Under the pieces are notes generated by a model. The model had not been told where the DNA came from. It did no database searches and saw only the letters and a list, made by a program, of their open reading frames with translations. A stretch of DNA of 64,000 bases. Origin: Algimonas porphyrae (GTDB lineage: Bacteria > Pseudomonadota > Alphaproteobacteria > Caulobacterales > Maricaulaceae). The position numbers were made by a program, and so were the translations under genes. The DNA lies in NCBI RefSeq assembly GCF_041429795.1, contig NZ_CP163424.1, forward strand, positions 2,358,001 to 2,422,000. Reading direction: 5' to 3'. Numbering within the stretch: the stretch's first letter is position 1; each line of letters opens with the position of its first letter. Shown piece by piece: positions 1 to 64,000 of this stretch.

Positions 1-530
1 TCATAAGGCTGATACCAGTCAGTCCGACCGCTAATATCGGCGCGCAATGTGGCATCGTCCGGAAAATTATTGGTAAACCAGAAATCGGTCTCGCCCTCCC
101 GGGGCAGGCCGGACACATGCGACAGCAGATTGCGTACTGTCACCCCGTCAGCAGTTCCGCCATCATCCCCCAGATAGGCCGTAATCGGCGCATCAATGTC
201 GAGAACGCCGCGTTCTTCGAGGTCCATCACGGCAATGCCGGTGAACAGTTTGGAGATGGAGCATATGGAAAAGGCCGTGTCTTCGCTCACGGCGCGGCGC
301 GTGCCCAGATCTTCGACCCCGAATGTGTGGCTCCAGACCAGATCCTGGTCGGCGACAATGCCAAACGCCGCGCCTGGAACCGCCTCATGCGCCAATTGCG
401 TGTCCAGCACCGTCTCGATGGCCCGCAATTTGGACTCTAGCACCGCCTCGGGCGATGCCGCCTTGGCAGGCATCAGGGCAATGAGAGACAGGCCCAAGGC
501 CGTCGACAGACAAAGAATAGAACGGGTCAT
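1..530 (-). CDS. Serine hydrolase (class C beta-lactamase-like), N-terminal part, cut by window edge
   Basis: About 176 codons are visible before the gene leaves the window on the left. The protein opens with a hydrophobic signal peptide that should be cleaved after an AKA box near residue 24, so it acts in the periplasm or outside the cell. The Ser-x-x-Lys catalytic motif of penicillin-binding-like serine hydrolases is present as SISK at about residues 91-94, and the family motif LLSHVSGLP follows some 50 residues later. An ATG preceded by GGAG fixes the start. The family includes beta-lactamases, esterases and D-aminopeptidases; the substrate cannot be told from this part. The preceding minus-strand gene is separated from it by a terminator, so it is probably a separate unit. 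Confidence 0.85.
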   Translation of the reverse strand, partial: MTRSILCLSTALGLSLIALMPAKAASPEAVLESKLRAIETVLDTQLAHEAVPGAAFGIVADQDLVWSHTFGVEDLGTRRAVSEDTAFSICSISKLFTGIAVMDLEERGVLDIDAPITAYLGDDGGTADGVTVRNLLSHVSGLPREGETDFWFTNNFPDDATLRADISGRTDWYQPY

Positions 531-595
531 GGCAGGCTCCGGCAGACAGATCTAATGGAGCCAGATCGTGCCAGACCGCGCCATTTCGTCAAGCG

Positions 596-629
596 CAAAC
601 AAAAAACGCCCCCGCATCGGCGGAGGCGT
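596..629 (-). terminator. Rho-independent terminator of the small periplasmic protein gene
   Basis: On the minus strand a 9-bp stem (one G-T wobble, arms 606-614 and 621-629) with a 6-nt loop is followed by a run of six T and further Ts. It lies about 40 bp after the stop codon at 669. Confidence 0.8.
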
Positions 630-668
630 CGATCGCTTTTTCCGGCTAAGCCGGATAGGCAGGCGGGT

Positions 669-1004
669 TTATTCGCCGGCGTTGGTTTCAGTCTTGGCCT
701 GAACCGATTTCGCCATGACTGGCTTGACCGATTTGCCCCAGACGATTTCGACGGCACCCTTGCGGCGGACCTTGCACTTGACCGTGTCGGATGTGCCATT
801 GGCATCGATCGCGAATGTCAGGGTCTGCAGGCGGGAATTGCCACGGACGGCTTTGAAATCGATATCGGTCGCTGTTGCACCCATGGAAGACTGGATTTCG
901 GATGTGCAGGACGCGATGTGATCAGCCGTTTTGGTGCTGGCGGATGCGGCTTGCGGCAGGACCATCAGGGCGGCGGCGGCAATGACGAGCGTATTGAGTT
1001 TCAT
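669..1004 (-). CDS. Small secreted protein of unknown function
   Basis: This 111-residue protein is not recognised. It starts at an ATG with a good AGGAG site 7 bases upstream; longer readings of the frame lack a better start. Residues 1-23 form a signal peptide ending in ASA, so the mature chain of about 88 residues is periplasmic. Two cysteines (in the CTSE and VKCKV segments) could form a disulphide. The C-terminal 25 residues are Lys/Ala/Thr rich and probably disordered. The gene stands alone with its own terminator. A perfect 7-bp inverted repeat with a 2-bp spacer (1116-1131, CATTCAA arms) lies upstream and could be an operator. No function is proposed. Confidence 0.75.
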   Translation of the reverse strand: MKLNTLVIAAAALMVLPQAASASTKTADHIASCTSEIQSSMGATATDIDFKAVRGNSRLQTLTFAIDANGTSDTVKCKVRRKGAVEIVWGKSVKPVMAKSVQAKTETNAGE

Positions 1005-1389
1005 GGCGGTTCTCCTTGGATGGACGGTGGGGGCCGTCGCGGATTGAGGGGCGTGGCGGGGGGTGCCACACCCATCACCTAGGGCATGTCGGCCACAAAA
1101 TGGGGCACATGAAGCCATTCAAAATTGAATGAGATTGAGAAAAGTCATTTCCTGATGAACGCATTGTTTTGGAAGCAAAGTGCGCCCGCCAAGAAACATG
1201 GTATATAATTCAGTTATTTATACAAACTCGCCGGTCAATTTGGCATCGCCGCGAGGTCGCTCAAATCGCGCAGTCCGGAGATCATCCAAATCTGCAAGGC
1301 AGGCCACCAGAAATGCAGGCCTCAGAAAAGGCAGATCTGGTTCAGAAACGCACAGCTTTTAGGATGAAAACCTGCAAATCCGGTCCCCA
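1005..1389. other. Gene-free stretch with candidate operator palindrome
   Basis: No convincing gene is seen. It contains the promoter region of the small secreted protein, including the palindrome 1116-1131 (CATTCAA-AA-TTGAATG), an AT-rich patch around 1200-1235, and a loose 10-bp inverted repeat (CCAAATCTGC near 1286 and GCAGATCTGG near 1330). Short plus-strand open frames here have no ribosome site or recognisable content. Confidence 0.4.
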
Positions 1390-2754
1390 TCAGTAGATGC
1401 AGTCCGTGTAGCAGCGGGAAATATCGCCGTTCCAATCCGACTCATAAGCCTTGATCAGCAAGTCCGCATTGGATTGTCCTGAGCGCGCCATTGCGTCGAG
1501 CGCTTGAAGGAAAACGGTTTCATTTTCGCCGTGACCATTGAGATAGGCCCGGCGGTTAAGGCCCCCGCGCGATAGTGACAGGCTTTCAAGGGCCAGATCG
1601 CGGACCGATCGCCCGCCGATCACGGCCTCGAACCCTTGGGCCGGGACATCTTCGCGCAGTGTCTGGCGCTGCTCCGCGGTCCAGTTCTTGACAAGATCCC
1701 AAGCCTCATCCAGCGCCTGATCGTCATAGAGCAAGCCGACCCAGAAGGCCGGCAGCGCGCAAAGCTCGTCCCAAGGACCCGTATCGGCGCCGCGCATTTC
1801 CAGGAACTGCTTCAGTCGCACTTCGGGGAAGATGGTGGAGAGATGATCGTCAAAATCCGACAGCGTCGGAATTTCGCCCGGCACGACATCGAGTGTCCCG
1901 TTCATGAAATCGCGGAAGCTCTTGCCGGATGCATCGAGGAAGCGACCATCGCGCTGGACGAAATACATCGGCACGTCGAGCGCATAATCGACATAGCGTT
2001 CGAACCCCATCCCGTCATCGAACACCCAGGGCAGCATACCGGTCCGGTCAGCATCCGTATCCATCCAGACGCGCGAGCGATAGGATTTGAACCCGTTCAG
2101 CTTGCCATCGGTAAAGGGCGAATTGGCGAAGAGTGTCGTCGCCACCGGCTGCAGCGCCAGGCTGACGCGGAACTTCTTGACCATGTCCGCTTCGCTGGAA
2201 AAATCGAGATTGGTCTGCACCGTACAGGTCCGGAACATCATTTCGCGACCCAGCGTCCCGACGGTCTGCATATAGTCACGCATGATCTTGTAGCGACCTT
2301 TGGGCATGACGGGGACATCTTCCAGCTTGGTATCGGGCCGGAAACCCAGCGACAGGAAACCCGCGCCGATTTCGTCGGCGACCTCCCTCACCTCGCGCAG
2401 ATGACGAGTCACTTCGGCGCAAGTCTGGTGCACATGCTCCAGCGGCGCACCGGAGAGTTCGAACTGACCACCCGGTTCCAAACTGACCGACGCCCCGTCG
2501 CGTTTCAGCGCAACCAGATGGCCATTTTCCTCGTAGGGCTCCCAGTCAAAGCGCTGCAGACCTTCCAGCAGCGCGCGGATCGATGTCTCCCCGTCATAGG
2601 GCAGCGGACGATTATCCGCCGTCGCAAAGGCGATCTTTTCGTGTTCCGTGCCGATGCGCCAATCCGCATTGGGCTTGCAGCCACGGGCCAGATGCGCGGC
2701 CAGTTGCGCCTTGGATTCGATCAGAATGGGATTTGGGGTCGATGGTCCGCTCAC
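1390..2754 (-). CDS. gshA: Glutamate-cysteine ligase
   Basis: Catalyses ATP-dependent ligation of L-glutamate and L-cysteine, the first step of glutathione synthesis in the cytoplasm. The 454-residue length and motifs fit the plant/alphaproteobacterial GCS2 type, not the enterobacterial one: RIGTEHEKIAF near residue 33, SLEPGGQFELSG near residue 93, the MFRTCTVQTNLDF segment around residue 172 and the SYRSRVWMDTD loop. The start is a GTG with only a weak purine-rich stretch upstream. In many alphaproteobacteria gshA lies beside rsmE; here rsmE is about 2.5 kb upstream on the same strand, with a monooxygenase-SDR pair inserted between. No glutathione synthetase is seen in the window. Confidence 0.92.
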   Translation of the reverse strand: MSGPSTPNPILIESKAQLAAHLARGCKPNADWRIGTEHEKIAFATADNRPLPYDGETSIRALLEGLQRFDWEPYEENGHLVALKRDGASVSLEPGGQFELSGAPLEHVHQTCAEVTRHLREVREVADEIGAGFLSLGFRPDTKLEDVPVMPKGRYKIMRDYMQTVGTLGREMMFRTCTVQTNLDFSSEADMVKKFRVSLALQPVATTLFANSPFTDGKLNGFKSYRSRVWMDTDADRTGMLPWVFDDGMGFERYVDYALDVPMYFVQRDGRFLDASGKSFRDFMNGTLDVVPGEIPTLSDFDDHLSTIFPEVRLKQFLEMRGADTGPWDELCALPAFWVGLLYDDQALDEAWDLVKNWTAEQRQTLREDVPAQGFEAVIGGRSVRDLALESLSLSRGGLNRRAYLNGHGENETVFLQALDAMARSGQSNADLLIKAYESDWNGDISRCYTDCIY

Positions 2755-2811
2755 AAACGCCGCCTAGGCCGATGGCCGCCGCTTCGCAAGACGGTAACAA
2801 TCATGTGTGAT

Positions 2812-3645
2812 CTACCGACCGGTGATACGCGCTTGGCGTTTCATGACGAAGTTGCGGTAGCGCACGGGGAAAAGCCTGGTCAGGCGTTGCACGAAGGTCG
2901 CGTCGCCGCCCACGAGCACGAGCAGTTTCTTGCGCTCCGTTCCGTCCAGAATGATGGTTGCAGCGTCTTCCGCACTGGTCCGCGCAGCATTCTTGTCGAA
3001 ATTCTCGATCAGCGAGTCCTTGGTCGTCCCGATATGGGCGAGACTGTCGACTTCGCCGTTGCGCACGACATTGGTCTTGACCCCGCCCGGATGCACGGAC
3101 GTAACCGTGACGCCGTAATCGAGCATTTCCAGCGACAGCGCTTCGGAAAAGCCGCGAATGCCGAATTTGGACGCGCAGTAATGAGCCTGCCCCGGAACGC
3201 CGATAATGCCGTAGATAGAACTGACATTGACCAGCCCGCCCTTGGTCTTGATCAACTGTTCCAGAAACGCCTTGGACATGCGGACCATGCCATAGAAATT
3301 GACGTCCATGACCTTTTCGAAGCTCTCCGCCGGCGTATTGCGGAAATCACCGAACCGGGACAGGCCGGCAATGTTGAAGACGTAATCTGCCGGGCCGAGC
3401 GCCGCTTCGACATCGGGGGCGTAAGCCGCGATGGCCTGCGCATCCGCCATGTCCATGACATCGACCTTATGCTGGTTGGCCCCGCCGATCATCTCGACGG
3501 TCTTGTCCAGCTCGTCGCTATTAATGTCCGTCAGCGCCAGACGCGCCCCGGATGCAGCCAGCGCGATGGCAACCGCGCGCCCTATGCCTGACGCCGCGCC
3601 CGTGACGACGCAGACCTTGCCGTCAAAACTCGGAAAGGTCTTCAT
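2812..3645 (-). CDS. Short-chain dehydrogenase/reductase
   Basis: A 277-residue classical SDR. The NAD(P)-binding TGAASGIG motif is at residues 15-22, the NIAG segment near residue 95, the catalytic Ser in VSSIYG and the Tyr-x-x-x-Lys pair as YCASK near residue 155. Its ATG overlaps the stop of the upstream flavin monooxygenase by 4 bases (ATGA), so the two are translationally coupled. Such FMO-SDR pairs usually oxidise and reduce ketone or alcohol intermediates of alkane, steroid or cyclic ketone breakdown; that role here is inference. The C-terminal tail (KKLLVLVGGDATFVQRLTR) resembles SDRs found beside mycobacterial-type monooxygenases. The substrate is unknown. Confidence 0.88.
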   Translation of the reverse strand: MKTFPSFDGKVCVVTGAASGIGRAVAIALAASGARLALTDINSDELDKTVEMIGGANQHKVDVMDMADAQAIAAYAPDVEAALGPADYVFNIAGLSRFGDFRNTPAESFEKVMDVNFYGMVRMSKAFLEQLIKTKGGLVNVSSIYGIIGVPGQAHYCASKFGIRGFSEALSLEMLDYGVTVTSVHPGGVKTNVVRNGEVDSLAHIGTTKDSLIENFDKNAARTSAEDAATIILDGTERKKLLVLVGGDATFVQRLTRLFPVRYRNFVMKRQARITGR

Positions 3646-5129
3646 TCGGCGGCTTCGGGCAAGGGTTCGGCCTTCGTATCGACCTGACTGAAATGCAGCG
3701 CATCATCTTCGATCGGCGCTTCGATCAAATGTTTCACATCATGTTTGTAGTTCTGGACATTCAGCCACGGCATCCTGTCGCCCTGTCGCGGCAATGTGTC
3801 GATGACCCGTCGGAAATACCCTGACTGGAAGTCAGATACAGGATGACGCACCATCCCCTCAGGCGCGACAGGCATCACCCGTGTGAAGCCCCGTTCGCGC
3901 ATATATTTCATCAGCCGTATCAGATAGCGGCCCAGCAGATCGGCACGCAGAGTCCAGCTGGCATTCGTATAGCCCGTGACGGCGATCATATTGGGCAGAT
4001 CCGATGTCATTGCCCCTTTGAACAGAAAATGTTCGCTCTGATCATAGACGTTGCCGTCAATGGCAATCGGATAATTCCGTCCGAAATTCATCTCCAGCCC
4101 GGTTGCTGTCACGATGATATCGGCCTCGACCAGGGTACCATCCTGCATAAGAATGCCGGCATCAACGAAGCGGTCAATCTGCCCCGTCACGATCGAGGCC
4201 TCGCCGCGATTGATCGCCTTGAACATATCCCCTTCTGGCACGACGCAGAGACGCTGATCCCAAGGCTCGTAAGGCGGGTTGAAATGGATATCGACCGGAT
4301 ACTCTTTGCCTAAGGCCTTGATGGCCCGCTTGCGAATGTTGCGGCGTGTCTTGGCGGGATTTTTCTTGGCGCGACGATAGATGGACCCGGCCAGTTTCAC
4401 ATTCTTCCAACGGTTGATGCGGTATGACAACTTTTTCGACAAAATCCTGTCCGTGATTTTCATGACCGGATCTTCGGACGGCAATGATGCCACATAGGTC
4501 GGGGTCCGCTGAACCTGCACGACATGCCGGGCCGTCTTGGCGAGTTCGGGCACCAGCGTCACGGCCGTGGCGCCGGAGCCGATCACCGCGATGCGTTTGT
4601 CCGCATAGTCATAATCTTCCGGCCAGAATTGCGGATGGACGATGTCGCCCGCGAAATCTTCGCGCCCGTCAAAATGCGGATCATGCCCCTTATCGTAGCG
4701 GTAATAGCCAGCACAGGAGAGCACAAAACGCGTCCGGATTGTCCGCTGGCTTCCGTCACACGTGTCATTGATCGTCAAGGTCCACAGATCGGTCGACGTG
4801 TCGAAATCTGCAGCGATAACCCGGCTATGAAACTGGATATGATCATCGATACCGTATGCGCGCGCCGTATCTTCGACATAGGCCTTGATGGCTGGGCCAC
4901 CGGCCAGCGTCTTCACGCCAGGCCAGGGCCGGAAGTCATAGCCGAGCGTGAGCATGTCGGAATCGGACCGAATCCCGGGGTAGCGAAACAGGTCCCAGGT
5001 TCCGCCGATCGCCTCGCGCGATTCGAGGACGGCGAACTGGCCGTCGGGAAATTCTGTCACATAACGACAGGCCGAACCGATGCCGGACAGGCCCGCACCG
5101 ATAATCACCATGTCAAATGTGTCGCTCAT
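3642..5129 (-). CDS. Flavin-dependent monooxygenase, Baeyer-Villiger type
   Basis: A 495-residue FAD/NADPH enzyme. The FAD Rossmann motif GAGLSG lies at residues 11-16, the second nucleotide motif GSGATA near residue 185, and between them the fingerprint FAGDIVHPQFWP matches the type I Baeyer-Villiger pattern F-x-G-x-x-x-H-x-x-x-W-P exactly. The expected reaction is insertion of oxygen into a ketone to give an ester, or heteroatom oxidation, in the cytoplasm. ATG start; the gene leads a two-gene unit with the overlapping SDR. Baeyer-Villiger enzymes of this size are common in marine and soil bacteria that grow on alkanes, terpenoids or steroids. The exact substrate cannot be read from the sequence. 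Confidence 0.9.
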   Translation of the reverse strand: MSDTFDMVIIGAGLSGIGSACRYVTEFPDGQFAVLESREAIGGTWDLFRYPGIRSDSDMLTLGYDFRPWPGVKTLAGGPAIKAYVEDTARAYGIDDHIQFHSRVIAADFDTSTDLWTLTINDTCDGSQRTIRTRFVLSCAGYYRYDKGHDPHFDGREDFAGDIVHPQFWPEDYDYADKRIAVIGSGATAVTLVPELAKTARHVVQVQRTPTYVASLPSEDPVMKITDRILSKKLSYRINRWKNVKLAGSIYRRAKKNPAKTRRNIRKRAIKALGKEYPVDIHFNPPYEPWDQRLCVVPEGDMFKAINRGEASIVTGQIDRFVDAGILMQDGTLVEADIIVTATGLEMNFGRNYPIAIDGNVYDQSEHFLFKGAMTSDLPNMIAVTGYTNASWTLRADLLGRYLIRLMKYMRERGFTRVMPVAPEGMVRHPVSDFQSGYFRRVIDTLPRQGDRMPWLNVQNYKHDVKHLIEAPIEDDALHFSQVDTKAEPLPEAAE

Positions 5130-5205
5130 ACTGACAGGCTTATCAGTATGCGCAAATGTATGAAACCCGACATTCCCGTCACAGCATATTCACGCCTGAA
5201 TGAAA

Positions 5206-5931
5206 TCACGCCGTGATCCGGCAATCGCCGATTGTGGACTGTATCAGCATGAGGAGACCAATCGCCGCCGTGTCGGCCCGTAATATGCGGGGCCCGAGGG
5301 TCACGGGAACGGTCCTGTCCAGCGCGCGGATCCGCTCTCGCTCGTCATGGGTGAAGCCGCCTTCTGGCCCGATTAGCACATCGACTGGCAGGCCGATGCT
5401 ACTGACGGCACCGACCACACATTCCCCGCCGGCTTCATCCGCAAAGATCAGGGGACGCGATGATTTCAACGCCTCGTCCAGACCGATCGGTTCGAACAGT
5501 GTCGGCAGGTCGAGCCGTTCCGTCTGCTCGGCGGCTTCGATCACCTGACTCTGGGCGCGCTCCATATTAAAGGTCTGAAACTGCGTTCTTTCTGTTACGA
5601 CAGGCTGCAAGATCCGCACGCCGAGTTCCGTCGCCTTCTCGATCACGATGGTCGTGCGGTGTTTCCGCAGCGGCGCAAACAGCAGGCGAATATCCGGCAC
5701 GCGCAGCGGATCCCGGAGCTGTTCCCTGACCGCCAGACGCATCGTCTTGCGGCCTTTCTCCACGATCTCCGCCGCCCATTCGCCGTCCTGGGCATTGAAC
5801 AGCCGCACACAGTCCCCGACCTGCTTGCGCAGCACTGTCCCGAAATAGTTCGCCTGAGCCCGATCCAGATCGATCTCGCCGCTCATTCGCTGATCGAGAT
5901 AGAGCCGCGGAAGCGTATAATTCGGCCTCAT
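5206..5931 (-). CDS. rsmE: 16S rRNA (uracil-1498-N3)-methyltransferase
   Basis: Methylates U1498 of 16S rRNA using S-adenosylmethionine. The 241-residue protein has the family's N-terminal PUA-like part (residues 1-70) and the C-terminal SPOUT trefoil-knot domain with GPEGGFT near residue 190 and LGPRILRADTA near residue 215. The ATG overlaps the stop of the upstream hydrolase by 4 bases. In related genomes rsmE is commonly next to gshA, which agrees with gshA lying downstream on the same strand. Confidence 0.93.
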   Translation of the reverse strand: MRPNYTLPRLYLDQRMSGEIDLDRAQANYFGTVLRKQVGDCVRLFNAQDGEWAAEIVEKGRKTMRLAVREQLRDPLRVPDIRLLFAPLRKHRTTIVIEKATELGVRILQPVVTERTQFQTFNMERAQSQVIEAAEQTERLDLPTLFEPIGLDEALKSSRPLIFADEAGGECVVGAVSSIGLPVDVLIGPEGGFTHDERERIRALDRTVPVTLGPRILRADTAAIGLLMLIQSTIGDCRITA

Positions 5932-6746
5932 GCGGCGACCCTTTCCAGATATGAAGCGACGGCGCCCGGATGAGTCACCATGGCATTGCGCGCCGCGTCG
6001 AGCTCAAGGAATTGCCATCCCTCACCTCTCGCAGGGCCGATCATGCGCTCGCTCGTCATGGCGAAGTCCTGCCCGACACAATGGATGAAACTGCGCGATA
6101 GACCGTCCCAACCGCCATGGCTGAGGGTCAGTTCATCGGTCCAGGCCCTGGCTGGATGAGTGCTCAGATGCCGCGCGACCCAGTCCGTTTTGGGATGATC
6201 CTCCGGCATCAGCATTTTCATCGGATAGTCGGCAAAGAAATCCATCTTGTAACCGTCGATAAAGCCCGACTGACGTTCGAGAAAGGACGTCTTGATGCTG
6301 CCATCAGCTTCGCGTTCCACCCCGCTCATCCGGCCCAGTCGCGGGACCAGCGCATCGAGAAAACACACATGCCGAATGCGGTCGCGCCGCCTGTCGACGG
6401 CGCCCGTCATCGCAACTCCCGAGAAACTATGCGCAACGATGGTGATGTCTGACAGCTCTTCGAAGTCGATCACGTTGGTCAGGTCTGTGATATGTGTCTC
6501 CAGCCCGACATCGGAGGCGGATAGATGCACGCGTTCTCCGCATCCTGTCAGGGTCGGCGTGAAAACTGTGTGTCCGCGCGCTCTGAGATATTGCCTGACC
6601 TCTTTCCAGACCCAGCCCCCATGCCAGGTTCCGTGGACGAGCAGGAACGTCTGCCGACGCGCAGGCTTTGCGGAGGTTGCTGCCTGCGAGCACCCGACGG
6701 TGACGGCGGGAGCGGCAGCCAGAACGGTTCGGCGAGTCGGCATCAT
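5928..6746 (-). CDS. Exported alpha/beta hydrolase
   Basis: A 272-residue alpha/beta-hydrolase-fold protein. The oxyanion motif is LLVHGTWHGGW near residue 36, the nucleophile elbow is HSFSG near residue 106, a loop Asp is in FLDALVP, and a C-terminal His is in MVTHPG near residue 262. The N-terminus has twin arginines (TRRTVLAAAP) and a Cys at about residue 19, so export by Tat or as a lipoprotein is possible; the lipobox is imperfect. Two consecutive ATG codons (6746 and 6743) follow an AAGGG; spacing slightly favours the second. Esterase or lactonase chemistry is likely, and a role after the nearby Baeyer-Villiger enzyme is possible but unproven. Coupled to rsmE by a 4-base overlap. Confidence 0.82.
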   Translation of the reverse strand: MMPTRRTVLAAAPAVTVGCSQAATSAKPARRQTFLLVHGTWHGGWVWKEVRQYLRARGHTVFTPTLTGCGERVHLSASDVGLETHITDLTNVIDFEELSDITIVAHSFSGVAMTGAVDRRRDRIRHVCFLDALVPRLGRMSGVEREADGSIKTSFLERQSGFIDGYKMDFFADYPMKMLMPEDHPKTDWVARHLSTHPARAWTDELTLSHGGWDGLSRSFIHCVGQDFAMTSERMIGPARGEGWQFLELDAARNAMVTHPGAVASYLERVAA

Positions 6747-6770
6747 AGACCCTTCTATCGCGCTGGCGCT

Positions 6771-7340
6771 TTAGCGCAATTTCAGTCCGATGGCCTTGGC
6801 ATAGTCGGCAGGGACATCCTCCACATCCGTATCCATCACCGCGTTCCAGCGGTTGAGAAAGCCGAACATGGCAATGACGGCGACGATTTCGAGACATTCG
6901 TCATCGCTGAAATAGCTGCGCAGTTCAGTGAAATCACCATCCGTCACCTCCGCCGGGCTGAGCGATCCCAGATGCGCCACTTTCAGTGCGATCCGTTCGG
7001 CATCGGTGAATAGCGGCGAATCCTCATACGCCCAGGCGGCATTAATCTTGTCCGGATCGACCGCCGCCTTGCCCGCTCCATGCGCGCTATGCTGCTGGCA
7101 ATAGCGGCATCCCGCCGCCGTACTGGCGACATAACCGACCAGCCGCTTCAACCCGGCGTCCAGTTTGCCGGGGCCATAAATGGAGAAGATCATCTGTGAA
7201 ACGCCGCGCAAGATGTCCGGATTGCGCGCCATGTCGATTCCGTCATTCATGGTGAAACCCATGATCTGTTCCCCCGACGCGATCAGCGGCTTGATGTCGT
7301 CGGGAATGTCGTCAGGTGACAGGCGGGGGATGCGGGACAT
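6771..7340 (-). CDS. Carboxymuconolactone decarboxylase / AhpD-like protein
   Basis: A 189-residue all-alpha protein of the CMD/AhpD superfamily. The redox motif C-x-x-C-x-x-x-H is present as CRYCQQHSAH around residue 84, which is the AhpD-type peroxidase/disulphide-reductase signature; classical decarboxylases lack it. The chosen ATG at 7340 gives the family's usual N-terminus (RIPRLSPDDIP) and overlaps the stop of the upstream CoA-transferase by one base (TGATG). The frame stays open upstream but only inside that gene. It is the last gene of the GNAT, CoA-transferase, AhpD-like unit. Confidence 0.85.
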   Translation of the reverse strand: MSRIPRLSPDDIPDDIKPLIASGEQIMGFTMNDGIDMARNPDILRGVSQMIFSIYGPGKLDAGLKRLVGYVASTAAGCRYCQQHSAHGAGKAAVDPDKINAAWAYEDSPLFTDAERIALKVAHLGSLSPAEVTDGDFTELRSYFSDDECLEIVAVIAMFGFLNRWNAVMDTDVEDVPADYAKAIGLKLR

Positions 7341-8434
7341 CAGGTCAGGTCTTTTGTATGTTCGCCGAATTCCGGCAAATCGAAGGAGATCTGGGCCGGT
7401 TCTTCGCGGAAGCGGATCGGGTTGGCGATATGTTTGTGACCCTGTTCGTCGGTTACAACGGGCGCGCCGTCTTCTGACAAGGCCGTGTGCAGCGTCCGAA
7501 GGGTCGACCAGCAGCAATCGACCTCGCTGAGCAGGCGCTCCCATTGCGACTGGGTCCGACTCAGAAACAGCGCTTGCAGATCGGTGATCAGCGCCTGTTG
7601 TTGCCCGACCGGACGTTTTGTCAGCGGCAACAGGTCGGGGCGATCGACGGCGTTCAGGAAATTGGCGACAAATTTGGGTTCAGAACCACCCAGGACGATA
7701 TGACCGCCGCAGCGTGTGCGATAGATGTTAACGAAAGCATTGCCGCCGAAGCTGCGCATCTTTGTCCGCTCCGGCTGACGATCTTCGGCAAAGACGGCCC
7801 CCGTCACATTCGGCACCCAGGACAGCAGTGAGTCGTACATGGCGATATCGAGATAATCGCCCTGCCCCGTCTGTTCGCGACGATAGAGCGCCATCAGAAT
7901 ACCCGACAACGCAAAGAGCGAGGCCGTCATATCGGCACTTGGCATCGGGGTCAGTGCGGGTGCGCCGTCCATACTGCGCGTCAGATCCGCAGTTCCCGCC
8001 ATAGCCTGGACGACCAGATCATGAGCGGGCTTGTTGCGGTAGCGGCCATCCTGACCGAATGCGCTGATCGAACAATAGACGATGTCCGGTTTCACGGCCC
8101 TGATCGCCGCATAGTCCACGCCCAACCGCTTGACCACGCCCGGGCGAAACGCCTCGATCACGACGTCAGCGGTTTTCGCCAGCGCCATGAAACCCGCATG
8201 CTGCGCCTCGTCCTTCAGATTGACGCGGTAGCTCTTCTTCCCGCGCGCAATGTTGGCGAACCAGACGGATGTCCCGTCATCATAGCGCTCGCCCATCGCC
8301 CGTGTCGGTTCGCCAAGACCATTGTCCGGCTCCACCATGATCACCTCAGCCCCATGGTCCGCCATCATCATGGAGGCATGCGGCCCCGGCAGAAAGGCCG
8401 AGAGGTCGAGGACGCGGATGCCGGAGAGTTTCAT
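7340..8434 (-). CDS. CaiB/BaiF family (class III) CoA-transferase
   Basis: Moves CoA between organic acids through an aspartyl-CoA mixed anhydride. The ATG at 8434 gives the normal family start KLSGIRVLDLSAFLPGP and a 364-residue protein; the frame stays open upstream inside the GNAT gene. The family motifs are GAEVIMVEP near residue 34, VVIEAFRPGV near residue 93, and the catalytic Asp in HDLVVQAMAG near residue 140. It overlaps the upstream GNAT gene by 4 bases and the downstream AhpD-like gene by 1. Donor and acceptor acids cannot be told from sequence alone. Confidence 0.88.
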   Translation of the reverse strand: MKLSGIRVLDLSAFLPGPHASMMMADHGAEVIMVEPDNGLGEPTRAMGERYDDGTSVWFANIARGKKSYRVNLKDEAQHAGFMALAKTADVVIEAFRPGVVKRLGVDYAAIRAVKPDIVYCSISAFGQDGRYRNKPAHDLVVQAMAGTADLTRSMDGAPALTPMPSADMTASLFALSGILMALYRREQTGQGDYLDIAMYDSLLSWVPNVTGAVFAEDRQPERTKMRSFGGNAFVNIYRTRCGGHIVLGGSEPKFVANFLNAVDRPDLLPLTKRPVGQQQALITDLQALFLSRTQSQWERLLSEVDCCWSTLRTLHTALSEDGAPVVTDEQGHKHIANPIRFREEPAQISFDLPEFGEHTKDLT

Positions 8435-9021
8435 ACGGGTGATCCAGATGGCGTGGCCGGACGGCACATCAATTCCATCGGCGGCGCGCCGGGTGCGATC
8501 GTGATGACGTCCCGAGTTTCGAATCCGAAACTCCGGTAAAAACCATGATTGCCGGGGTTCGAGCTTTCGAGCCAACCCGCGGACCCGGCGGCGTGACAGT
8601 CCGCCACGAAACGCCGCATGAGATGTCCGCCTAACCCTTCACCTTGCGCCGTGGGGCGGACGGCGATGGTGTAGAGATAGGTCACAGGCTCATCCGGAAA
8701 TGCGTCCCGAAGCGCTCTTGCGGCCTGCAAGGCGCGTCGAACTGTTCGAGTGCCGCCGTGCCGCAACAATCGCCCCAACAATGTCATGCCTGCAAAAAGC
8801 GACAGGTCTTTCGATGTCCCGGGTTGCAGCCACATCATGGCGGCCTTGTTGTCGATGATTTCGGTCCGGCCACGGGGCAGATAGATGTGGCGGGCTTCCG
8901 CTTGGAAGACGGTTTCCATCGCCATTCTGGTGTCAAAGACCCAGCTGTTGAACGGGTCATCGGCAAAGGCGTGGCCGGTTATCTCGGCAAGCTGACGCGC
9001 GGCATCGCTGTTATCGATCAT
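8431..9021 (-). CDS. GNAT family N-acetyltransferase
   Basis: A 196-residue acetyl-CoA-dependent acyltransferase. The acetyl-CoA-binding motif A is V-R-P-T-A-Q-G-E-G-L-G-G-H-L near residue 125, preceded by the beta-4 strand YLYTIAV, and followed by WLESSNPGNHGFYRSFGF, the pattern typical of GNATs acting on small molecules. ATG start. It is the first gene of the overlapping GNAT, CoA-transferase, AhpD-like set and lies 8 bp after the upstream CoA-transferase gene ends. The substrate is unknown. Confidence 0.85.
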   Translation of the reverse strand: MIDNSDAARQLAEITGHAFADDPFNSWVFDTRMAMETVFQAEARHIYLPRGRTEIIDNKAAMMWLQPGTSKDLSLFAGMTLLGRLLRHGGTRTVRRALQAARALRDAFPDEPVTYLYTIAVRPTAQGEGLGGHLMRRFVADCHAAGSAGWLESSNPGNHGFYRSFGFETRDVITIAPGAPPMELMCRPATPSGSPV

Positions 9022-9029
9022 GCCGTAGC

Positions 9030-10193
9030 TTAACCGAGCAGATCGTGCGTGTCAGCGCCCAGTTCTGGGGCGATACCGCCTTTCAAGCGGTTGCCATTGA
9101 CCTTGTAAGGGCTGCTCATCAGGCGGATTGTGCCGACTTTTTCACCGGGTTTCGGGGGCATGCCGGGATGCTCTGTCTCGTAGGTCATCTCGACCTCGGC
9201 GACATACGGGTTTTCGAACGCCTGTGCGATGTCATAAACGGGCGCGGCGGGGACGTAGCCGCCGAACTGCTCCATCCAGTGCGCGACCGTATTGGTTTTC
9301 AGCACGGCTTCCATCGTGTCCTGCACCAGCGCGCGGTTGGCGCGGCGGTCCTCGACTTTGAGGAAGCGCGGATCCTCCACCCATTCCGGATGGCCCAGCC
9401 GTTCAGCCACCCGCTCCCAGAATTTCTGCGTCTGACAACAGAACATGATCCAGCCGTCGCCCGCTTCCATCAGCTGGCTCGGCACGATGGCGGGATGCGC
9501 GCCGCGCGGTTCGCGGGTGACGACGTGGCCCTCATTCAGATACCAGGTCGCGGGATAGCTGACCTGGTGCAGCGCCGTGTCGAACAGCGACACATCGATA
9601 TCGCAGCCCTGCCCTGTCCGGTGCGCGCCCAGCACAGCGGAGACCAGCCCCGTCGCCATCATGGATCCGGTCATGAAATCGACCATGCTAAGCCCGAACC
9701 GTACGGGCGGTCCGTCCGGCTCCCCTGTCACGGAACAGAAGCCCGCTTCCGCCTGCATCAGATAGTCGTAGCCCGGCCACGCCTCACGCGAATTATCCCG
9801 GCCATAGGCCGACAGATGCGCGCAGACGATCTTCGGATTGATGGCTGACAGCGTGGCATAGTCGATGCCGAGCTTGGCCGGCAGATCGCCGCGCAGATTG
9901 TTCGAGACAGCGTCGGCGGTCTTGACCAAGCTCTCAAATTGCTTGCGCCCGTCCGCATCTTTCAAATCGAGCGAGAGCGATTTCTTGTTCCGGTTGAAGG
10001 TCTGGAAAAACTGGCTGTCGGTGTCCCCGATCCGGTGCGGGCTGACGAAGCGCGACACATCCCCGCCCGTGCCAGGGTTTTCGATCTTGATCACTTCCGC
10101 GCCAAGATCGGACAGCAGCTGCGTGCCATAAGGCCCCGCGCCATACTGTTCGACCGCGATGATGCGGATGCCGGATAGGGGGAGATGAGTCAT
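9030..10193 (-). CDS. CaiB/BaiF family (class III) CoA-transferase, second copy
   Basis: A 387-residue CoA-transferase starting at the ATG at 10193 (PLSGIRIIAVEQYGAGPYG). Key parts are GAEVIKIENP near residue 35, NNLRGDLPAKLG near residue 95 and the catalytic Asp in GYDYLMQAEAG near residue 141. It is only distantly similar to the copy 0.6 kb downstream, so the two probably use different acids. It follows the acyl-CoA dehydrogenase gene after a 165-bp gap that holds a large stem-loop. Together with the dehydrogenase, the MaoC hydratase and the CitE-like lyase it may feed an acid into a CoA-linked breakdown route; this is inferred from gene content. Confidence 0.88.
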   Translation of the reverse strand: MTHLPLSGIRIIAVEQYGAGPYGTQLLSDLGAEVIKIENPGTGGDVSRFVSPHRIGDTDSQFFQTFNRNKKSLSLDLKDADGRKQFESLVKTADAVSNNLRGDLPAKLGIDYATLSAINPKIVCAHLSAYGRDNSREAWPGYDYLMQAEAGFCSVTGEPDGPPVRFGLSMVDFMTGSMMATGLVSAVLGAHRTGQGCDIDVSLFDTALHQVSYPATWYLNEGHVVTREPRGAHPAIVPSQLMEAGDGWIMFCCQTQKFWERVAERLGHPEWVEDPRFLKVEDRRANRALVQDTMEAVLKTNTVAHWMEQFGGYVPAAPVYDIAQAFENPYVAEVEMTYETEHPGMPPKPGEKVGTIRLMSSPYKVNGNRLKGGIAPELGADTHDLLG

Positions 10194-10256
10194 GTCACGA
10201 TCTTTCGAAGGCGCTCCCCTGCTAAGGGAGTGTGGGTCAACCATCGATTAGCTCTG

Positions 10257-10333
10257 GCCGACTTGATCGGCCAGCCCATCTCCCGACCTATCTATCCGCG
10301 ATGATCCGAGATGGGCCCGCCGATCAAGTCGGC
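10257..10333. repeat. Long nested inverted repeat with GATCAAGTC cores
   Basis: Arms 10257-10282 and 10308-10333 pair at 24 of 26 positions around a 25-nt loop. Each arm is itself palindromic (GGCCGA-cttga-TCGGCC on the left; CCCGCCGA-tcaag-TCGGCGGG on the right), so the RNA can form one long stem or two short ones. It lies between the acyl-CoA dehydrogenase stop and the CoA-transferase start on the minus strand. The core matches palindromes at 20685-20707 and 21294-21308. Confidence 0.75.
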
Positions 10334-10358
10334 GGGAGCGGACCACAATACATTCGGT

Positions 10359-11558
10359 CTAAATCTTGTTCCGCGCGATCTGCTGCTTGGCAATAATGAT
10401 GCGCTGCATTTCATTCGTGCCTTCGCCGATGCACATGAGCGGCGCTTCGCGGAAGAGACGCTCGACCGGATACTCCTTGGAGTAGCTGTAGCCGCCATGG
10501 ATGCGCATGGCTTCGAGGCTGTTCTCCACCGCCATTTCCGACGCGTAGTATTTCGCCATACCGGCTTCCATGTCGCAGCGGTCACCACGGTCATAGGCTT
10601 CGGCGGCGTGAAGGCACATCAGCTCAGCCGCCTTGGTCTTGGTCGCCATTTCGCCGAGCTTGAGCTGGATCGCCTGATGCTCAGCGATCGGCTTGCCGAA
10701 AGTCTCGCGTTCCTGGGCGTAGCGGGTGCTCTCTTCCAGCGCGCGGCGGGAGATACCCACGGCGCGGGCGGAGATGTTGATGCGGCCCAGTTCCAGCCCG
10801 CCGACCGCCATGTAGAAGCCCTTGCCTTCTTCGCCGCCGATCAGGTGACGTTTGGCGTCGAGCGTATAATTGTCGAAAAACAGCTCGCCACTGTCGATGC
10901 CCTTATAGGCCAGCTTGTCCATCTTGTTGCCAGTCGTGAAGCCGCCATAGGTCTCGCCCGTGTCGGGATCGACTTTGGGCGCGATCAGCATGGACATGCC
11001 CTTATAGCGCGGATCAGAGTCCGGGTCGGTCTTGACCATCAGGGCGACCGCGCCGCCCATGATCCCGTTCGAAATCCAGGTTTTGGAACCATTGACGACG
11101 TAATTATCACCGTCACGCTTCGCCACCGTCTTGATCGCCTGCAGGTCCGTGCCAGCGTTCGGCTCGGTCAGGCCGAGGCCGCCCCGGATTTCGCCCGACG
11201 TGAATTTGGGTAGCCAATAGTCCTTCTGGAAGTCGGTGCCGTACTTCTCCACCACGGTCGCCATCATCAGGTGCGAATTGAAAATGCCCGTCAGGCTCAT
11301 CCATTCCTGCGCGATGCGCATGACGATCTTGGCATAGGTTGTCGCCGACAGGCCGAGACCGCCATAGTCCGGCGAGATCGTCGCGCCAAACAGACCAAAT
11401 TCCTTCATGTCCTCGACGAATTGATACGGATATTCGTCCGCATGTTCCATCTCCATGACTTTGGGCCGGACTTTTTCGCGGCACCAGCGGTCGATGGTGT
11501 CGAGCATCATCTGCTCTTCTTCAGCGGTAAAGGCGTTCGGATCGGGAATGGCGTTCAT
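10359..11558 (-). CDS. Acyl-CoA dehydrogenase
   Basis: A 399-residue FAD enzyme that introduces the alpha-beta double bond into an acyl-CoA and passes electrons to ETF. Signature 1 is visible as GLTEPNAGTDLQA near residue 132, signature 2 as QERETFGKPIAEHQ near residue 270, and the catalytic Glu in IGEGTNEMQRIIIA near residue 378. ATG start. Neighbours are a CoA-transferase downstream and a MaoC hydratase upstream on the same strand, with one unrelated small gene between. The set resembles the mycobacterial citE-maoC-fadE19 arrangement, which suggests a branched-chain or C5 acyl-CoA substrate; this is inference. Confidence 0.92.
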   Translation of the reverse strand: MNAIPDPNAFTAEEEQMMLDTIDRWCREKVRPKVMEMEHADEYPYQFVEDMKEFGLFGATISPDYGGLGLSATTYAKIVMRIAQEWMSLTGIFNSHLMMATVVEKYGTDFQKDYWLPKFTSGEIRGGLGLTEPNAGTDLQAIKTVAKRDGDNYVVNGSKTWISNGIMGGAVALMVKTDPDSDPRYKGMSMLIAPKVDPDTGETYGGFTTGNKMDKLAYKGIDSGELFFDNYTLDAKRHLIGGEEGKGFYMAVGGLELGRINISARAVGISRRALEESTRYAQERETFGKPIAEHQAIQLKLGEMATKTKAAELMCLHAAEAYDRGDRCDMEAGMAKYYASEMAVENSLEAMRIHGGYSYSKEYPVERLFREAPLMCIGEGTNEMQRIIIAKQQIARNKI

Positions 11559-11676
11559 TGTGGCGGACTCATGATGTGGATTTCGACGCTACCTAGCGGA
11601 TGACGGAACGCCTCCGCATGATGGAGCGCAAAGGGATTGAGTGCCTTAAAACATAACGGGTTTTGAATGACAAAAA

Positions 11677-12093
11677 TTAGTCATAACGTGCGTTGTGAAT
11701 CTCTGTGGCTGTTCTGAACTGTCTAGGACTTGGCGCTTTGTAAGATCGCCAATCGTGTCCAAGTACCTTTTTGACTTCCTCTATCACGTCGTCACTCAGC
11801 GACGTAATTACTCCGCTCCCTGCTTGACCTGTATCCTTTCGGACCACGACGGTATTCAGAGCAGGAAGCTGACATTCTTCACAGAGTATTGCTATAGCGC
11901 CCAACGATCTCGCAAGAGTGCGCCCTGCGCCGGGCTCATAACCCATTCTTTTGGCAAGGGAGCTATAACTAATTAGACCTGCATCAAGATTGCCGTCTTT
12001 CATTTCCCACATCACCCACGGGACTAGGACCTGCCAGATGTGAGCGGCACGATCATAGATAGATTGCCCTTTGGAATAAGTTTTAAGCTTCAT
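11677..12093 (-). CDS. Uncharacterised 138-residue protein in a low-GC islet
   Basis: Not recognised with confidence. The ATG at 12093 is chosen because GAGGG sits 7 bases upstream; the frame extends a further 21 codons without a better start. The middle of the protein has the pattern LISYSSLAKRMGY...RTLARSLGAI, followed by LPALNTVVVRKDTG. This looks like a small helix-rich domain seen in other uncharacterised proteobacterial proteins. Two cysteines occur in LCEEC. The gene and its upstream region are visibly AT-richer than the neighbours and split the acyl-CoA dehydrogenase from the MaoC gene, which suggests insertion by transfer. Three related 10-12 bp boxes lie directly upstream (12112, 12128, 12181). 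Confidence 0.65.
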   Translation of the reverse strand: MKLKTYSKGQSIYDRAAHIWQVLVPWVMWEMKDGNLDAGLISYSSLAKRMGYEPGAGRTLARSLGAIAILCEECQLPALNTVVVRKDTGQAGSGVITSLSDDVIEEVKKVLGHDWRSYKAPSPRQFRTATEIHNARYD

Positions 12094-12111
12094 CGATTGA
12101 CCCTCAAAAAA

Positions 12112-12192
12112 TGGCATATGACATTCCGTTGCCATATGAACGTTTAGAGGGCCCACATGTTAGATGTCAATAGACAACACGTTGCCAAATGA
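12112..12192 (-). promoter_or_regulatory. Repeated boxes and likely promoter of the 138-residue protein gene
   Basis: Plus-strand boxes GTTGCCATATGA (12128-12139) and GTTGCCAAATGA (12181-12192) differ at one base. A third, inverted copy TGGCATATGA occupies 12112-12121. On the minus strand a TTGACA near 12165-12170 lies between the two direct boxes and could be a -35 element. The arrangement suggests an autoregulated operator. Confidence 0.45.
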
Positions 12193-12211
12193 CACTTTGT
12201 GTAGAGTGCCG

Positions 12212-12733
12212 TTAGTAATTCCCCACCCTATCCTCGACCGCATTGCCTTTAGACGGGATCAGCATGTTGCGCTTGAAGGTGCAGACCATGGTGCCGTTTT
12301 GATTATAGCCGCGCGTCACGATGGTGACGATACCGTCACCCGGGCGGCTCTTGCTTTCGCGCTTACCCAGCACTTCGGACTCGCCGTAAATCGTGTCACC
12401 CGCGAAAACGGGCGCGGTGAACTTCACTTCATCCATGCCGAGATTGGCGATGGCCTTCTGCGAGCAATCGGTCACGGACATGCCGATCAGCAGTGCCAGC
12501 GTGTAGGGGCTGACGACCAGGTTCTGCTTGAATTCCGAGACCTTGGCGAATTCCGCATCAAAATGCATCGGGTGCGTGTTCATCGTCATCAGCGTGAACA
12601 TGTGATTGTCATATTCGGTGACGGTCTTGCCGGGGCGATGTTCGTAAATATCGCCTTCCTTGAAGTCTTCGTAATAGCGACCGAAGGTCTCGCGATAGCG
12701 GTTCGGACCGACTTCCTTGATGCTACCGACCAT
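12212..12733 (-). CDS. MaoC-like (R)-enoyl-CoA hydratase
   Basis: A 173-residue hot-dog-fold hydratase that adds water to an enoyl-CoA. The ATG at 12733 has GGAG 8 bases upstream; a GTG two codons earlier is less well placed. Sequence features are YYEDFKEGDIYEHRPGKTVTE (split here by residue limits) near residue 17, the catalytic Asp/His loop TEYDNHMFTLMTMNTHPMHFD at residues 38-58, and FAGDTIYGESEVLGKRES near residue 112. From memory it matches the subfamily of mycobacterial Rv2499c, which sits between citE and fadE19. In this window the acyl-CoA dehydrogenase and a CitE-like lyase flank it, with one foreign gene and PPK2 intervening. Confidence 0.88.
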   Translation of the reverse strand: MVGSIKEVGPNRYRETFGRYYEDFKEGDIYEHRPGKTVTEYDNHMFTLMTMNTHPMHFDAEFAKVSEFKQNLVVSPYTLALLIGMSVTDCSQKAIANLGMDEVKFTAPVFAGDTIYGESEVLGKRESKSRPGDGIVTIVTRGYNQNGTMVCTFKRNMLIPSKGNAVEDRVGNY

Positions 12734-12834
12734 GATCACGTCTCCAGTAAAGCGAGGCCCAGCTTGGGCCTGTAACAGTTTGGAAGACGCCTAGTCGGAG
12801 ATCAAGGCCGGGCTTTGACAGGCCTCAAGCTTGG

Positions 12835-13770
12835 TTATTTGGATCCCTTGTCACGCAGCTTCGGGTGCATCACGCTATCAATGATGCGGTGACTTCCCTG
12901 AATGACCTGAGCACTACTGCCGACAATGAGCGGGTCAGGATCGCCGACGACGGAAGGATCCTTGCCCGGATAGTCGAGCCGGTTGAGGACATGCATCATG
13001 CAGTTCAGCCGCGCGCGCTTCTTGTCGTCCGACTTGATGATGGTCCACGGTGCGTCGGCCGTATCCGTATAATAGAACATGGCTTCCTTGGCGTCGGTAT
13101 AGTCGTCCCACTTATCAAGACTGGCCTTGTCGATCGGCGACAGCTTCCATTGTTTGAGCGGGTCATGCTCGCGCGATTCGAAGCGACGGCGTTGCTCTTC
13201 CTGCGTCACTGAAAACCAGAATTTGAACAGGGTGATACCAGACCGCACCAACATGCGTTCCAGTTCAGGGGCCTGGCGCATGAATTCCAGATATTCACGC
13301 GGCGTGCAGAACTCCATCGCGCGTTCAACACCCGCCCGATTATACCAGGAGCGATCGAAAAAGACCATTTCGCCCGCCGTCGGCAGCATCTTGATATAGC
13401 GCTGAAAATACCATTGACCGCGCTCTGCATCCGTCGGCTTTTCCAGCGCCACGACACGCGCTGCGCGCGGGTTGAGATGTTCGGTAAAGCGTTTGATCGC
13501 CCCGCCCTTACCGGCGGCGTCACGGCCTTCGAACAAAAGGACGATCTTCTGTCCCGTCTGCTTGGTCCAGAGCTGAACCTTCAGCAGTTCGGTCTGCAGA
13601 TCGCGCTTCTGTCTCTCATAAGCCTTGCGCGACAGCTTATCGTCATAGGGATATTCACCCGTCTCGAACGCGTGACGGATCGCCTGTTCGTCATAATGCG
13701 CATTCTGACGTGCAAATACGATCTCATCGCTGTCGCTGCCATTTGGCAGGTTCGGCTTTTCGTCGTCCAT
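12835..13770 (-). CDS. ppk2: Polyphosphate kinase 2
   Basis: Uses inorganic polyphosphate to phosphorylate nucleotides (usually NDP to NTP) or the reverse. The 311-residue single-domain form is PPK2 class I-like. Walker A is GRDAAGKGG near residue 72, and Walker B FFDRSWYNRAGVE near residue 127. The lid segment contains RRRFESREHDPLKQWKLSP near residue 184 and is rich in Arg and Lys for polyphosphate. The ATG at 13770 has AGGGG 8 bases upstream; an in-frame GTG seven codons earlier is less likely. It sits between maoC and the CitE-like gene without an obvious metabolic link. Confidence 0.92.
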   Translation of the reverse strand: MDDEKPNLPNGSDSDEIVFARQNAHYDEQAIRHAFETGEYPYDDKLSRKAYERQKRDLQTELLKVQLWTKQTGQKIVLLFEGRDAAGKGGAIKRFTEHLNPRAARVVALEKPTDAERGQWYFQRYIKMLPTAGEMVFFDRSWYNRAGVERAMEFCTPREYLEFMRQAPELERMLVRSGITLFKFWFSVTQEEQRRRFESREHDPLKQWKLSPIDKASLDKWDDYTDAKEAMFYYTDTADAPWTIIKSDDKKRARLNCMMHVLNRLDYPGKDPSVVGDPDPLIVGSSAQVIQGSHRIIDSVMHPKLRDKGSK

Positions 13771-13870
13771 CCCGGTACCCCTTTCACTCACCTCACATCA
13801 TCGTTTCGACCGTGGCAAGCAGGAATGGCCAGCCATGATGTGACTGGGGGCACAAACAGGACAGTTTTGC

Positions 13871-14668
13871 CTAAAGAAGTCCAGCCCGTGCCAGAACCCG
13901 CTCTGCCGCCCGCAGGATCGGGGCTTCGATCAGCTTTCCGTCGTGCAGTGCGGCATTGCCTTCGGCGGCGGCATAGGCATCGCGCAGGCTCCGGGCTTTT
14001 TCGATGTCATCATCGCTTGGCGTATAGGCCGCATGGATGGCGTCAATTTGCTTGGGGTGGATCGCGGCCCGGCAGTGAATGCCCAGATCCGCCACACGGC
14101 GTGTATCGGCTTCACCGCCCGCCACATCGTGCACGTCCAGATAGGGCACATCGAAAATAGGTTTTTCGAACGCGGCGGCGCAGGCCGCCAGATGGCTGCG
14201 GGCATAGTGAAAGGCTTCGAACGTCATGGGCACGCCCAGATCGGCAGCATAATCCCCACCCCCGAAAAGGCCCATTCTGACCCGTCTGTCAGAGAGAATG
14301 GCGGCGGCATTCAGCATGGCCAGACCCGATTCGATGACCGGGATCAGCGGCGCGTCGCTGGTGATAGTGTTCAATTCGTCCAGCGTGTCGACCTTCGGGA
14401 TCATCACGAATGGCAAAGTCAATCCGCTGATAGCCACCATGTCGGCGGCGCAATCTGCCGTTCCGGGCCCATTGATCCGCAGTGAGACGTGATCGGCGCG
14501 GCATTGCTTCAGAAACGCGATCACCGCATCGCGGGCATCGGCTTTGGCGTCGGGTGCAACCGCATCCTCAAGATCGATACAGACAAGATCTGCGCCACTA
14601 TTCAGCGCTTTTTCGAAACGCTCCGGCCGATTGCCGGGAACGAAGAGAAGGGATCGGGGGATCAGCAT
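13871..14668 (-). CDS. HpcH/HpaI aldolase / CitE-like CoA-ester lyase
   Basis: A 265-residue TIM-barrel enzyme that cleaves beta-hydroxyacyl-CoA thioesters (malyl-, citramalyl- or related CoA) with Mg2+. The start at 14668 has AGGA 8 bases upstream and gives the usual RSLLFVPGNRPERFEKA opening. Other hallmarks are CIDLEDAV near residue 30 (metal-binding Glu/Asp), LRINGPG near residue 66, PVIESGLAMLNA near residue 113, and CRAAIHPKQIDAIHAAY near residue 202. It probably cleaves the product of the upstream CoA-transferase, dehydrogenase and MaoC steps; that link rests on position and gene content. Confidence 0.87.
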   Translation of the reverse strand: MLIPRSLLFVPGNRPERFEKALNSGADLVCIDLEDAVAPDAKADARDAVIAFLKQCRADHVSLRINGPGTADCAADMVAISGLTLPFVMIPKVDTLDELNTITSDAPLIPVIESGLAMLNAAAILSDRRVRMGLFGGGDYAADLGVPMTFEAFHYARSHLAACAAAFEKPIFDVPYLDVHDVAGGEADTRRVADLGIHCRAAIHPKQIDAIHAAYTPSDDDIEKARSLRDAYAAAEGNAALHDGKLIEAPILRAAERVLARAGLL

Positions 14669-14746
14669 GATGCGCTTCCTAGCGGTAGACGGGGTTCGGG
14701 ATTTGCGCTCTAGCAAAGTCCGACACGGAACGGTAATCGCCAAATC

Positions 14747-15589
14747 ATGCTCTCCTGGATCCTGGCCCTCTCTTGCGATGACCGTCCCGGCATTGTGGCT
14801 GCCGTTACCGGTCTGCTCCGCGATCAGGGCGGCAATATTACCGAAGCGCAGCAGTTCAACGATGCGCATAGCGACCGTTTTTTCATGCGGGTCGCCTTCG
14901 ATATTGCCGACGGGCCCGCATTCCGGAACGCCTTCACTTCACTCGCGGAAAGCTTCACCATGGACTGGCACATTCGCGACGCGGACAGACCGACGCGGAC
15001 GCTTATTCTAGTCTCCAAATTCGATCATTGTCTTGTCGACCTGCTGTACCGGACCCGGATGAACGAGTTGGATATCGACATTGTCGGGATCATTTCCAAC
15101 CATCCGCGCGATGCGATTCGCATCAGCAATCTGCACGGCGCGCCCTTTCATCACTGTCCGGTTACGAAGGAGACGAGAGCGGATCAGGAGGCTGCCATCC
15201 GCCAGATCATCGACGATAGCGGTGCGGAACTGATCGTACTGGCGCGCTACATGCAGATATTATCCGACGGTTTGGCACGCGACCTGGCCGGACGCTGCAT
15301 CAATATCCATCATAGTTTTTTGCCCGGATTTAAGGGCGCCAGACCCTATCATCAGGCCCATCGGCGCGGCGTGAAAATGATCGGGGCAACAGCCCATTTC
15401 GTCACGCCCGACCTCGATGAAGGCCCGATCATCGCACAAGGTGTCGAAGCGATCAGCCATGCCGACACGCCGGACCGTCTGATCGCCAAGGGGCGGAGCA
15501 TTGAACAGCGTGTCCTCGCCCGCGCCGTGAAAGCCTATTCGGAAGACCGCGTCTTCATGAACGGGCAGCGGACCGTCGTCTTCGACTGA
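14747..15589 (+). CDS. purU: Formyltetrahydrofolate deformylase
   Basis: Hydrolyses 10-formyl-THF to THF and formate, balancing the one-carbon pool. The 280-residue length is typical. An N-terminal ACT domain (CDDRPGIVAAVTG from residue 10) senses methionine and glycine in characterised homologues. The C-terminal formyltransferase domain carries ISNHPRDA near residue 117, the RYMQILS segment, the catalytic INIHHSFLPGFKGARPYHQA around residues 186-205, and ATAHFVTPDLDEGPII with the final catalytic Asp. ATG start with no strong ribosome site. Divergent from the CitE-like gene. Confidence 0.94.
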   Translation: MLSWILALSCDDRPGIVAAVTGLLRDQGGNITEAQQFNDAHSDRFFMRVAFDIADGPAFRNAFTSLAESFTMDWHIRDADRPTRTLILVSKFDHCLVDLLYRTRMNELDIDIVGIISNHPRDAIRISNLHGAPFHHCPVTKETRADQEAAIRQIIDDSGAELIVLARYMQILSDGLARDLAGRCINIHHSFLPGFKGARPYHQAHRRGVKMIGATAHFVTPDLDEGPIIAQGVEAISHADTPDRLIAKGRSIEQRVLARAVKAYSEDRVFMNGQRTVVFD

Positions 15590-15643
15590 CGGATAGGTGA
15601 CACTTCCGAGGGGCGCGACGGCGCCTCGCTTTGACGATCAGGG

Positions 15644-15692
15644 CTTGACGCTCTCTCCTTATTGTTTATCGATAACAAACAGGGAGACGACC
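15644..15692 (+). promoter_or_regulatory. Promoter with TTATCGATAA palindrome before the DUF4386 gene
   Basis: A TTGACG hexamer begins at about 15644 and a TATCGA-like -10 follows after 16-17 bases. A perfect 10-bp palindrome TTATCGATAA (15666-15675) covers the -10, a typical place for a repressor site. AGGGAG follows just before the ATG. Confidence 0.45.
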
Positions 15693-16406
15693 ATGGCCGA
15701 TGTAACAGTGAAGACGGGATTCAGTCCCACCGCCAGATTGACGGGGATCGCCCTGATTGCGACGATCGCACTGGGCATCATTATGGCCCTGACGGTCTTG
15801 CAAGATATCGACATCAACCTCACGGCGGATTTCGTCGCCACGTCAGCCGCCATGATGGAGGCGGAGACGTCGTTGCGGGTCGCAGCCTACCTCTCAATTC
15901 TGGGCTTTGCGCTCAATAGTCTCGTCACGATCGGTCTGTTTGTGCTGCTGCGCCAGACCAGCCCCGTTCTGGCGCTCTGGTGCCTCTGCATGGGCGTGAC
16001 AGCCGCTTTCATGACGCTGATGGGCGGAGTTTTCACGATGAATGCGGCCCTTCTGGCCGGGAATGAGGGCCTGGCCACGCTCGCCGATGCGTCGCAGCGG
16101 ACTTTGCTGACCAGCCTGCAGGCGGCCACCAACTATACCGCGTTTCATATGGGACTGATCATCTCCAGCCTGTCGATGGCGGGCTACTTCTGGCTGTTCT
16201 TCAAATCGCGGCAGATCCCGAGCCTTTTGTCAGGCTTCGGCATCTACGCATCGCTCTTCGTCGCCATCGCCATCAGCCTGCGCGACTTCGTGCCCTTCCT
16301 CGCCAGCAATGCGGTGACGGGGCTGTTCATGGTCTGCAATCTGATCGCGCTGGTGGCACTCGGCATCTATCTGGCCATCTGGCGCGTGCGCCCGATTACG
16401 GGCTGA
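15693..16406 (+). CDS. DUF4386-like integral membrane protein
   Basis: A 237-residue inner-membrane protein with about six hydrophobic segments (near residues 10-32, 58-80, 86-110, 140-165, 175-195, 205-230). The pattern of helices, the LRVAAYLSILGFALNS stretch and the HMGLIISSLSMAGYFWLFFKSRQIP segment resemble the DUF4386 family. No catalytic motif is seen. The ATG at 15693 has AGGGAG 7 bases upstream, and a palindromic promoter precedes it. The 3' end overlaps the convergent deacetylase gene by 11 bp. Function unknown; family members are often found beside stress or transport regulators. Confidence 0.7.
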   Translation: MADVTVKTGFSPTARLTGIALIATIALGIIMALTVLQDIDINLTADFVATSAAMMEAETSLRVAAYLSILGFALNSLVTIGLFVLLRQTSPVLALWCLCMGVTAAFMTLMGGVFTMNAALLAGNEGLATLADASQRTLLTSLQAATNYTAFHMGLIISSLSMAGYFWLFFKSRQIPSLLSGFGIYASLFVAIAISLRDFVPFLASNAVTGLFMVCNLIALVALGIYLAIWRVRPITG

Positions 16407-17286
16407 CTGCAGCGGCGAAGCTTTGCGCGATCTGTTCGCGGGTGGCGATCCAGACTTCGTCATGACCCGTGATATAGTCCAGCACCGCGTCCAGCGCGCC
16501 GATCCGGCCTGGCCGCCCGATGATGCGAAGATGCAGCCCCAGGCTCATCATCCGCGCGCCGTGCGTCTTTGATTCCGCCAGCAATGTGTCGAATGTCGCT
16601 TTGGCATAATCCACCCACATGTCGGTCGTGAAACTGGGGTCGAGCCAGAATTTCATATCGTTGCTGTCGACCGCATAAGGCAGGACGACGATCGGATCGG
16701 TCCCGTCTTGATACGTCTCCCAGCGAGGGAAATCGTCCGAATAGTCGTCCATGTGATAGAGGTAGCCCTCATCCGCGAGTGTACGGCGCAGATGATCCGT
16801 ATGCAGATAGCGCGACAGATAGCCGACGGGTTTGCGGCCTGTCGTCGCTTCGATGCTCGCGGTTCCCTTGCGCACGAAGTCGCGCTCGTCATCTTCACTC
16901 ATATTGAAGGTAAACAGCCAGCGATAGCCGTGATTGGCGGGTTCGTCGCCGCGCGCACCGATCGCCGCGCCGAGCCAAGGCGCTTTCTCCAGCGCTTCGG
17001 CGCAGATCGTCCAGGTCGCCGGAATGCCGTAGCGCTCCAGCCGCTCCAGAATACGCGGCGCACCGCGATTGATGCCATACTGATAGCTGCTCTCATTGCC
17101 ATGCACCCGAATCGGCGCCTTGATCGGCGGCAGCAATTCGTCGACGGGCTCAGGTGCCTTGTCGCCCTTCAGGATCGACCGCTCCGCCCCCTCCTCAACA
17201 TTGACGACCAGCGAGAAAGCGAGTGTTTTGCCACCAGGCCAGGTGAAGCCGGCAGGCGCAGGATCGGGGGGCAGATCATAAGACAT
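16396..17286 (-). CDS. Polysaccharide deacetylase family protein, PuuE (allantoinase)-like
   Basis: A 296-residue NodB-homology protein of the PuuE type. The start of the domain reads FSLVVNVEEGAERS instead of the usual Asp-Asp of chitin deacetylases, followed by NHGYRWLF and LHLRIIGRPGRIGAL. These are hallmarks of the cytoplasmic PuuE/allantoinase subgroup that hydrolyses amide or ring bonds of small molecules, not polysaccharide. No signal peptide. ATG start directly after the stop of the upstream DUF3995 gene. It is last in the four-gene hapK-SDR-DUF3995-deacetylase unit. Without other purine genes nearby, an allantoinase role is not supported by context. Confidence 0.82.
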   Translation of the reverse strand: MSYDLPPDPAPAGFTWPGGKTLAFSLVVNVEEGAERSILKGDKAPEPVDELLPPIKAPIRVHGNESSYQYGINRGAPRILERLERYGIPATWTICAEALEKAPWLGAAIGARGDEPANHGYRWLFTFNMSEDDERDFVRKGTASIEATTGRKPVGYLSRYLHTDHLRRTLADEGYLYHMDDYSDDFPRWETYQDGTDPIVVLPYAVDSNDMKFWLDPSFTTDMWVDYAKATFDTLLAESKTHGARMMSLGLHLRIIGRPGRIGALDAVLDYITGHDEVWIATREQIAQSFAAAVSP

Positions 17287-17742
17287 TCAGCGTGTCTTTC
17301 GTGTCGCGAGAAACAGAAAGCCTGCGGCAATCAGCAGGCATAAGGGCGCGTATAGTATGGCATCATATCTCTGAAACGCTTGCGACGCATACGGCGAGGT
17401 CTCGCGTAATCCGGAAACGAATGCGTAGGTAGACAGACCGCGCAAAGCAAACACCAGGATGAGACACCACGTCGCGAGGCTTATCAGACGCTTCGGAAAA
17501 AAGGATGTGACTCCGGATTTTTCAAGAGCAACCCACCCGGCGGCGGCTATGAGACAGGCCACAATCAGGGTCATCCATATCGGCGGCATCTGTTCAAAGC
17601 GCGTATCACCAATGACGAGATCGATCAGCTCACGAACATTATCTGTGGGCCAGAGCCCCCCGAAACCCCAATAGACATGCAGCAGCGCGATCAGGCTGAG
17701 CACGACGAACAGGGTTTTGCCGATCGTTCGGGCCAAGCGCAT
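17287..17742 (-). CDS. DUF3995-like membrane protein
   Basis: A 151-residue protein with four predicted transmembrane helices (about residues 7-27, 57-77, 86-104, 125-145). The N-terminal ALLHVYWGFGGLWPTDN is the hallmark of DUF3995 proteins. It fits snugly between the SDR gene (2-bp gap) and the deacetylase gene (no gap), so it is co-transcribed. Function is unknown for the family. Confidence 0.78.
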   Translation of the reverse strand: MRLARTIGKTLFVVLSLIALLHVYWGFGGLWPTDNVRELIDLVIGDTRFEQMPPIWMTLIVACLIAAAGWVALEKSGVTSFFPKRLISLATWCLILVFALRGLSTYAFVSGLRETSPYASQAFQRYDAILYAPLCLLIAAGFLFLATRKTR

Positions 17743-17744
17743 GT

Positions 17745-18599
17745 CTAATGCGGCTCCTCGCCGCCTGACACATTCATGCTCTCTGCGGTGATGTATTTCG
17801 CATCGTCCGTGCAGAGCCAGGCGACGGCGTTGGCCGTGTCTTCGGGCAGGCCGGGGCGGCCCATGGGAATGCGCGCAGCCATGGCCTTGAGATAGTCCTC
17901 GACGCTGTCAGCACCCGTGACTTCTGCAAAATATTCGTTCTGCCAGGCACCCAATCCGGTGGTGACGTGGTTCGGGCACACATTATTGACCGTGATGCCG
18001 TGGCTGCCCAGTTCCGTCGCCGCGGATCGCACCAGCCCGACAAGACCGTGTTTGGACGATGTATAGGCCTGCGCATGGGGAAAGCCGGACTTGGCCGCCT
18101 GAGATGCAATATTGACGATCCGTCCGCCTTTGCCCTGTTCGACCATCTGTTCCGCCGCCGCCTTCACGCCGAAGAAGGCGCCGGACAGGTTCACATCGAT
18201 CACGGCGCGCCAGTCATCTTCCGTGACCTCCAGCAGCGGCTTCATGATATAGCCGATCCCGGCATTATTGATCCAGATATCGAGCGAGCCATGCTCAGCC
18301 GCCGCATGTCTTGCGAGCGCGCGGACTTCTTCAAGCGAGCGCACGTCGCAGGTCTGCGTACTGACTCCGACGCCGAGACCGCGCAGTTCCTGAGCAATGC
18401 TTTCCATCTCGTCCGTCGTCCCGATATGGGCTTCGCCGGTGGCCGCGTCGCGTTGGCGTCCAATATCGGAGATCACGATATTCGCGCCGTCTTCGGCCAG
18501 TCGCCTGGCAATGGCTTCGCCGAGCCCGCCGCGACGGCCAGAGCCGGTGATGACGGCGGTTTTGCCAGCGAGTCTTTTTTCTCCTGCGGAAGCGGTCAT
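17745..18599 (-). CDS. Short-chain dehydrogenase/reductase
   Basis: A 284-residue SDR. The nucleotide motif is TGSGRRGGLG near residue 18, with the unusual extra glycine spacing often seen in SDRs of CoA- or steroid-type pathways. NNAGIG near residue 111, the catalytic Ser in NIASQAA and the YTSSK motif near residue 180 are intact. The C-terminus SMNVSGGEEPH resembles the usual INVDGG ending. Its ATG overlaps the HapK-like stop by one base. Probably reduces or oxidises a hydroxyl in the route served by this cluster; substrate unknown. Confidence 0.88.
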   Translation of the reverse strand: MTASAGEKRLAGKTAVITGSGRRGGLGEAIARRLAEDGANIVISDIGRQRDAATGEAHIGTTDEMESIAQELRGLGVGVSTQTCDVRSLEEVRALARHAAAEHGSLDIWINNAGIGYIMKPLLEVTEDDWRAVIDVNLSGAFFGVKAAAEQMVEQGKGGRIVNIASQAAKSGFPHAQAYTSSKHGLVGLVRSAATELGSHGITVNNVCPNHVTTGLGAWQNEYFAEVTGADSVEDYLKAMAARIPMGRPGLPEDTANAVAWLCTDDAKYITAESMNVSGGEEPH

Positions 18600-18913
18600 C
18601 AGAGCTTGCTCACATTGATGAAGACCAGGTCCTTGGCGATCTCGCCCTGAAACTCTGCAGCGATGGCCTGCATGTGCGCCTGCGAGGCATCCTGTCCGAA
18701 CGCGTCCATATCGTTGATGTCAAGAATTTCGATATAGTCATAAGGCGAACTGTCGTCCGAAAAGAGCAGGCTGTCCGCGCGGAATACCTCGAAATTGTCG
18801 ACGGAGCCGAGCCCGTTCACGCCCGGAATATCCTTGGTCCGCGCCCAGTTTTCATAATCGGCTTTCGATTTGCCGGCCTGCAGATTGAACAGAACGATGA
18901 TACGCTGGCTCAT
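18599..18913 (-). CDS. HapK/REDY-like small protein
   Basis: A 104-residue protein with a ferredoxin-like, EthD-type look: RIIVLFNLQAGKSKADYENWAR at the start, PGVNGLGSVDNFEVFRA in the middle and DYIEILDIND before the second half. From memory this matches small proteins annotated REDY-like HapK, related to a protein of prodigiosin-type pathways; the biochemical role is unclear. First gene of the minus-strand four-gene unit, ATG with AGGGAGA just upstream. It faces the methyltransferase gene across a short region holding a perfect palindrome. Confidence 0.6.
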   Translation of the reverse strand: MSQRIIVLFNLQAGKSKADYENWARTKDIPGVNGLGSVDNFEVFRADSLLFSDDSSPYDYIEILDINDMDAFGQDASQAHMQAIAAEFQGEIAKDLVFINVSKL

Positions 18914-18965
18914 ATGTCTCTCCCTTGATGGTCTGCGACCTTATGGCGACCCTGTGAGCGGGCAA

Positions 18966-18983
18966 AGTTGAGTATTGTCAACT
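18966..18983. promoter_or_regulatory. Candidate shared operator between divergent hapK-like and methyltransferase units
   Basis: Perfect inverted repeat AGTTGA-N6-TCAACT in the short gap between two divergent transcription units. Such symmetry in a bidirectional promoter is typical of a dimeric repressor site. No regulator gene is adjacent. Confidence 0.45.
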
Positions 18984-19016
18984 CCCGACCGTTCGGTTTC
19001 GACTAGAGCGCGCCTC

Positions 19017-20210
19017 ATGACCGATAAGACATATGATGGCCCGCCCGATTACCGCCTCGTCGGCGAACATGGCATGTTCCCCAGGACGACGCATGACGAA
19101 AAGGCGCGCTTCAATTTCCTCGCCCATCTCAACCGTCACTTGGCCAGCCGTATCCTTCCGGGCGTAAAGACCGCATATGAAACGCGCATCGAACCAAACA
19201 ACCCTGTGCCCAACCATCGCAATCAGGTGCGCAAACAGCTGCTGAAGGACCCGCTCTTCCAGCACTGGTCTGCGCAGCGCCGCAACACGATGGAACTGCG
19301 TCAGCAGGCGGGGCGCTGGGTGACGCTGCGTCAGGCCGAGGCGATGAATGCCAAAGCCAGAGATCTGACGGAGGGTGATGAGCGCCTCGAACTCGATCCC
19401 GACCTCGAAATTCCACCTTATCTGGCCAAGATCGACCACCACTGCATGCCCGGTTCCTATCATGACGAGCTGGTTCCCGGCGACGTCACCGGTCCGGCCA
19501 ATTATGATTGCGGCATCTTCGTCACCACGGGCGGTGGGCTGGGCCGTTTTAATGATGGTGGCGGCCATGCGGTCGTCAAATGGATGAAGACCAACCGGCC
19601 CGACTTTGCGCCGAAGCGCATTCTCGACATTGGTGGTGGGCTCGGTCAGAACGTCCTGCCGATCGCGCAAGCCTATCCGGACGCTGAGGTCGTGTGCCTC
19701 GATACAGGCGCGCCCTCCCTGCGCTATGGGCTCGCCCGCGCAAAGGAGATGGGCGTGGACAATGTCCGCTTTGTCCAGGCCAATGCCGAAGACATGTCAC
19801 GCTATCCCGATGGTCACTTCGACTGGGTGCAATCCACCATGTTCCTGCACGAAACCAGCGTCAAATCGATGCCGAAGATTATGAAGGAAAGCCACCGCGT
19901 ACTCGCACCAGGCGGCATCTGCATGCATGTCGAACAGCCCCAATATTCGCCCGACATGCCGCTTTACGAGCAAGCCATTCGCGACTGGGATGCGTTCTAC
20001 AATAATGAGCCGTTCTGGACGAAGATGCATGAGCTCGATCTGGATCAGTGGATGGTCGATGCAGGTTTTTCCCGCGACGAGCTGCTTCATGGCGGTGTCG
20101 CCGCCGTTGTCGACGCGGAACTCTTCCCCGAACATGCCAATGACGATGTCGAGGATTATGGCCGCAAAGCCGCCTGGCACATTGTTGGCGGCGAAAAGAA
20201 AGCGGCCTGA
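19017..20210 (+). CDS. Class I SAM-dependent methyltransferase with long N-terminal extension
   Basis: A 397-residue protein. The first ~195 residues are not recognised. Residues 200-320 hold a standard methyltransferase: motif I ILDIGGGLGQN, acidic strand VVCLDTG, NAEDMSRYPDGHFDWVQS and the post-motif HRVLAPGGI, as in UbiE/small-molecule methyltransferases. The ATG at 19017 is preferred although its ribosome site is weak; a TTG 14 codons upstream is possible. A 120-residue protein gene follows 41 bp downstream. The divergent SDR/HapK cluster suggests a shared pathway on a small lipophilic molecule; substrate unknown. Confidence 0.83.
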   Translation: MTDKTYDGPPDYRLVGEHGMFPRTTHDEKARFNFLAHLNRHLASRILPGVKTAYETRIEPNNPVPNHRNQVRKQLLKDPLFQHWSAQRRNTMELRQQAGRWVTLRQAEAMNAKARDLTEGDERLELDPDLEIPPYLAKIDHHCMPGSYHDELVPGDVTGPANYDCGIFVTTGGGLGRFNDGGGHAVVKWMKTNRPDFAPKRILDIGGGLGQNVLPIAQAYPDAEVVCLDTGAPSLRYGLARAKEMGVDNVRFVQANAEDMSRYPDGHFDWVQSTMFLHETSVKSMPKIMKESHRVLAPGGICMHVEQPQYSPDMPLYEQAIRDWDAFYNNEPFWTKMHELDLDQWMVDAGFSRDELLHGGVAAVVDAELFPEHANDDVEDYGRKAAWHIVGGEKKAA

Positions 20211-20251
20211 TTTAACGCACGTCTTCCTGCAGGGGAGACGCAGGAGGCAGA

Positions 20252-20614
20252 ATGACCCAACCCATCGATCCGCTTGCCCTCGCCGGGGCCAAACCCAAGG
20301 GCAAACGCCCCTATTTCCTCGACAATCCCGACGTGGAACGCGTCATGGCCATCACCATGGCGGTCGCCCAGGAACTCGCCGTCATGCGCGAACGGCTCGA
20401 CACGGTCGAGCGGCTGCTCGAAGCCAAGGGGATCAGCCAAGCCGATATTGAGAATTTCCAACCAACTCCGGAGCAGGCCGACGCCCGCGGGGCGTGGCAT
20501 CAGGAATATCTTGCCCGCATTCTGCGCATCTATCAGCAGGAAATCGAAGCACTCGACAAGCCCGATGAACCAACATCCGAAGACATCGGCGTCGAACTGG
20601 GCCAGGACGGCTAA
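20252..20614 (+). CDS. Conserved small protein downstream of the methyltransferase
   Basis: A 120-residue protein, not recognised. No signal peptide or membrane segment. Residues 27-60 form an amphipathic helix (ERVMAITMAVAQELAVMRERLDTVERLLEAKG) of coiled-coil character, and the rest is helical with an acidic C-terminus. GGGGAGACGCAGGAGG lies just before the ATG, an excellent ribosome site. The position suggests it is a partner of the methyltransferase. A CCCGCA/TGCGGG hairpin (20621-20638) without a T-run follows. Confidence 0.7.
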   Translation: MTQPIDPLALAGAKPKGKRPYFLDNPDVERVMAITMAVAQELAVMRERLDTVERLLEAKGISQADIENFQPTPEQADARGAWHQEYLARILRIYQQEIEALDKPDEPTSEDIGVELGQDG

Positions 20615-20684
20615 CGCCACCCCGCATGAGCGTGCGGGATCCATGACTGGCGTCTCAGCACAGACCGACAGGTTCGGGAGATGG

Positions 20685-20707
20685 ATCACCGGATCAAGTC
20701 CGGTGAT
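20685..20707. repeat. GATCAAGTC-centred intergenic palindrome
   Basis: Perfect 9-bp arms ATCACCGGA / TCCGGTGAT around the loop TCAAG. From memory, palindromes with this core are scattered in intergenic DNA of many alphaproteobacteria. Confidence 0.8.
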
Positions 20708-21293
20708 GTGGGGGAGTAAAGTGCTGGTCCCCGTTCATAGCATGCAGAAGGGGGTGCTCTCAATAAATCCCCGCCTATGCCGTTAAGTACGGCTTCCGTT
20801 TCAGTCACCTACCGCCAATCCCACAAACCTAATCCACTCCCTCCCATTTCCATGCTCTTTTACCCTCGTCCGTCACGGACACGAGGTGGGGCATAACCCT
20901 CGGTGTGGCGGATCGGTGTGAGGGCTTCGGCTCTGGTTGCGGACGGACATGTCCGCGACCGGTGAAAGCCGGAAAGGTCCGTCAGGTGATGGCGGAGCGA
21001 CCGGGCCGAGAGCGGATGTGTCGGCGGTTTATGCTGCCGCTGACACCCTTCCTTGTCTCTGCCGCCCCTGAGGCTGGTCCTTCGCGGACCGCGCGTGAGC
21101 CAAGCATCCGCCGCTGCCATGATCCGGCATCGGGGGTTAGGCCGCGGAACCCGCAGGCGATGGGTCGCAGGCGCGGCAGGCGAAACGAACCAAGCGCCGC
21201 GCGCGGGCTCTGTCTTGCGACGAAACGGTCCTTCTCTTTTGCTCCGGTCACGGGGCAGAGCCCGCGCCTCGTGTCATTCCTGACGATGAGGGT

Positions 21294-21308
21294 TCAGATC
21301 AAGTCTGA
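21294..21308. repeat. Short member of the GATCAAGTC palindrome family
   Basis: TCAGA-TCAAG-TCTGA, 5-bp arms with the same loop as the copy 0.6 kb upstream; probably a decayed copy. Confidence 0.5.
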
Positions 21309-21506
21309 TGCCGGAGACCGCCTCCGGTTGGAGAAGGGCGCCTGCCTGCAGACCGACCCGTCAATGCCGGCGTCCCCGGCATTCATTGCGGGGACTCATC
21401 AAGCGTCGCTTCGCAAGGTGAGAGCGTGAACACATCTTCGGCGCGGGAGACTGACGGAGATAAGCCCCAGCATTGAGCGGGGCGGCAGGACGTGACGTGC
21501 GGGCGG

Positions 21507-21977
21507 TTATGGCAGAGCGTCGATCAATGCGGCCAAGGTCGCGCCGCTGCGCGGGTGACGCCACGACGGGTCTGCGACCTCGGCGAGTGGGAGGAGGACG
21601 AATGCACGGTTGGACATGCGCGGATGCGGAAGGCGGCAATCGGGGTCATCGCTTATGCGACTTGCATAATCGATTAGATCAAGGTCGCACACGCGCGGCG
21701 CATTCTGGACGCTGCGGACGCGACCGAGCGCCGTTTCGATACGCAATAAAAGATGCATGAGCTGCTCTGGGCTCAGACCGGTCTGCACAGCCATTACGGC
21801 GTTGAGATAATCGGGTGCGTCCTGACCCGGCGGCCAGGCGCAACTCTGGCAGAGATTGGACAGGCGGTCCACGATCACGCCAGCCTCTGCCAGCGCTTCC
21901 ACGCAGCGCATCAATGTTTCGCGCGGATTGGACAAGTTCGCTCCGAAAGCGATATAGGCGCGATTCATATTTTTCAT
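21507..21977 (-). CDS. folK: 2-amino-4-hydroxy-6-hydroxymethyldihydropteridine pyrophosphokinase
   Basis: Transfers pyrophosphate from ATP to hydroxymethyldihydropterin in folate synthesis. The 156-residue length is typical. AYIAFGANLSNP starts the first strand, APDYLNAVM is the pterin-binding loop near residue 52, and the signature region reads LGRVRS...PRVCDLDLIDY, with the two Mg-binding Asp residues in DLDLIDY. LPHPRMSNRAFVLLPLAEV near residue 115 is also canonical. It is divergent from the NYN gene, with only 22 bp between the two start codons. Confidence 0.94.
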   Translation of the reverse strand: MKNMNRAYIAFGANLSNPRETLMRCVEALAEAGVIVDRLSNLCQSCAWPPGQDAPDYLNAVMAVQTGLSPEQLMHLLLRIETALGRVRSVQNAPRVCDLDLIDYASRISDDPDCRLPHPRMSNRAFVLLPLAEVADPSWRHPRSGATLAALIDALP

Positions 21978-21999
21978 CGTTTCAGACGCGGACTTTTCA

Positions 22000-22578
22000 A
22001 TGACATTTCACCCGGACGAAAAACTCGCCATCTTCATTGATGGGGCGAATTTCTATTCCACGGCCAAGTCTCTGGACTTCGATATCGATTACAAGAACCT
22101 GCTCAACTATTTCAGCGCCAAAGGCCGCATGATCAAGGCGTTCTATTTCACCGCCTTGCGTGAAAATGACGATTTCTCACCGCTGCGGCCCCTCCTCGAC
22201 TGGCTCGACTATAACGGATTTCACATCATCACGAAGAAAGCGAAGAGCTTTACAGATCGGGACGGACGGACCCGCTTCAAGGGCGATATGGATGTCGAGA
22301 TCGTGGTCAAGATGCTCGAACTCGCCCTGCATGTCGATCATATGTTGCTCTTCTCCGGCGACGGCGATTTCCGGTCTGCCGTCGAAGCGGTGCAAAAGCT
22401 TGGCGTCCGCGTCAGCGTCGTCTCTTCGCTGGCGATCAAGCCAACACTGCTGGCCGATGAACTGCGCCGTCAGGCCGACCATTTCATCGAGATCGACGAT
22501 CTGGAACGTGAGGTCGGGCGGCCGAAGCGCGAACGGCCGGACTATGGCGACGACGATGACGACTTTGGCTATGACTGA
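22000..22578 (+). CDS. NYN domain protein, LabA/DUF88-like
   Basis: A 192-residue PIN-like nuclease-fold protein. The acidic residues expected for metal binding are visible in AIFIDGANFY (Asp near residue 14), KGDMDVEIVVKM near residue 94 and LLFSGDGDFRSAVEAV near residue 115. The family includes ribonucleases such as MARF1-type NYN domains and cyanobacterial LabA. The C-terminus is an acidic tail of Asp residues. The stop codon is overlapped by 8 bp with the uracil-DNA glycosylase gene, so the two are translated together. Confidence 0.88.
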   Translation: MTFHPDEKLAIFIDGANFYSTAKSLDFDIDYKNLLNYFSAKGRMIKAFYFTALRENDDFSPLRPLLDWLDYNGFHIITKKAKSFTDRDGRTRFKGDMDVEIVVKMLELALHVDHMLLFSGDGDFRSAVEAVQKLGVRVSVVSSLAIKPTLLADELRRQADHFIEIDDLEREVGRPKRERPDYGDDDDDFGYD

Positions 22579-23227
22579 TTGCGGCCCCGAACCGGTCGTG
22601 TCCGCAGAGCCGCCTTATTTCTGCCGGCGCTGTCCGCGCCTGTTCGACTTTCTGGAAGATTGTCGGGAACGCCTGCCCGGCCATTTCAATGGACCCGTCC
22701 CCAGCTTCGGCGATGCCGATCCCGAACTGCTCGTCGTCGGTCTGGCCCCCGGTTTGAATGGAGCCAACAAGACGGGCCGCCCCTTCACGGGCGATGCGGC
22801 GGGGGACCTGCTCTATCCAGCGCTTGCAAAATACGGCTTTTCCAATGACCGGTTCGCGGCCCGGATCGATGACGGTCTGGCGCTGCGCCGCGCCATGATC
22901 ACCAATGCCGTGCGCTGCGTCCCGCCGCAGAACAAGCCGATCGGCGCGGAAGTCAATAATTGCCGCGATTATCTGATCGCGCAAATAAAGTCGCTACCAC
23001 GCCTGAAAGTCCTGCTCTGTCTCGGTAAAGTCGGTCATGACAGCACGGTCCGCGCGCTGGGAGGCAAGGTGGCGCGGGAAAAATTCGGGCATGGTACGGA
23101 GTATCAACTCGGCGGCTACACGGTGCTGTCAAGCTATCACTGCTCGCGCTACAATGTGAATACGGGCCGTCTGACGGAGGCCATGTTCTTCGAGATTTTC
23201 GCGCGGGCGAAAGCGTTGCTGGACTAG
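22571..23227 (+). CDS. Uracil-DNA glycosylase, iron-sulphur family (UdgB/family 5-like)
   Basis: Removes uracil or deaminated bases from DNA. The 218-residue protein starts at the ATG inside the end of the NYN gene. An N-terminal CRRCPRL pair plus LLCLGKVG and SSYHCSRYN supply four cysteines for a 4Fe-4S cluster. Motif A reads [19 protein letters not shown], with no Asp in the water-activating place used by families 1 and 4, which favours family 5. The partner motif [16 protein letters not shown] is the C-terminal DNA-insertion loop. It converges with smpB and overlaps it by 4 bp. Confidence 0.88.
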
Positions 23228-23709
23228 CCCCGCTCGCGCATGATGCGGGCCTTGTCGCGTTGCCAGTCGCGCGTCTTCTTCACGTCGCGTTTGTCATGCG
23301 CCTGCTTGCCGGTTGCGATACCGATCAGGAGTTTCGCGCGTCCGTCCGTGTTGAAATAAAGCTTCAAGGCGACGACGGTACGGCCCTTGCGCTGCGTTTC
23401 ACCGAGCAGCGTGTCGATCTCCTTGCGCTTGAGCAGGAGTTTTCGCTGTCGCGTCGGGCTGTGATTGAACTGCGCCGCGGGTTCATAGATCGGAATATTG
23501 GCATTGACGAGCCAGGCTTCGTTCCCGTCGACGTCGACATAGCTTTCCGCGATATTGGCCTTGCCAAGACGCAGCGACTTAACTTCCGTCCCGACCAGGC
23601 TGATGCCGGCCTCCATCGTGTCCTCAACCGCATAATCGAACCGCGCACGGCGGTTCTCCGCGATCAGCGTACCGTTCTCACCAAGACTGGGTTTCTTTTT
23701 CGCGGCCAT
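23224..23709 (-). CDS. smpB: SsrA-binding protein
   Basis: Binds tmRNA and delivers it to stalled ribosomes. The 161-residue protein starts at ATG 23709 (MAAKKK), giving the standard length; the frame is open upstream only inside dapA. Hallmarks are [29 protein letters not shown] (positions 20-48, split motif), the [12 protein letters not shown] strand, and the Lys-rich C-terminal tail [15 protein letters not shown] that enters the mRNA channel. Three bases separate it from the dapA stop; dapA-smpB order is common in alphaproteobacteria. Confidence 0.96.
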
Positions 23710-23711
23710 CG

Positions 23712-24587
23712 CTACACCGCAATCCCGGCGCGGATCATGGCCGAGCGCACGCGCGCCTTTGTTTCTTCGCAACACGGCGTGATCGGCAGGCGGACGCGCG
23801 GGTTCATCCGACCCAGAAGCGACAGCGCATATTTGGCAGGCGCCGGGCTGGGGTCGAGGAACAGATCCTTGTGCAAGCGATCGAGCGCTGCATTGAGGGT
23901 CCGAGCGCGGGCGAAATCTCCCGCCAGCATGGCGTCATGAAATGCCGCATATTGTTCTGGCGCGACGTTGGCTCCGACGCTGATCGTCCCCTGCCCGCCA
24001 TGAGCGAAGTGGGCAAGCGCCGTTGGATCGTCGCCGGACAGCTGAATGAAATCAGCCCCGCAGCGGTCCGTCAGGCCCTGCACCCGGGCGATGTCGCCTG
24101 TCGCGTCCTTGCAGGCCAGCACTGTCGGCAGCTGGGCCAGCCGGCCCATCGTTTCGTTGCTGATATCGACGACACTGCGGCCCGGAATATTGTAGACCAC
24201 GATCGGAATATCCACCGCATCGGATATGGCCTTGAAGTGCTGGAAGATGCCTTCTTGACTGGGTTTGTTATAATAGGGTGTGACAACCAGCGCCGCATCC
24301 GCACCGCAATCCTTGGCGACTTTGGAATAGTCGATCGAAACACGGGTTTCATTCGATCCAGCGCCTGCGATCACGGGGACGCGTCCATCCGCCACTTCGA
24401 CGCACAGCCGAATGACCCGTTTATGCTCATCATGCGTCAGCGTTGCACTTTCACCGGTTGTCCCGCAGGGCACGAGTCCATGCGTTCCGCAGGCGATCTG
24501 CCACTCCACATGATCCTGAAATGCCTGTTCATCCAGACCGCTATCCGTGAACGGGGTAACGAGGGCTGTTATCGACCCTTTAACCAT
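23712..24587 (-). CDS. dapA: 4-hydroxy-tetrahydrodipicolinate synthase
   Basis: Condenses pyruvate with aspartate semialdehyde in lysine and peptidoglycan precursor synthesis. The 291-residue length equals that of the family. [12 protein letters not shown] is near residue 42, the catalytic Tyr is in [10 protein letters not shown] near residue 133, and the Schiff-base Lys is in ACKDATGDI near residue 160. The ATG at 24587 gives the usual [11 protein letters not shown] start; an in-frame GTG two codons earlier is the alternative. Divergent from the lytic transglycosylase gene 125 bp away. Confidence 0.96.
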
Positions 24588-24712
24588 AAACACCTTACCT
24601 GTAGCCCTTAATCAACGGACCTTTATGCCGCGCGCTTTAGGCGCATTGGTGTCTGACTTGCAAGCGTGGCAGGAATGGTTCCGAACTGGCGCAATTATAA
24701 GGGAGCTTCGCG

Positions 24713-26776
24713 GTGAAAACGTTCTGGCTGGCAGCTCTGATCGCGCTCTCTCCCCTCGCCATGGATCGCGCCGTGGCCCAAAGTCCGGCGCAGAGCCTGG
24801 CTCCGATCCCGCTGCCCCGCCTCAAGCCCGAGCCTCCGCGCCTGTCGGAATATATATCCAACCGCGATGCCGCATTGCTCCGACGCGGCTTGTCCGCGGC
24901 CTCTCGTAGCGACTGGCGCGCGCTGAGCAGAGCCAAAGACGCCATCAATGACGACACGGCGCGCAACATTCTGATGTGGGTCCGCGCGGCCCGTGACCCG
25001 AATGTGCCGACGGACTGGCTGACCTACGTCACCCATGATCTGCGAGGCTGGCCGCGCATGGTGTCGATCCAGGCCAAGGCCGAAGCGCGCCTGCTTGACC
25101 GCCCCCTCTCGGCCCGCGACACGGTGCGCTGGTTCGAAAACCTCGAACCCGTGTCCGGCGAAGGCCGGGCCGCGCTCGCAATTGCCCTCTTCCGCCTCGG
25201 TGACCGTACCAATGGCGACAAGTGGTTGCGCCACGCCTGGCGGAATGCGCGCCTGACACGGGACACGCAGCGGGAGTTGTTTCAGCGCTACCGCTCCCAC
25301 CTCACGCAGGCCGATCACGCTGCCCGGGCCGATCATCTGATCTGGCTGGGCACGTCGCACTTCTCCAAGGCCCAGGCCTTGCTGCCGCATATGAACGCCT
25401 CGGACCGCGCCGTGATGGACGCCCGCATGAAGCTTGCTCGCCGGTCGCGCGGCGTCAGTCAGGCCGTCGCCGCCGTACCGCAGGACCGACTGACCGATCC
25501 TGGCTTTCTGTTCGAGCGTGGGCGCTGGCGGCGCAAGCAGCGCGACAATGGCTATGCGCTTCCAGTCTATATGCAGATCGAATCCGCACCCGCCGGTGAA
25601 ACGGCGCATCGCCGCATGTGGATCGAAAAGCGGCTGATGATCTACTGGCTGCTGAGCGAGAACAAGTTTGCCGAAGCCTACCGCCTGACCAATAATAATG
25701 GCGCGACCGAGGGATTGGCCTTTTACGAACCCGAGTTTCTCGGCGGCTGGATCGCCCTGACCAAACTCGGCCGCGCGGACATCGCCCTCGCCCGCTTCCA
25801 GCGGCTGGAGTCCGGTGTCGACACACCGATCAGCCTGGCTCGGTCGCTCTACTGGCAGGGCCGCGCTCATGAAGCGTTGCAAAATGGCCAGCACAATGCC
25901 GCCTACACCAAGGCAGCAGCGTTCCCGAACACCTATTATGGGCAGCTGGCGACCAAACGGCTGCAAGGTGCCAGCGCCACCATCAATCTGCCGCCGCAGC
26001 GTATCTCCCCCGAGGCCCGGTCGCGCTTTGCCGCGGATCGGCGCGTCCGCGCGCTCAGATTGCTGGGCGAAGCCGGCGAAGAACGTTTCTTCTCGACCTT
26101 TGCCTATGCGCTGGACGATCAGGTGGAATCACTCGACGCGCTCGCCCTGCTCAGCCAGCTGAGCGCTGAGTACGGGTTCATGCGACCGTCCATCCGGGCG
26201 GCGAAACAGGCCGGGCGGTTCCAGAGCCTGCTGAGTGAAAACGGCTATCCAATCGTCCCGCCGATCGAAGCGCTGGGCCCTTCATTCGACATTCCCTTCA
26301 TCTATTCCATCGCCCGCCAGGAGAGCGAGTTCGCGGCGAATGCGATTTCATCTGCGCGCGCCTACGGCATGATGCAGATGATCGACGCGACGGCGCGTGC
26401 GACGGCCCGGCGGCACCGCATTCCCTATGACCGCAACCGCCTGATCACAGATCGGGATTATGCCGCACGTATGGGCGCGCTGCATATTCACGACCTGCTG
26501 GAGGACTTTGACGGCTCCTATATCCTGGCGGCTGTCGCCTATAATGCCGGTCCGACCCGCGCCAAACAGTGGATCGCGCGCAATGGCGATCCGCGCACCG
26601 GTCAGATCGACCCGATCGACTGGGTCGAGAAAATCCCCTTCTCCGAGACCCGCAACTACGTGATGCGCGTCATGGAAAACATGCAGGTCTACAAGGCGCG
26701 CCGGAACAATAATACGGCCCCCGTCACGATCGACGAGGACTTGCGGTTTGGCTCGCGGCATCCCGCGATCCGGTAG
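24713..26776 (+). CDS. slt: Soluble lytic murein transglycosylase
   Basis: Cleaves the MurNAc-GlcNAc bond of peptidoglycan with formation of 1,6-anhydro-MurNAc. The 687-residue protein has a GTG start, a signal peptide (residues 1-20), a long helical superhelix (about residues 30-510, rich in W/R/A repeats) and a C-terminal SLT lysozyme-like domain. The catalytic Glu is in IARQESEFAANAISSARAYGMMQM near residue 529, with YILAAVAYNAGP near residue 600 and ETRNYVMRVM near residue 645. The protein acts in the periplasm. It lies beside dapA in many alphaproteobacteria. Confidence 0.93.
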   Translation: MKTFWLAALIALSPLAMDRAVAQSPAQSLAPIPLPRLKPEPPRLSEYISNRDAALLRRGLSAASRSDWRALSRAKDAINDDTARNILMWVRAARDPNVPTDWLTYVTHDLRGWPRMVSIQAKAEARLLDRPLSARDTVRWFENLEPVSGEGRAALAIALFRLGDRTNGDKWLRHAWRNARLTRDTQRELFQRYRSHLTQADHAARADHLIWLGTSHFSKAQALLPHMNASDRAVMDARMKLARRSRGVSQAVAAVPQDRLTDPGFLFERGRWRRKQRDNGYALPVYMQIESAPAGETAHRRMWIEKRLMIYWLLSENKFAEAYRLTNNNGATEGLAFYEPEFLGGWIALTKLGRADIALARFQRLESGVDTPISLARSLYWQGRAHEALQNGQHNAAYTKAAAFPNTYYGQLATKRLQGASATINLPPQRISPEARSRFAADRRVRALRLLGEAGEERFFSTFAYALDDQVESLDALALLSQLSAEYGFMRPSIRAAKQAGRFQSLLSENGYPIVPPIEALGPSFDIPFIYSIARQESEFAANAISSARAYGMMQMIDATARATARRHRIPYDRNRLITDRDYAARMGALHIHDLLEDFDGSYILAAVAYNAGPTRAKQWIARNGDPRTGQIDPIDWVEKIPFSETRNYVMRVMENMQVYKARRNNNTAPVTIDEDLRFGSRHPAIR

Positions 26777-26800
26777 GGTCAAAAAGCCATGGATAGCAGA

Positions 26801-27247
26801 TTAAAAATTTAGCCTTCCGACCTTTGGTAATTTCAATTTGACTCCGAAGTGACCGACATCGGAGTCGTTCGTTTTCCACCCTCCTCTAATTTGGCCGTCA
26901 ACGTAAGCTCCCGTCAGTCCGAAGTCGCGGAGAGAATTGCCCACTCTGGTCGCATCTTTCGCTGGAATATATCCGACAACCTCATTTTCGATCACGACCT
27001 TTACAGCATTCGGGTCATATGGATTATCAGGCTCAAGATGTATTTCGGCTTCGCACTCAATATACTGGCTTTCGCGACGATAGCCTCCAGCAATGTCCTT
27101 CAATGCTAACTGATAGTTGCTCTCACCCACGACATCATAATTGTAAGATTTGATCCCAGTATCTAGGAAGCCCATCTTGCTAGTTTTCGATAGCGCAGAC
27201 GGTTTTTCAGTCTTACTATTGCCGAACAGTTTCGAGAATAAGCTCAT
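26801..27247 (-). CDS. Stand-alone HIRAN domain protein
   Basis: A 148-residue protein. Residues 35-145 form a HIRAN domain: YDVVGESNYQLAL at the start, then ECEAEIHLEPDNPYDPNAVKVVIENEVVGYIPAKDA. HIRAN domains recognise single-stranded 3' DNA ends in HLTF/Rad5 helicases; here there is no helicase or nuclease partner. The first 30 residues are Ser/Lys rich and probably flexible. The gene is visibly AT-richer than both neighbours, suggesting recent acquisition. ATG start. It lies 14 bp downstream of mdh on the same strand, and may be transcribed with it. Confidence 0.82.
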   Translation of the reverse strand: MSLFSKLFGNSKTEKPSALSKTSKMGFLDTGIKSYNYDVVGESNYQLALKDIAGGYRRESQYIECEAEIHLEPDNPYDPNAVKVVIENEVVGYIPAKDATRVGNSLRDFGLTGAYVDGQIRGGWKTNDSDVGHFGVKLKLPKVGRLNF

Positions 27248-27261
27248 ATCGAAGTCATGCC

Positions 27262-29287
<2,026 letters not shown>

Positions 29288-30070
29288 TTGCTGCTGCGCA
29301 GAGTAAAAGTACACGTCCAAGACCAAAACTGGTTTGCCGTCGGCATCGACTTTTGCATTGTCGTGATCGGTGTGTTCATGGGTCTGCAAGTGCAGCAGTG
29401 GAACGAGGCCCGAAAGGAAACGGCATTGGAAGCCGCCTATGTCGAACGACTGCATAAGGAGGTCGTTGATCTGGAAGATATAAGAAGGGATCTTATTGCC
29501 GAGCGTGAAGTCAATGCCACAGTGTTGCACAATGCCGTCAATCGGCTTTGGGACGCCGAAAGCGACCCATTGACCCAAGACGAATGTGCCTCTGTCTCTA
29601 CGATTCTCCCCACGACCAATCCGACCGACGATTTGCCCCTTATCATCGAGTTACTGTCTTCTGGCCGCATCACAATCTTTAATAATGAGCGCCTTGAGAC
29701 GGCGCTCGCTGCTTACCTGATTGCCCGGTCACGAGCTCGGGATTCACGCGAGGGAGTGTCGCGGACAATGCCCCAGCCCTCACTAGAGCATTCTGATTTA
29801 TTCGAAATCAGACAATCCCTCTCAGATTTCATTATGGATGAAAATTCGGGAACGGCGCCTGACGAAGCAGCTCGTATCTATGGCTCATATATAGTCTGCG
29901 ATGAAGACGCGATGCGATCGAACGTCATGTTCAAGAACGACCTGTCGAATATGGAGCTGCAATACGCCTATCACATTCTCGACAATAGAAGTGTCAGTGT
30001 GGCGCTCGCAGACTTACATGAGGCGCTCGATCTTCTCCTCGATATTGATCATCAGGAGCAGACGCCATGA
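29288..30070 (+). CDS. Single-pass membrane protein, first of two tandem paralogs
   Basis: A 260-residue protein of unknown function, resembling DUF6090-like proteins. The N-terminus has a short basic stretch, then NWFAVGIDFCIVVIGVFMGLQVQQWNE (residues 14-40), a membrane helix with the family's WNE end. The rest is helical and probably cytoplasmic or periplasmic without known motifs. The start is a TTG after AGGGTGAGAG. The stop overlaps the next gene by 4 bases. The pair is AT-richer than the surroundings. Confidence 0.72.
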   Translation: MLLRRVKVHVQDQNWFAVGIDFCIVVIGVFMGLQVQQWNEARKETALEAAYVERLHKEVVDLEDIRRDLIAEREVNATVLHNAVNRLWDAESDPLTQDECASVSTILPTTNPTDDLPLIIELLSSGRITIFNNERLETALAAYLIARSRARDSREGVSRTMPQPSLEHSDLFEIRQSLSDFIMDENSGTAPDEAARIYGSYIVCDEDAMRSNVMFKNDLSNMELQYAYHILDNRSVSVALADLHEALDLLLDIDHQEQTP

Positions 30071-30798
30071 TCTTCCGTCGCATTAAAGCCCATATCGAGA
30101 AAGAGAACTGGTTCGCGGTTTTTATTGATTTTACGATTGTTGTCTTTGGCGTGTTCATCGGTATTCAAGTGGCCAATTGGAATGAAGCACGCGTTGATCG
30201 TGATCGCGAGGCCCTCATTTTGGAACGCCTCAGGGCTGATTTTGAACAAATTGAAGCGGCCAGTTTGGGGGCGATTGACCAAACCAACGAGAGCATTTCG
30301 GTTGTTGAAACCCTGATCCTCGGAACAGAAAAAACGCCTCCGCCCTTTGGCGTAATTTTAACGCCGGAAGAGTTAGAGGCGATTAGTTTTCAAAAAGGTC
30401 CCTTACGAGGCTCCTCCACTTATGAAGAACTGAAATCTTCAGGTCAGTTGAGATTTATTCGATCTGAATCACTTCGATCCGATCTCGCCGACTTTGAACG
30501 CACGCGGGTTGCGCATAGGCGGGCCGGAAGAGAATTGTTTGAAATGAGAGTTAGGGCGGCGCCATCAATATCCAATATATTGGAGATACGTAATGCGGCC
30601 AATACAAGTGAGAATGAAAAGGTGAAAGACACCCTTATGACCGTTACTCATAACGAATTGGCAACCGACCAAAGATCACAAGAACTTGGTGGGCTTCTGA
30701 ACGTATACTTTAACGTCAAATATTGGCATGAAACAACGCTAAATGACGCGAAGCAAGTTCTAGCGGAGCTTGACGATAGAGGGTACGAAAAACGATAA
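30067..30798 (+). CDS. Single-pass membrane protein, second tandem paralog
   Basis: A 243-residue protein similar to its upstream neighbour: IFRRIKAHIEKENWFAVFID and then a membrane helix ending QVANWNEAR. Later segments (YEELKSSGQLRFIRSESLRSDLADFE) match the typical DUF6090 core. ATG start overlapping the upstream stop (ATGA). Immediately after its stop lies the degenerate start of a third copy. Function unknown; tandem duplication suggests a complex or dosage need. Confidence 0.75.
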   Translation: MIFRRIKAHIEKENWFAVFIDFTIVVFGVFIGIQVANWNEARVDRDREALILERLRADFEQIEAASLGAIDQTNESISVVETLILGTEKTPPPFGVILTPEELEAISFQKGPLRGSSTYEELKSSGQLRFIRSESLRSDLADFERTRVAHRRAGRELFEMRVRAAPSISNILEIRNAANTSENEKVKDTLMTVTHNELATDQRSQELGGLLNVYFNVKYWHETTLNDAKQVLAELDDRGYEKR

Positions 30799-30843
30799 TC
30801 CTTCGCCGCATCAAACGTCACAAAAGAGATGCCTATGGGAAAT
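30796..30843 (+). pseudogene. Remnant start of a third tandem paralog
   Basis: The bases after codon 242 of the second paralog read ATA-ATC-CTT-CGC-CGC-ATC-AAA-CGT-CAC, which translates IILRRIKRH, the same as the paralogs' MIFRRIKAH / LLRRVKVH start except for ATA in place of ATG. The frame continues KRDAYGK and then a stop. The junction position (one base into the previous stop) is the same as between copies one and two, so this is the truncated 5' end of a third copy. Confidence 0.7.
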
Positions 30844-31124
30844 GATCCAACGGCTTAAACTCGCCCCAAGTAAGACACTCGCGTAGGCGCGCTTTCGGGA
30901 TGATCAAAGTCGTAGAACGTCACCGACATGAAGTACCTCTCTCTTCATTCGGGTCGCGACACGACGCTAACAAGTGAACATCGTGCTCACTTCGCAGCGC
31001 GTTGCCTTTTTTTGTTGGGGATTGACCTTGGCATGATCTCGTAACAGCGGATTCCCCTTGCCTCCGTCCCGCCCATCCGCGAGAGGCGGGCGCGGGGATA
31101 TTTAGGTTGACGGGATAGCGACGC
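30844..31124. other. Short gene-free gap before the DUF350 operon
   Basis: Contains an imperfect AGTGA...TCACT inverted repeat around 30973-30994 followed after 15 bases by T7; too loose to call a terminator. The promoter of the DUF350 operon should lie here. Confidence 0.4.
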
Positions 31125-31538
31125 ATGACACCTGAACTCGACAGTCTGGCGAACGGGTTTCCCTGGCTGGTCTTCTATCTGCTGGCGGTGACGGCGATTT
31201 TTCTGGTCGGGCTTGTCCTCTATGTGAAGCTGACGCCGCATAAGGAATTCGCGCTGGCGGCAGAGGGGAATATGGCGGCGGCCATTCATCTGTCCTCGCT
31301 GATCGTCGCCCTGTCCCTGCCGCTGGCCGCTTGCCTGATCCACAAGGTTTCGATCCTGGATGTGGTGATCTGGGGCAGCGTATCGGTCGCCCTGCAGCTG
31401 TTCCTGTTCCGCCTGACCGACATGATCTTTCGCGGCATTCCGCAGCTGATCGAGAAGGATGTGGCCGCGCCCGTGCTCGTCCTGGGCGCGTTCAAACTGG
31501 CCGGGTCCATCATTCTGGCCTTCGCCATTGCAGGTTGA
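31125..31538 (+). CDS. DUF350 membrane protein
   Basis: A 137-residue inner-membrane protein with four helices (about residues 12-34, 49-69, 74-92, 113-134). The pattern VKLTPHKEFALAAEGNMAAAIHLSSLIVALSLPLA is the DUF350 signature. The family is often found with membrane-associated proteases and stress or lipid genes; function unknown. First gene of a close-packed plus-strand operon, with 9 bp to the protease gene. Confidence 0.85.
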   Translation: MTPELDSLANGFPWLVFYLLAVTAIFLVGLVLYVKLTPHKEFALAAEGNMAAAIHLSSLIVALSLPLAACLIHKVSILDVVIWGSVSVALQLFLFRLTDMIFRGIPQLIEKDVAAPVLVLGAFKLAGSIILAFAIAG

Positions 31539-31547
31539 GGCGGGGCG

Positions 31548-32345
31548 ATGAAGCTGCCGATACCGGACTGGTTGCTGTACCTGACCCTGTTGCTGGCCAT
31601 GCTGGCCTATGCCAATTCGCGACAGCCTGCGACGCAGCCGCCCGGTGTCGTGCCGGAACTGGGCCCGCTGCTGCCGACGGAATCGCCGCGCGATGAACGG
31701 ATTCTGGTGCAGATCGATGCGCCCCAGTCCGGCATCGGCACCGCCTTTGCCAGTTCTGCCGACGGAGACTGGCTGACGGCCCGGCACGTGGTCGATAGTT
31801 GCGACGAGATCGGGGTAAAGATCAGCGCGCGCCAGATGCTCCGGATCGAACGCACCGAAATCTTCGAAGGTGCCGATCTGGCGCGGCTGAGCTCGGGCTG
31901 GGCGCGCGAACCACTGCCGACCGATCTGCAGAGCCCGCGACAGATCGGCGAGCTGGCCTATATGATCGGCTACCCGCAGGGCCGTCCCGGGGAGGTCGTG
32001 GCGAGCCTGCTGTCGCGCGGCCGGATGCAGGTCAGAGGACGCTACCGCACCGATGAAGGCGTGCTGGTCTGGTCGGAAGTGGCGCGCAGTCAGGGCCTGC
32101 TCGGATCGCTGGGCGGACTGTCCGGCGGGCCTGTGCTGGATTCCGACGGCGAGCTGATCGGGGTCGTCGCCGCCGAAACCCCACGCCGGGGACGAGTCTA
32201 TACGGTCGCGCCGCGAAACCTGCGACAGGTCATGGCGCCGGTGGATGTGGCCCATCGTCCTCTCGATCCCGACAGTTACACACTGGAAGCCGACCGCCTG
32301 CGCCGTGACCGACGCGTCGCGCAGGTCGTCTGCATGAAAGGTTAG
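31548..32345 (+). CDS. Membrane-anchored trypsin-like serine protease
   Basis: A 265-residue S1-fold protease with an N-terminal membrane anchor or uncleaved signal (residues 8-22). The catalytic triad is visible as His in LTARHVVD near residue 77, Asp in EGADLARLS near residue 108 and Ser in GGLSGGPVLD near residue 188, with GVVAAET following. Only two cysteines, so no disulphide core. It probably acts on periplasmic or envelope proteins. Co-transcribed with DUF350 upstream and the extensin-like gene 5 bp downstream. Confidence 0.87.
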   Translation: MKLPIPDWLLYLTLLLAMLAYANSRQPATQPPGVVPELGPLLPTESPRDERILVQIDAPQSGIGTAFASSADGDWLTARHVVDSCDEIGVKISARQMLRIERTEIFEGADLARLSSGWAREPLPTDLQSPRQIGELAYMIGYPQGRPGEVVASLLSRGRMQVRGRYRTDEGVLVWSEVARSQGLLGSLGGLSGGPVLDSDGELIGVVAAETPRRGRVYTVAPRNLRQVMAPVDVAHRPLDPDSYTLEADRLRRDRRVAQVVCMKG

Positions 32346-32350
32346 GTTCG

Positions 32351-33052
32351 ATGCGGGGCTGGATCTCATTTGCCTTGACCGTCCTGCTGCTGGTCGCGGC
32401 GTTTCTGGCCGCCAACCGGCTGATTCCGAACGAACATCTGCCGTGGCGACCGCTTGATCCGGAACGGCCCATCGGCATGGCGACCAAGGGGCAATTGCTG
32501 CGCCTCTCCGTCGCGCCGAGCGAGGTCTGCATGGCCATGGCCCGCGACATTGCCGCGTTTGAGAGCATCCCCTCGGAGCCGCGCGAGGCTCAGGACCCGT
32601 GCGGCTGGGATGTGGCGCGTCTGGTCTACGGCGCGCAGAATGCGATACTGGCTCCCGGCGAAGCCAACATGCAGTGCCCGCTTTCGGTTGCCACTTATCT
32701 ATGGGTGCGGCAGGTCGATCAGCTGGCGCGTGATCGCTACGATCAGCCGCTCGCCAAAATCCACCATATGGGGTCCTATTCCTGCCGCCGGCAGCGCGGC
32801 AATGGTTCGGGACGGTGGAGCGAACACGCCTTCGCCAACGCCTGGGACGTCGCCGCCTTCGAACTGGCCGACGGGCAACTGATCCAGCTGCTGCGCGACT
32901 GGGACAGCGAGGACAAGGATCACCGCGAATTTCTGCGCGACGCTCGCCATGAGGCCTGCCGCATCTTCAATGTCACCCTGTCGCCGGACTATAATGCAGC
33001 GCACCGCGATCACTTCCATGTCGATATGGGCCCCTATTCGACCTGCCGATAA
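32351..33052 (+). CDS. Extensin-like (D-Ala-D-Ala carboxypeptidase-type) protein
   Basis: A 233-residue exported protein with an N-terminal helix (residues 5-22). The C-terminal extensin-like domain carries metal-ligand candidates in SYSCRRQRGNGSGRWSEHAFANAWDVAAFEL (His and Asp near residues 157-165) and NAAHRDHFHVDMGPYSTC near the end. The family resembles VanY/MepA-type peptidoglycan peptidases, so a cell-wall role is likely. Six cysteines suggest disulphides. Third gene of the operon. Confidence 0.85.
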   Translation: MRGWISFALTVLLLVAAFLAANRLIPNEHLPWRPLDPERPIGMATKGQLLRLSVAPSEVCMAMARDIAAFESIPSEPREAQDPCGWDVARLVYGAQNAILAPGEANMQCPLSVATYLWVRQVDQLARDRYDQPLAKIHHMGSYSCRRQRGNGSGRWSEHAFANAWDVAAFELADGQLIQLLRDWDSEDKDHREFLRDARHEACRIFNVTLSPDYNAAHRDHFHVDMGPYSTCR

Positions 33053-33069
33053 GCTGATAGCGCGTCCAC

Positions 33070-33999
33070 ATGCTGCCGCGTTCTGATTTCGACCGAGACT
33101 TCCAGACCCTCATTGCGAACCATGATGCGGGAGCACGTGGCTATCTGCAGCATCATGAGCAGCGCTTCTACGAACTGTTCGACACGCTGGCGCGCTATGT
33201 CGGCGACCGCGATGCTCCAAAAGTCCTCGAAATCGGGACATCGCCCTTCACGACATTGTATAAACGCCTGTTCCCGCACGTGCGGTTGACGACGATCGAC
33301 AGACCGCTTTCCATGGGCGGTGCCGGGACCGATTTCAGTACCAGAGACGCTCAGGCCGAAGCGCACCATAATTTCGATCTGAACATGGAGGCGCTCCCGC
33401 CGTCGATCGGGCAGTTCGACTATATCGTATTCTCCGAAATCCTCGAACACCTTGTCATCAACCCGACACAGATGATCGAAGAGCTGGTCGCGCTGCTCAA
33501 GCCCGACGGCTATCTCTATCTGACCACGCCGAATTTCTTCAGCTACCACCTGCTGGCCCGCATGGCCCGACGCGACAATCCGCAAGTCGTCATGCATCGC
33601 CGCGGCGAAGACCCGGACGCAGCCTATCATTTCCGGGAATATGCGTTGAACGAGCTGGTCGAGGCCGCCATCGCGGCGGGCGGGCGGGTTGTTCTGGCCG
33701 AGACATCGGCCTGCTGGGAGACGGATGAACATCGGCAGCAACTCGCTGAGTTTCCCTATCTCTACTCCAACCTGATCCTTATGGTCATGCCAGCTGCATC
33801 AACACAGCATGAGGCTATTACCGATCCGGTCATGACCGGTCCGTTCGATCCGCTAAAGCAGGATTTACTGTCATTCCTGGCCCAGAGAGAGGCGGAGGCG
33901 ATTGAGACCAGAGAGATCGATGATCTGAAGGCCCGGCTGGAACGGTACGAGACAGGCCGATTTGCCGCACTCGTTCGCTGGCTATCGCGCAGACATTAG
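33070..33999 (+). CDS. Class I SAM-dependent methyltransferase
   Basis: A 309-residue protein. Motif I reads VLEIGTSPFTT near residue 55, the acidic strand LTTIDRP follows, motif II is FDYIVFSEILEHLVINP near residue 116 and LLKPDGYLYLTTPNFF near residue 142; the TPN is typical of methyltransferases beside glycosyltransferases. After residue 255 a helical tail with basic residues extends to the end. No signal peptide. Last gene of the DUF350 operon; substrate unknown, possibly an envelope glycan or lipid. It converges with the CDF gene and overlaps it by 4 bp. Confidence 0.8.
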   Translation: MLPRSDFDRDFQTLIANHDAGARGYLQHHEQRFYELFDTLARYVGDRDAPKVLEIGTSPFTTLYKRLFPHVRLTTIDRPLSMGGAGTDFSTRDAQAEAHHNFDLNMEALPPSIGQFDYIVFSEILEHLVINPTQMIEELVALLKPDGYLYLTTPNFFSYHLLARMARRDNPQVVMHRRGEDPDAAYHFREYALNELVEAAIAAGGRVVLAETSACWETDEHRQQLAEFPYLYSNLILMVMPAASTQHEAITDPVMTGPFDPLKQDLLSFLAQREAEAIETREIDDLKARLERYETGRFAALVRWLSRRH

Positions 34000-34985
34000 G
34001 GATCGAGGCCCGTCCGGCGCATCACGTCGACCGTGGCATGATCAATACCGAATTCCGTGTCGAGACGCGCCTTGATCGCGCGGCTGACAGGGCCGAGCCT
34101 CTGCCCCTCACCGACATAAGCGTCGAGCGTAACGACGTGCCTTTCCGGCGTGACACTCCAGGCATGAACATGCTCGACCGCGATCAACCCGTCGATGGTT
34201 TCGACGAGATCGGTCGCAACGGCGCGTGTGTCGATCCCGTCAGGCGCCCCTTGCAGCAATATATGCGCACTCTGGCGAACCAGAAACCATGCGGATCGCA
34301 AGATCAGACACGCCACCAGGACGGACAGGATCGGGTCGACGGCCACCCAGCCTGTCGCCATGATGATCAGGGCCGCGCTGATGGCGGCGGCGCTACCCAG
34401 CAAGTCCCCGAGGACATGCAGCATAGCGCCGCGAACGTTCAGATTGTCACGATCCGCGCCCTGCAGAATGGCGAACACAACCAGATTGACAACCAGCCCC
34501 GCTATGGCCACCCACAGCATCGGACCGGCCAAGATACTGCCGGGCGCGTTCAGACGCTGCACGGCCTCCCAGACGATCCACCCCGCCACGGCAAACAATG
34601 TCAGCCCGTTGACGAAAGCGACCAGAATCGAGAACCGGTCGAATCCGAACGTATGTCGCCATGTTGCAGGGCGCTGGGCGATAACGAAGCCGCCCCAGGC
34701 CATGGCCAGCGCGGCAAAATCCGTCACCATATGGCCAGCATCGGCAATCAGAGCGAGGGAGCCGGATATGAGGCCGCCAATGACTTCCACGATCACGAAC
34801 AGACCTGTCAGAACAGCCGCCAGCCCGACCCGATGACGGTTTCGCGCATTGACGCGCGGCGCGTGCGAATGCCCGCCATGATGATGACCTGAATGATCGT
34901 GGCCCATATGATCGTGTCCGGCCCGATCATCGTGTTCGGCCTGATGATCGTGTTCGGAATGGTCCTTTCGGGCGCGTCTACTCAT
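33996..34985 (-). CDS. Cation diffusion facilitator (zinc exporter, ZitB/CzcD type)
   Basis: A 329-residue H+-coupled divalent-metal exporter of the inner membrane. The cytoplasmic N-terminus is very His-rich (residues 9-45, more than 15 His). Six transmembrane helices follow. Both transport-site motifs are intact: DAGHMVTD near residue 92 and HVLGDLLGS near residue 193, the HxxxD pairs of Zn-specific members. The C-terminal domain has HVHAWSVTPERHVVTLD. The ATG at 34985 with a GAGAAG upstream is preferred; an in-frame ATG 42 codons earlier gives an N-terminus without family resemblance. Divergent from the CelD-type gene. Confidence 0.9.
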   Translation of the reverse strand: MSRRARKDHSEHDHQAEHDDRAGHDHMGHDHSGHHHGGHSHAPRVNARNRHRVGLAAVLTGLFVIVEVIGGLISGSLALIADAGHMVTDFAALAMAWGGFVIAQRPATWRHTFGFDRFSILVAFVNGLTLFAVAGWIVWEAVQRLNAPGSILAGPMLWVAIAGLVVNLVVFAILQGADRDNLNVRGAMLHVLGDLLGSAAAISAALIIMATGWVAVDPILSVLVACLILRSAWFLVRQSAHILLQGAPDGIDTRAVATDLVETIDGLIAVEHVHAWSVTPERHVVTLDAYVGEGQRLGPVSRAIKARLDTEFGIDHATVDVMRRTGLDP

Positions 34986-35115
34986 CCGCTTCTCTTCGCC
35001 AGACCCGCGCCGCTCTGCAAGCTCGGAAATCGTCTGATAACCATATGCGGGGTCAAAAGCCGCAAGTGCGTATGCTTTAAGGAGATTTTCAACGCTTCGC
35101 TCTAGGCGCATCAGG

Positions 35116-36246
35116 ATGGCTGATGCTCTGCATATCGATACACGTCCTCTTTCGGCCCTTTCGGATCAGGACCGGCGCGACTGGATCGCCCTACGCGCCG
35201 CCAATCCCGACCTGGAGAGTCCCTACCATCATCCCGATTATCACGGGGCCGTCGACGCCCATCAGGGTGGGGTTCAAATCACGACGGCGCGTCAGAACGG
35301 ACAGCTCGTTGCGGTCCTGCCCTGGCAGGGCGGGCGGTTTGCCCGACCGTCCGGCGCGCCCCTGTCCGATTATCAGACCGTGATCGCCGGGACGGACACA
35401 CGGCTCGATATTACACGCCTGTTGCAGGGCCAGAAAGTCGGGGCATTTCACTATTCCGCCATGCCAACTGACCGGTCGGATCCGGCGGATTTGGCGATTG
35501 AAACCGCACGGATGGAAATCACTGGTGCAGACGCGTGGCGCGAAAGCCGGGATGGCAGCTATCGCCGTCATCTGAAGTCGACACGTCGCCGGACCCGAAA
35601 GTCCGAAGAGGAAGTCGGCCCGCGCCGTATCGTCACCCAGAGCCGTGACGTCGATGCCTATCAGTCGCTCATGCGCTGGAAGCGCGAGAAATTCGCTGAA
35701 ACCGGAAAATTCGACGTGCTGGCCAATCCGGGGACGTCAGGTCTGTTGCGGAGTCTATGGGAGGCGGGTCCTGCCGCGCCGCTGCGCGCCGATCTGCATG
35801 TGCTTTACTTCGGGGACCGCATGGCTGCCGCCGATCTGGGGCTGACCGACGGTTCCGTCTTTCATAGCTGGATCGTCGGTTACGACCCGGAACTGATGGC
35901 TTTCGCGCCCGGCATTCAGTTGCTCGAAGGATTGATCGACGCCTCCGATGCGCTGGGTTATTCCGTGATCGATCTGGGATCCGGGACCGACGGCTATAAG
36001 CGTCACTATGCCTCTCACCCGCGACACGTCACCTCCGGGGTCGTCACGGTTCCCTCCGCCGCGGGGTGGATGGCGGCCTTGTATGATCGCGCCGAACGCG
36101 ACCTGCGATCGCGAACGGGCGATGCGCTGGGAAAGGCTCGCCGTCGCTATAGCCAGATCGCCGCCTGCGAAACGGAGTTGGCAGGCCGGACACGGGCCAT
36201 GACGCATGCCTTTGGCCAACATTTCCGCAGCAGCCGGTCTGCCTGA
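35116..36246 (+). CDS. CelD/BcsL-type GNAT acetyltransferase
   Basis: A 376-residue protein of the acetyltransferase-6 group, named for cellulose synthesis CelD. The C-terminal half holds a GNAT-like fold: LHVLYFGDRMAAADLGLTDGSVFHSWIVGYDPELMAFAPGIQLLEGLIDASDALGY near residues 232-288, then IDLGSGTDGYKRHYASHP. The N-terminal half, SPYHHPDYHGAVDAHQGG, is the paired pseudo-GNAT domain. Cytoplasmic. Often linked to exopolysaccharide acylation; no polysaccharide genes are adjacent, so the substrate is unknown. A 12-bp tandem repeat TCTGCCTGATTG overlaps its stop codon. Confidence 0.83.
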   Translation: MADALHIDTRPLSALSDQDRRDWIALRAANPDLESPYHHPDYHGAVDAHQGGVQITTARQNGQLVAVLPWQGGRFARPSGAPLSDYQTVIAGTDTRLDITRLLQGQKVGAFHYSAMPTDRSDPADLAIETARMEITGADAWRESRDGSYRRHLKSTRRRTRKSEEEVGPRRIVTQSRDVDAYQSLMRWKREKFAETGKFDVLANPGTSGLLRSLWEAGPAAPLRADLHVLYFGDRMAAADLGLTDGSVFHSWIVGYDPELMAFAPGIQLLEGLIDASDALGYSVIDLGSGTDGYKRHYASHPRHVTSGVVTVPSAAGWMAALYDRAERDLRSRTGDALGKARRRYSQIAACETELAGRTRAMTHAFGQHFRSSRSA

Positions 36247-36264
36247 TTGTCTGCCTGATTGGCA

Positions 36265-36280
36265 GCCCGCCGTGGCGGGC
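36265..36280. terminator. GC hairpin after the CelD-type gene
   Basis: GCCCGC-cgtg-GCGGGC hairpin 19 bases after the stop, without a T-run; at best a weak or factor-dependent terminator. Confidence 0.3.
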
Positions 36281-36392
36281 ACCCACCGCCCTCAAAGATG
36301 AATGCCCGCCTGCAAGCATCGGCGTTTGCGACCTGTCGGGCCTTCCGCTATTGAGTCATTGATAAATAAGACAATCGATAAAGGGGCCGCCT

Positions 36393-37886
36393 GTGGTTCG
36401 CATCAATCCGGACATGCCATCGTCACAGTCTGACGCACTGACGGAAGCTGACCTCGAGACCGCACTGCAGCTGCAAAAGGATGCCTTCAAGCGCGAACCC
36501 TATCCCGCCTGGTCCGTGCGCAAGGCCCGACTGGAAACCCTCAGAGATGTCCTGTACGCTCATGAGGACGAGCTGAAAGCGGCGATCCGCGACGATTTCG
36601 GTCATCGGTCTTTCAACGAAACCCTGTTCGCCGATTTAATTCCGACCTATAATGAGATCGCCTATATGCTGAAGCATGGCGAAAAGTGGATGCGTCGCCG
36701 GAAAAAATCGGTCGAAATCACCCAGATGGGCGCGTCCGCTGAAATCATTCCGCAACCGCTCGGCGTAATCGGGATCATATCGCCCTGGAATTATCCGATC
36801 AACCTGACCGCACCGCCCATGGCAGCCGCCTTTACGGCCGGTAACAGCGTCATGGTCAAACTGAGCGAATATACGCCGCGCTACGCGGAACTGTTCAAAC
36901 GCATGATGGGTGAGGTCTACGATCCTGAGATTGTATTCGTAGCGACCGGCGGCGCTGATGTTGCAAAAGCCTTTTCCAGCCTCACCTTCGACCATCTGCT
37001 ATTTACGGGATCGACCAGCGTCGGGCGGCATGTCGCGCGCGCCGCCGGCGAGAACCTCGTGCCAGTGACGCTGGAACTGGGCGGAAAATCGCCCGTGCTG
37101 ATTTCGGATGATGCCGATATGGATATGACCGTGGCGAGTATTGCCACGGGGAAGACCTTGAATGCGGGGCAGACCTGTATCGCGCCGGACTATGTGCTGA
37201 TGCCGCAGTCCAGGATCGATGCCTTTTCCGCAGCCCTAATCCAGCAGACGGAAACCATGTTCCCGAAATTTGCCGGCAATGCGGATTATAGCTCGATCAT
37301 TGCGGACTCCCATTATGCGCGCCTGCAGGACCTGCTGGACGATGCGGAAAGCAAGGGCGCCACCGTGCGCGTTGCCGGTAGCGACGACAAGCAACAACTC
37401 GCCAAGGAACGCCGTATTCCACTCACCGTCGTCACCAATACGACGCCGGACATGAAAATCAGGCAGGAAGAGATTTTCGGCCCGCTGTTACCGATCGTCG
37501 CCTCAGAGACGACGGATGACCAGATCGCCTTTGTAAAGGATCACCCGCGCCCGCTGGCGCTCTATCATTTCAGCAAGGACAAGGCGACGCAGGACCGCGT
37601 GTTGCTGGAAACACATGCGGGCGGTGTCGCGACGAATGAGACGATGTGGCATTTCGTGCAGAGCGAACTGCCCTTTGGCGGGATCGGGCCGTCCGGCATC
37701 GGTCGCTACCATGGCGAATATGGTTTCGATGCCTTCAGCCACATGAAGGGTGTGTTTCATCAGTCCACAGGCGGCATACGGCACATGATCAAGAAGAAAC
37801 TGCTGGCCGGATTGGCGCCGCCCTATGGCGAGAAGGCGAATAAGCTGGCCACCATGGCGCGCAAACAGGCTGGCGTGAAAGAGTGA
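36393..37886 (+). CDS. Coniferyl aldehyde dehydrogenase-like aldehyde dehydrogenase
   Basis: A 497-residue NAD(P)-dependent aldehyde dehydrogenase. The nucleotide motif is SPWNYPIN near residue 130, FTGSTSVGR near residue 207, the general-base Glu is in LELGGKSP near residue 228 and the catalytic Cys in [12 protein letters not shown] near residue 267. The C-terminal membrane-anchor-like tail [18 protein letters not shown] is typical of CalB/long-chain types. GTG start after GGGG. Its stop overlaps the GTG of the GMC oxidoreductase gene, so alcohol-to-aldehyde-to-acid conversion is coupled. Two GATAAA boxes (36359, 36375) lie in the promoter. Confidence 0.9.
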
Positions 37887-39535
37887 CGTCCCGGCGCTAC
37901 GACTACATCATCGTCGGGGCGGGCAGTGCGGGCGCCACCATCGCCAATCGCCTGAGCGCTGATCCGGACGTGTCGGTCCTGCTGCTGGAAGCAGGCGGAT
38001 CGCACGAACATTGGACGGTGCGTATCCCGGGCGGCATGGTCATGAACATTGTGATGAAGGCCCGCAACTGGGACTTTGAAACGGTTCCGCAAAAGGCCCT
38101 GAATGACCGGCAGGGTTTTCAACCGCGCGGCAAGATGCTGGGCGGCAGTTCAGGCGCCAACGCCATGATCTATATTCGGGGCGCGCAATATGATTACGAC
38201 AACTGGGCCGCGATGGGCGCGGACGGCTGGGCCTATGACGATGTGCTGCCCTATTTCAGGAAATCCGAACATCGTGAAGCCGGGGCGGATACCTATCATG
38301 GGCAGGGCGGTGAACTGAACGTCGCACCGATCCGCACGCCATCGGAGATCAATGACGTTTTCCTGGAAGCGGGACGATCACTGCAGTGGCCGATGAATAA
38401 TGACTTTAACGGCGAAACCCAGGAAGGCCTCGGCTTTTACGAAGTCACACAGAAAGACGGCGAACGCTGGAGCACGGCTCGCGCCTTTCTCGATCCTGTC
38501 ATGGACCGCCCCAACCTGACCGTGGTTCAGCACGCCCTGACGGAAAAAGTCCTGACCGACAACGGACGCGCCACGGGCGTGAGGTACCGGATCACCAAGG
38601 GCCGCAAGGGAACGGTCGACGCCCTTTGCGACCGTGAAGTCATTCTCTCGGCCGGCGCCTTTGGCAGCCCACAAATTCTGCTTCTGTCGGGCATCGGCGC
38701 GAAGAAACATCTCGAGCCCCACGGCATCGATCAGGTGGCTGACGTGGCCGGGGTCGGCGAAAATCTGCAGGACCATATCGACGTCACGCTCTGTTTCAAA
38801 TCGCGCATGAAGGATCTGTTGGGCCTCTCACTGCCCGGCATGGTGCGGATGGTCGGCGAAATGTGGAAGTACCGCACCCGGCGCGAGGGCATGTTCACGA
38901 CCAACTATGCGGAATCGGGCGGATTTCTCTATACGGACCGGTCCGAACCTGCCCCCGACATACAGCTGCACATGGTCCGGGCCATCGTCGACGACCATGG
39001 GCGCAAAATGCATCTCGGTCACGGCTATAGCTGCCATGTCTGTGTCCTGCGGCCGAAAAGTCGCGGCTCGGTCACGCTGGCCAGCGCAGATGCGGCGGAT
39101 GCCCCACTGATCGACCCGGCGTTTCTCGATGATGAGCGCGATCTCGATACGCTGCTCCGGGGCGTGAAAATGCTGCAACGCATTCTGCGCGCGCCTGCCT
39201 TCGATAAGGCCAATCTGAAATCGCTCTATGCCGCCGATAGCGACGATGACGACGAATTGATCGCCGATATTCGCGAGCGCGCCGATACGGTCTACCATCC
39301 GGTCGGTACCTGCAAGATGGGCGACACGGCCACTGATCCGATGGCTGTCGTGGACCCGCGCTTGCGCGTTCGCGGTCTGACGGGCCTGCGTGTCGCCGAT
39401 GCGTCGATCATGCCGCAAATCGTCTCGGGCAACACCAACGCCCCGGCGATCATGATCGGCGAGAAAGCCGCCGACATGATCCGCGAAGACTGGGCGTCCC
39501 AGACCCAAGACAGGAAGGCCGATGCCTCGGCATAG
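37883..39535 (+). CDS. GMC-family FAD oxidoreductase (alcohol/choline dehydrogenase type)
   Basis: A 550-residue flavoprotein. The N-terminal FAD motif is [15 protein letters not shown] near residue 12 with VLLLEAGG, the GMC signature 1 region is [18 protein letters not shown] near residue 87, signature 2 is [15 protein letters not shown] near residue 257, and the C-terminal active site is [10 protein letters not shown] near residue 472 and ...[17 protein letters not shown]. No signal peptide, so it is cytoplasmic or membrane-associated like AlkJ. It oxidises primary alcohols, feeding the aldehyde dehydrogenase encoded just upstream; the natural alcohol is unknown. Confidence 0.9.
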
Positions 39536-39541
39536 TCGCCG

Positions 39542-40930
39542 CTAGAAGGGCGATGGGCCCAGATTGAGGTAGCCGTACCAGAGGATCAGCAGGATCAGCC
39601 GCGCAGCAACAGGACCGCGCGTGACATGACCGAGACCGACGGCGATCAGCGGTAGACCGACACCGATCGCCGCGACATCCCGCCATTCCCCCACTGGCAG
39701 TGAGATCATGGACGGGATCAGCAGGATCAGACAGGCCGCACAGGCCACGACAAGCCTGTCAATGAACTGACGGGTCAGCGGAACGGGCATGGTGCCAAGC
39801 CATTGCTCGACCGACTGTGGACGCCAGCGCGCGCCATAACGCGTCAGTGGGAAAATCAGGATCAGAGCCAGGGCCGGCCCGACCATGCCGCGTAATGGGA
39901 AGACGAGACCAGCTAGTGCGACAGCCGCGATAACAGGCAACAGCAGCTTCGGTCGGAAAATGTCTTCGGCATAAACCCGAATGCGCGACACGAGGCCCAT
40001 TGCGGTCGCGGCCACTGGGGCAACCGGGTCCGTGGCGAACGTCGCCGGACCGGACCGGACAGGCTGTTTGCGGCGCGAGACTTTCATCTTGCCGGGCTTG
40101 AACAGCCATCCTGCAGACCAGGCCAGAAACGCAGACGCCGCAAACCAGAATAGTCGCGACCCTAGAAAAGCCGGGTTGGAAACACCGGCCATCGCATCGA
40201 AATCCATCAGACGATCCATGTCCGGCGCACCGCCAATATACATCTCTCTGACGGGTTCGGATGTTCCGTCCAGCATTGGCGAGGCGAAGCCGAATATATC
40301 GACAAAGGGCGATGCGCCGCTACCATCCATGAAGAACATGGCGGAAAAGCTCAGTGCCGCCATCCAGAAGACGACGAACAGCACATCACCCCAGGCCCGA
40401 CGGAGCCATGGCCGCATGGCAAAAAATGTCCTGATGGCCGCGATTGTCGCCAACGTCGGTCCCGCGATCAGAAACGCCGCGATCAAGGTTTCGAACGGCG
40501 CAACGTCTGACAGAGGCAGGCGGAAAAAGGACAGGAAGACGCCCGAGAGCGCCAGAATGAACAACAGGATCCAGAGCGCCGCCGTATCGCCGATCCACTG
40601 TCCCAGCGAGAGTGCAGAGCGCGACCGCGGCACCACATCCGTCACCTGACGCGGCTGTTTGCGGGTCGGCCCTGCTTTCAGAAAGATGTAGACCAGCGGG
40701 GTCAGCATGACCGCCGTGATGACGCCGAGCTGCAAGCCAATGACCGACGCCGTCGGTCGCAGGATCGCATCATTCACTGCCAGCAGCGAATAGCCGGCCC
40801 CGGGTTCGGGCACGAGATAGCGAGCCGCAATCGGTCCGGCGATGGCGAGTAACCAGATGGCAGGCGACCGCAGATGGCGGGTGAGCTGCTGCCGGGCATG
40901 CAGCGCAACATGACTGACATAGTCGCTCAT
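39542..40930 (-). CDS. ABC transporter permease (exporter type)
   Basis: A 462-residue integral membrane protein with about ten hydrophobic segments. The ATG at 40930 overlaps the stop of the ATPase gene (ATGA). The frame is open for 150 codons further but only in the shadow of that gene. The sequence has the composition of ABC-2-type permeases (first helices near residues 25-45 and 65-95, then a mid-length loop carrying DFDAMAGVSNPAFLGSR). Residues 275-300 form a cytoplasmic basic loop. The substrate is unknown; neighbours give no clue. Convergent with the GMC gene. Confidence 0.75.
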   Translation of the reverse strand: MSDYVSHVALHARQQLTRHLRSPAIWLLAIAGPIAARYLVPEPGAGYSLLAVNDAILRPTASVIGLQLGVITAVMLTPLVYIFLKAGPTRKQPRQVTDVVPRSRSALSLGQWIGDTAALWILLFILALSGVFLSFFRLPLSDVAPFETLIAAFLIAGPTLATIAAIRTFFAMRPWLRRAWGDVLFVVFWMAALSFSAMFFMDGSGASPFVDIFGFASPMLDGTSEPVREMYIGGAPDMDRLMDFDAMAGVSNPAFLGSRLFWFAASAFLAWSAGWLFKPGKMKVSRRKQPVRSGPATFATDPVAPVAATAMGLVSRIRVYAEDIFRPKLLLPVIAAVALAGLVFPLRGMVGPALALILIFPLTRYGARWRPQSVEQWLGTMPVPLTRQFIDRLVVACAACLILLIPSMISLPVGEWRDVAAIGVGLPLIAVGLGHVTRGPVAARLILLILWYGYLNLGPSPF

Positions 40931-41553
40931 GCGGCGATCGGCTGGATATCGAAAATATCGAATGTCCGGCCAGCCAGACTGTCCTGCAGATGCGTCGTCA
41001 TCAACACGACGGCCCGGACCGCCGTCTCGAATATCAGATCGTTCACATGACCGCCCGTAACCGTGTCGAGTTCCGCTGTCGGTTCGTCCAGAATGAGGAT
41101 CTGCGGATCCCCGAGAAAGGCCTGCGCCAGACCCAGTCTGCGGCGCATGCCACCCGAATAGGTCGCAATCCGGCCAGACGCATCGCGCGCCAGCCCTAGC
41201 CTGTCGAGCAAGGTGTTGGCTTGCGCTTTGGCAGCGCCGAGCGGAAGACCCTTGAGCGCGGCCACATGCAACATGAAATCTAGCCCCGACAGATCGTCGG
41301 GAAAATCGATCCGTTGCGGGGCATAACCCAGCGCCGCGCGGAACCGCTTCACACGGGACTTTACAGGATCCCCCTGCCACAGGCGCTGTCCGGATGATGG
41401 CTTTTCGACCGTCGCGCAGAGCCTGAGAAGGGTCGACTTGCCAGCTCCGCTGGGCCCCGTAATCACCGTGACACCCTGACCGAACTGCCGGGAGACCCCC
41501 TGCAATACGGGTTTCTTGCCATAGGTCTGGCCGATATCGATCAGTTCCAGCAT
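40927..41553 (-). CDS. ABC transporter ATP-binding protein
   Basis: A 208-residue ATPase of the export/CcmA-like type. Walker A is GPSGAGKST near residue 34, the Q-loop is in LGYAPQR near residue 76, the signature is YSGGMRRRLG near residue 127, Walker B is ILILDEPTAELD near residue 148 and the switch His is in MTTHLQDS near residue 184. The ATG at 41553 gives the normal LELIDIGQTYG opening; AGGAG is 12 bases upstream. Forms one transporter with the overlapping permease gene. No binding protein is present, which fits an exporter. Confidence 0.9.
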   Translation of the reverse strand: MLELIDIGQTYGKKPVLQGVSRQFGQGVTVITGPSGAGKSTLLRLCATVEKPSSGQRLWQGDPVKSRVKRFRAALGYAPQRIDFPDDLSGLDFMLHVAALKGLPLGAAKAQANTLLDRLGLARDASGRIATYSGGMRRRLGLAQAFLGDPQILILDEPTAELDTVTGGHVNDLIFETAVRAVVLMTTHLQDSLAGRTFDIFDIQPIAA

Positions 41554-41782
41554 AATATCATCCCGTCTCCTGCCATGACCCTGCCTCAAAGCCAGAAGAC
41601 AGGCAAACGCATTCCATCCACGTCCCTCTTTACAGCGCTGAACTTCCCGGCCACCCTGTGCCTATGTCCAGAGACAGGATCGAACTGGCGGAACATGTGC
41701 TGCGGTGCTGGCTGACGGGTCACGCCTGATCCGGCGTGTCAGCCGATACTCGCCGATCAATCGAACCCACAGGACACAGACA

Positions 41783-42544
41783 ATGGACAGACCTACTTAC
41801 CAGAGCATGATGCGCGGCAATGGCCAGCTCGACTATGAAATCTACCTGAATACGGAACAGCTGCTGGCGTGCCAGAAGGAACCGGACGCGCTCTGCAATC
41901 CGGACGAGCTGCAGTTCATGATCGTTCACCAGATCGAAGAGCTGTGGATGAAGCTCATGGCGAACACGCTCCTCGATATTGATGATGAAATGCGCGCCCG
42001 CAATACGTTCAAGGCTCTGACGCTCTTCCGGCGCGTTCATATCTGTCAGGAGATGATGTCCCAGCAGCTCAGCCTGCTCGAAACCATGTCACCCAAGGAT
42101 TATCAGGAAATCCGACTGCTTCTCGGCAATGGCAGCGGCCAGGAAAGCCCCGGCTTTCGCGTGCTGCTGAAAATGCCGAAAGAGCTCTGGGCCACCTATG
42201 TCGATGTCTATCTGGACGGCGGGAAACGGTCTGTCGAACATGTTTACGATAGCGGATATACGCATGACGACGCCTATATGATCGCAGAAGCGCTGGCCGA
42301 ATTCGACGAACTATTTCAGAAGTTCCGCCACACGCATATGCAGCTCATCTACCGCTCCATCGGTGTCGCCGCCAATTCGCTCAAGGGTCGCCCCGTCGAA
42401 ATCTTGCGGGAAGGCATGAAACAGAAGATGTTCCCGGAACTCTGGCAGGTCCGCGCCGAGATGACGGATCGCTGGGGCGGGACTTACGGCCATAAGCGTG
42501 ACAAGCTGTCCCCGTCTGAGACCGACGATTCTGATCATGCGTGA
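41783..42544 (+). CDS. Divergent tryptophan 2,3-dioxygenase family protein
   Basis: A 253-residue heme-dependent dioxygenase family member. The distal-side region DELQFMIVHQIEELWMKL (His near residue 49) is canonical, as are LLETMSPKDY and the FRH proximal-ligand region near residue 178. But the substrate loop usually reading GTGGS after the proximal His is replaced by GVAANSLKGRP, and the GFQSxQFR segment reads GQESPGFR. It is also shorter than typical bacterial TDOs (about 290 residues). Trp or another indole remains the likeliest substrate. It overlaps the kynureninase-like gene by 8 bp. Confidence 0.8.
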   Translation: MDRPTYQSMMRGNGQLDYEIYLNTEQLLACQKEPDALCNPDELQFMIVHQIEELWMKLMANTLLDIDDEMRARNTFKALTLFRRVHICQEMMSQQLSLLETMSPKDYQEIRLLLGNGSGQESPGFRVLLKMPKELWATYVDVYLDGGKRSVEHVYDSGYTHDDAYMIAEALAEFDELFQKFRHTHMQLIYRSIGVAANSLKGRPVEILREGMKQKMFPELWQVRAEMTDRWGGTYGHKRDKLSPSETDDSDHA

Positions 42545-43640
42545 GCGGTTTTTCGTTCCGGACACATACTTCATGTCGCACAGCGTCGGATGTCTGCCGC
42601 GTCTGACCGAAGCCCGCATTGAACAGGACTATCTGACACCGTGGCGGATCGGCACCAACTGGTCGGATTGGATGACTATTCTGGACCGGTTTCGCGCCCA
42701 TATCGGTGAACGGCTGGGCGTCGACGCGGCGACAATCTGTCCGCAGACCAATATATCCAGCGCCCTGACGAAAATTCTTCACAGCCTGTCCGATGAGGTT
42801 CGACGCAAAGACCCTTCCCGCAAAGTCATCCTGCTGACGCGGCAGGATTTTCCAACGATCGGCTTTGTCGTCGCCCAGGCTGAACGCGCCGGATATGAGA
42901 TGCGGTTTATCGACGGCGACGTGACCAATCCGGCGGTCTGGGCCGACAGCATCACGGATGATGTCGCGTTCGTGCATGTGACGCACGCGCTTTCCAACAG
43001 TTCCCATGTGCTGCCCGTCCAGGCCATCTGCGACAGGGCCAGACAGGCAGGAGCGCTATCCATTGTCGATGTCGCGCAGTCGGTGATCGCCGTTCCGACC
43101 CCGGTCAATGACTGGCAGGCCGACTTCGTGACCGGCACTAGCGTCAAATTTCTGTGCGGGGGTCCGGGGGCATGCTTCCTCTATGTCGCCCCGGAGCGAC
43201 TAGCCGACTGCCGGCCCGTCGATGTTGGCTGGTTCAGTCACGACAATCCCTTCGAAATGGATATTACCCGCTTCCGCTATGCCGACAACGCGATGCGGTT
43301 CTTTGGCGGCACACCCTCGCCTGCCCCCTTCATCTGCGCCAATGCGGCGCTGAGCCTGTGGGCATCGCTCGATCTGCAAGCGATCCATGCCCGCATCCAG
43401 GACCATCTGGACAGGCTATCCGCCTCGGTCCCGGACGACGAGCTCGTCTCACCCAAGGACCGCAACCAGCGCGGCGCGACCTGTGTCGTGAACCCGCATG
43501 ACCGGGACGCACTGTCGGCGCGTCTGGATGCGGCGAGTATCCGCTATGATGTGAGGGATAGCGGCTTCCGCTTTTCCGTACATGGCTACACCTCAGACGC
43601 GGACATATCGCGCCTGACCGAATGTCTGCGCGACCTCTAA
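42537..43640 (+). CDS. Kynureninase-like PLP enzyme (class V aminotransferase fold)
   Basis: A 367-residue PLP enzyme. The Schiff-base Lys is in GTSVKFLCGGPGACFLYV near residue 205, matching the kynureninase pattern around Y-K-x-x-x-G-G-P-G. The cofactor Asp is in SIVDVAQS near residue 180, and FVHVTHALSNSSHVLPV near residue 144 resembles the THALYKSG region. It is about 50 residues shorter than standard kynureninases. The ATG lies inside the dioxygenase gene (8-bp overlap), so the pair is co-translated. Expected reaction is hydrolysis of kynurenine or a derivative to anthranilate and alanine. Kynurenine formamidase is not in the window. Confidence 0.78.
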   Translation: MRERFFVPDTYFMSHSVGCLPRLTEARIEQDYLTPWRIGTNWSDWMTILDRFRAHIGERLGVDAATICPQTNISSALTKILHSLSDEVRRKDPSRKVILLTRQDFPTIGFVVAQAERAGYEMRFIDGDVTNPAVWADSITDDVAFVHVTHALSNSSHVLPVQAICDRARQAGALSIVDVAQSVIAVPTPVNDWQADFVTGTSVKFLCGGPGACFLYVAPERLADCRPVDVGWFSHDNPFEMDITRFRYADNAMRFFGGTPSPAPFICANAALSLWASLDLQAIHARIQDHLDRLSASVPDDELVSPKDRNQRGATCVVNPHDRDALSARLDAASIRYDVRDSGFRFSVHGYTSDADISRLTECLRDL

Positions 43641-43675
43641 GCAGCCCGTCAGCAAGACATGGTTCACCAGACAAG

Positions 43676-43702
43676 AAAAAGGCGAGGACCGAAATCCTCG
43701 CC
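43676..43702 (-). terminator. Rho-independent terminator of the M13 peptidase gene
   Basis: Perfect 8-bp stem GGCGAGGA / TCCTCGCC with a 6-nt loop, followed on the minus strand by TTTTTC, 25 bases after the M13 stop codon. Confidence 0.85.
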
Positions 43703-43727
43703 TCGTTCAGTCTGGCTTTCGACCTGA

Positions 43728-45710
43728 TTAGCCGTCGACGTTGGCGGCATCCCAGATGCGGACCCGATCTTCAGGAGCCAGATACATGGCGTCATCAGGG
43801 CCGACATTAAAGGCCTCATACCAAGCGTCGACATTGCGGACAATGCCATTGGCGCGGAACTCGCCCGGGCTGTGCGGGCCGTTTTTGATCTGCTGCGACA
43901 GGGCCTCATCACGCCATTTGATGGCCCAGACCTGCGCCCAGGCCATGAAGAAACGCTGATCACCCGTGAAGCCATCGATCACCGGGGCCTCTTCGCCGTT
44001 CAATGACCGCTTATAGGCATCATAAGCGAGGACAACGCCCGTCAGATCGCCGATATTCTCGCCCAGGCCGAGACGCCCATCGAGGAATTCGCCGGGCAGC
44101 GGCTCGAACGCGCTATATTGATCTGCCAGCCGGGCGGCCCGTTCTTCAAAGCGCGCCGCATCCTCGGCCGTCCACCAGTCACGCTGTACGCCGTCGCCAT
44201 CGGACTTGCGGCCCTGATCATCGAAGCCGTGGCCCATTTCGTGGCCGATCACAGCGCCGATACCGCCATAATTGACCGCCGGATCGGCGTTGGGATCGAA
44301 GAAAGGCGCGTCGAGAATAGCCGCCGGGAAGACGATCTCATTCAGGACGGAGTTGTAATAGGCGTTTACGCGCTGCGGAGTCATGCCCCATTCGTCGCGG
44401 TCGATCGGTCCGCCGAGATCGCCGAGCTGATCTTCCCAGCCCCATTCGCGCGTGCTCTTGATCGTGCCGTAGAGATCATCACGATCGACTTCGAGACCGG
44501 CATAGGTTTCCCATACATCCGGGTAGCCGATCTTGGGATTGAACTTCGCGAGCTTATACTGCGCTTCTTCCTTCGTTTCGGCGCCCATCCATTCGAGATT
44601 GTCGATCCCGTCCTTGAAGGCGGCTCGAAGGTTCTCGACCAGCTCGTCCATCTGCTGCTTGGACTCGGGCGGGAAATACTTGTCGACATAGACTTTGCCG
44701 ACAACGAAGCCGAGCGTACCATTGACGGCTGAGACGCCCCGCTTCCAGCGGGGGCGTTGTTCTTCCTGACCGCGCAGGATCCGGCCATAGAAATTGAATG
44801 AGGCATCATCGATGCGCGCCGGGAGATAGGCGGCGTTGGAGGAGAGCAGCGAAACCGTCAGATAATCCTTCAGCACGTCGACAGGCGTCTCCGCAAACAC
44901 GTCAGCGGACGCATCGATTGCGGATTTCTCGCGCACGATCAGATCGGTTTCTCCGGACAGGCCCAGATTGTCGAACATACGCGCCCACGGAATACCCGGA
45001 GCCATCTCGGCCAGCTCGTCCATGGTCATCTTGTTATAGGTCGCGTCGCGATCACGGCGCTGGACCGGTGTCCAGTGACCTTCGGCCATGGCCGTTTCAT
45101 AGGCCATCACGGCTTCGGCCCGCGCGCGCGGATTGTCGACGCCGGCTTCGGTCAGCATGGTCGTCATGAAGTCGACATAGCCGGCGCGGATCGCATCAGC
45201 GCGGTCGCCCTCATCGAAATAGCTATCGCGGTTCGGGAGGCCAAGACCGGACTGGCTGAGATAGATGCTGTGCGTGTCGTTCTCCTTGGCATCAATATAG
45301 ATGTAGGGATTGACAGGGGCGCGCAGGCCGAGCGCCGGATCACTCATCAGATCGACGATCGAGTTGAGATCATCCGCGGCCCGGATTCTGGCCAGATCTT
45401 CGGATATCGGGGCGAGCCCTGCCGCTTCGATCGCATCCAGATCCATATAGGCATTGTAGAAATCGGCGATGCGCTTCTCATCTGCTGTGGGATTGTCTGC
45501 ACTGGCTGCGGCTTCGATAATGCCACGAACCCGCTCTTCGGCCCGGTCGCTCAGAACATTGAACGAGCCATAACGGGACCGGTCAGCCGGAATTTCGGTT
45601 TCTGCCAGCCAGGTTCCATTGACATACTCGAAGAAATTATCACCCGGATCGACGGCTGTGTCCATGTTCTCCAGAGAAACACCGAAGGTTCCAAGTTGCG
45701 GATCAGCCAT
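43728..45710 (-). CDS. M13 family metallopeptidase (PepO/neprilysin-like), signal peptide region interrupted
   Basis: A zinc endopeptidase of 660 residues from the first usable ATG. The zinc site is VIGHEMGHGFDDQG (HExxH) near residue 490, with the third ligand in LGENIGDLTG near residue 550, NAYYNSVLNEIVFPAAIL upstream and VRNVDAWYEAFNV at the end, all canonical for M13. From this ATG the protein would be cytoplasmic, which is unusual: M13 enzymes of this group are lipoproteins. In the same frame 44 codons upstream lies ATG with a good ribosome site and a lipobox sequence, but codon 3 is TGA (45834-45836). It lies 31 bp after the RND pump gene in the same orientation. Confidence 0.85.
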   Translation of the reverse strand: MADPQLGTFGVSLENMDTAVDPGDNFFEYVNGTWLAETEIPADRSRYGSFNVLSDRAEERVRGIIEAAASADNPTADEKRIADFYNAYMDLDAIEAAGLAPISEDLARIRAADDLNSIVDLMSDPALGLRAPVNPYIYIDAKENDTHSIYLSQSGLGLPNRDSYFDEGDRADAIRAGYVDFMTTMLTEAGVDNPRARAEAVMAYETAMAEGHWTPVQRRDRDATYNKMTMDELAEMAPGIPWARMFDNLGLSGETDLIVREKSAIDASADVFAETPVDVLKDYLTVSLLSSNAAYLPARIDDASFNFYGRILRGQEEQRPRWKRGVSAVNGTLGFVVGKVYVDKYFPPESKQQMDELVENLRAAFKDGIDNLEWMGAETKEEAQYKLAKFNPKIGYPDVWETYAGLEVDRDDLYGTIKSTREWGWEDQLGDLGGPIDRDEWGMTPQRVNAYYNSVLNEIVFPAAILDAPFFDPNADPAVNYGGIGAVIGHEMGHGFDDQGRKSDGDGVQRDWWTAEDAARFEERAARLADQYSAFEPLPGEFLDGRLGLGENIGDLTGVVLAYDAYKRSLNGEEAPVIDGFTGDQRFFMAWAQVWAIKWRDEALSQQIKNGPHSPGEFRANGIVRNVDAWYEAFNVGPDDAMYLAPEDRVRIWDAANVDG

Positions 45711-45842
45711 CGCGATCTGCGTCGCCTCGGTTGCCTCGACGGCCGCCGTGTCACCGACCGTCGCGTCGGTCGCGCTATTGTCACTACAAGCGATGAGCGC
45801 CAGGGCCAGCAGGCTTGCGCCCGTTGTCAGATATCAATTCAT
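45711..45842 (-). other. Lipoprotein signal sequence of the M13 peptidase with TGA at codon 3
   Basis: An ATG at 45842 has AAGGA 7 bases upstream and is in frame with the M13 gene. The codons read M-N-stop-Y-L-T-T-G-A-S-L-L-A-L-A-L-I-A-C-S-D, a lipoprotein signal with an ideal lipobox (L-I-A-C), followed by a Thr/Ala/Glu-rich linker. Only the third codon blocks it. A CTG or TTG start after the stop is possible but has no ribosome site. Confidence 0.75.
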
Positions 45843-45873
45843 GGTCAGGTCCTTGCAATCAGGAAGTGGGTGC

Positions 45874-48800
45874 CTATTCGGCAGGTTGCGGTTCGGGAGT
45901 TGGTGTCGCTGGTCCGGTATCGGCCGCAATTTCGAAATCATCCAACGCCATGGCCATTTCGGGATTATAGGTCGAGCCGAATGGCTGTTGCGCCTCGCCC
46001 GTCCACAGTCCTTTGAAGAAACGGCTAATATCCACGCCGATTCCGTACATGGCCGGCACCAGCATCAGCGTCAGGAAGAAGTCGAACAGGACGCCAAACG
46101 CCAGCGCGACGACCATCGGCTTCAGGAATTCGGCCTGAGGACTGGTTTCGAACAGGATCGGCACCAGACCGACAAAGGTCGTAACCGATGTCAGAAGAAT
46201 GGGCCTGAAACGCGCGACACACGCATCCAGCATGGCCTGATAGGCGCCGACGCCCTTGGCGCGTAATCGATTGACGTAATCGATCAGAACCAGGTTGTCG
46301 TTCATCGCCACCCCCGTGGCAGCGAGGAACCCGAAGATCGAGAACATGCCGAACGGCACCCCCGTCACCAGATTACCGAAGATCATGCCGACCCAGGCAA
46401 AGGGCAGCGCAATCAGGATCAGGAACGGTTGCGCGTAAGACCGGAAAGCGATGGCCAACAGAATATAGGTCGCCAGAACGATCGCGATGAGACTGATGTT
46501 GAGTTCGCGCATGAAGTTCTGCTGGATCTCATCCTCGCCGACCGTGATGCGGCTGGCGCGCGGATGGCGCACTTCCCATTGCGGGAAGAAGTTCTCATCC
46601 ATGTCGGCGCGGATTTCCGTCGAGCGCGATTGCTCGCCGCGCACGCGCGCGCCCGTATATTCCACGCGCTTGCGATCCCGGCGGTTGATCCGTCCGACAC
46701 CTTCGGCGATCTCGGCTTCGGCCACGGAATAGAGCGGCACTTCGACCCCGTTGGCGGCACGAATGCGCAGCTGGTTCAGACTGTCGATGCTTTCGCGCGC
46801 CGCTTCAGGATAGCGCACCATGACACGGACATCTTCGCCGTTTCGCGGCAGACGCTGAACCTCGCGGCCATAGAAGGCCTCGCGAACCTGACGCGTGACA
46901 TCAGCCAGTGTGATGCCGAGTGTTTCAGCTCCCGGCTTCAAGGTGAAGCGGATTTCGCTGGCCGAACTTTCAAGACCGTCCCACGCATTATTAATGTCGG
47001 GATAGGTTTCGAGCTGGTTCTTGATGTCGAGCACGGCGGCGCGCAGATCGTCTTCATTCGAAGCGGCAACGCCGTAGAACAGACCGCCGCCCTGCCCCGA
47101 GCCACCTTCCGTGAAGCCATATTGCACCCGGAACGCATCTGGGATGGGCCCGACATATTCCTCCAGCTTGTCCGCAATATCCTTTGACGAAATCCGACGC
47201 CGCTCATCCGTCGCAGCGAGACCCAGATAGCCTTCGATGCTGCGGCCTTCGGCAATCGTGCCCGGCTTGTCGATGATCGGACCTTCGATGCCGAAATCGG
47301 CCATCGCATTTTCATTCAGCCGCGCAATACCGGCATCGACCTGCCCGCGCGCCTGACTGACACGCTGGAAGGACGTGCCTTCAGGGAAGCGCGCATTTAC
47401 GGAAATCATGTCGCCTTCGACCTCGGGAATAAAAGCGGTCGGGGCGATTCCGGAAATCAGCAGGGCAAACGCCATGCCGAGCATACCAAGGAAGAAGGCC
47501 AGCGTGGCATAACGCCAGCGGATCAGCATGGCGACGAAAGGCCGAAAATGGTTCTTGGCGAATGAGACCAGGCTTTCCGCGATTTTGTTCTGCAAACGCA
47601 GCAGCGCATTCGAACTGGGCTCCACATGCTTCATATGACGCAGGTGAGCCGGCAGAATGAAGAAGGCTTCGATCAGGGAGAACACCAGTACGGCCACAAC
47701 GACGAGGCTGATCTGACTGAAAATCGCCTGGATCGGGCCACTCATGAACAGGAATGGCAGGAACATGATGATCGTCGTGACGACGGCGAAGAAAACCGGC
47801 TTGGCCACCATATAGGCCCCGCCGATCGCGGCGCGTTCGCCTTCAATGCCGTTCTCATTGTGCAAATGGATGGATTCCCCCACCACAATAGCGTCATCGA
47901 CGACGATTCCGATCACCAGCAGGAAGGCGAACAGCGAAATCATGTTCAGCGTAATGCCGAGCGTCGGCGCAATCGCGATCGCGCCCATGAAAGCGGCGCC
48001 AATGCCGATCGTCACCCACAGGGCCACCATCGGACGCAGGAAAAGCGCCAGAATGATAAGAACGAGAATGAGCCCGGTCAGCGCATTGCCACCTATCAGC
48101 GACATCCGGCTGTCAAACATGGTCGAGCCATCGAACCAGATCCGGAAATTCAGATCAGGCGGAAGGCTGTCGCGCACATCCTGTTCGAATTGACGGATCG
48201 CTTCGCCGGACTCCGTAATGTTCATCTTATCCGGAGAGACGACCTGAAAAATCGCAGTCGTCTGGCCGTTGAAGCGGGCGTCGAAATCATCTTCGGCAAA
48301 CCCGTCAATGACATTGGCAATATCACCGACACGAACCGTGCCACCCTGAGCCGTCTGCCGGACAATGATGTCTTCGAACTCATCTGCTGAGTTGGCCAGA
48401 TTACGCGCCCGGAGTTGCAGATTCCCGGCAGTCGTTTCGACCGTTCCGGCAGACAGGTTGACGGATGCGCCGCTGATGGATTGCGCGACCTGACTGAAGG
48501 TCAGACCGTAACGCCGCAGCGCTTCCTCGCTGATTTCGATCGTGACCTGTTCATCCTGCTTGGAAATCTGGGATGTCAGCTGCAGGCCGGGAAGTTTGGA
48601 AAGCTCCTGTCGTAGCTGCGTGGCTTCGCGCTGCAGGGTCAGCCGGTCCATATCCCCGTAAAGCGCCAGATACATGATATCGGCGCGGGCATCCCAGCGG
48701 AAAACCTGCGGACGGAACGCATCGGGCGGCAGATTCTGAATGCCGTCGACGCGGGCTTTGACCTGGTCCAGCATCTTTTCATAATCGATGCCGATCTTGG

Positions 48801-49086
48801 TTCGGATATTGACGTTGGCGGAGCCTTCGCGCGCATTGCCTTCAATATAGTCGATACCGTCCAGGCCGTCGACGGCCTCTTCGATCCGCACCACGAGCTG
48901 CTGTTCGACGTCGCGCGGCGATGCCCCAGGCCAGGAGACGCTGACCGACATACCGTTGATCGTCGTCTGCGGAATGAATTCGCGCTGCAGATTGAGATAG
49001 CCGAAAATGCCCCCGACAACCATCAGGAACATTAAGAGGTTCGCCGCGACAGGATTACGGACGAAATAGGTGATTATACGGCGCAT
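45874..49086 (-). CDS. RND family efflux pump, inner-membrane transporter
   Basis: A 1070-residue proton-driven pump of the AcrB/MexF superfamily. The ATG at 49086 gives the usual RRIITYFVRNPVAANLLMF start. Twelve transmembrane helices with two large periplasmic loops are visible. The proton-relay pair is in helix 4, GIVVDDAIVVGESIHLHNE near residue 406 (two Asp). The C-terminal half has GVAMNDNLVLIDYVNRLRAKG near residue 940. The porter domain entrance reads WPGASPRDVEQQLVVRIEEAV near residue 50. Works with the adaptor and TolC-type genes upstream; substrates unknown. Confidence 0.93.
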   Translation of the reverse strand: MRRIITYFVRNPVAANLLMFLMVVGGIFGYLNLQREFIPQTTINGMSVSVSWPGASPRDVEQQLVVRIEEAVDGLDGIDYIEGNAREGSANVNIRTKIGIDYEKMLDQVKARVDGIQNLPPDAFRPQVFRWDARADIMYLALYGDMDRLTLQREATQLRQELSKLPGLQLTSQISKQDEQVTIEISEEALRRYGLTFSQVAQSISGASVNLSAGTVETTAGNLQLRARNLANSADEFEDIIVRQTAQGGTVRVGDIANVIDGFAEDDFDARFNGQTTAIFQVVSPDKMNITESGEAIRQFEQDVRDSLPPDLNFRIWFDGSTMFDSRMSLIGGNALTGLILVLIILALFLRPMVALWVTIGIGAAFMGAIAIAPTLGITLNMISLFAFLLVIGIVVDDAIVVGESIHLHNENGIEGERAAIGGAYMVAKPVFFAVVTTIIMFLPFLFMSGPIQAIFSQISLVVVAVLVFSLIEAFFILPAHLRHMKHVEPSSNALLRLQNKIAESLVSFAKNHFRPFVAMLIRWRYATLAFFLGMLGMAFALLISGIAPTAFIPEVEGDMISVNARFPEGTSFQRVSQARGQVDAGIARLNENAMADFGIEGPIIDKPGTIAEGRSIEGYLGLAATDERRRISSKDIADKLEEYVGPIPDAFRVQYGFTEGGSGQGGGLFYGVAASNEDDLRAAVLDIKNQLETYPDINNAWDGLESSASEIRFTLKPGAETLGITLADVTRQVREAFYGREVQRLPRNGEDVRVMVRYPEAARESIDSLNQLRIRAANGVEVPLYSVAEAEIAEGVGRINRRDRKRVEYTGARVRGEQSRSTEIRADMDENFFPQWEVRHPRASRITVGEDEIQQNFMRELNISLIAIVLATYILLAIAFRSYAQPFLILIALPFAWVGMIFGNLVTGVPFGMFSIFGFLAATGVAMNDNLVLIDYVNRLRAKGVGAYQAMLDACVARFRPILLTSVTTFVGLVPILFETSPQAEFLKPMVVALAFGVLFDFFLTLMLVPAMYGIGVDISRFFKGLWTGEAQQPFGSTYNPEMAMALDDFEIAADTGPATPTPEPQPAE

Positions 49087-49207
49087 AGGCTCAATCTGCC
49101 TTTTCCTTGGACGAGGCGGGAGGCCTCTCTTGTAGCGCAATATCGATTATCAACAAATCACGCTTCTGTAATGTTGGCAGATCGCGTCCGGTACGACGCG
49201 GTCCGTC

Positions 49208-50791
49208 CTATTCGCTGGTACCGTCCGAATCCGTACTGCCATCTTCATCGTCGGCATCTGCATTCGGTTTCGCCTTGTAGCCCTCGCGCTGGCGCTGGCG
49301 CTTCATCCACTCTGGCTCTTCAGGCTCGACCAGAACGACCGACGGGTCGTTCACATCCAGAACCTTGAGAGGAATCGAAACACGCGACCGCTCCATGGGG
49401 GAAAGGACGACCAGTTCGCCCGCCTCCACGCCCGATGAGAGCACGGCGCGTTCCGGCGACGCATCGAGCACGGTCACGGTCCGGATTTCGGCACGGCCCT
49501 TATTGTTGACCGTGTAGATTTCGTCATCGACGCGTAAGCCGTCGCGCGGAATGACGATCGCATTTTCGAGGACGCGACCGTCGATCGATGCGTTGACGAA
49601 CAATCCCGGGGCAATCGGCACACCGTTCTGCGAAGCTCCCGTGCCGTAAGGGTCGAACACTTCCGCAATCGCGAAGAGCGCACGTGATTGGGTATCGAAT
49701 GTAGCCTCGGTCCGCATGATCCGGGCTTCCCAGACCTGCTCGACGCCGCCGATCACAGCCGTCAGCTCCACAAGAGGTGCCGATGCGCGGTTCTGGGCTA
49801 CATAAGCGATCGGCAGATCGATCTTGGCCAAATCGGCATCCGTGAACGGCAATCTCACCTCGACAATATCCGTCGAGAATATCCGGCCCAATGTCGAACC
49901 TGGCGATACGAACTGACCGATGTCGGAGGATTTGGTCCGCACGCGTCCGTCGAAAGGTGCCGTCACGGATGTGCGCGTCAGCTGTAGCCGCGCATTGTCG
50001 AGATCAGCCTTGGCGGCTTGCAGCGAGGCTTCGGCCTGCTGGCGCTGCGGAACACGCAAGGCCAGCGGACTCGGTTCGCCACGGCCCAGATCTTCATAAT
50101 CAGCCCGCGCAATGTCACCTTCCGCGACCTCGCGTGTCAGAACCTGTTCGGCCTGCGCTACATTCGCTTGTGCGCGCACAACCGCCACTTCATAATCGCT
50201 CGGGTCGATCCGGATGAGTGTTTCGCCGCGGCGGAAGATGCCGCCTTCGATGAAATTGGGTGAAACATAGACGATCTTGCCACCGACTTGCGGCACCAGA
50301 TTAATTTCCGTCTGCGGGCGCGACTCGCCTTGCGTTTCGACCGTCAGCTGGACGGTCTGGCGCTTGGCCGAATCCGCCATGACAGCCAGCGGCGTAAACG
50401 GACGACGCTGTTCTTCCGGTTCGACGTTGGCCTTGATGATCGCGATCGACGCCAATGGGAACATCAGCAAAACCAGAATGGGCAACAGGATGGATTGAAT
50501 GCGGCGACTATATCCGCGTCGCACTTTCGGGCGACTGAGCCGGACCGCCAGGACGATCGAAATCACACCGAGAATGAGGAACAGAAGGAACAGGAACAAT
50601 TCCGGTCCCGGACGGCCACCCTCACCGGCGGCACGCGCACCGAACATCACCGCAGCAAGACCGAGAATGAGCCCGATCGGAACAATGACCAAGGGGGCCC
50701 GTGTGAGCCCCCGTGTCGGGTTACCGTCTGACTTGCCGCTATCGGAGGCATCGTTTCGACGATCCGGCGACCCTATCATGGTTGGACTCAT
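49208..50791 (-). CDS. RND efflux periplasmic adaptor with multi-span N-terminus
   Basis: A 527-residue membrane fusion protein. Residues 170-400 carry the lipoyl/coiled-coil/beta-barrel order: PQVGGKIVYVSPNFIEGGIFRRGETLIRID near residue 166, the alpha-hairpin rich in Q/A/R, then TSVTAPFDGRVRTKSSDIGQFVSPGS near residue 272. The N-terminus is odd: three membrane helices (about 33-53, 64-84, 100-119) instead of one anchor or a lipobox. The C-terminal tail is acidic. ATG overlaps the TolC-type stop by 4 bases. It bridges the pump and the outer-membrane channel. Confidence 0.9.
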   Translation of the reverse strand: MSPTMIGSPDRRNDASDSGKSDGNPTRGLTRAPLVIVPIGLILGLAAVMFGARAAGEGGRPGPELFLFLLFLILGVISIVLAVRLSRPKVRRGYSRRIQSILLPILVLLMFPLASIAIIKANVEPEEQRRPFTPLAVMADSAKRQTVQLTVETQGESRPQTEINLVPQVGGKIVYVSPNFIEGGIFRRGETLIRIDPSDYEVAVVRAQANVAQAEQVLTREVAEGDIARADYEDLGRGEPSPLALRVPQRQQAEASLQAAKADLDNARLQLTRTSVTAPFDGRVRTKSSDIGQFVSPGSTLGRIFSTDIVEVRLPFTDADLAKIDLPIAYVAQNRASAPLVELTAVIGGVEQVWEARIMRTEATFDTQSRALFAIAEVFDPYGTGASQNGVPIAPGLFVNASIDGRVLENAIVIPRDGLRVDDEIYTVNNKGRAEIRTVTVLDASPERAVLSSGVEAGELVVLSPMERSRVSIPLKVLDVNDPSVVLVEPEEPEWMKRQRQREGYKAKPNADADDEDGSTDSDGTSE

Positions 50792-52308
50792 GGCAATTCA
50801 ATCCCCAAAAATTCGACGGGCGGTACGTTCTGCAATCCGTCAGGCGCAAGATAGCCTGATCCACCCAAGGCGACATGTAAGCGGACGCGGTTGGCAAGAC
50901 GCTCGCCGCGCGCGGTAATAAGCTGACCTTCTGCATTCAGTCTACGGGTCTGAGCGTCCAGCAGTTGTAGAATTGTGGCGAGACCTTCCGTGTAGCGCAG
51001 CTCGAGCCGCTCTTCCGCGACGACGGCCTCATCCCGGGACACTTGCAATGCAGCTTCGCGTGCAGCCAGGCGCTGCTCGGCATCCAGCGCATTTTCGACT
51101 TCAAGATAAGCTGTCAGTACGGTCTCGGCATAAGTTTGTATCTGTGCGTCCAGCGCGGCTCTTTGCGCATCCACCTGCGCGCGCAGCTGCCCGCCCTGGA
51201 AGATCGGAGCCGTCAGGGACTCACTCAGGCTGAAGGCAATTGCCTTGAGATCGAAAATATCGCCGAAACTGTTGAGGGCCTGATCGCCGACACCGCCCGA
51301 AATGACCAGGCTGGGATAGAGTGCCTTCCGCGCCGCATCGACGTCCAGCCCTGCCGCGGCAATGCGGTTTTCAACCGCAATGATGTCAGGTCTCCGGGCC
51401 AGCATGTCTGCCGGTGTCCCGATCCCCGTCAGTGGTGGCAAGGCCGGAAGATCGTCCGGTAATTCGATATTGGCGTCAGGATATTGCCGCGCCAGCGTCT
51501 GGACCGAGCGTAGCGTGCTGTCGCGCAATTGCAGGCGAGACTGTCTCAGCGCTTGCGAACTGGCAATGGCCGAACGGGCGAGCCTGACATCGGAAGATCC
51601 GGTCAGACCGCTTTCGAATCGCCGCTGCGTCAGGCGCAGGGAGCGTTCCTGCGTGCGAATATCTTCTGCCGACAGATCGACGAGCAACCCCGCCTCAATG
51701 GCGTCGAACCATCCGGTCGCAAGCCGGCTGGTCACGGACAGTTCCAGCGCCGCAACATCGGCAGCAGCCGCTTCGACACCCTCGCCGTCGGCGGCTATCT
51801 GGTCGCGAATGCGGTTGACGACATCCACTTCCCAGCGCGAATTCAGACCGATATCGTAACTGGTCGAACCCGCATTGAAACCGACACCACCTTCACTACG
51901 CCGAATGGTCGAACTGGCGCTCAGGCTCGGATAGAGTCCGGAGCGCGTAACGCGCTTCCCGGCGATCACCTGATCGAGCTGCGCGAGGGTACGAAGGAGC
52001 GACGGGTTATCCTGACGAGCCTGTGCGACGAGTTGCGAGAGATTTTCGTCCTCGAAACTGTCCACCCAGTTGGTCGTTGGGAGACCGTCCGGCGCCGTGC
52101 CAGCCCAGTCCGTTCGAACGGGTATGGAAGCTTCCAGATCGACAACCGTCGGATCGACAGGATCAATGATGCTGGCGCACCCGCTCAGAGCGATGGTCGC
52201 AGCGGCAAGACCGAGCAGCCGCCGAGACCCCATGCCCCAGCCCGCACGTTGATGCGTGGCCTGCGTTTGTTTCGCCATCCCTGTGTGAGTCTGCCTCATC
52301 GGCTCCAT
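50788..52308 (-). CDS. Outer-membrane efflux lipoprotein, NodT/TolC type
   Basis: A 506-residue channel subunit. It has a lipoprotein signal with lipobox ALSGC near residue 43, then PVRTDWAGTAPDGLPTTNWVDSFEDENLSQLVAQA, the normal beginning of the NodT family mature chain. Two repeats of helical bundles carry the family's LARRPDIIAVENRIAAAGLDVDAARKALYPSL segment near residue 312. First gene of the efflux operon. The ATG at 52308 has only a weak ribosome site; internal ATGs at residues 4, 11 and 26 are alternatives. An inverted repeat is found 60 bp upstream. Confidence 0.9.
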   Translation of the reverse strand: MEPMRQTHTGMAKQTQATHQRAGWGMGSRRLLGLAAATIALSGCASIIDPVDPTVVDLEASIPVRTDWAGTAPDGLPTTNWVDSFEDENLSQLVAQARQDNPSLLRTLAQLDQVIAGKRVTRSGLYPSLSASSTIRRSEGGVGFNAGSTSYDIGLNSRWEVDVVNRIRDQIAADGEGVEAAAADVAALELSVTSRLATGWFDAIEAGLLVDLSAEDIRTQERSLRLTQRRFESGLTGSSDVRLARSAIASSQALRQSRLQLRDSTLRSVQTLARQYPDANIELPDDLPALPPLTGIGTPADMLARRPDIIAVENRIAAAGLDVDAARKALYPSLVISGGVGDQALNSFGDIFDLKAIAFSLSESLTAPIFQGGQLRAQVDAQRAALDAQIQTYAETVLTAYLEVENALDAEQRLAAREAALQVSRDEAVVAEERLELRYTEGLATILQLLDAQTRRLNAEGQLITARGERLANRVRLHVALGGSGYLAPDGLQNVPPVEFLGIELP

Positions 52309-52367
52309 CCCGGCTGTCTTTCGTCATTCATGAAAAGATCAGATAAATTTTCGAAAGTCAATGAAAC

Positions 52368-52386
52368 ATTATCGAAAAACGATAAT
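52368..52386. promoter_or_regulatory. Candidate operator of the RND efflux operon
   Basis: Perfect 7-bp inverted repeat ATTATCG-AAAAA-CGATAAT, 60 bp upstream of the TolC-type start and between the divergent efflux and phoR units. Symmetry and AT-rich spacer are typical of a TetR- or MarR-type site. No such regulator gene is adjacent. Confidence 0.5.
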
Positions 52387-52563
52387 TCTATTGGGCGTTG
52401 TGTTTAGCAGCCTTAATCCAGTCGAGAACTGCATGCGAGCCGGAATGGAGGATGTTGCGACAAGTTAAGGAAGCGCCGCAATTTCCTAGGCGGCACGCTT
52501 TCCAAACAATGAGTTTGCGGTTCGATCACTGGACCCGCGCCTTCTGCTGGTCCAGAAGAGTGT

Positions 52564-53976
52564 GTGGACTCGCAGCCGACACAGCACACGTCGCAGGACG
52601 CTATGCGCGGAACCGACATCATCGTCCTGTCGGCGCTGGCCTTTGTCGCGATCGCCGGATTGTCGGCCCTGTCGCGCATCCCGCTGGCCTACGGACTGCT
52701 GGCTTTAGGGGGATTTTGGGTCGCGACTCTGATCTTTCTGAAGCTCAGCCGCGCCTTCCGAACGCAGCGCATTGCAGAACCCGCTGGCCAAACGGATTTC
52801 CTGTCCGGAACGCGCTTTGCCGCCATGCTGACGGACGCCCTGCCGCAGGCCATTGCCGTGTTGGACAGAGATGGTCGCGTTCTGCACGCCAATCCGATGG
52901 CTCAATCGCTGGTCGGGATCGATCTTCCCGGTCGGCCCTTGAGTGTCTATGTCCGCGATTCGGGCATTACCGACCGGCTGGCAACGGCACTGGCGGGCTA
53001 TACACCGGAGCCGCTGATGGTGCACCGTGAGGTTCCGACGGAGAGCTATATTTCGCTGTTGTTTTCAGCCGTGACCCCGGCGGACGACGGATCTGGCCGG
53101 ATGATCGTTCTGGTGGTGATGAACGATGTAACGGAGCTGGTCCTCGGCGGCCAGCGCCGGGCCGATTTCCTGGCCAATGCCAGCCACGAATTGAAGACAC
53201 CGCTGGCATCCATGCTAGGCTATATCGAAACGTTGCGTGGTCACGCACGGGACGATCCGGAAGCGCAGCAGCGTTTTCTCGCCATCATGGAGCAGCAGGC
53301 ACAGCGCATGCAGCGTCTGATCAACGACCTGCTTTCCCTGCGCCGGATCGAGCAGTCGGAACATATCGCACCGACAGAGACCGCCGATCTGGACCTGTCG
53401 ATCCGCGCGGCCATCGAGTCGGTCGCGCCTTTGGCCGAAGCACGCAATGTGAAGCTGAAATACAAGAAGAAGAAACGCGCCATCGCCCCGGGGCATCAGG
53501 ACGAAACCATCCAGCTCTGCCTCAACCTGATCGAGAACGCGACCAAGCTCTCGCCAGATGGCAGCACGGTTCACATCACGCTCAGCGCGTTCGATCAGTG
53601 GAAACCCGGCATTCCTTTTGCCGACGGGCGCTTGCCGGACAGTGCCATGACGCGTGAAATCAACCCCGCGCCGACCAGTCCTCTGCCGATCTACACGATC
53701 ACCATTTCCGACACAGGTCCCGGTTTTTCGCGCGAGCATCTGCCGCGCATCGGCGAGCGGTTCTACCGCGTCGCCGGTGATCTTTCATCCAAGGAAAAGG
53801 GAACCGGGCTGGGGCTGGCAATCGTCAAGCATATTGCCCGTCGTCATCGCGCCGGCCTCTATGTTCGCAGTGAACCCGGAACCGGCACGGAATTCTGTAT
53901 CATCTACACGAAAAGCAGCGATGTTTCCGAGCCACCCCAGATGAGCGATGCCAACATCGCATCAACCTCCGGCTAG
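52564..53976 (+). CDS. phoR: Phosphate regulon sensor histidine kinase
   Basis: A 470-residue membrane-bound kinase. Two N-terminal helices (about 18-37 and 40-60) anchor it; a PAS domain follows (residues 85-195: AIAVLDRDGRVLHANPMAQ). The phospho-accepting His 208 is in NASHELKTPL, and the ATPase boxes are NLIENATKLS (N), SDTGPGFSREHLPRIGERFYR (G1/F) and GTGLGLAIVK (G2). GTG start with AGAAGAG upstream. It stands before phoU and phoB, which supports the phoR name. The pstSCAB genes normally between phoR and phoU are missing. Confidence 0.9.
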   Translation: MDSQPTQHTSQDAMRGTDIIVLSALAFVAIAGLSALSRIPLAYGLLALGGFWVATLIFLKLSRAFRTQRIAEPAGQTDFLSGTRFAAMLTDALPQAIAVLDRDGRVLHANPMAQSLVGIDLPGRPLSVYVRDSGITDRLATALAGYTPEPLMVHREVPTESYISLLFSAVTPADDGSGRMIVLVVMNDVTELVLGGQRRADFLANASHELKTPLASMLGYIETLRGHARDDPEAQQRFLAIMEQQAQRMQRLINDLLSLRRIEQSEHIAPTETADLDLSIRAAIESVAPLAEARNVKLKYKKKKRAIAPGHQDETIQLCLNLIENATKLSPDGSTVHITLSAFDQWKPGIPFADGRLPDSAMTREINPAPTSPLPIYTITISDTGPGFSREHLPRIGERFYRVAGDLSSKEKGTGLGLAIVKHIARRHRAGLYVRSEPGTGTEFCIIYTKSSDVSEPPQMSDANIASTSG

Positions 53977-54021
53977 AGTTTTCACCCGACCCCGTCGGAT
54001 CGATGTGCGATCATAATCGAG

Positions 54022-54070
54022 GCGTCACTTTTCCGTCGCGAACTTGTCACACAGTGATTCCATAGGCTAA
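54022..54070 (+). promoter_or_regulatory. Pho-box array and promoter before phoU
   Basis: Three 7-bp direct repeats GCGTCAC (54022), CCGTCGC (54033) and TTGTCAC (54044) with exactly 11-bp period, the spacing of PhoB sites (consensus near CTGTCAT). A TAGGCTAAT -10-like element follows at about 54063-54071. Confidence 0.7.
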
Positions 54071-54129
54071 TCTTCGAAGAATCAGGGTTCTTCGTTTTCC
54101 TACAAACGCCCTGTCCGGAAACCGTTCGC

Positions 54130-54840
54130 ATGAACAGCTTGGCCGATCACATTGTCAGCGGATATGACAGCGACCTCAACGAGCTGACCGCTAGCCTGTC
54201 CGACCTTGGCAGCCTGTCCGAAAGTATGGTCGCGGACTCCGTTCAGGCGTTGAAAATGCGGGACGAAACGATCGCCCGGTCCGTTATCGAGCGTGATCAC
54301 CGGGCTAATGCGATGCAAGCCAAGATCGACGCCGATGCGATGCGTATCCTGGCGCTCAGAAATCCCATGGCGACCGATCTGCGGCGTACCATCGGGGCGA
54401 TCCGCGTCGCCACGGATCTGGAGCGGATCGGCGACCTGGCCGAAGGCATTGCGAAACGCGCTATCAATCTGAACGATCACGCACGACTGGACCAGGCAGA
54501 TAGCGTTGCCATGATGGGGCGCCAGGTCAAGGCGCAGCTCTCGGCCGCGCTCGACGCTCTGCTGCGCGATGACATGCGCACGGCCATGCAGGTCTGGATG
54601 GCCGACACCGACATTGACGACATGTATAATGCCATCCTGCGTGACCTGCTGACATCCATGACGGCTGATCCCGGCATGATCAACGGGGCGACGGCCATGC
54701 TCTTCGCGGCCAAGAACCTCGAACGGATCGGCGATCATACGTCCAATCTCTGCGAAGTGATCTATTTTACCGGGCGCGGCACGCAACTGATCGACGATGA
54801 TGCCGTTCAGGCCGTCCTGCAAAGGCCGGATCGGTCATAA
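54130..54840 (+). CDS. phoU: Phosphate signalling protein
   Basis: A 236-residue protein made of two repeated three-helix bundles. Each repeat has the metal-binding E/DxxxD motif: ATDLERIGDLAEGI near residue 96 and AKNLERIGDHTSNLCE near residue 198. PhoU links the Pst transporter to PhoR and represses the Pho response when phosphate is ample. ATG start. With phoB 29 bp downstream it forms an operon that appears to have its own Pho-box promoter. Confidence 0.94.
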   Translation: MNSLADHIVSGYDSDLNELTASLSDLGSLSESMVADSVQALKMRDETIARSVIERDHRANAMQAKIDADAMRILALRNPMATDLRRTIGAIRVATDLERIGDLAEGIAKRAINLNDHARLDQADSVAMMGRQVKAQLSAALDALLRDDMRTAMQVWMADTDIDDMYNAILRDLLTSMTADPGMINGATAMLFAAKNLERIGDHTSNLCEVIYFTGRGTQLIDDDAVQAVLQRPDRS

Positions 54841-54869
54841 ATGGCGTCGAATGACGAAGGATTGTCATC

Positions 54870-55559
54870 ATGAAACCCTATGTTCTGATTGTCGAAGACG
54901 AAGACGCGCTGGCCACGCTGCTGGAATATAATTTCGGCAAGGAAGGCTTCGAGACCTCGCTGGCATCCGACGGTGAGGAAGCACTGCTGCTTGCCTCTGA
55001 GCGCACGCCCGACCTGATCATTCTCGACTGGATGCTGCCGAAACTCTCCGGAGTCGAAGTTTGCCGCCGTCTCCGTCGCCGCAAGGAAACGTCCAAAACG
55101 CCCGTCATCATGCTGACAGCCCGCAGCGACGAAACGGACCGGATCACTGGCCTGGATTTTGGGGCCGACGATTACATGATCAAGCCGTTTTCCATGCCCG
55201 AACTGTTTGCGCGCACGCGCGCCCTGATGCGGCGCGCCAAGCCGAGCCTGCTCGAAGACGTGATCCGGGTCGGCGATATCGAAGTCGACAGTCAGGCCTT
55301 TCGCGTGAAACGCGATGGCGAACTGATCCATCTGGGCCCGACGGAATTCCGCCTGCTCGATCATTTCGCGCGTCACCCCGGCCGGGTCTTTTCACGCGAG
55401 CAATTGCTCGATGCCGTCTGGGGTCGTGACGTCTATGTCGAAGCGCGCACCGTCGATGTTCATATCGGTCGCTTACGCAAGGCTCTCAAAAAATCCGGCA
55501 AGCCCGATCCGATTCGGACGGTCCGCAGCGCCGGTTACGCGTTCGAAGCGATCGAGTAG
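54870..55559 (+). CDS. phoB: Phosphate regulon response regulator
   Basis: A 229-residue OmpR-type regulator. The receiver domain has the acidic pocket EDED at residues 9-12, the phosphorylation site Asp 53 in ILDWMLP, and Lys in MIKPFSMPEL near residue 103. The winged-helix domain contains EFRLLDHFARHPGRVFSREQLLDAVWGRDVYVEARTVDVHIGRLRKAL, matching PhoB. ATG start with AAGGA upstream. It should bind the Pho boxes at 54022-54050 upstream of phoU. Confidence 0.94.
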   Translation: MKPYVLIVEDEDALATLLEYNFGKEGFETSLASDGEEALLLASERTPDLIILDWMLPKLSGVEVCRRLRRRKETSKTPVIMLTARSDETDRITGLDFGADDYMIKPFSMPELFARTRALMRRAKPSLLEDVIRVGDIEVDSQAFRVKRDGELIHLGPTEFRLLDHFARHPGRVFSREQLLDAVWGRDVYVEARTVDVHIGRLRKALKKSGKPDPIRTVRSAGYAFEAIE

Positions 55560-55690
55560 CCCACGCATAAACATAAGCTAACCCAAACGGGTAAATTACG
55601 CTTCGTCCCTAGCGCTCCTCTGCAAACTCCCATACCCCCGGCAGCGCACCCCTGCATCAATCCGTCAGCCGGGGCGCAAGGGATAGGGAT

Positions 55691-56815
55691 ATGGGGATTT
55701 TCGAAGATATCTGGCAGTACATGCCGCACGGTATGTGCTTGCTGTGGAAGCCGTGGCTGGTCCTGCTCTGGGCCGGATCCGACACGCTCATCTTTCTATC
55801 CTATTTCGCGATTCCGCTGGCCTTGCTCCGCGTTTTGCGGGGGCGCAGCGAAGTACCGCATCGGGGTCTCGTACTTCTGTTTGCGTCGTTCATATTACTT
55901 TGCGGCGTGACGCATGTCCTATCTATCGTGACGCTATGGTATCCGATCTATCCGATCGTCGGTTTCGTCAAATTGGCGACGGGGATTGTGTCCATGACTA
56001 CAGCCATCGTCCTGTTCCGTCTCAGCCCGACCCTGATCGCCTTGCCGTCGCTCAATGACTTCAAGACCGCCAATGATCAGCTTCGAGCCGAAGTCACAGC
56101 CCATGAGAACACGCTGGCCTCTCTGCGTGAGGTTAGAGACCAGCTGGAAATCAAGGTCGAGGAACGCACTGCGGAGCTGATGGAGAGCAAGAGCAGAGCC
56201 GAAATTCTCGCCCGCGAGGCGGTTCACAGAAGCAGCAATCTTCTTGCCATCGTGTCGTCCCTGACACAGCAGAGCGCCCGCGGAACGGAGCGAACCGAAG
56301 AGTTCATCGATGTTCTGCTTGGCCGTTTGCAGGCACTGGCGACTGCAAACTCCACAGTGCTCGGGAGCGGCGATCAGACGACGGGAAAACTCGAAGATGT
56401 GATCAGACAGCAATTGGAGCCGGCCCTGCTCGTCTTTGCCGACCGCATCCACATTGAGGGGACCCCGGTCCGGGTCAGTTCGGACGCCGCGCAGCAGATT
56501 AATCTGGCCATCCATGAACTCGCGACCAATGCGCAGAAATATAATCTGCCGAACTCGGACAGCACGCAGGTCAGGATCAACTGGTCAGTGACAGATGAAG
56601 AGGTATTGGAATTTTGCTGGCACGAGGACCTTTCAGGCGAGGCCATCAAGCGTCTGAAAAACAGCACGCGCGAGGGGTTTGGAACGAAGCTACTGACGCG
56701 CCTCGTTCCCGCAACGCTGAAAGGCACGGCCCGGCAGGAGATTACGGCGCAGGGCCTGAGCTATTGTCTGACAATTCCGCTCATGTCGCTTCTGCCTGAA
56801 CAGGCCATGGCGTGA
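55691..56815 (+). CDS. HWE-type histidine kinase with ethylene-receptor-like transmembrane sensor
   Basis: A 374-residue kinase. Residues 20-110 form three membrane helices that match the ethylene-binding domain of plant ETR1: the pattern D31, Y38, I68, C71 and H75 has the same spacing as the residues known in ETR1 (D25, Y32, I62, C65, H69), which bind the copper cofactor and ethylene. A coiled coil (125-170) follows. The HWE/HisKA_2 kinase has the phospho-accepting His 179 (EAVHRSSNLLA) and the N-box LAIHELATNAQKYN at residues 272-285; the W-x-E box is weak (CWHEDLS). No response regulator is adjacent in the same operon. Ligand unproven. Confidence 0.85.
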   Translation: MGIFEDIWQYMPHGMCLLWKPWLVLLWAGSDTLIFLSYFAIPLALLRVLRGRSEVPHRGLVLLFASFILLCGVTHVLSIVTLWYPIYPIVGFVKLATGIVSMTTAIVLFRLSPTLIALPSLNDFKTANDQLRAEVTAHENTLASLREVRDQLEIKVEERTAELMESKSRAEILAREAVHRSSNLLAIVSSLTQQSARGTERTEEFIDVLLGRLQALATANSTVLGSGDQTTGKLEDVIRQQLEPALLVFADRIHIEGTPVRVSSDAAQQINLAIHELATNAQKYNLPNSDSTQVRINWSVTDEEVLEFCWHEDLSGEAIKRLKNSTREGFGTKLLTRLVPATLKGTARQEITAQGLSYCLTIPLMSLLPEQAMA

Positions 56816-56834
56816 GCGTCACAGTCGTCATGCC

Positions 56835-57206
56835 CTAGCTGGCGCGGCGCTGCTCCCGTTCGGCCTGTTGCGCCATACGGCGCGCACGGACGCGTTCGAA
56901 GCTATCCAGCGCATCCAGTTCCTGGCGAAGATCGCCCGAGAGATTGGACGTCTGATCGATGATATCGTCAAGCGAGCGCCGCAGATTGCCTTTCCGGGCG
57001 ATGACCGACTGCGCGTAGCTGCCATAGGCGACATAGCCGTCGCGCTGCTCGTTGGCATCGACTTCGTCTTCCGGGACACTGTCCGAGAGTTTGCGCATCT
57101 GACGTTCCAGATCTTCGCGTGTCGCTTCCAGAACGCCGATCCGTTTTTGCAGTTCCGCGATCCGGAACCGCGTTCGTTGAACCTGTTTGTCCGATAGCTG
57201 TGCCAT
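56835..57206 (-). CDS. fliJ: Flagellar export protein
   Basis: A 123-residue protein that is nearly all coiled coil: residues 5-45 (RTRFRIAELQKRIGVLEATREDLERQM), then a link with YGSYAQSVIARKG, and 75-115 as the second strand. This fits FliJ, the chaperone-like stalk of the flagellar type III ATPase FliI. The ATG at 57206 has GGAGAGA upstream. FliI is not in the window. A fliJ gene beside ctrA is also the arrangement in Caulobacter relatives. Confidence 0.75.
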   Translation of the reverse strand: MAQLSDKQVQRTRFRIAELQKRIGVLEATREDLERQMRKLSDSVPEDEVDANEQRDGYVAYGSYAQSVIARKGNLRRSLDDIIDQTSNLSGDLRQELDALDSFERVRARRMAQQAEREQRRAS

Positions 57207-57402
57207 ATTGTCTCTCCAAACACCTGAATTGCCCGTATGTTCGGGCTTGATTGAAAGCTGACATATCAAGGCAGGCTTTCGACCCGGTGAAGAAACGGGG
57301 TTAAGCCATTTCAACCATGATTTTTGCGGGATGCTGGACGATCGAGCGCCTCGCGCAAAAGTCGTAACGCAATCGGGTCAACTTACTGAACATGAAACGG
57401 CG

Positions 57403-57489
57403 TTAACGGCGTTAACGGTTGGTTTACGGGATTCCCTTAGCGCTGAAGCTCCATTAACCATGCTCCAGTGGGAGCGGGTTAGACGAATC
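57403..57489 (+). promoter_or_regulatory. CtrA-box and GANTC sites upstream of ctrA
   Basis: TTAA (57403-57406) and TTAA (57412-57415) followed after seven bases by TTTA (57423-57426) give a near-consensus TTAA-N7-TTAA CtrA box. A further TTAACC lies at 57454. GANTC methylation sites are at 57430-57434 (GATTC) and 57485-57489 (GAATC). This fits autoregulation by CtrA and CcrM-dependent timing as known in Caulobacter. Confidence 0.65.
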
Positions 57490-57509
57490 GCCTTTGGGAG
57501 GGGTTGGAA

Positions 57510-58205
57510 ATGCGAGTTCTTCTTATCGAAGACGATATGGCCACGGCACAGGGTATCGAATTGATGCTCAAGTCCGAAGGCTTCAATGTTTACACAACCG
57601 ATCTCGGCGAAGAGGGGGTCGATCTCGGCAAACTCTACGATTACGACATCATCCTGCTGGACCTGAACCTGCCGGACATGCCGGGCTTCGAAGTGCTCAA
57701 GACGCTGCGCCTGGCAAAGGTCCAGACGCCCATTTTCATTCTCTCCGGCACGAATGATATCGAAACCAAGGTCCGTGGCCTCGGCACTGGTGCCGACGAC
57801 TATATGACGAAGCCGTTCCATAAGGACGAGCTGGTGGCGCGCATCCATGCTGTCGTCCGTCGCTCCAAAGGTCACAGCCAGTCCATCATCACGACCGGCG
57901 ACATCAAGGTGAACCTCGACGCCAAGACCGTCGAAGTCGGCGATCACCGCGTCCACCTGACCGGCAAGGAATACCAGATGCTGGAGCTGCTCTCCCTGCG
58001 TAAAGGCACGACGCTCACCAAGGAAATGTTCCTCAACCATCTCTATGGCGGCATGGACGAGCCGGAACTGAAGATCATCGACGTCTTTATCTGCAAGCTG
58101 CGCAAGAAACTCGCCGCTGCTACGCAAGGCGAACACTATATCGAGACCGTCTGGGGCCGTGGCTATGTGCTGCGAGATCCTGCCAAAGACAAAATGAGCG
58201 CCTAA
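57510..58205 (+). CDS. ctrA: Cell cycle master regulator CtrA
   Basis: A 231-residue response regulator, the same length as Caulobacter CtrA. The receiver domain has the acidic pair at residues 8-9, Asp 51 in [14 protein letters not shown] and Lys in [15 protein letters not shown]. The DNA-binding domain [50 protein letters not shown] is nearly invariant in alphaproteobacteria. The ATG at 57510 is preferred to a TTG two codons earlier; a GGGAGGGG ribosome site precedes it. It controls cell division, DNA replication and flagellar genes. Upstream CtrA and GANTC sites support conserved autoregulation. Confidence 0.97.
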
Positions 58206-58245
58206 AGCGCCCCCCTCTCCCACGTCGCCACACATCGACGCAAAG

Positions 58246-58272
58246 ACCCTGCCCTTTAGGCAGGGTTTTTTG
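58246..58272 (+). terminator. Rho-independent terminator of ctrA
   Basis: CCCTGCC / GGCAGGG arms (58247-58253, 58259-58265) with a CTTTA loop, extended by an A-T pair and followed by TTTTTTG, 41 bases after the ctrA stop. Confidence 0.93.
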
Positions 58273-58336
58273 TTGCCAGTTTCTCACTTGTGACATTATC
58301 CCGACGACATAAGGGAGACGAAAAGGGGAACGACGC

Positions 58337-59533
58337 GTGACTTATCTCGAACAGAACGACGCCATGGGGCGACATATCTTTCCGGATCTGGTGCGAGCCT
58401 TCGCCCTGTTCGGGATCGTCATGGTCAATGTCGCTTTCTTCGCCTGGCCCGGACCTGACACCTACAGCTATGGCGGCGATTACAGCGCACTCGACAAGGC
58501 AGCCATCTTCACGGTCGACTCGCTGTTCTTGATGAAGTCATACACGTTGTTCTCCGCCATGTTCGGCGCAGGCCTGGCCTATCAAATGATGTCGGCGCAG
58601 CGTCGCGGCGTCGCCTTTGCGCCCCGCTATTTCCGGCGCATGCTCGGCCTGCTACTGATCGGCATCGCGCATGTCGCCTTTGCTTTCGTCGGTGATATTC
58701 TGATCGTCTATGCCGTCATTGGCTGCCTGCTGTTTCTGTTCCGCAATCTGTCGGTCAAGGCGCTGAGGCGGTGGGGCTATGCCTTCCTGATCCTGCAAGC
58801 CGTAATTATTGGTCTGATGGCAGGCGCGTTCGGGGCCATGGAAGCCTTCGATCCGGCGTCGACGGAAGTCGTCATGTCAGAAATGCGCGCTGAAATGGAG
58901 GCGTCAGCGTCTGTTTATGCCAATGGCTCCTTCGCCGAGGTCATAGCCCAACGGCTGACAGAATATATTCAATATGCACTCTTCATCATCCCTCTTCAGG
59001 GGGTCGGCGTTATCGCCTTCTTCCTCTTCGGGCTGGCCGGCGTGAAATCCGGTGTGCTTCAGAATCCCGATGCTCCGCTCTGGTCCAAGGCGCGTCGTAT
59101 CTATTTCCCGATCGGACTGATTATCAGCATGATCGGTGCCTGGCTTCTGGTGACGAGCCAGGGCGCGATCACGGGCCGAGGTCTGTTAGGGACATTCATC
59201 ATTTTTCTCGGATCTCCCTTCTCGACGCTGGGCTATCTCGGCTGGATCGCAAAATGGTCCATGGGCGCGATGACGCCTTTGAAAGAATTCATGGCCCGCG
59301 CAGGTACGTCAACGCTGACCGCCTATCTGATGCAGTCGCTGATCCTGTCCGTCATCTTCAGCGGTTACGGGCTGGGACTGTTCGGCACGGTCGGCGCGGC
59401 AGGCTGCGTTGCCATCGGCTTCGCCACTGGCCTTGTCACGCTCAGCTTTTCCAGCCTGTGGCGAACGCGTTTCGAACGCGGACCCGTGGAATCCCTCCTC
59501 CGGTCCTGGACTTATCTCAGCGCGGGCCGCTAG
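58337..59533 (+). CDS. DUF418 integral membrane protein
   Basis: A 398-residue protein with about ten membrane helices. Start: FPDLVRAFALFGIVMVNVAFF near residue 15, the standard DUF418 opening, then LFSAMFGAGLAYQM and RRMLGLLLIGIAHVAF. The C-terminal DUF418 domain runs from about residue 235 with GTSTLTAYLMQSLILSVIFSGYGLGLF near residue 325 and RGPVESLLRSWTY at the end. The family is related to acyltransferase-3/NRG2-like membrane enzymes, but no reaction is established. GTG start. Confidence 0.85.
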   Translation: MTYLEQNDAMGRHIFPDLVRAFALFGIVMVNVAFFAWPGPDTYSYGGDYSALDKAAIFTVDSLFLMKSYTLFSAMFGAGLAYQMMSAQRRGVAFAPRYFRRMLGLLLIGIAHVAFAFVGDILIVYAVIGCLLFLFRNLSVKALRRWGYAFLILQAVIIGLMAGAFGAMEAFDPASTEVVMSEMRAEMEASASVYANGSFAEVIAQRLTEYIQYALFIIPLQGVGVIAFFLFGLAGVKSGVLQNPDAPLWSKARRIYFPIGLIISMIGAWLLVTSQGAITGRGLLGTFIIFLGSPFSTLGYLGWIAKWSMGAMTPLKEFMARAGTSTLTAYLMQSLILSVIFSGYGLGLFGTVGAAGCVAIGFATGLVTLSFSSLWRTRFERGPVESLLRSWTYLSAGR

Positions 59534-59580
59534 CCGATCCACCCTTTCTTCCATTCCCCGGCTGTGGCAGGGGAACAAAG

Positions 59581-60705
59581 ATGGAACCTGTTATTGTCGC
59601 TGGCGATATTGCCCTGACCGTCGTCGAACTGGTCGGCGCTGTCGCGCTCTTGTTGCTCGGACTGTGGCTGGGCTCATTCCTGCGCCGCAATGACGGTCAG
59701 ACGCATGCAGAACTGATGGCCATGCGCGGTCAGCAGGCGGAGCTGCAGGGGCGTCTGGCCCAGCTGTCCGATGAGCAAGCGCAGCGCGGCGATCTGTTCC
59801 AGAAGCGACTTGATGACCGCCTCGCCGCCATGTCGGAGCGGGTCGGACAGTCGATCACCGAACAGACCGAAAAATCTGCTGAACAGCTCAAACGCCTCGA
59901 TACGCGTCTGGAAGTCATCGACCGGGCGCAGGCCAATATCAAGGAACTGGCGGGTGAAGTCTCCGGCTTGCAATCCATCCTGTCCAACAAGCAGGCGCGC
60001 GGCGCCTTTGGTGAAAAGCAGATGCAGTCCCTGATTGAACAGTTTTTGCCGCCGCGCACATATTCCTTTCAGCAGACGCTCTCCAATGCGGCCCGCGTCG
60101 ACGCGCTGATCCACCTTCCCGGCGATCATCTGGATGTCGCCGTCGACAGCAAGTTCCCGCTCGAAGCCTGGCAGCGACTGATGCAGAGTGAAGAAGGCGA
60201 GGACGTGATCAAGGCGCGTCGACTATTTGCCGATGACTGCAAGCGCCACATCCGCGATATTGCGGACAAATATCTGTTGCCGGGCGAAACCCACGAGATC
60301 GCGCTGATGTTCCTGCCGAGCGAGGCCATTTATGCCGAACTGCATGCGCGTTTTCCGAAGGTTGTCGAACGTGGCTTTACCGACCGTGTGATGATCGTCT
60401 CGCCCACCACTTTCATGGCCACGCTGCATACGATGAACGCGGTCTTGCGTGACGCGGCCATGCGTGAACAGGCCACGGTCATTCTGGACGAAGTCGGCAA
60501 AATCGCCACCGACGTGCAGCGACTGGACGCAAGGATCGCGAAACTGCAATCCCATTATGATGGCGGTCTGGAAATGATGCGTCAGGCCCGCATCAGCACT
60601 GAAAAAATTACGCGCCGCGCTGACCGCATCGAGGCTCTGGATCTGGACGATGATATCGAAACCCTGCCGGTCGATCCGCCGCAGCAAGCGGGTCTGAGCT
60701 CGTGA
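59581..60705 (+). CDS. rmuC: DNA recombination protein RmuC
   Basis: A 374-residue protein. Residues 10-30 form a membrane or hydrophobic anchor, residues 40-140 a coiled coil (typical of RmuC), and the C-terminal PD-(D/E)xK-like nuclease fold has LSNKQARGAFGEKQMQSLIEQFLPP near residue 134, DVAVDSKFPLEAWQRL near residue 182 (nuclease Asp and Lys) and LMFLPSEAIYAELH near residue 245. RmuC limits DNA inversions between short inverted repeats. ATG start; the TGA overlaps the GTG of the next gene. Confidence 0.92.
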   Translation: MEPVIVAGDIALTVVELVGAVALLLLGLWLGSFLRRNDGQTHAELMAMRGQQAELQGRLAQLSDEQAQRGDLFQKRLDDRLAAMSERVGQSITEQTEKSAEQLKRLDTRLEVIDRAQANIKELAGEVSGLQSILSNKQARGAFGEKQMQSLIEQFLPPRTYSFQQTLSNAARVDALIHLPGDHLDVAVDSKFPLEAWQRLMQSEEGEDVIKARRLFADDCKRHIRDIADKYLLPGETHEIALMFLPSEAIYAELHARFPKVVERGFTDRVMIVSPTTFMATLHTMNAVLRDAAMREQATVILDEVGKIATDVQRLDARIAKLQSHYDGGLEMMRQARISTEKITRRADRIEALDLDDDIETLPVDPPQQAGLSS

Positions 60706-61046
60706 TCCACTATGCAGACCGACTGTTCCGCGCGATCGTGACCAAAGGGGATGGGGATGTCGGCGGCGATACGCTGTTTCGGTATGATCAGCGCGGGTCT
60801 GTGCTGATGGGCAGCTATAGCGGCGGAGACATTGACTACGGGTCGCTGGTCGGGTCGGTCCGTGCGGATGGCTCGCTCTATTTTCTCTATCACCACATAA
60901 CCAAATCCGGGCTTTTACGGTCCGGACTATGCGAAAGTCGGCCCGAAATTCTGCCCTCCGGGAAGATCAGACTTCATGAGCAGTGGCAATGGACATCCGG
61001 GCTCGGTGTCGGCGACCGCGGCACAAGCATTCTCGAAGAAATCTAA
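60702..61046 (+). CDS. Small conserved protein often mislabelled N-acetylglutamate synthase
   Basis: A 114-residue protein matching a widespread small family: GDTLFRYDQRGSVLMGSYSGGDIDYGSLVGSV, then LRSGLCESRPEILPSGKIRLHEQWQWTSGLGVGDRGTSILEE. Databases often call it N-acetylglutamate synthase, but it has no GNAT motif, so that name is not supported. No signal peptide. GTG start overlapping the rmuC stop by 4 bases. Function unknown; co-transcribed with rmuC. Confidence 0.72.
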   Translation: MIHYADRLFRAIVTKGDGDVGGDTLFRYDQRGSVLMGSYSGGDIDYGSLVGSVRADGSLYFLYHHITKSGLLRSGLCESRPEILPSGKIRLHEQWQWTSGLGVGDRGTSILEEI

Positions 61047-61718
61047 CTCTCGCCACGCCGGAGATATTTCGGGCTGATCCAGCCATGGGTGATGGCATGC
61101 GCAGCAATATCCGCGCCCGTCTTCAGAACGATCAGCAGCGTCAAGGTCACGAGTTCCTCCGCCGAGCGCTGCAAAAATCCCGCCAAAAATAATGGTCACA
61201 TGCATCACCACGACGCGGATATAGGGCTTGAACATCTGCTCGTTGACTAGGGCCGTCCTATATTCCGCCTTGCCGAACCAGTTGACTACCAGGGAAAAAG
61301 CATGGCTGAACGTCAGACCGGCCAAGGCGATCAGCAGATCGCGACCGATTGGCGGGAAATCGAAGAAGCCTTGCAGGAACATGTAATGACCAAAATTGAA
61401 CATACCGTAATGGACGCAGAAGAAGGCCGTCAAAAACAGATTGCCCACCAGACTGACCCATAACCGCGTGCCGGACCGCCCGCCTGCACTCGTCAGCAGT
61501 TTGGGGATATTGAAGACGCCGATGACGATCGTCTCCAGCCAGTAGAGCAGCATCAGAAAACCGACATCCCAGCCAAACAGGATCGCCCCGACGAGCGGAA
61601 CAATGTTGACCAGAATGAGAAACAGGACGGACGGTCGCGTCATGATAGAGCGCCAACCGAGCCCGGTATACATGCGGTCATCAGTCCAATTTTCAGGTCG
61701 CGTGTCAGTTTCGGTCAC
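60927..61718 (-). CDS. DUF6498-like membrane protein with an apparent frameshift near the C-terminus
   Basis: Residues 1-180 form six or so membrane helices with LLYWLETIVIGVFNIPKLL and HYGMFNFGHYMFLQGFF, typical of DUF6498. After IIFGGIFAALGG the frame read here becomes Cys/Asp-rich and not membrane-like (residues 192-263) and overlaps the convergent gene by 120 bp. In the +1 frame the bases instead read EELVTLTLLIVLKTGADIAAHAITHGWISPKYL and end at a TAG at 61043, overlapping the neighbour by only 4 bp. The real gene is therefore probably 61043-61718 with a one-base shift somewhere in 61155-61190 (two T5 runs lie there), either a real lesion or a sequencing error. Confidence 0.7.
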   Translation of the reverse strand: MTETDTRPENWTDDRMYTGLGWRSIMTRPSVLFLILVNIVPLVGAILFGWDVGFLMLLYWLETIVIGVFNIPKLLTSAGGRSGTRLWVSLVGNLFLTAFFCVHYGMFNFGHYMFLQGFFDFPPIGRDLLIALAGLTFSHAFSLVVNWFGKAEYRTALVNEQMFKPYIRVVVMHVTIIFGGIFAALGGGTRDLDAADRSEDGRGYCCACHHPWLDQPEISPAWRELDFFENACAAVADTEPGCPLPLLMKSDLPGGQNFGPTFA

Positions 61719-61782
61719 GGTGCCTCCCCCCTTTGACCTAACCTATTCCGCCTGATCATGATCGTGACAATGACCGTAAGTC

Positions 61783-62388
61783 TTAGAGCTCTCTCCGGCT
61801 CTTCATCGCGGCGTTGATCGTCCCGTCGTCGAGATAGTCGAGCTCCCCGCCGATCGGGACGCCATGCGCCAGACGACTGACCGTGACGCCCGTCGCTTCG
61901 AGATGTTCGGTGATGTAGTGCGCGGTGGTCTGCCCATCGACGGTCGCATTCATGGCCAGAATGACTTCATCGACGGCGCCCCCACTCGCTCGCCCGATCA
62001 GCGACGCGATATTCAGGTCTTCGGGCCGGATGCCGTCCAGTGCCGACAGCGTTCCGCCCAGCACATGATAGGTTCCCCGATAGGCCCCGGCCCGTTCCAT
62101 GGCCCAGAGATCCGACACATCCTGAACCACGCAAATGGAGCGCCTGTCGCGCCCCGGCGCCGTGCAGATATGACAGGGATTGGACGAGTCAACATTTGCG
62201 CACACTGAGCAGGTCGAGATTCGTTCCGCCGCCTGCGTCATGGCGGCGGCAAGCGGCGTCATTAACCGGTCGGGTGCTTTCAGAAGGTGCAGCGCCGCCC
62301 GCCGCGCCGAGCGCGGCCCCAGTCCAGGCAGCCGCGCCAGAAGCGTGATCAGGCGGTCGATTTCCGGAGAGACAGACGGACCAGCCAT
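61783..62388 (-). CDS. recR: Recombination protein RecR
   Basis: A 201-residue protein of the RecFOR gap-repair route. It has a helix-hairpin-helix near residue 18 ([17 protein letters not shown]), a four-Cys zinc finger ([16 protein letters not shown], residues 60-75), and the Toprim domain with [15 protein letters not shown] near residue 87. ATG start. Gene order dnaX-ebfC-recR is the conserved replication/repair block; a 222-bp gap lies before recR. Confidence 0.96.
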
Positions 62389-62610
62389 GACGGAACCTCA
62401 GATAGACGGGTCGGCGAAACTGCCCGATCCGGTGGGTTGCCGTTGCAAGGATTCGGACCGCTTGCGCAAGCTGGTTTGCGGATGGAAGAACGAAGGCGTG
62501 GGGCTCTAAATCAGACAAAACGCCTTGATAAGATTGTAAATATCAAACAAATTCTGATAGTTAAACCAAAAACCTAATTCGTCCGAACTAGCGCAGTCAC
62601 CCTTGCGAGA

Positions 62611-62937
62611 TTAAAACGGCATCTTCATGCCGGGGGGTAACGGAATGTCGCCCATGGCGGATTTCATCGTATCTGCCGCAGCCTGATCCAGTTTCACTTT
62701 CGCATCCTGATAAGCCGCAATGATCAGGTCCTCGAGCATTTCCCTGTCTTCGGCCCCGCCCAGCAATGACGGATCAAGCGTCAGCGCTTTCATATTGCCG
62801 CCCCCGACCAGCGTGACACTGACCAAGCCACCACCAGCGCGACCGGTCGCTTCCGTATCGGCGACTTGGGCCTGTGCGGCCTCCATCTTGGCCTGCATTT
62901 CCTTTGCCTGTTTCATCAGGCCCATCAGGTCTTTCAT
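62611..62937 (-). CDS. ebfC: YbaB/EbfC nucleoid-associated protein
   Basis: A 108-residue DNA-binding protein. The N-terminal coiled helix MKDLMGLMKQAKEMQAKMEAAQ is split here by limits (residues 1-22) and is followed by VTLVGGGNMKALTLDPSLL, the tweezer strand, and a C-terminal helix with LIIAAYQDAKVKLDQAAADTMKS, matching YbaB/EbfC. Ends with the usual PPGMKMPF tail. Its ATG overlaps the dnaX stop by 4 bases. May organise the nucleoid or bind replication/repair sites. Confidence 0.95.
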   Translation of the reverse strand: MKDLMGLMKQAKEMQAKMEAAQAQVADTEATGRAGGGLVSVTLVGGGNMKALTLDPSLLGGAEDREMLEDLIIAAYQDAKVKLDQAAADTMKSAMGDIPLPPGMKMPF

Positions 62938-64000
62938 TCGTTTTCTCCGCTCTTGAAGTCTGCAGCGATCACATTGGGAGCCCGGTCCCTGATCTCAAGC
63001 AGCTTGGCACCTTTTAGCAGCGGATGATCGAAAGCGGGATGCGCGCGGTCCGCCTGCATCTGCGCCGCCTTGGCGGAGCGGCGCTGGTCTGCCAGCGGTG
63101 GCTCACCGGGTTGATCGACCGGGCTGACCAGCCATTGCTGACCCGTCAGTTCCTGCAGCGATCGCACCATCCGCCCGACCAGCGCATTATGGCGTGGCTC
63201 GGTAATATGGATTTCCGCCTGCCCCTCCGTAAAGCTGACGACGCTGACATAACGTTCCAGATCCGACCGCAGACGCAGATCGTCAATCTGCTCGACATAA
63301 GTCTTGAAACTGTCCAGCCGCATGGTTGGCGCAGCCGGCGTTACGGGTTTGGGTGGCGTCATTGCGACGGCCTGAGCCGTTTGCGTCGTCGAACCCGATG
63401 CGGATGGCTGAGTTGACGCCGGGGCCGGATCATCATTGAGCGGCGCGGTCGGTGCGTCCGACGGCGGTGTGAGCGTCGGCAATCCCGCGCCGCCCTCGCT
63501 CTCCATCTTCTGCGCTTCGCGGATGATCTGCGCGGCCAGTTCGGGTGGCGGCATCTGCCCTGCCAGAGACAGCTTTAACAATGCCATTTCGGCTGCGGCC
63601 AGCGGCACGGGGGCCTGCCGGACCTCCGCATGGGATCCCATCAGGATCTGCCAGGCCCGGGTCAGCTGGCCCGTGCTGAAACGCTCGCCGAGATGACGTA
63701 ACCGTTCCACTTGATCCGGCGCGAAATCGAAAGCGGCATCACTGCCCAGCGTCTGCGCTCGGGACACTTCATGACAGATATCCAGCAGGTCCCCCATCAC
63801 GACATCCGGGGCCGCCCCGTCATCATATTGCGCCCGCATGGCGTTCAGCGCCGCTTTCGCATCGCCGCTCATCGCATGCTCGAACAGATCGATCAGCCGA
63901 ACCCGGTCGGCCAAGCCGAGCATGGTCCGGACCTGTTCCGCGGTGACTTCATCGCCGGACAGCCCGCTTTGCACGATCGCCTGGTCGAGCAGGGACAGCC
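62934..64000 (-). CDS. dnaX: DNA polymerase III subunit gamma/tau, C-terminal part, cut by window edge
   Basis: Clamp-loader and tau subunit. The gene continues beyond the right edge; about 355 codons are visible. The first readable residues LSLLDQAIV (next to the edge) belong to the AAA+ sensor-2/lid end. Residues following give MLGLADRVRLIDLFEHAMSGD (domain III), then a Pro/Thr/Ser/Gln-rich linker (about positions 63340-63510) and a tau C-terminal alpha-contact domain with LRSDLERYVSVVSFTEGQAEIHI. The stop overlaps the ebfC start (ATGA). Start codon not in window. Confidence 0.93.
   Translation of the reverse strand, partial: LSLLDQAIVQSGLSGDEVTAEQVRTMLGLADRVRLIDLFEHAMSGDAKAALNAMRAQYDDGAAPDVVMGDLLDICHEVSRAQTLGSDAAFDFAPDQVERLRHLGERFSTGQLTRAWQILMGSHAEVRQAPVPLAAAEMALLKLSLAGQMPPPELAAQIIREAQKMESEGGAGLPTLTPPSDAPTAPLNDDPAPASTQPSASGSTTQTAQAVAMTPPKPVTPAAPTMRLDSFKTYVEQIDDLRLRSDLERYVSVVSFTEGQAEIHITEPRHNALVGRMVRSLQELTGQQWLVSPVDQPGEPPLADQRRSAKAAQMQADRAHPAFDHPLLKGAKLLEIRDRAPNVIAADFKSGENE

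Follow-up and report, generated by a model that had tools for sequence, protein, structure and literature searches.

The gene at positions 55691..56815 of the window, by which we mean the whole 64,000-nucleotide stretch of Algimonas porphyrae DNA that was analysed, encodes a protein in which a genuine ethylene-receptor-like sensor domain is fused to a histidine kinase of the HWE class, as comparison with sequence profiles confirmed. The receptor domain itself is known; what is new is the kinase class, which is undescribed for ethylene receptors in the literature examined. A literature search found no description of a fusion of an ethylene-binding domain (EBD) to an HWE kinase, which is not proof of absence since subscription journals lay mostly outside its coverage, and the word ethylene does not occur in a paper on HWE kinase diversity (PMC10359499).

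Domain architecture and predicted structure

The gene and the features of its product are listed below; the core rows are those of the family alignment described in the next section.

55691..56815, + strand: EBD-HWE sensor kinase gene, an ATG-initiated ORF of 374 aa with ETR1_N and HWE_HK above the Pfam cut-offs
55757..56044, + strand: ETR1_N ethylene-binding domain, residues 23-118 (Pfam E 2.8e-30; AlphaFold2 helices 21-51, 58-81 and 87-117)
55781..55783, + strand: codon of D31, equivalent to ETR1 D25 (D in 82/82 aligned rows)
55802..55804, + strand: codon of Y38, equivalent to ETR1 Y32 (Y in 81/82 aligned rows)
55811..55816, + strand: codons of I41-P42, equivalent to ETR1 I35-P36 (both in 82/82 aligned rows)
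55892..55894, + strand: codon of I68, equivalent to ETR1 I62 (alignment to ETR1)
55901..55903, + strand: codon of C71, equivalent to ETR1 C65, putative copper site (alignment and ETR1 literature)
55913..55915, + strand: codon of H75, equivalent to ETR1 H69, putative copper site (alignment and ETR1 literature)
56051..56215, + strand: helical linker, residues 121-175, the start of the single AlphaFold2 helix 121-198 that enters the kinase
56216..56464, + strand: HWE_HK phosphoacceptor domain, residues 176-258 (Pfam E 1.3e-15)
56225..56227, + strand: H179, predicted phosphoacceptor (H in 38/43 core rows of the aligned column)
56468..56782, + strand: ATPase part, with the N-box HELATNA (275-281) and W310-x-E312 (W-x-E in 42/43 core rows; matches PDB 5epv)

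A preliminary description of the gene had proposed a search with ethylene-binding profiles as a check, and the ETR1_N profile (PF25487) matched at E 2.8e-30 over model positions 2-97 of 97, with 104.9 bits against a cut-off of 27. Its reading of the remainder as an HWE kinase was borne out by the HWE_HK profile (PF07536), which scored 58.3 bits against a cut-off of 22.8, whereas HisKA_2 reached just 16.0 bits on the same protein. All the residues of the class are retained (H179, H275, N280 and W310-x-E312), and phmmer matched the kinase to the PDB chain of the HWE kinase LOV-HK with E 5.7e-20. The Pfam scan found no GAF, PAS or receiver domain in the 374-aa protein. An inverted repeat, CCCCGGC / GCCGGGG, was seen by eye at ~55636-55674, just 5' of the start codon, where terminator and promoter scans were negative.

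The five residues that had been equated with ETR1 positions (D31, Y38, I68, C71 and H75) were all found where they had been placed, and I41 and P42 bring the set to seven of seven, in keeping with its description as complete; because all seven equivalents are present, the constant offset of six between the two proteins is correct. The seven residues of ETR1 we take, partly as an assumption of our own, to be D25, Y32, I35, P36, I62, C65 and H69. Seven residues are described as necessary for ethylene binding by ETR1, none of them enumerated in the portion of the text available (PMC11819568), and its copper site is placed at Asp25, Cys65 and His69 in PMC12643061 and at Cys65 and His69 in another text.

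An AlphaFold2 model built on 39 aligned rows (mean pLDDT 85.1, pTM 0.57) comprises helices 21-51, 58-81 and 87-117, then the single helix 121-198 and the kinase core. Confidence was good over residues 21-120 (block pLDDT 82-90) and weak over the first 20 residues (block means of 54 and 65). Structure prediction for residues 1-115, also suggested at the outset, thus gave three N-terminal helices, whose placement in the membrane is presumed. Among solved chains, 5epv, the kinase domain of LOV-HK, came closest with a Foldseek E of 1.1e-15, followed by 6ph4 and the EL346 kinase domain. The sensor profile had no sequence match among solved chains, so that a short receptor of this kind would be useful for structural work.

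Among characterized proteins, the nearest likeness is to AzoEtr1 of Azospirillum brasilense, a bacterial histidine kinase with a similar sensor domain. A plasmid record of A. brasilense Sp 7 (L214) contains a 525-aa frame starting MFGGVEAF, which we took to be AzoEtr1 because its length and start fit the published length and primer (PMC11819568); the two sensors align gap-free over 120 residues, 47% of which are identical, and the seven positions are unchanged relative to this measured ethylene binder, residues 1-130 of which bind 14C-ethylene (PMC11819568). AzoEtr1 has an EBD-PAS-HisKA architecture of 525 aa and, according to the same text, a co-located response-regulator gene, whereas the window protein has an HWE kinase, no PAS domain and no dedicated regulator beside it. 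With SynEtr1 and plant ETR1 it shares an N-terminal three-helix Cu(I) sensor, putative in the present case; SynEtr1, however, additionally senses light (PMC11819568), and ETR1 is described as carrying GAF, kinase and receiver domains, while here the sensor meets a kinase of another class through a plain helix. The kinase core resembles that of LOV-HK (PDB 5epv and 6ph4), which responds to blue light through a LOV domain rather than through a putative membrane sensor. EBD-HisKA proteins from the window's own bacterial family, L042 and L045 among them, have the same sensor, the seven residues and a similar length, but a HisKA phosphoacceptor in place of HWE.

Distribution and the EBD-HWE family

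In its own genome, the window protein was the sole ETR1_N match of the profile search. The domain was above cut-off in 24 of 137 genomes of the same family and in 28 of 385 drawn from the same class (own genome included in both); it was found neither in 14 control genomes nor in the genus's 17 other genomes, several being incomplete. All seven residues were present in 45 of the 55 aligned proteins extracted from the family and class searches; 47 of the 55 were scanned for kinase domains, 34 matching HisKA and eight HWE_HK. HisKA_2 scored better than HWE_HK in four of these eight (L041, L065, L073 and L079) and HWE_HK better in two, the window protein and L063, the other two having no single scan. 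A true EBD-HWE fusion is therefore rare in these two samples. The genome carrying L063 (G125, same family) holds two ethylene-domain kinases, this one and a HisKA protein recognized by motif (L043). In genus g9, eight loci (L046-L048, L050-L053 and L055) encode stand-alone ethylene-binding domains of 125-131 aa with the seven residues intact; in the three viewed (L046, L048 and L055) the next downstream gene reads as a separate membrane kinase with an SHDLQAPL motif, and the pair is possibly a split receptor.

The fusion in this chromosomal setting had been presented as an unfamiliar arrangement; the fusion itself is not peculiar to this genome and belongs to a wider alphaproteobacterial family. 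A contig scan led by the window-protein alignment yielded 252 confirmed relatives, and the 80 most similar were retained; 41 of these (L094-L134), with identities of 40-57%, can be aligned over most of the protein's length and, with the window protein and L063, make up the 43 core rows. Their hosts are Erythrobacter, Qipengyuania, Blastomonas, other sphingomonads, Rhodobacterales, Afifella and Notoacmeibacter, and the core family is mostly one of Erythrobacteraceae, Blastomonas and Rhodobacterales; one member, L106, is shortened by an in-frame stop. At E 1e-60, with at most four candidates scored per genome, 16 of 397 genomes in the G544 family and 8 of 394 in the G546 family had core members, a patchy distribution in both.

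All but one of the 82 aligned rows retain the seven sensor residues, the exception being L132 with F for Y; these counts lean toward the window protein because its 80 most similar relatives out of 252 supplied the rows, and I, C and H, which sat in one retrieval pattern, were partly favoured, whereas D, Y, I35 and P36 were in none. W-x-E occurs in 56 of the 82, namely 42 of the 43 core rows plus 14 outside the core (Caulobacter, Phenylobacterium, Acetobacteraceae, Hyphomicrobium and unclassified bins), and in four of these 14 that were scanned (L139, L150, L159 and L165) HWE_HK was above its cut-off and above HisKA_2. The N-box His is kept in 34 of the 43 core rows, with Y in three Blastomonas-type members and W or N in six that are kinase-defective. 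The three with Y (L114, L115 and L118) thus have a substitute for a residue that helps to define the HWE class.

In those six core rows kinase-core residues have been lost and the sensor site kept (with F for Y in L132). H179 is lost in five (L125, L127 from Erythrobacter NAP1, L129, L131 and L132) and N280 in four (L125, L127, L129 and L130), requiring on the tree a minimum of three changes for H179 and one for N280; the six form two groups, each with SH-aLRT 100. Sensor and kinase part have mean identities of 83% and 63%, respectively, within the group of four, 65% and 62% within the pair L131-L132, and 71% and 46% among the active rows. From these means, the sensor has been conserved after damage to the kinase core, relative to the kinase no more than in active members; a conservation special to the defective rows was rejected, because active rows show the same tendency and L131-L132 almost none. 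Plant receptors that lack canonical kinase residues are a parallel, and the defective members offer a bacterial test of signalling by an ethylene site without histidine kinase activity.

A link to photosynthesis was considered and was not supported in the one family compared. The reaction-centre family is present in 20 of 40 genomes with core loci (41 in total, that of L107 left out) and absent from the window's own genome; in the 397 genomes of the G544 family, which its loci suggest to be sphingomonads, those above the cut-off numbered 5 of 16 carriers and 71 of 381 non-carriers (Fisher p 0.20, two-sided).

Chromosomal position and origin of the gene

The kinase gene lies among the following neighbours.

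54870..55559, + strand: phoB, upstream neighbour, marking the left boundary of the site at which three congeners have no gene (NCBIfam TIGR02154, 334.4 bits against a cut-off of 296.2)
56835..57314, - strand: fliJ-like gene, downstream neighbour, marking the right boundary of that site (name from the preliminary description; adjoins ctrA in congeners)
57504..58205, + strand: ctrA (NCBIfam NF045991, 423.4 bits, cut-off 350)

The names phoB and ctrA, given beforehand, are upheld by these scores, whereas the fliJ label found no family match in Pfam or NCBIfam. A significance earlier attached to this setting is not supported by comparison with relatives. Three congeners (G006, G007 and G017) keep the order phoU-phoB-fliJ-ctrA with no gene between phoB and fliJ, the aligned ends of which lie 39, 92 and 21 bases apart, respectively. 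Of the other 14 congeners, G012 has no fliJ match; in the remaining 13, fliJ adjoins ctrA and the phoB-fliJ junction cannot be read because phoB is absent from the available flank (up to 1.5 kb). No neighbour family occurred in more than 9 of 42 loci, with ORFs overlapping the gene set aside and several flanks short. Nor was an adjacent response regulator conserved in relatives, the mark of a dedicated partner, found by this comparison, which joins ORFs by BLAST and which short or divergent regulators would escape. The location of the gene is probably incidental.

On the tree, the window protein groups with Erythrobacteraceae and Blastomonadaceae in a branch of 23 rows (SH-aLRT 94, not starred), the inner order of which is not settled. 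A common origin with L063, from the same bacterial family, was rejected, the joint tree having p 0.00025 in a constraint test that used a quick tree and a pair picked after the tree had been viewed; L063 adjoins, and diverges from, genes that read from their translations as cytochrome bc1 subunits. A further EBD-HWE copy, 74% identical in the sensor, adjoins an integrase on pBSY18_2, a mobilizable 152-kb Blastomonas plasmid from an algal phycosphere. Taken together, the congeners without the gene, its placement on the tree and the plasmid copy make transfer into the lineage likely, and the gene was probably gained in this way, loss in the congeners being the alternative. The GC3 of 0.71 is no outlier beside 0.71-0.75 in four neighbours. 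A phage origin was rejected, the sole phage match covering residues 242-365 only at 33%.

On the plasmid (L212:2113-4095) the kinase gene is convergent with two overlapping genes for single-domain response regulators. A tblastn search of the 41 core loci, the window and L200 at E 1e-3 gave no match for one regulator; the other matched in L118, L132 and L120, in none of them adjacent to the kinase.

Proposed function and its alternatives

We favour the view that ethylene, bound through Cu(I), modulates an orphan HWE kinase which in turn acts on the general stress response, a view that as a whole seems probable to us. Its ethylene-sensing part, which rests on the sensor sequence and presupposes copper and ethylene binding, is highly probable; the route downstream through PhyR or MrrA, by analogy with other alphaproteobacteria, is put forward tentatively. 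The protein would be an inner-membrane ethylene sensor, probably a dimer, in whose three predicted transmembrane helices C71 and H75 would coordinate Cu(I), D31 being close to the site. Ethylene would bind the copper, and the resulting change would be relayed by helix 121-198 to the phosphoacceptor helix of the HWE domain and alter autophosphorylation at H179. The phosphate would most likely pass to a common receiver pool, PhyR or a single-domain regulator of the MrrA/SdrG type, and so tune the general stress response, by which attachment and motility would be affected in turn.

The partner in this scheme is a guess, because no response-regulator neighbour is widely common. Several HWE/HisKA2 kinases of Caulobacter are reported to phosphorylate MrrA, a single-domain regulator that provides input to PhyK-PhyR and has effects on attachment and motility; most of those of Sphingomonas melonis are reported to phosphorylate PhyR and SdrG (PMC5964349). 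The genome of the window has, at ~3035.8-3039.3 kb, PhyR (352 bits, cut-off 240), NepR, an ECF sigma factor and a PhyK-like HisKA_2 kinase (280 bits, under the PhyK cut-off of 750). It also contains four further matches to the window protein, mainly to the kinase part. A FATG-type receiver motif occurred once across the window and nine own-genome loci. It lies in one of these loci, L002 (2793131-2796781), which encodes another HWE-type kinase, apparently with a C-terminal receiver that has the FATG motif in frame.

Cu(I) sites are also able to bind other alkenes and CO, and the true ligand might be some other small unsaturated gas or metabolite (propylene, acetylene or CO, for instance), ethylene being bound poorly; the identity of all seven positions to those of AzoEtr1 makes this quite unlikely. 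A sensor in which copper occupancy itself, and not ethylene, sets the kinase is also unlikely, if marginally less so. The residues do form a copper-site pattern, ETR1 in nanodiscs was stiffened by Cu(I) alone (PMC12643061), and the Phenylobacterium protein L139 weakly matches CopD (21.0 bits, under the cut-off of 32.1). However, Y, I, P and I, the members of the ETR1 set that are not ligands, are kept as strictly as the ligands, AzoEtr1 binds ethylene with the same residues (PMC11819568), and there was no copper gene among the neighbours scanned.

PhoB and CtrA are the response regulators nearest to the kinase, but as targets they are highly improbable, because the position is not common to relatives: the place is empty in three congeners that retain phoB and ctrA, and no neighbour is widely shared among related loci. 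Moreover, HWE/HisKA2 kinases are said to signal often to outputs without a DNA-binding domain (PMC10359499). The gene may, finally, have been acquired without a working pathway in its host, a reading consistent with the signal of transfer and with the 17 congeners, several incomplete, in which ETR1_N was not found. It is improbable in view of the intact frame, sensor residues, H179, H275, N280 and W-x-E, and of a GC3 so close to that of the neighbours.

Returning to the ethylene-sensing kinase, we suggest, more speculatively than any part of the scheme above, that compact EBD-HWE receptors, spreading horizontally, plug ethylene into the alphaproteobacterial network of stress response and attachment, and that two lineages have evolved kinase-defective forms with an intact site. 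For bacterial ethylene-domain proteins in general, a wide range of outputs is noted in a review (PMC7700396). Ethylene arises photochemically in natural waters, at levels to which cyanobacteria respond (PMC6682694), and its source here, if it is sensed, would perhaps be algae or sunlit dissolved organic matter. A short receptor free of GAF, PAS and receiver domains is suited to copper-binding and structural work. If the protein acts as we propose, groups of Erythrobacter, Blastomonas, Roseobacter and Maricaulaceae would read ethylene through a kinase class linked to the stress response.
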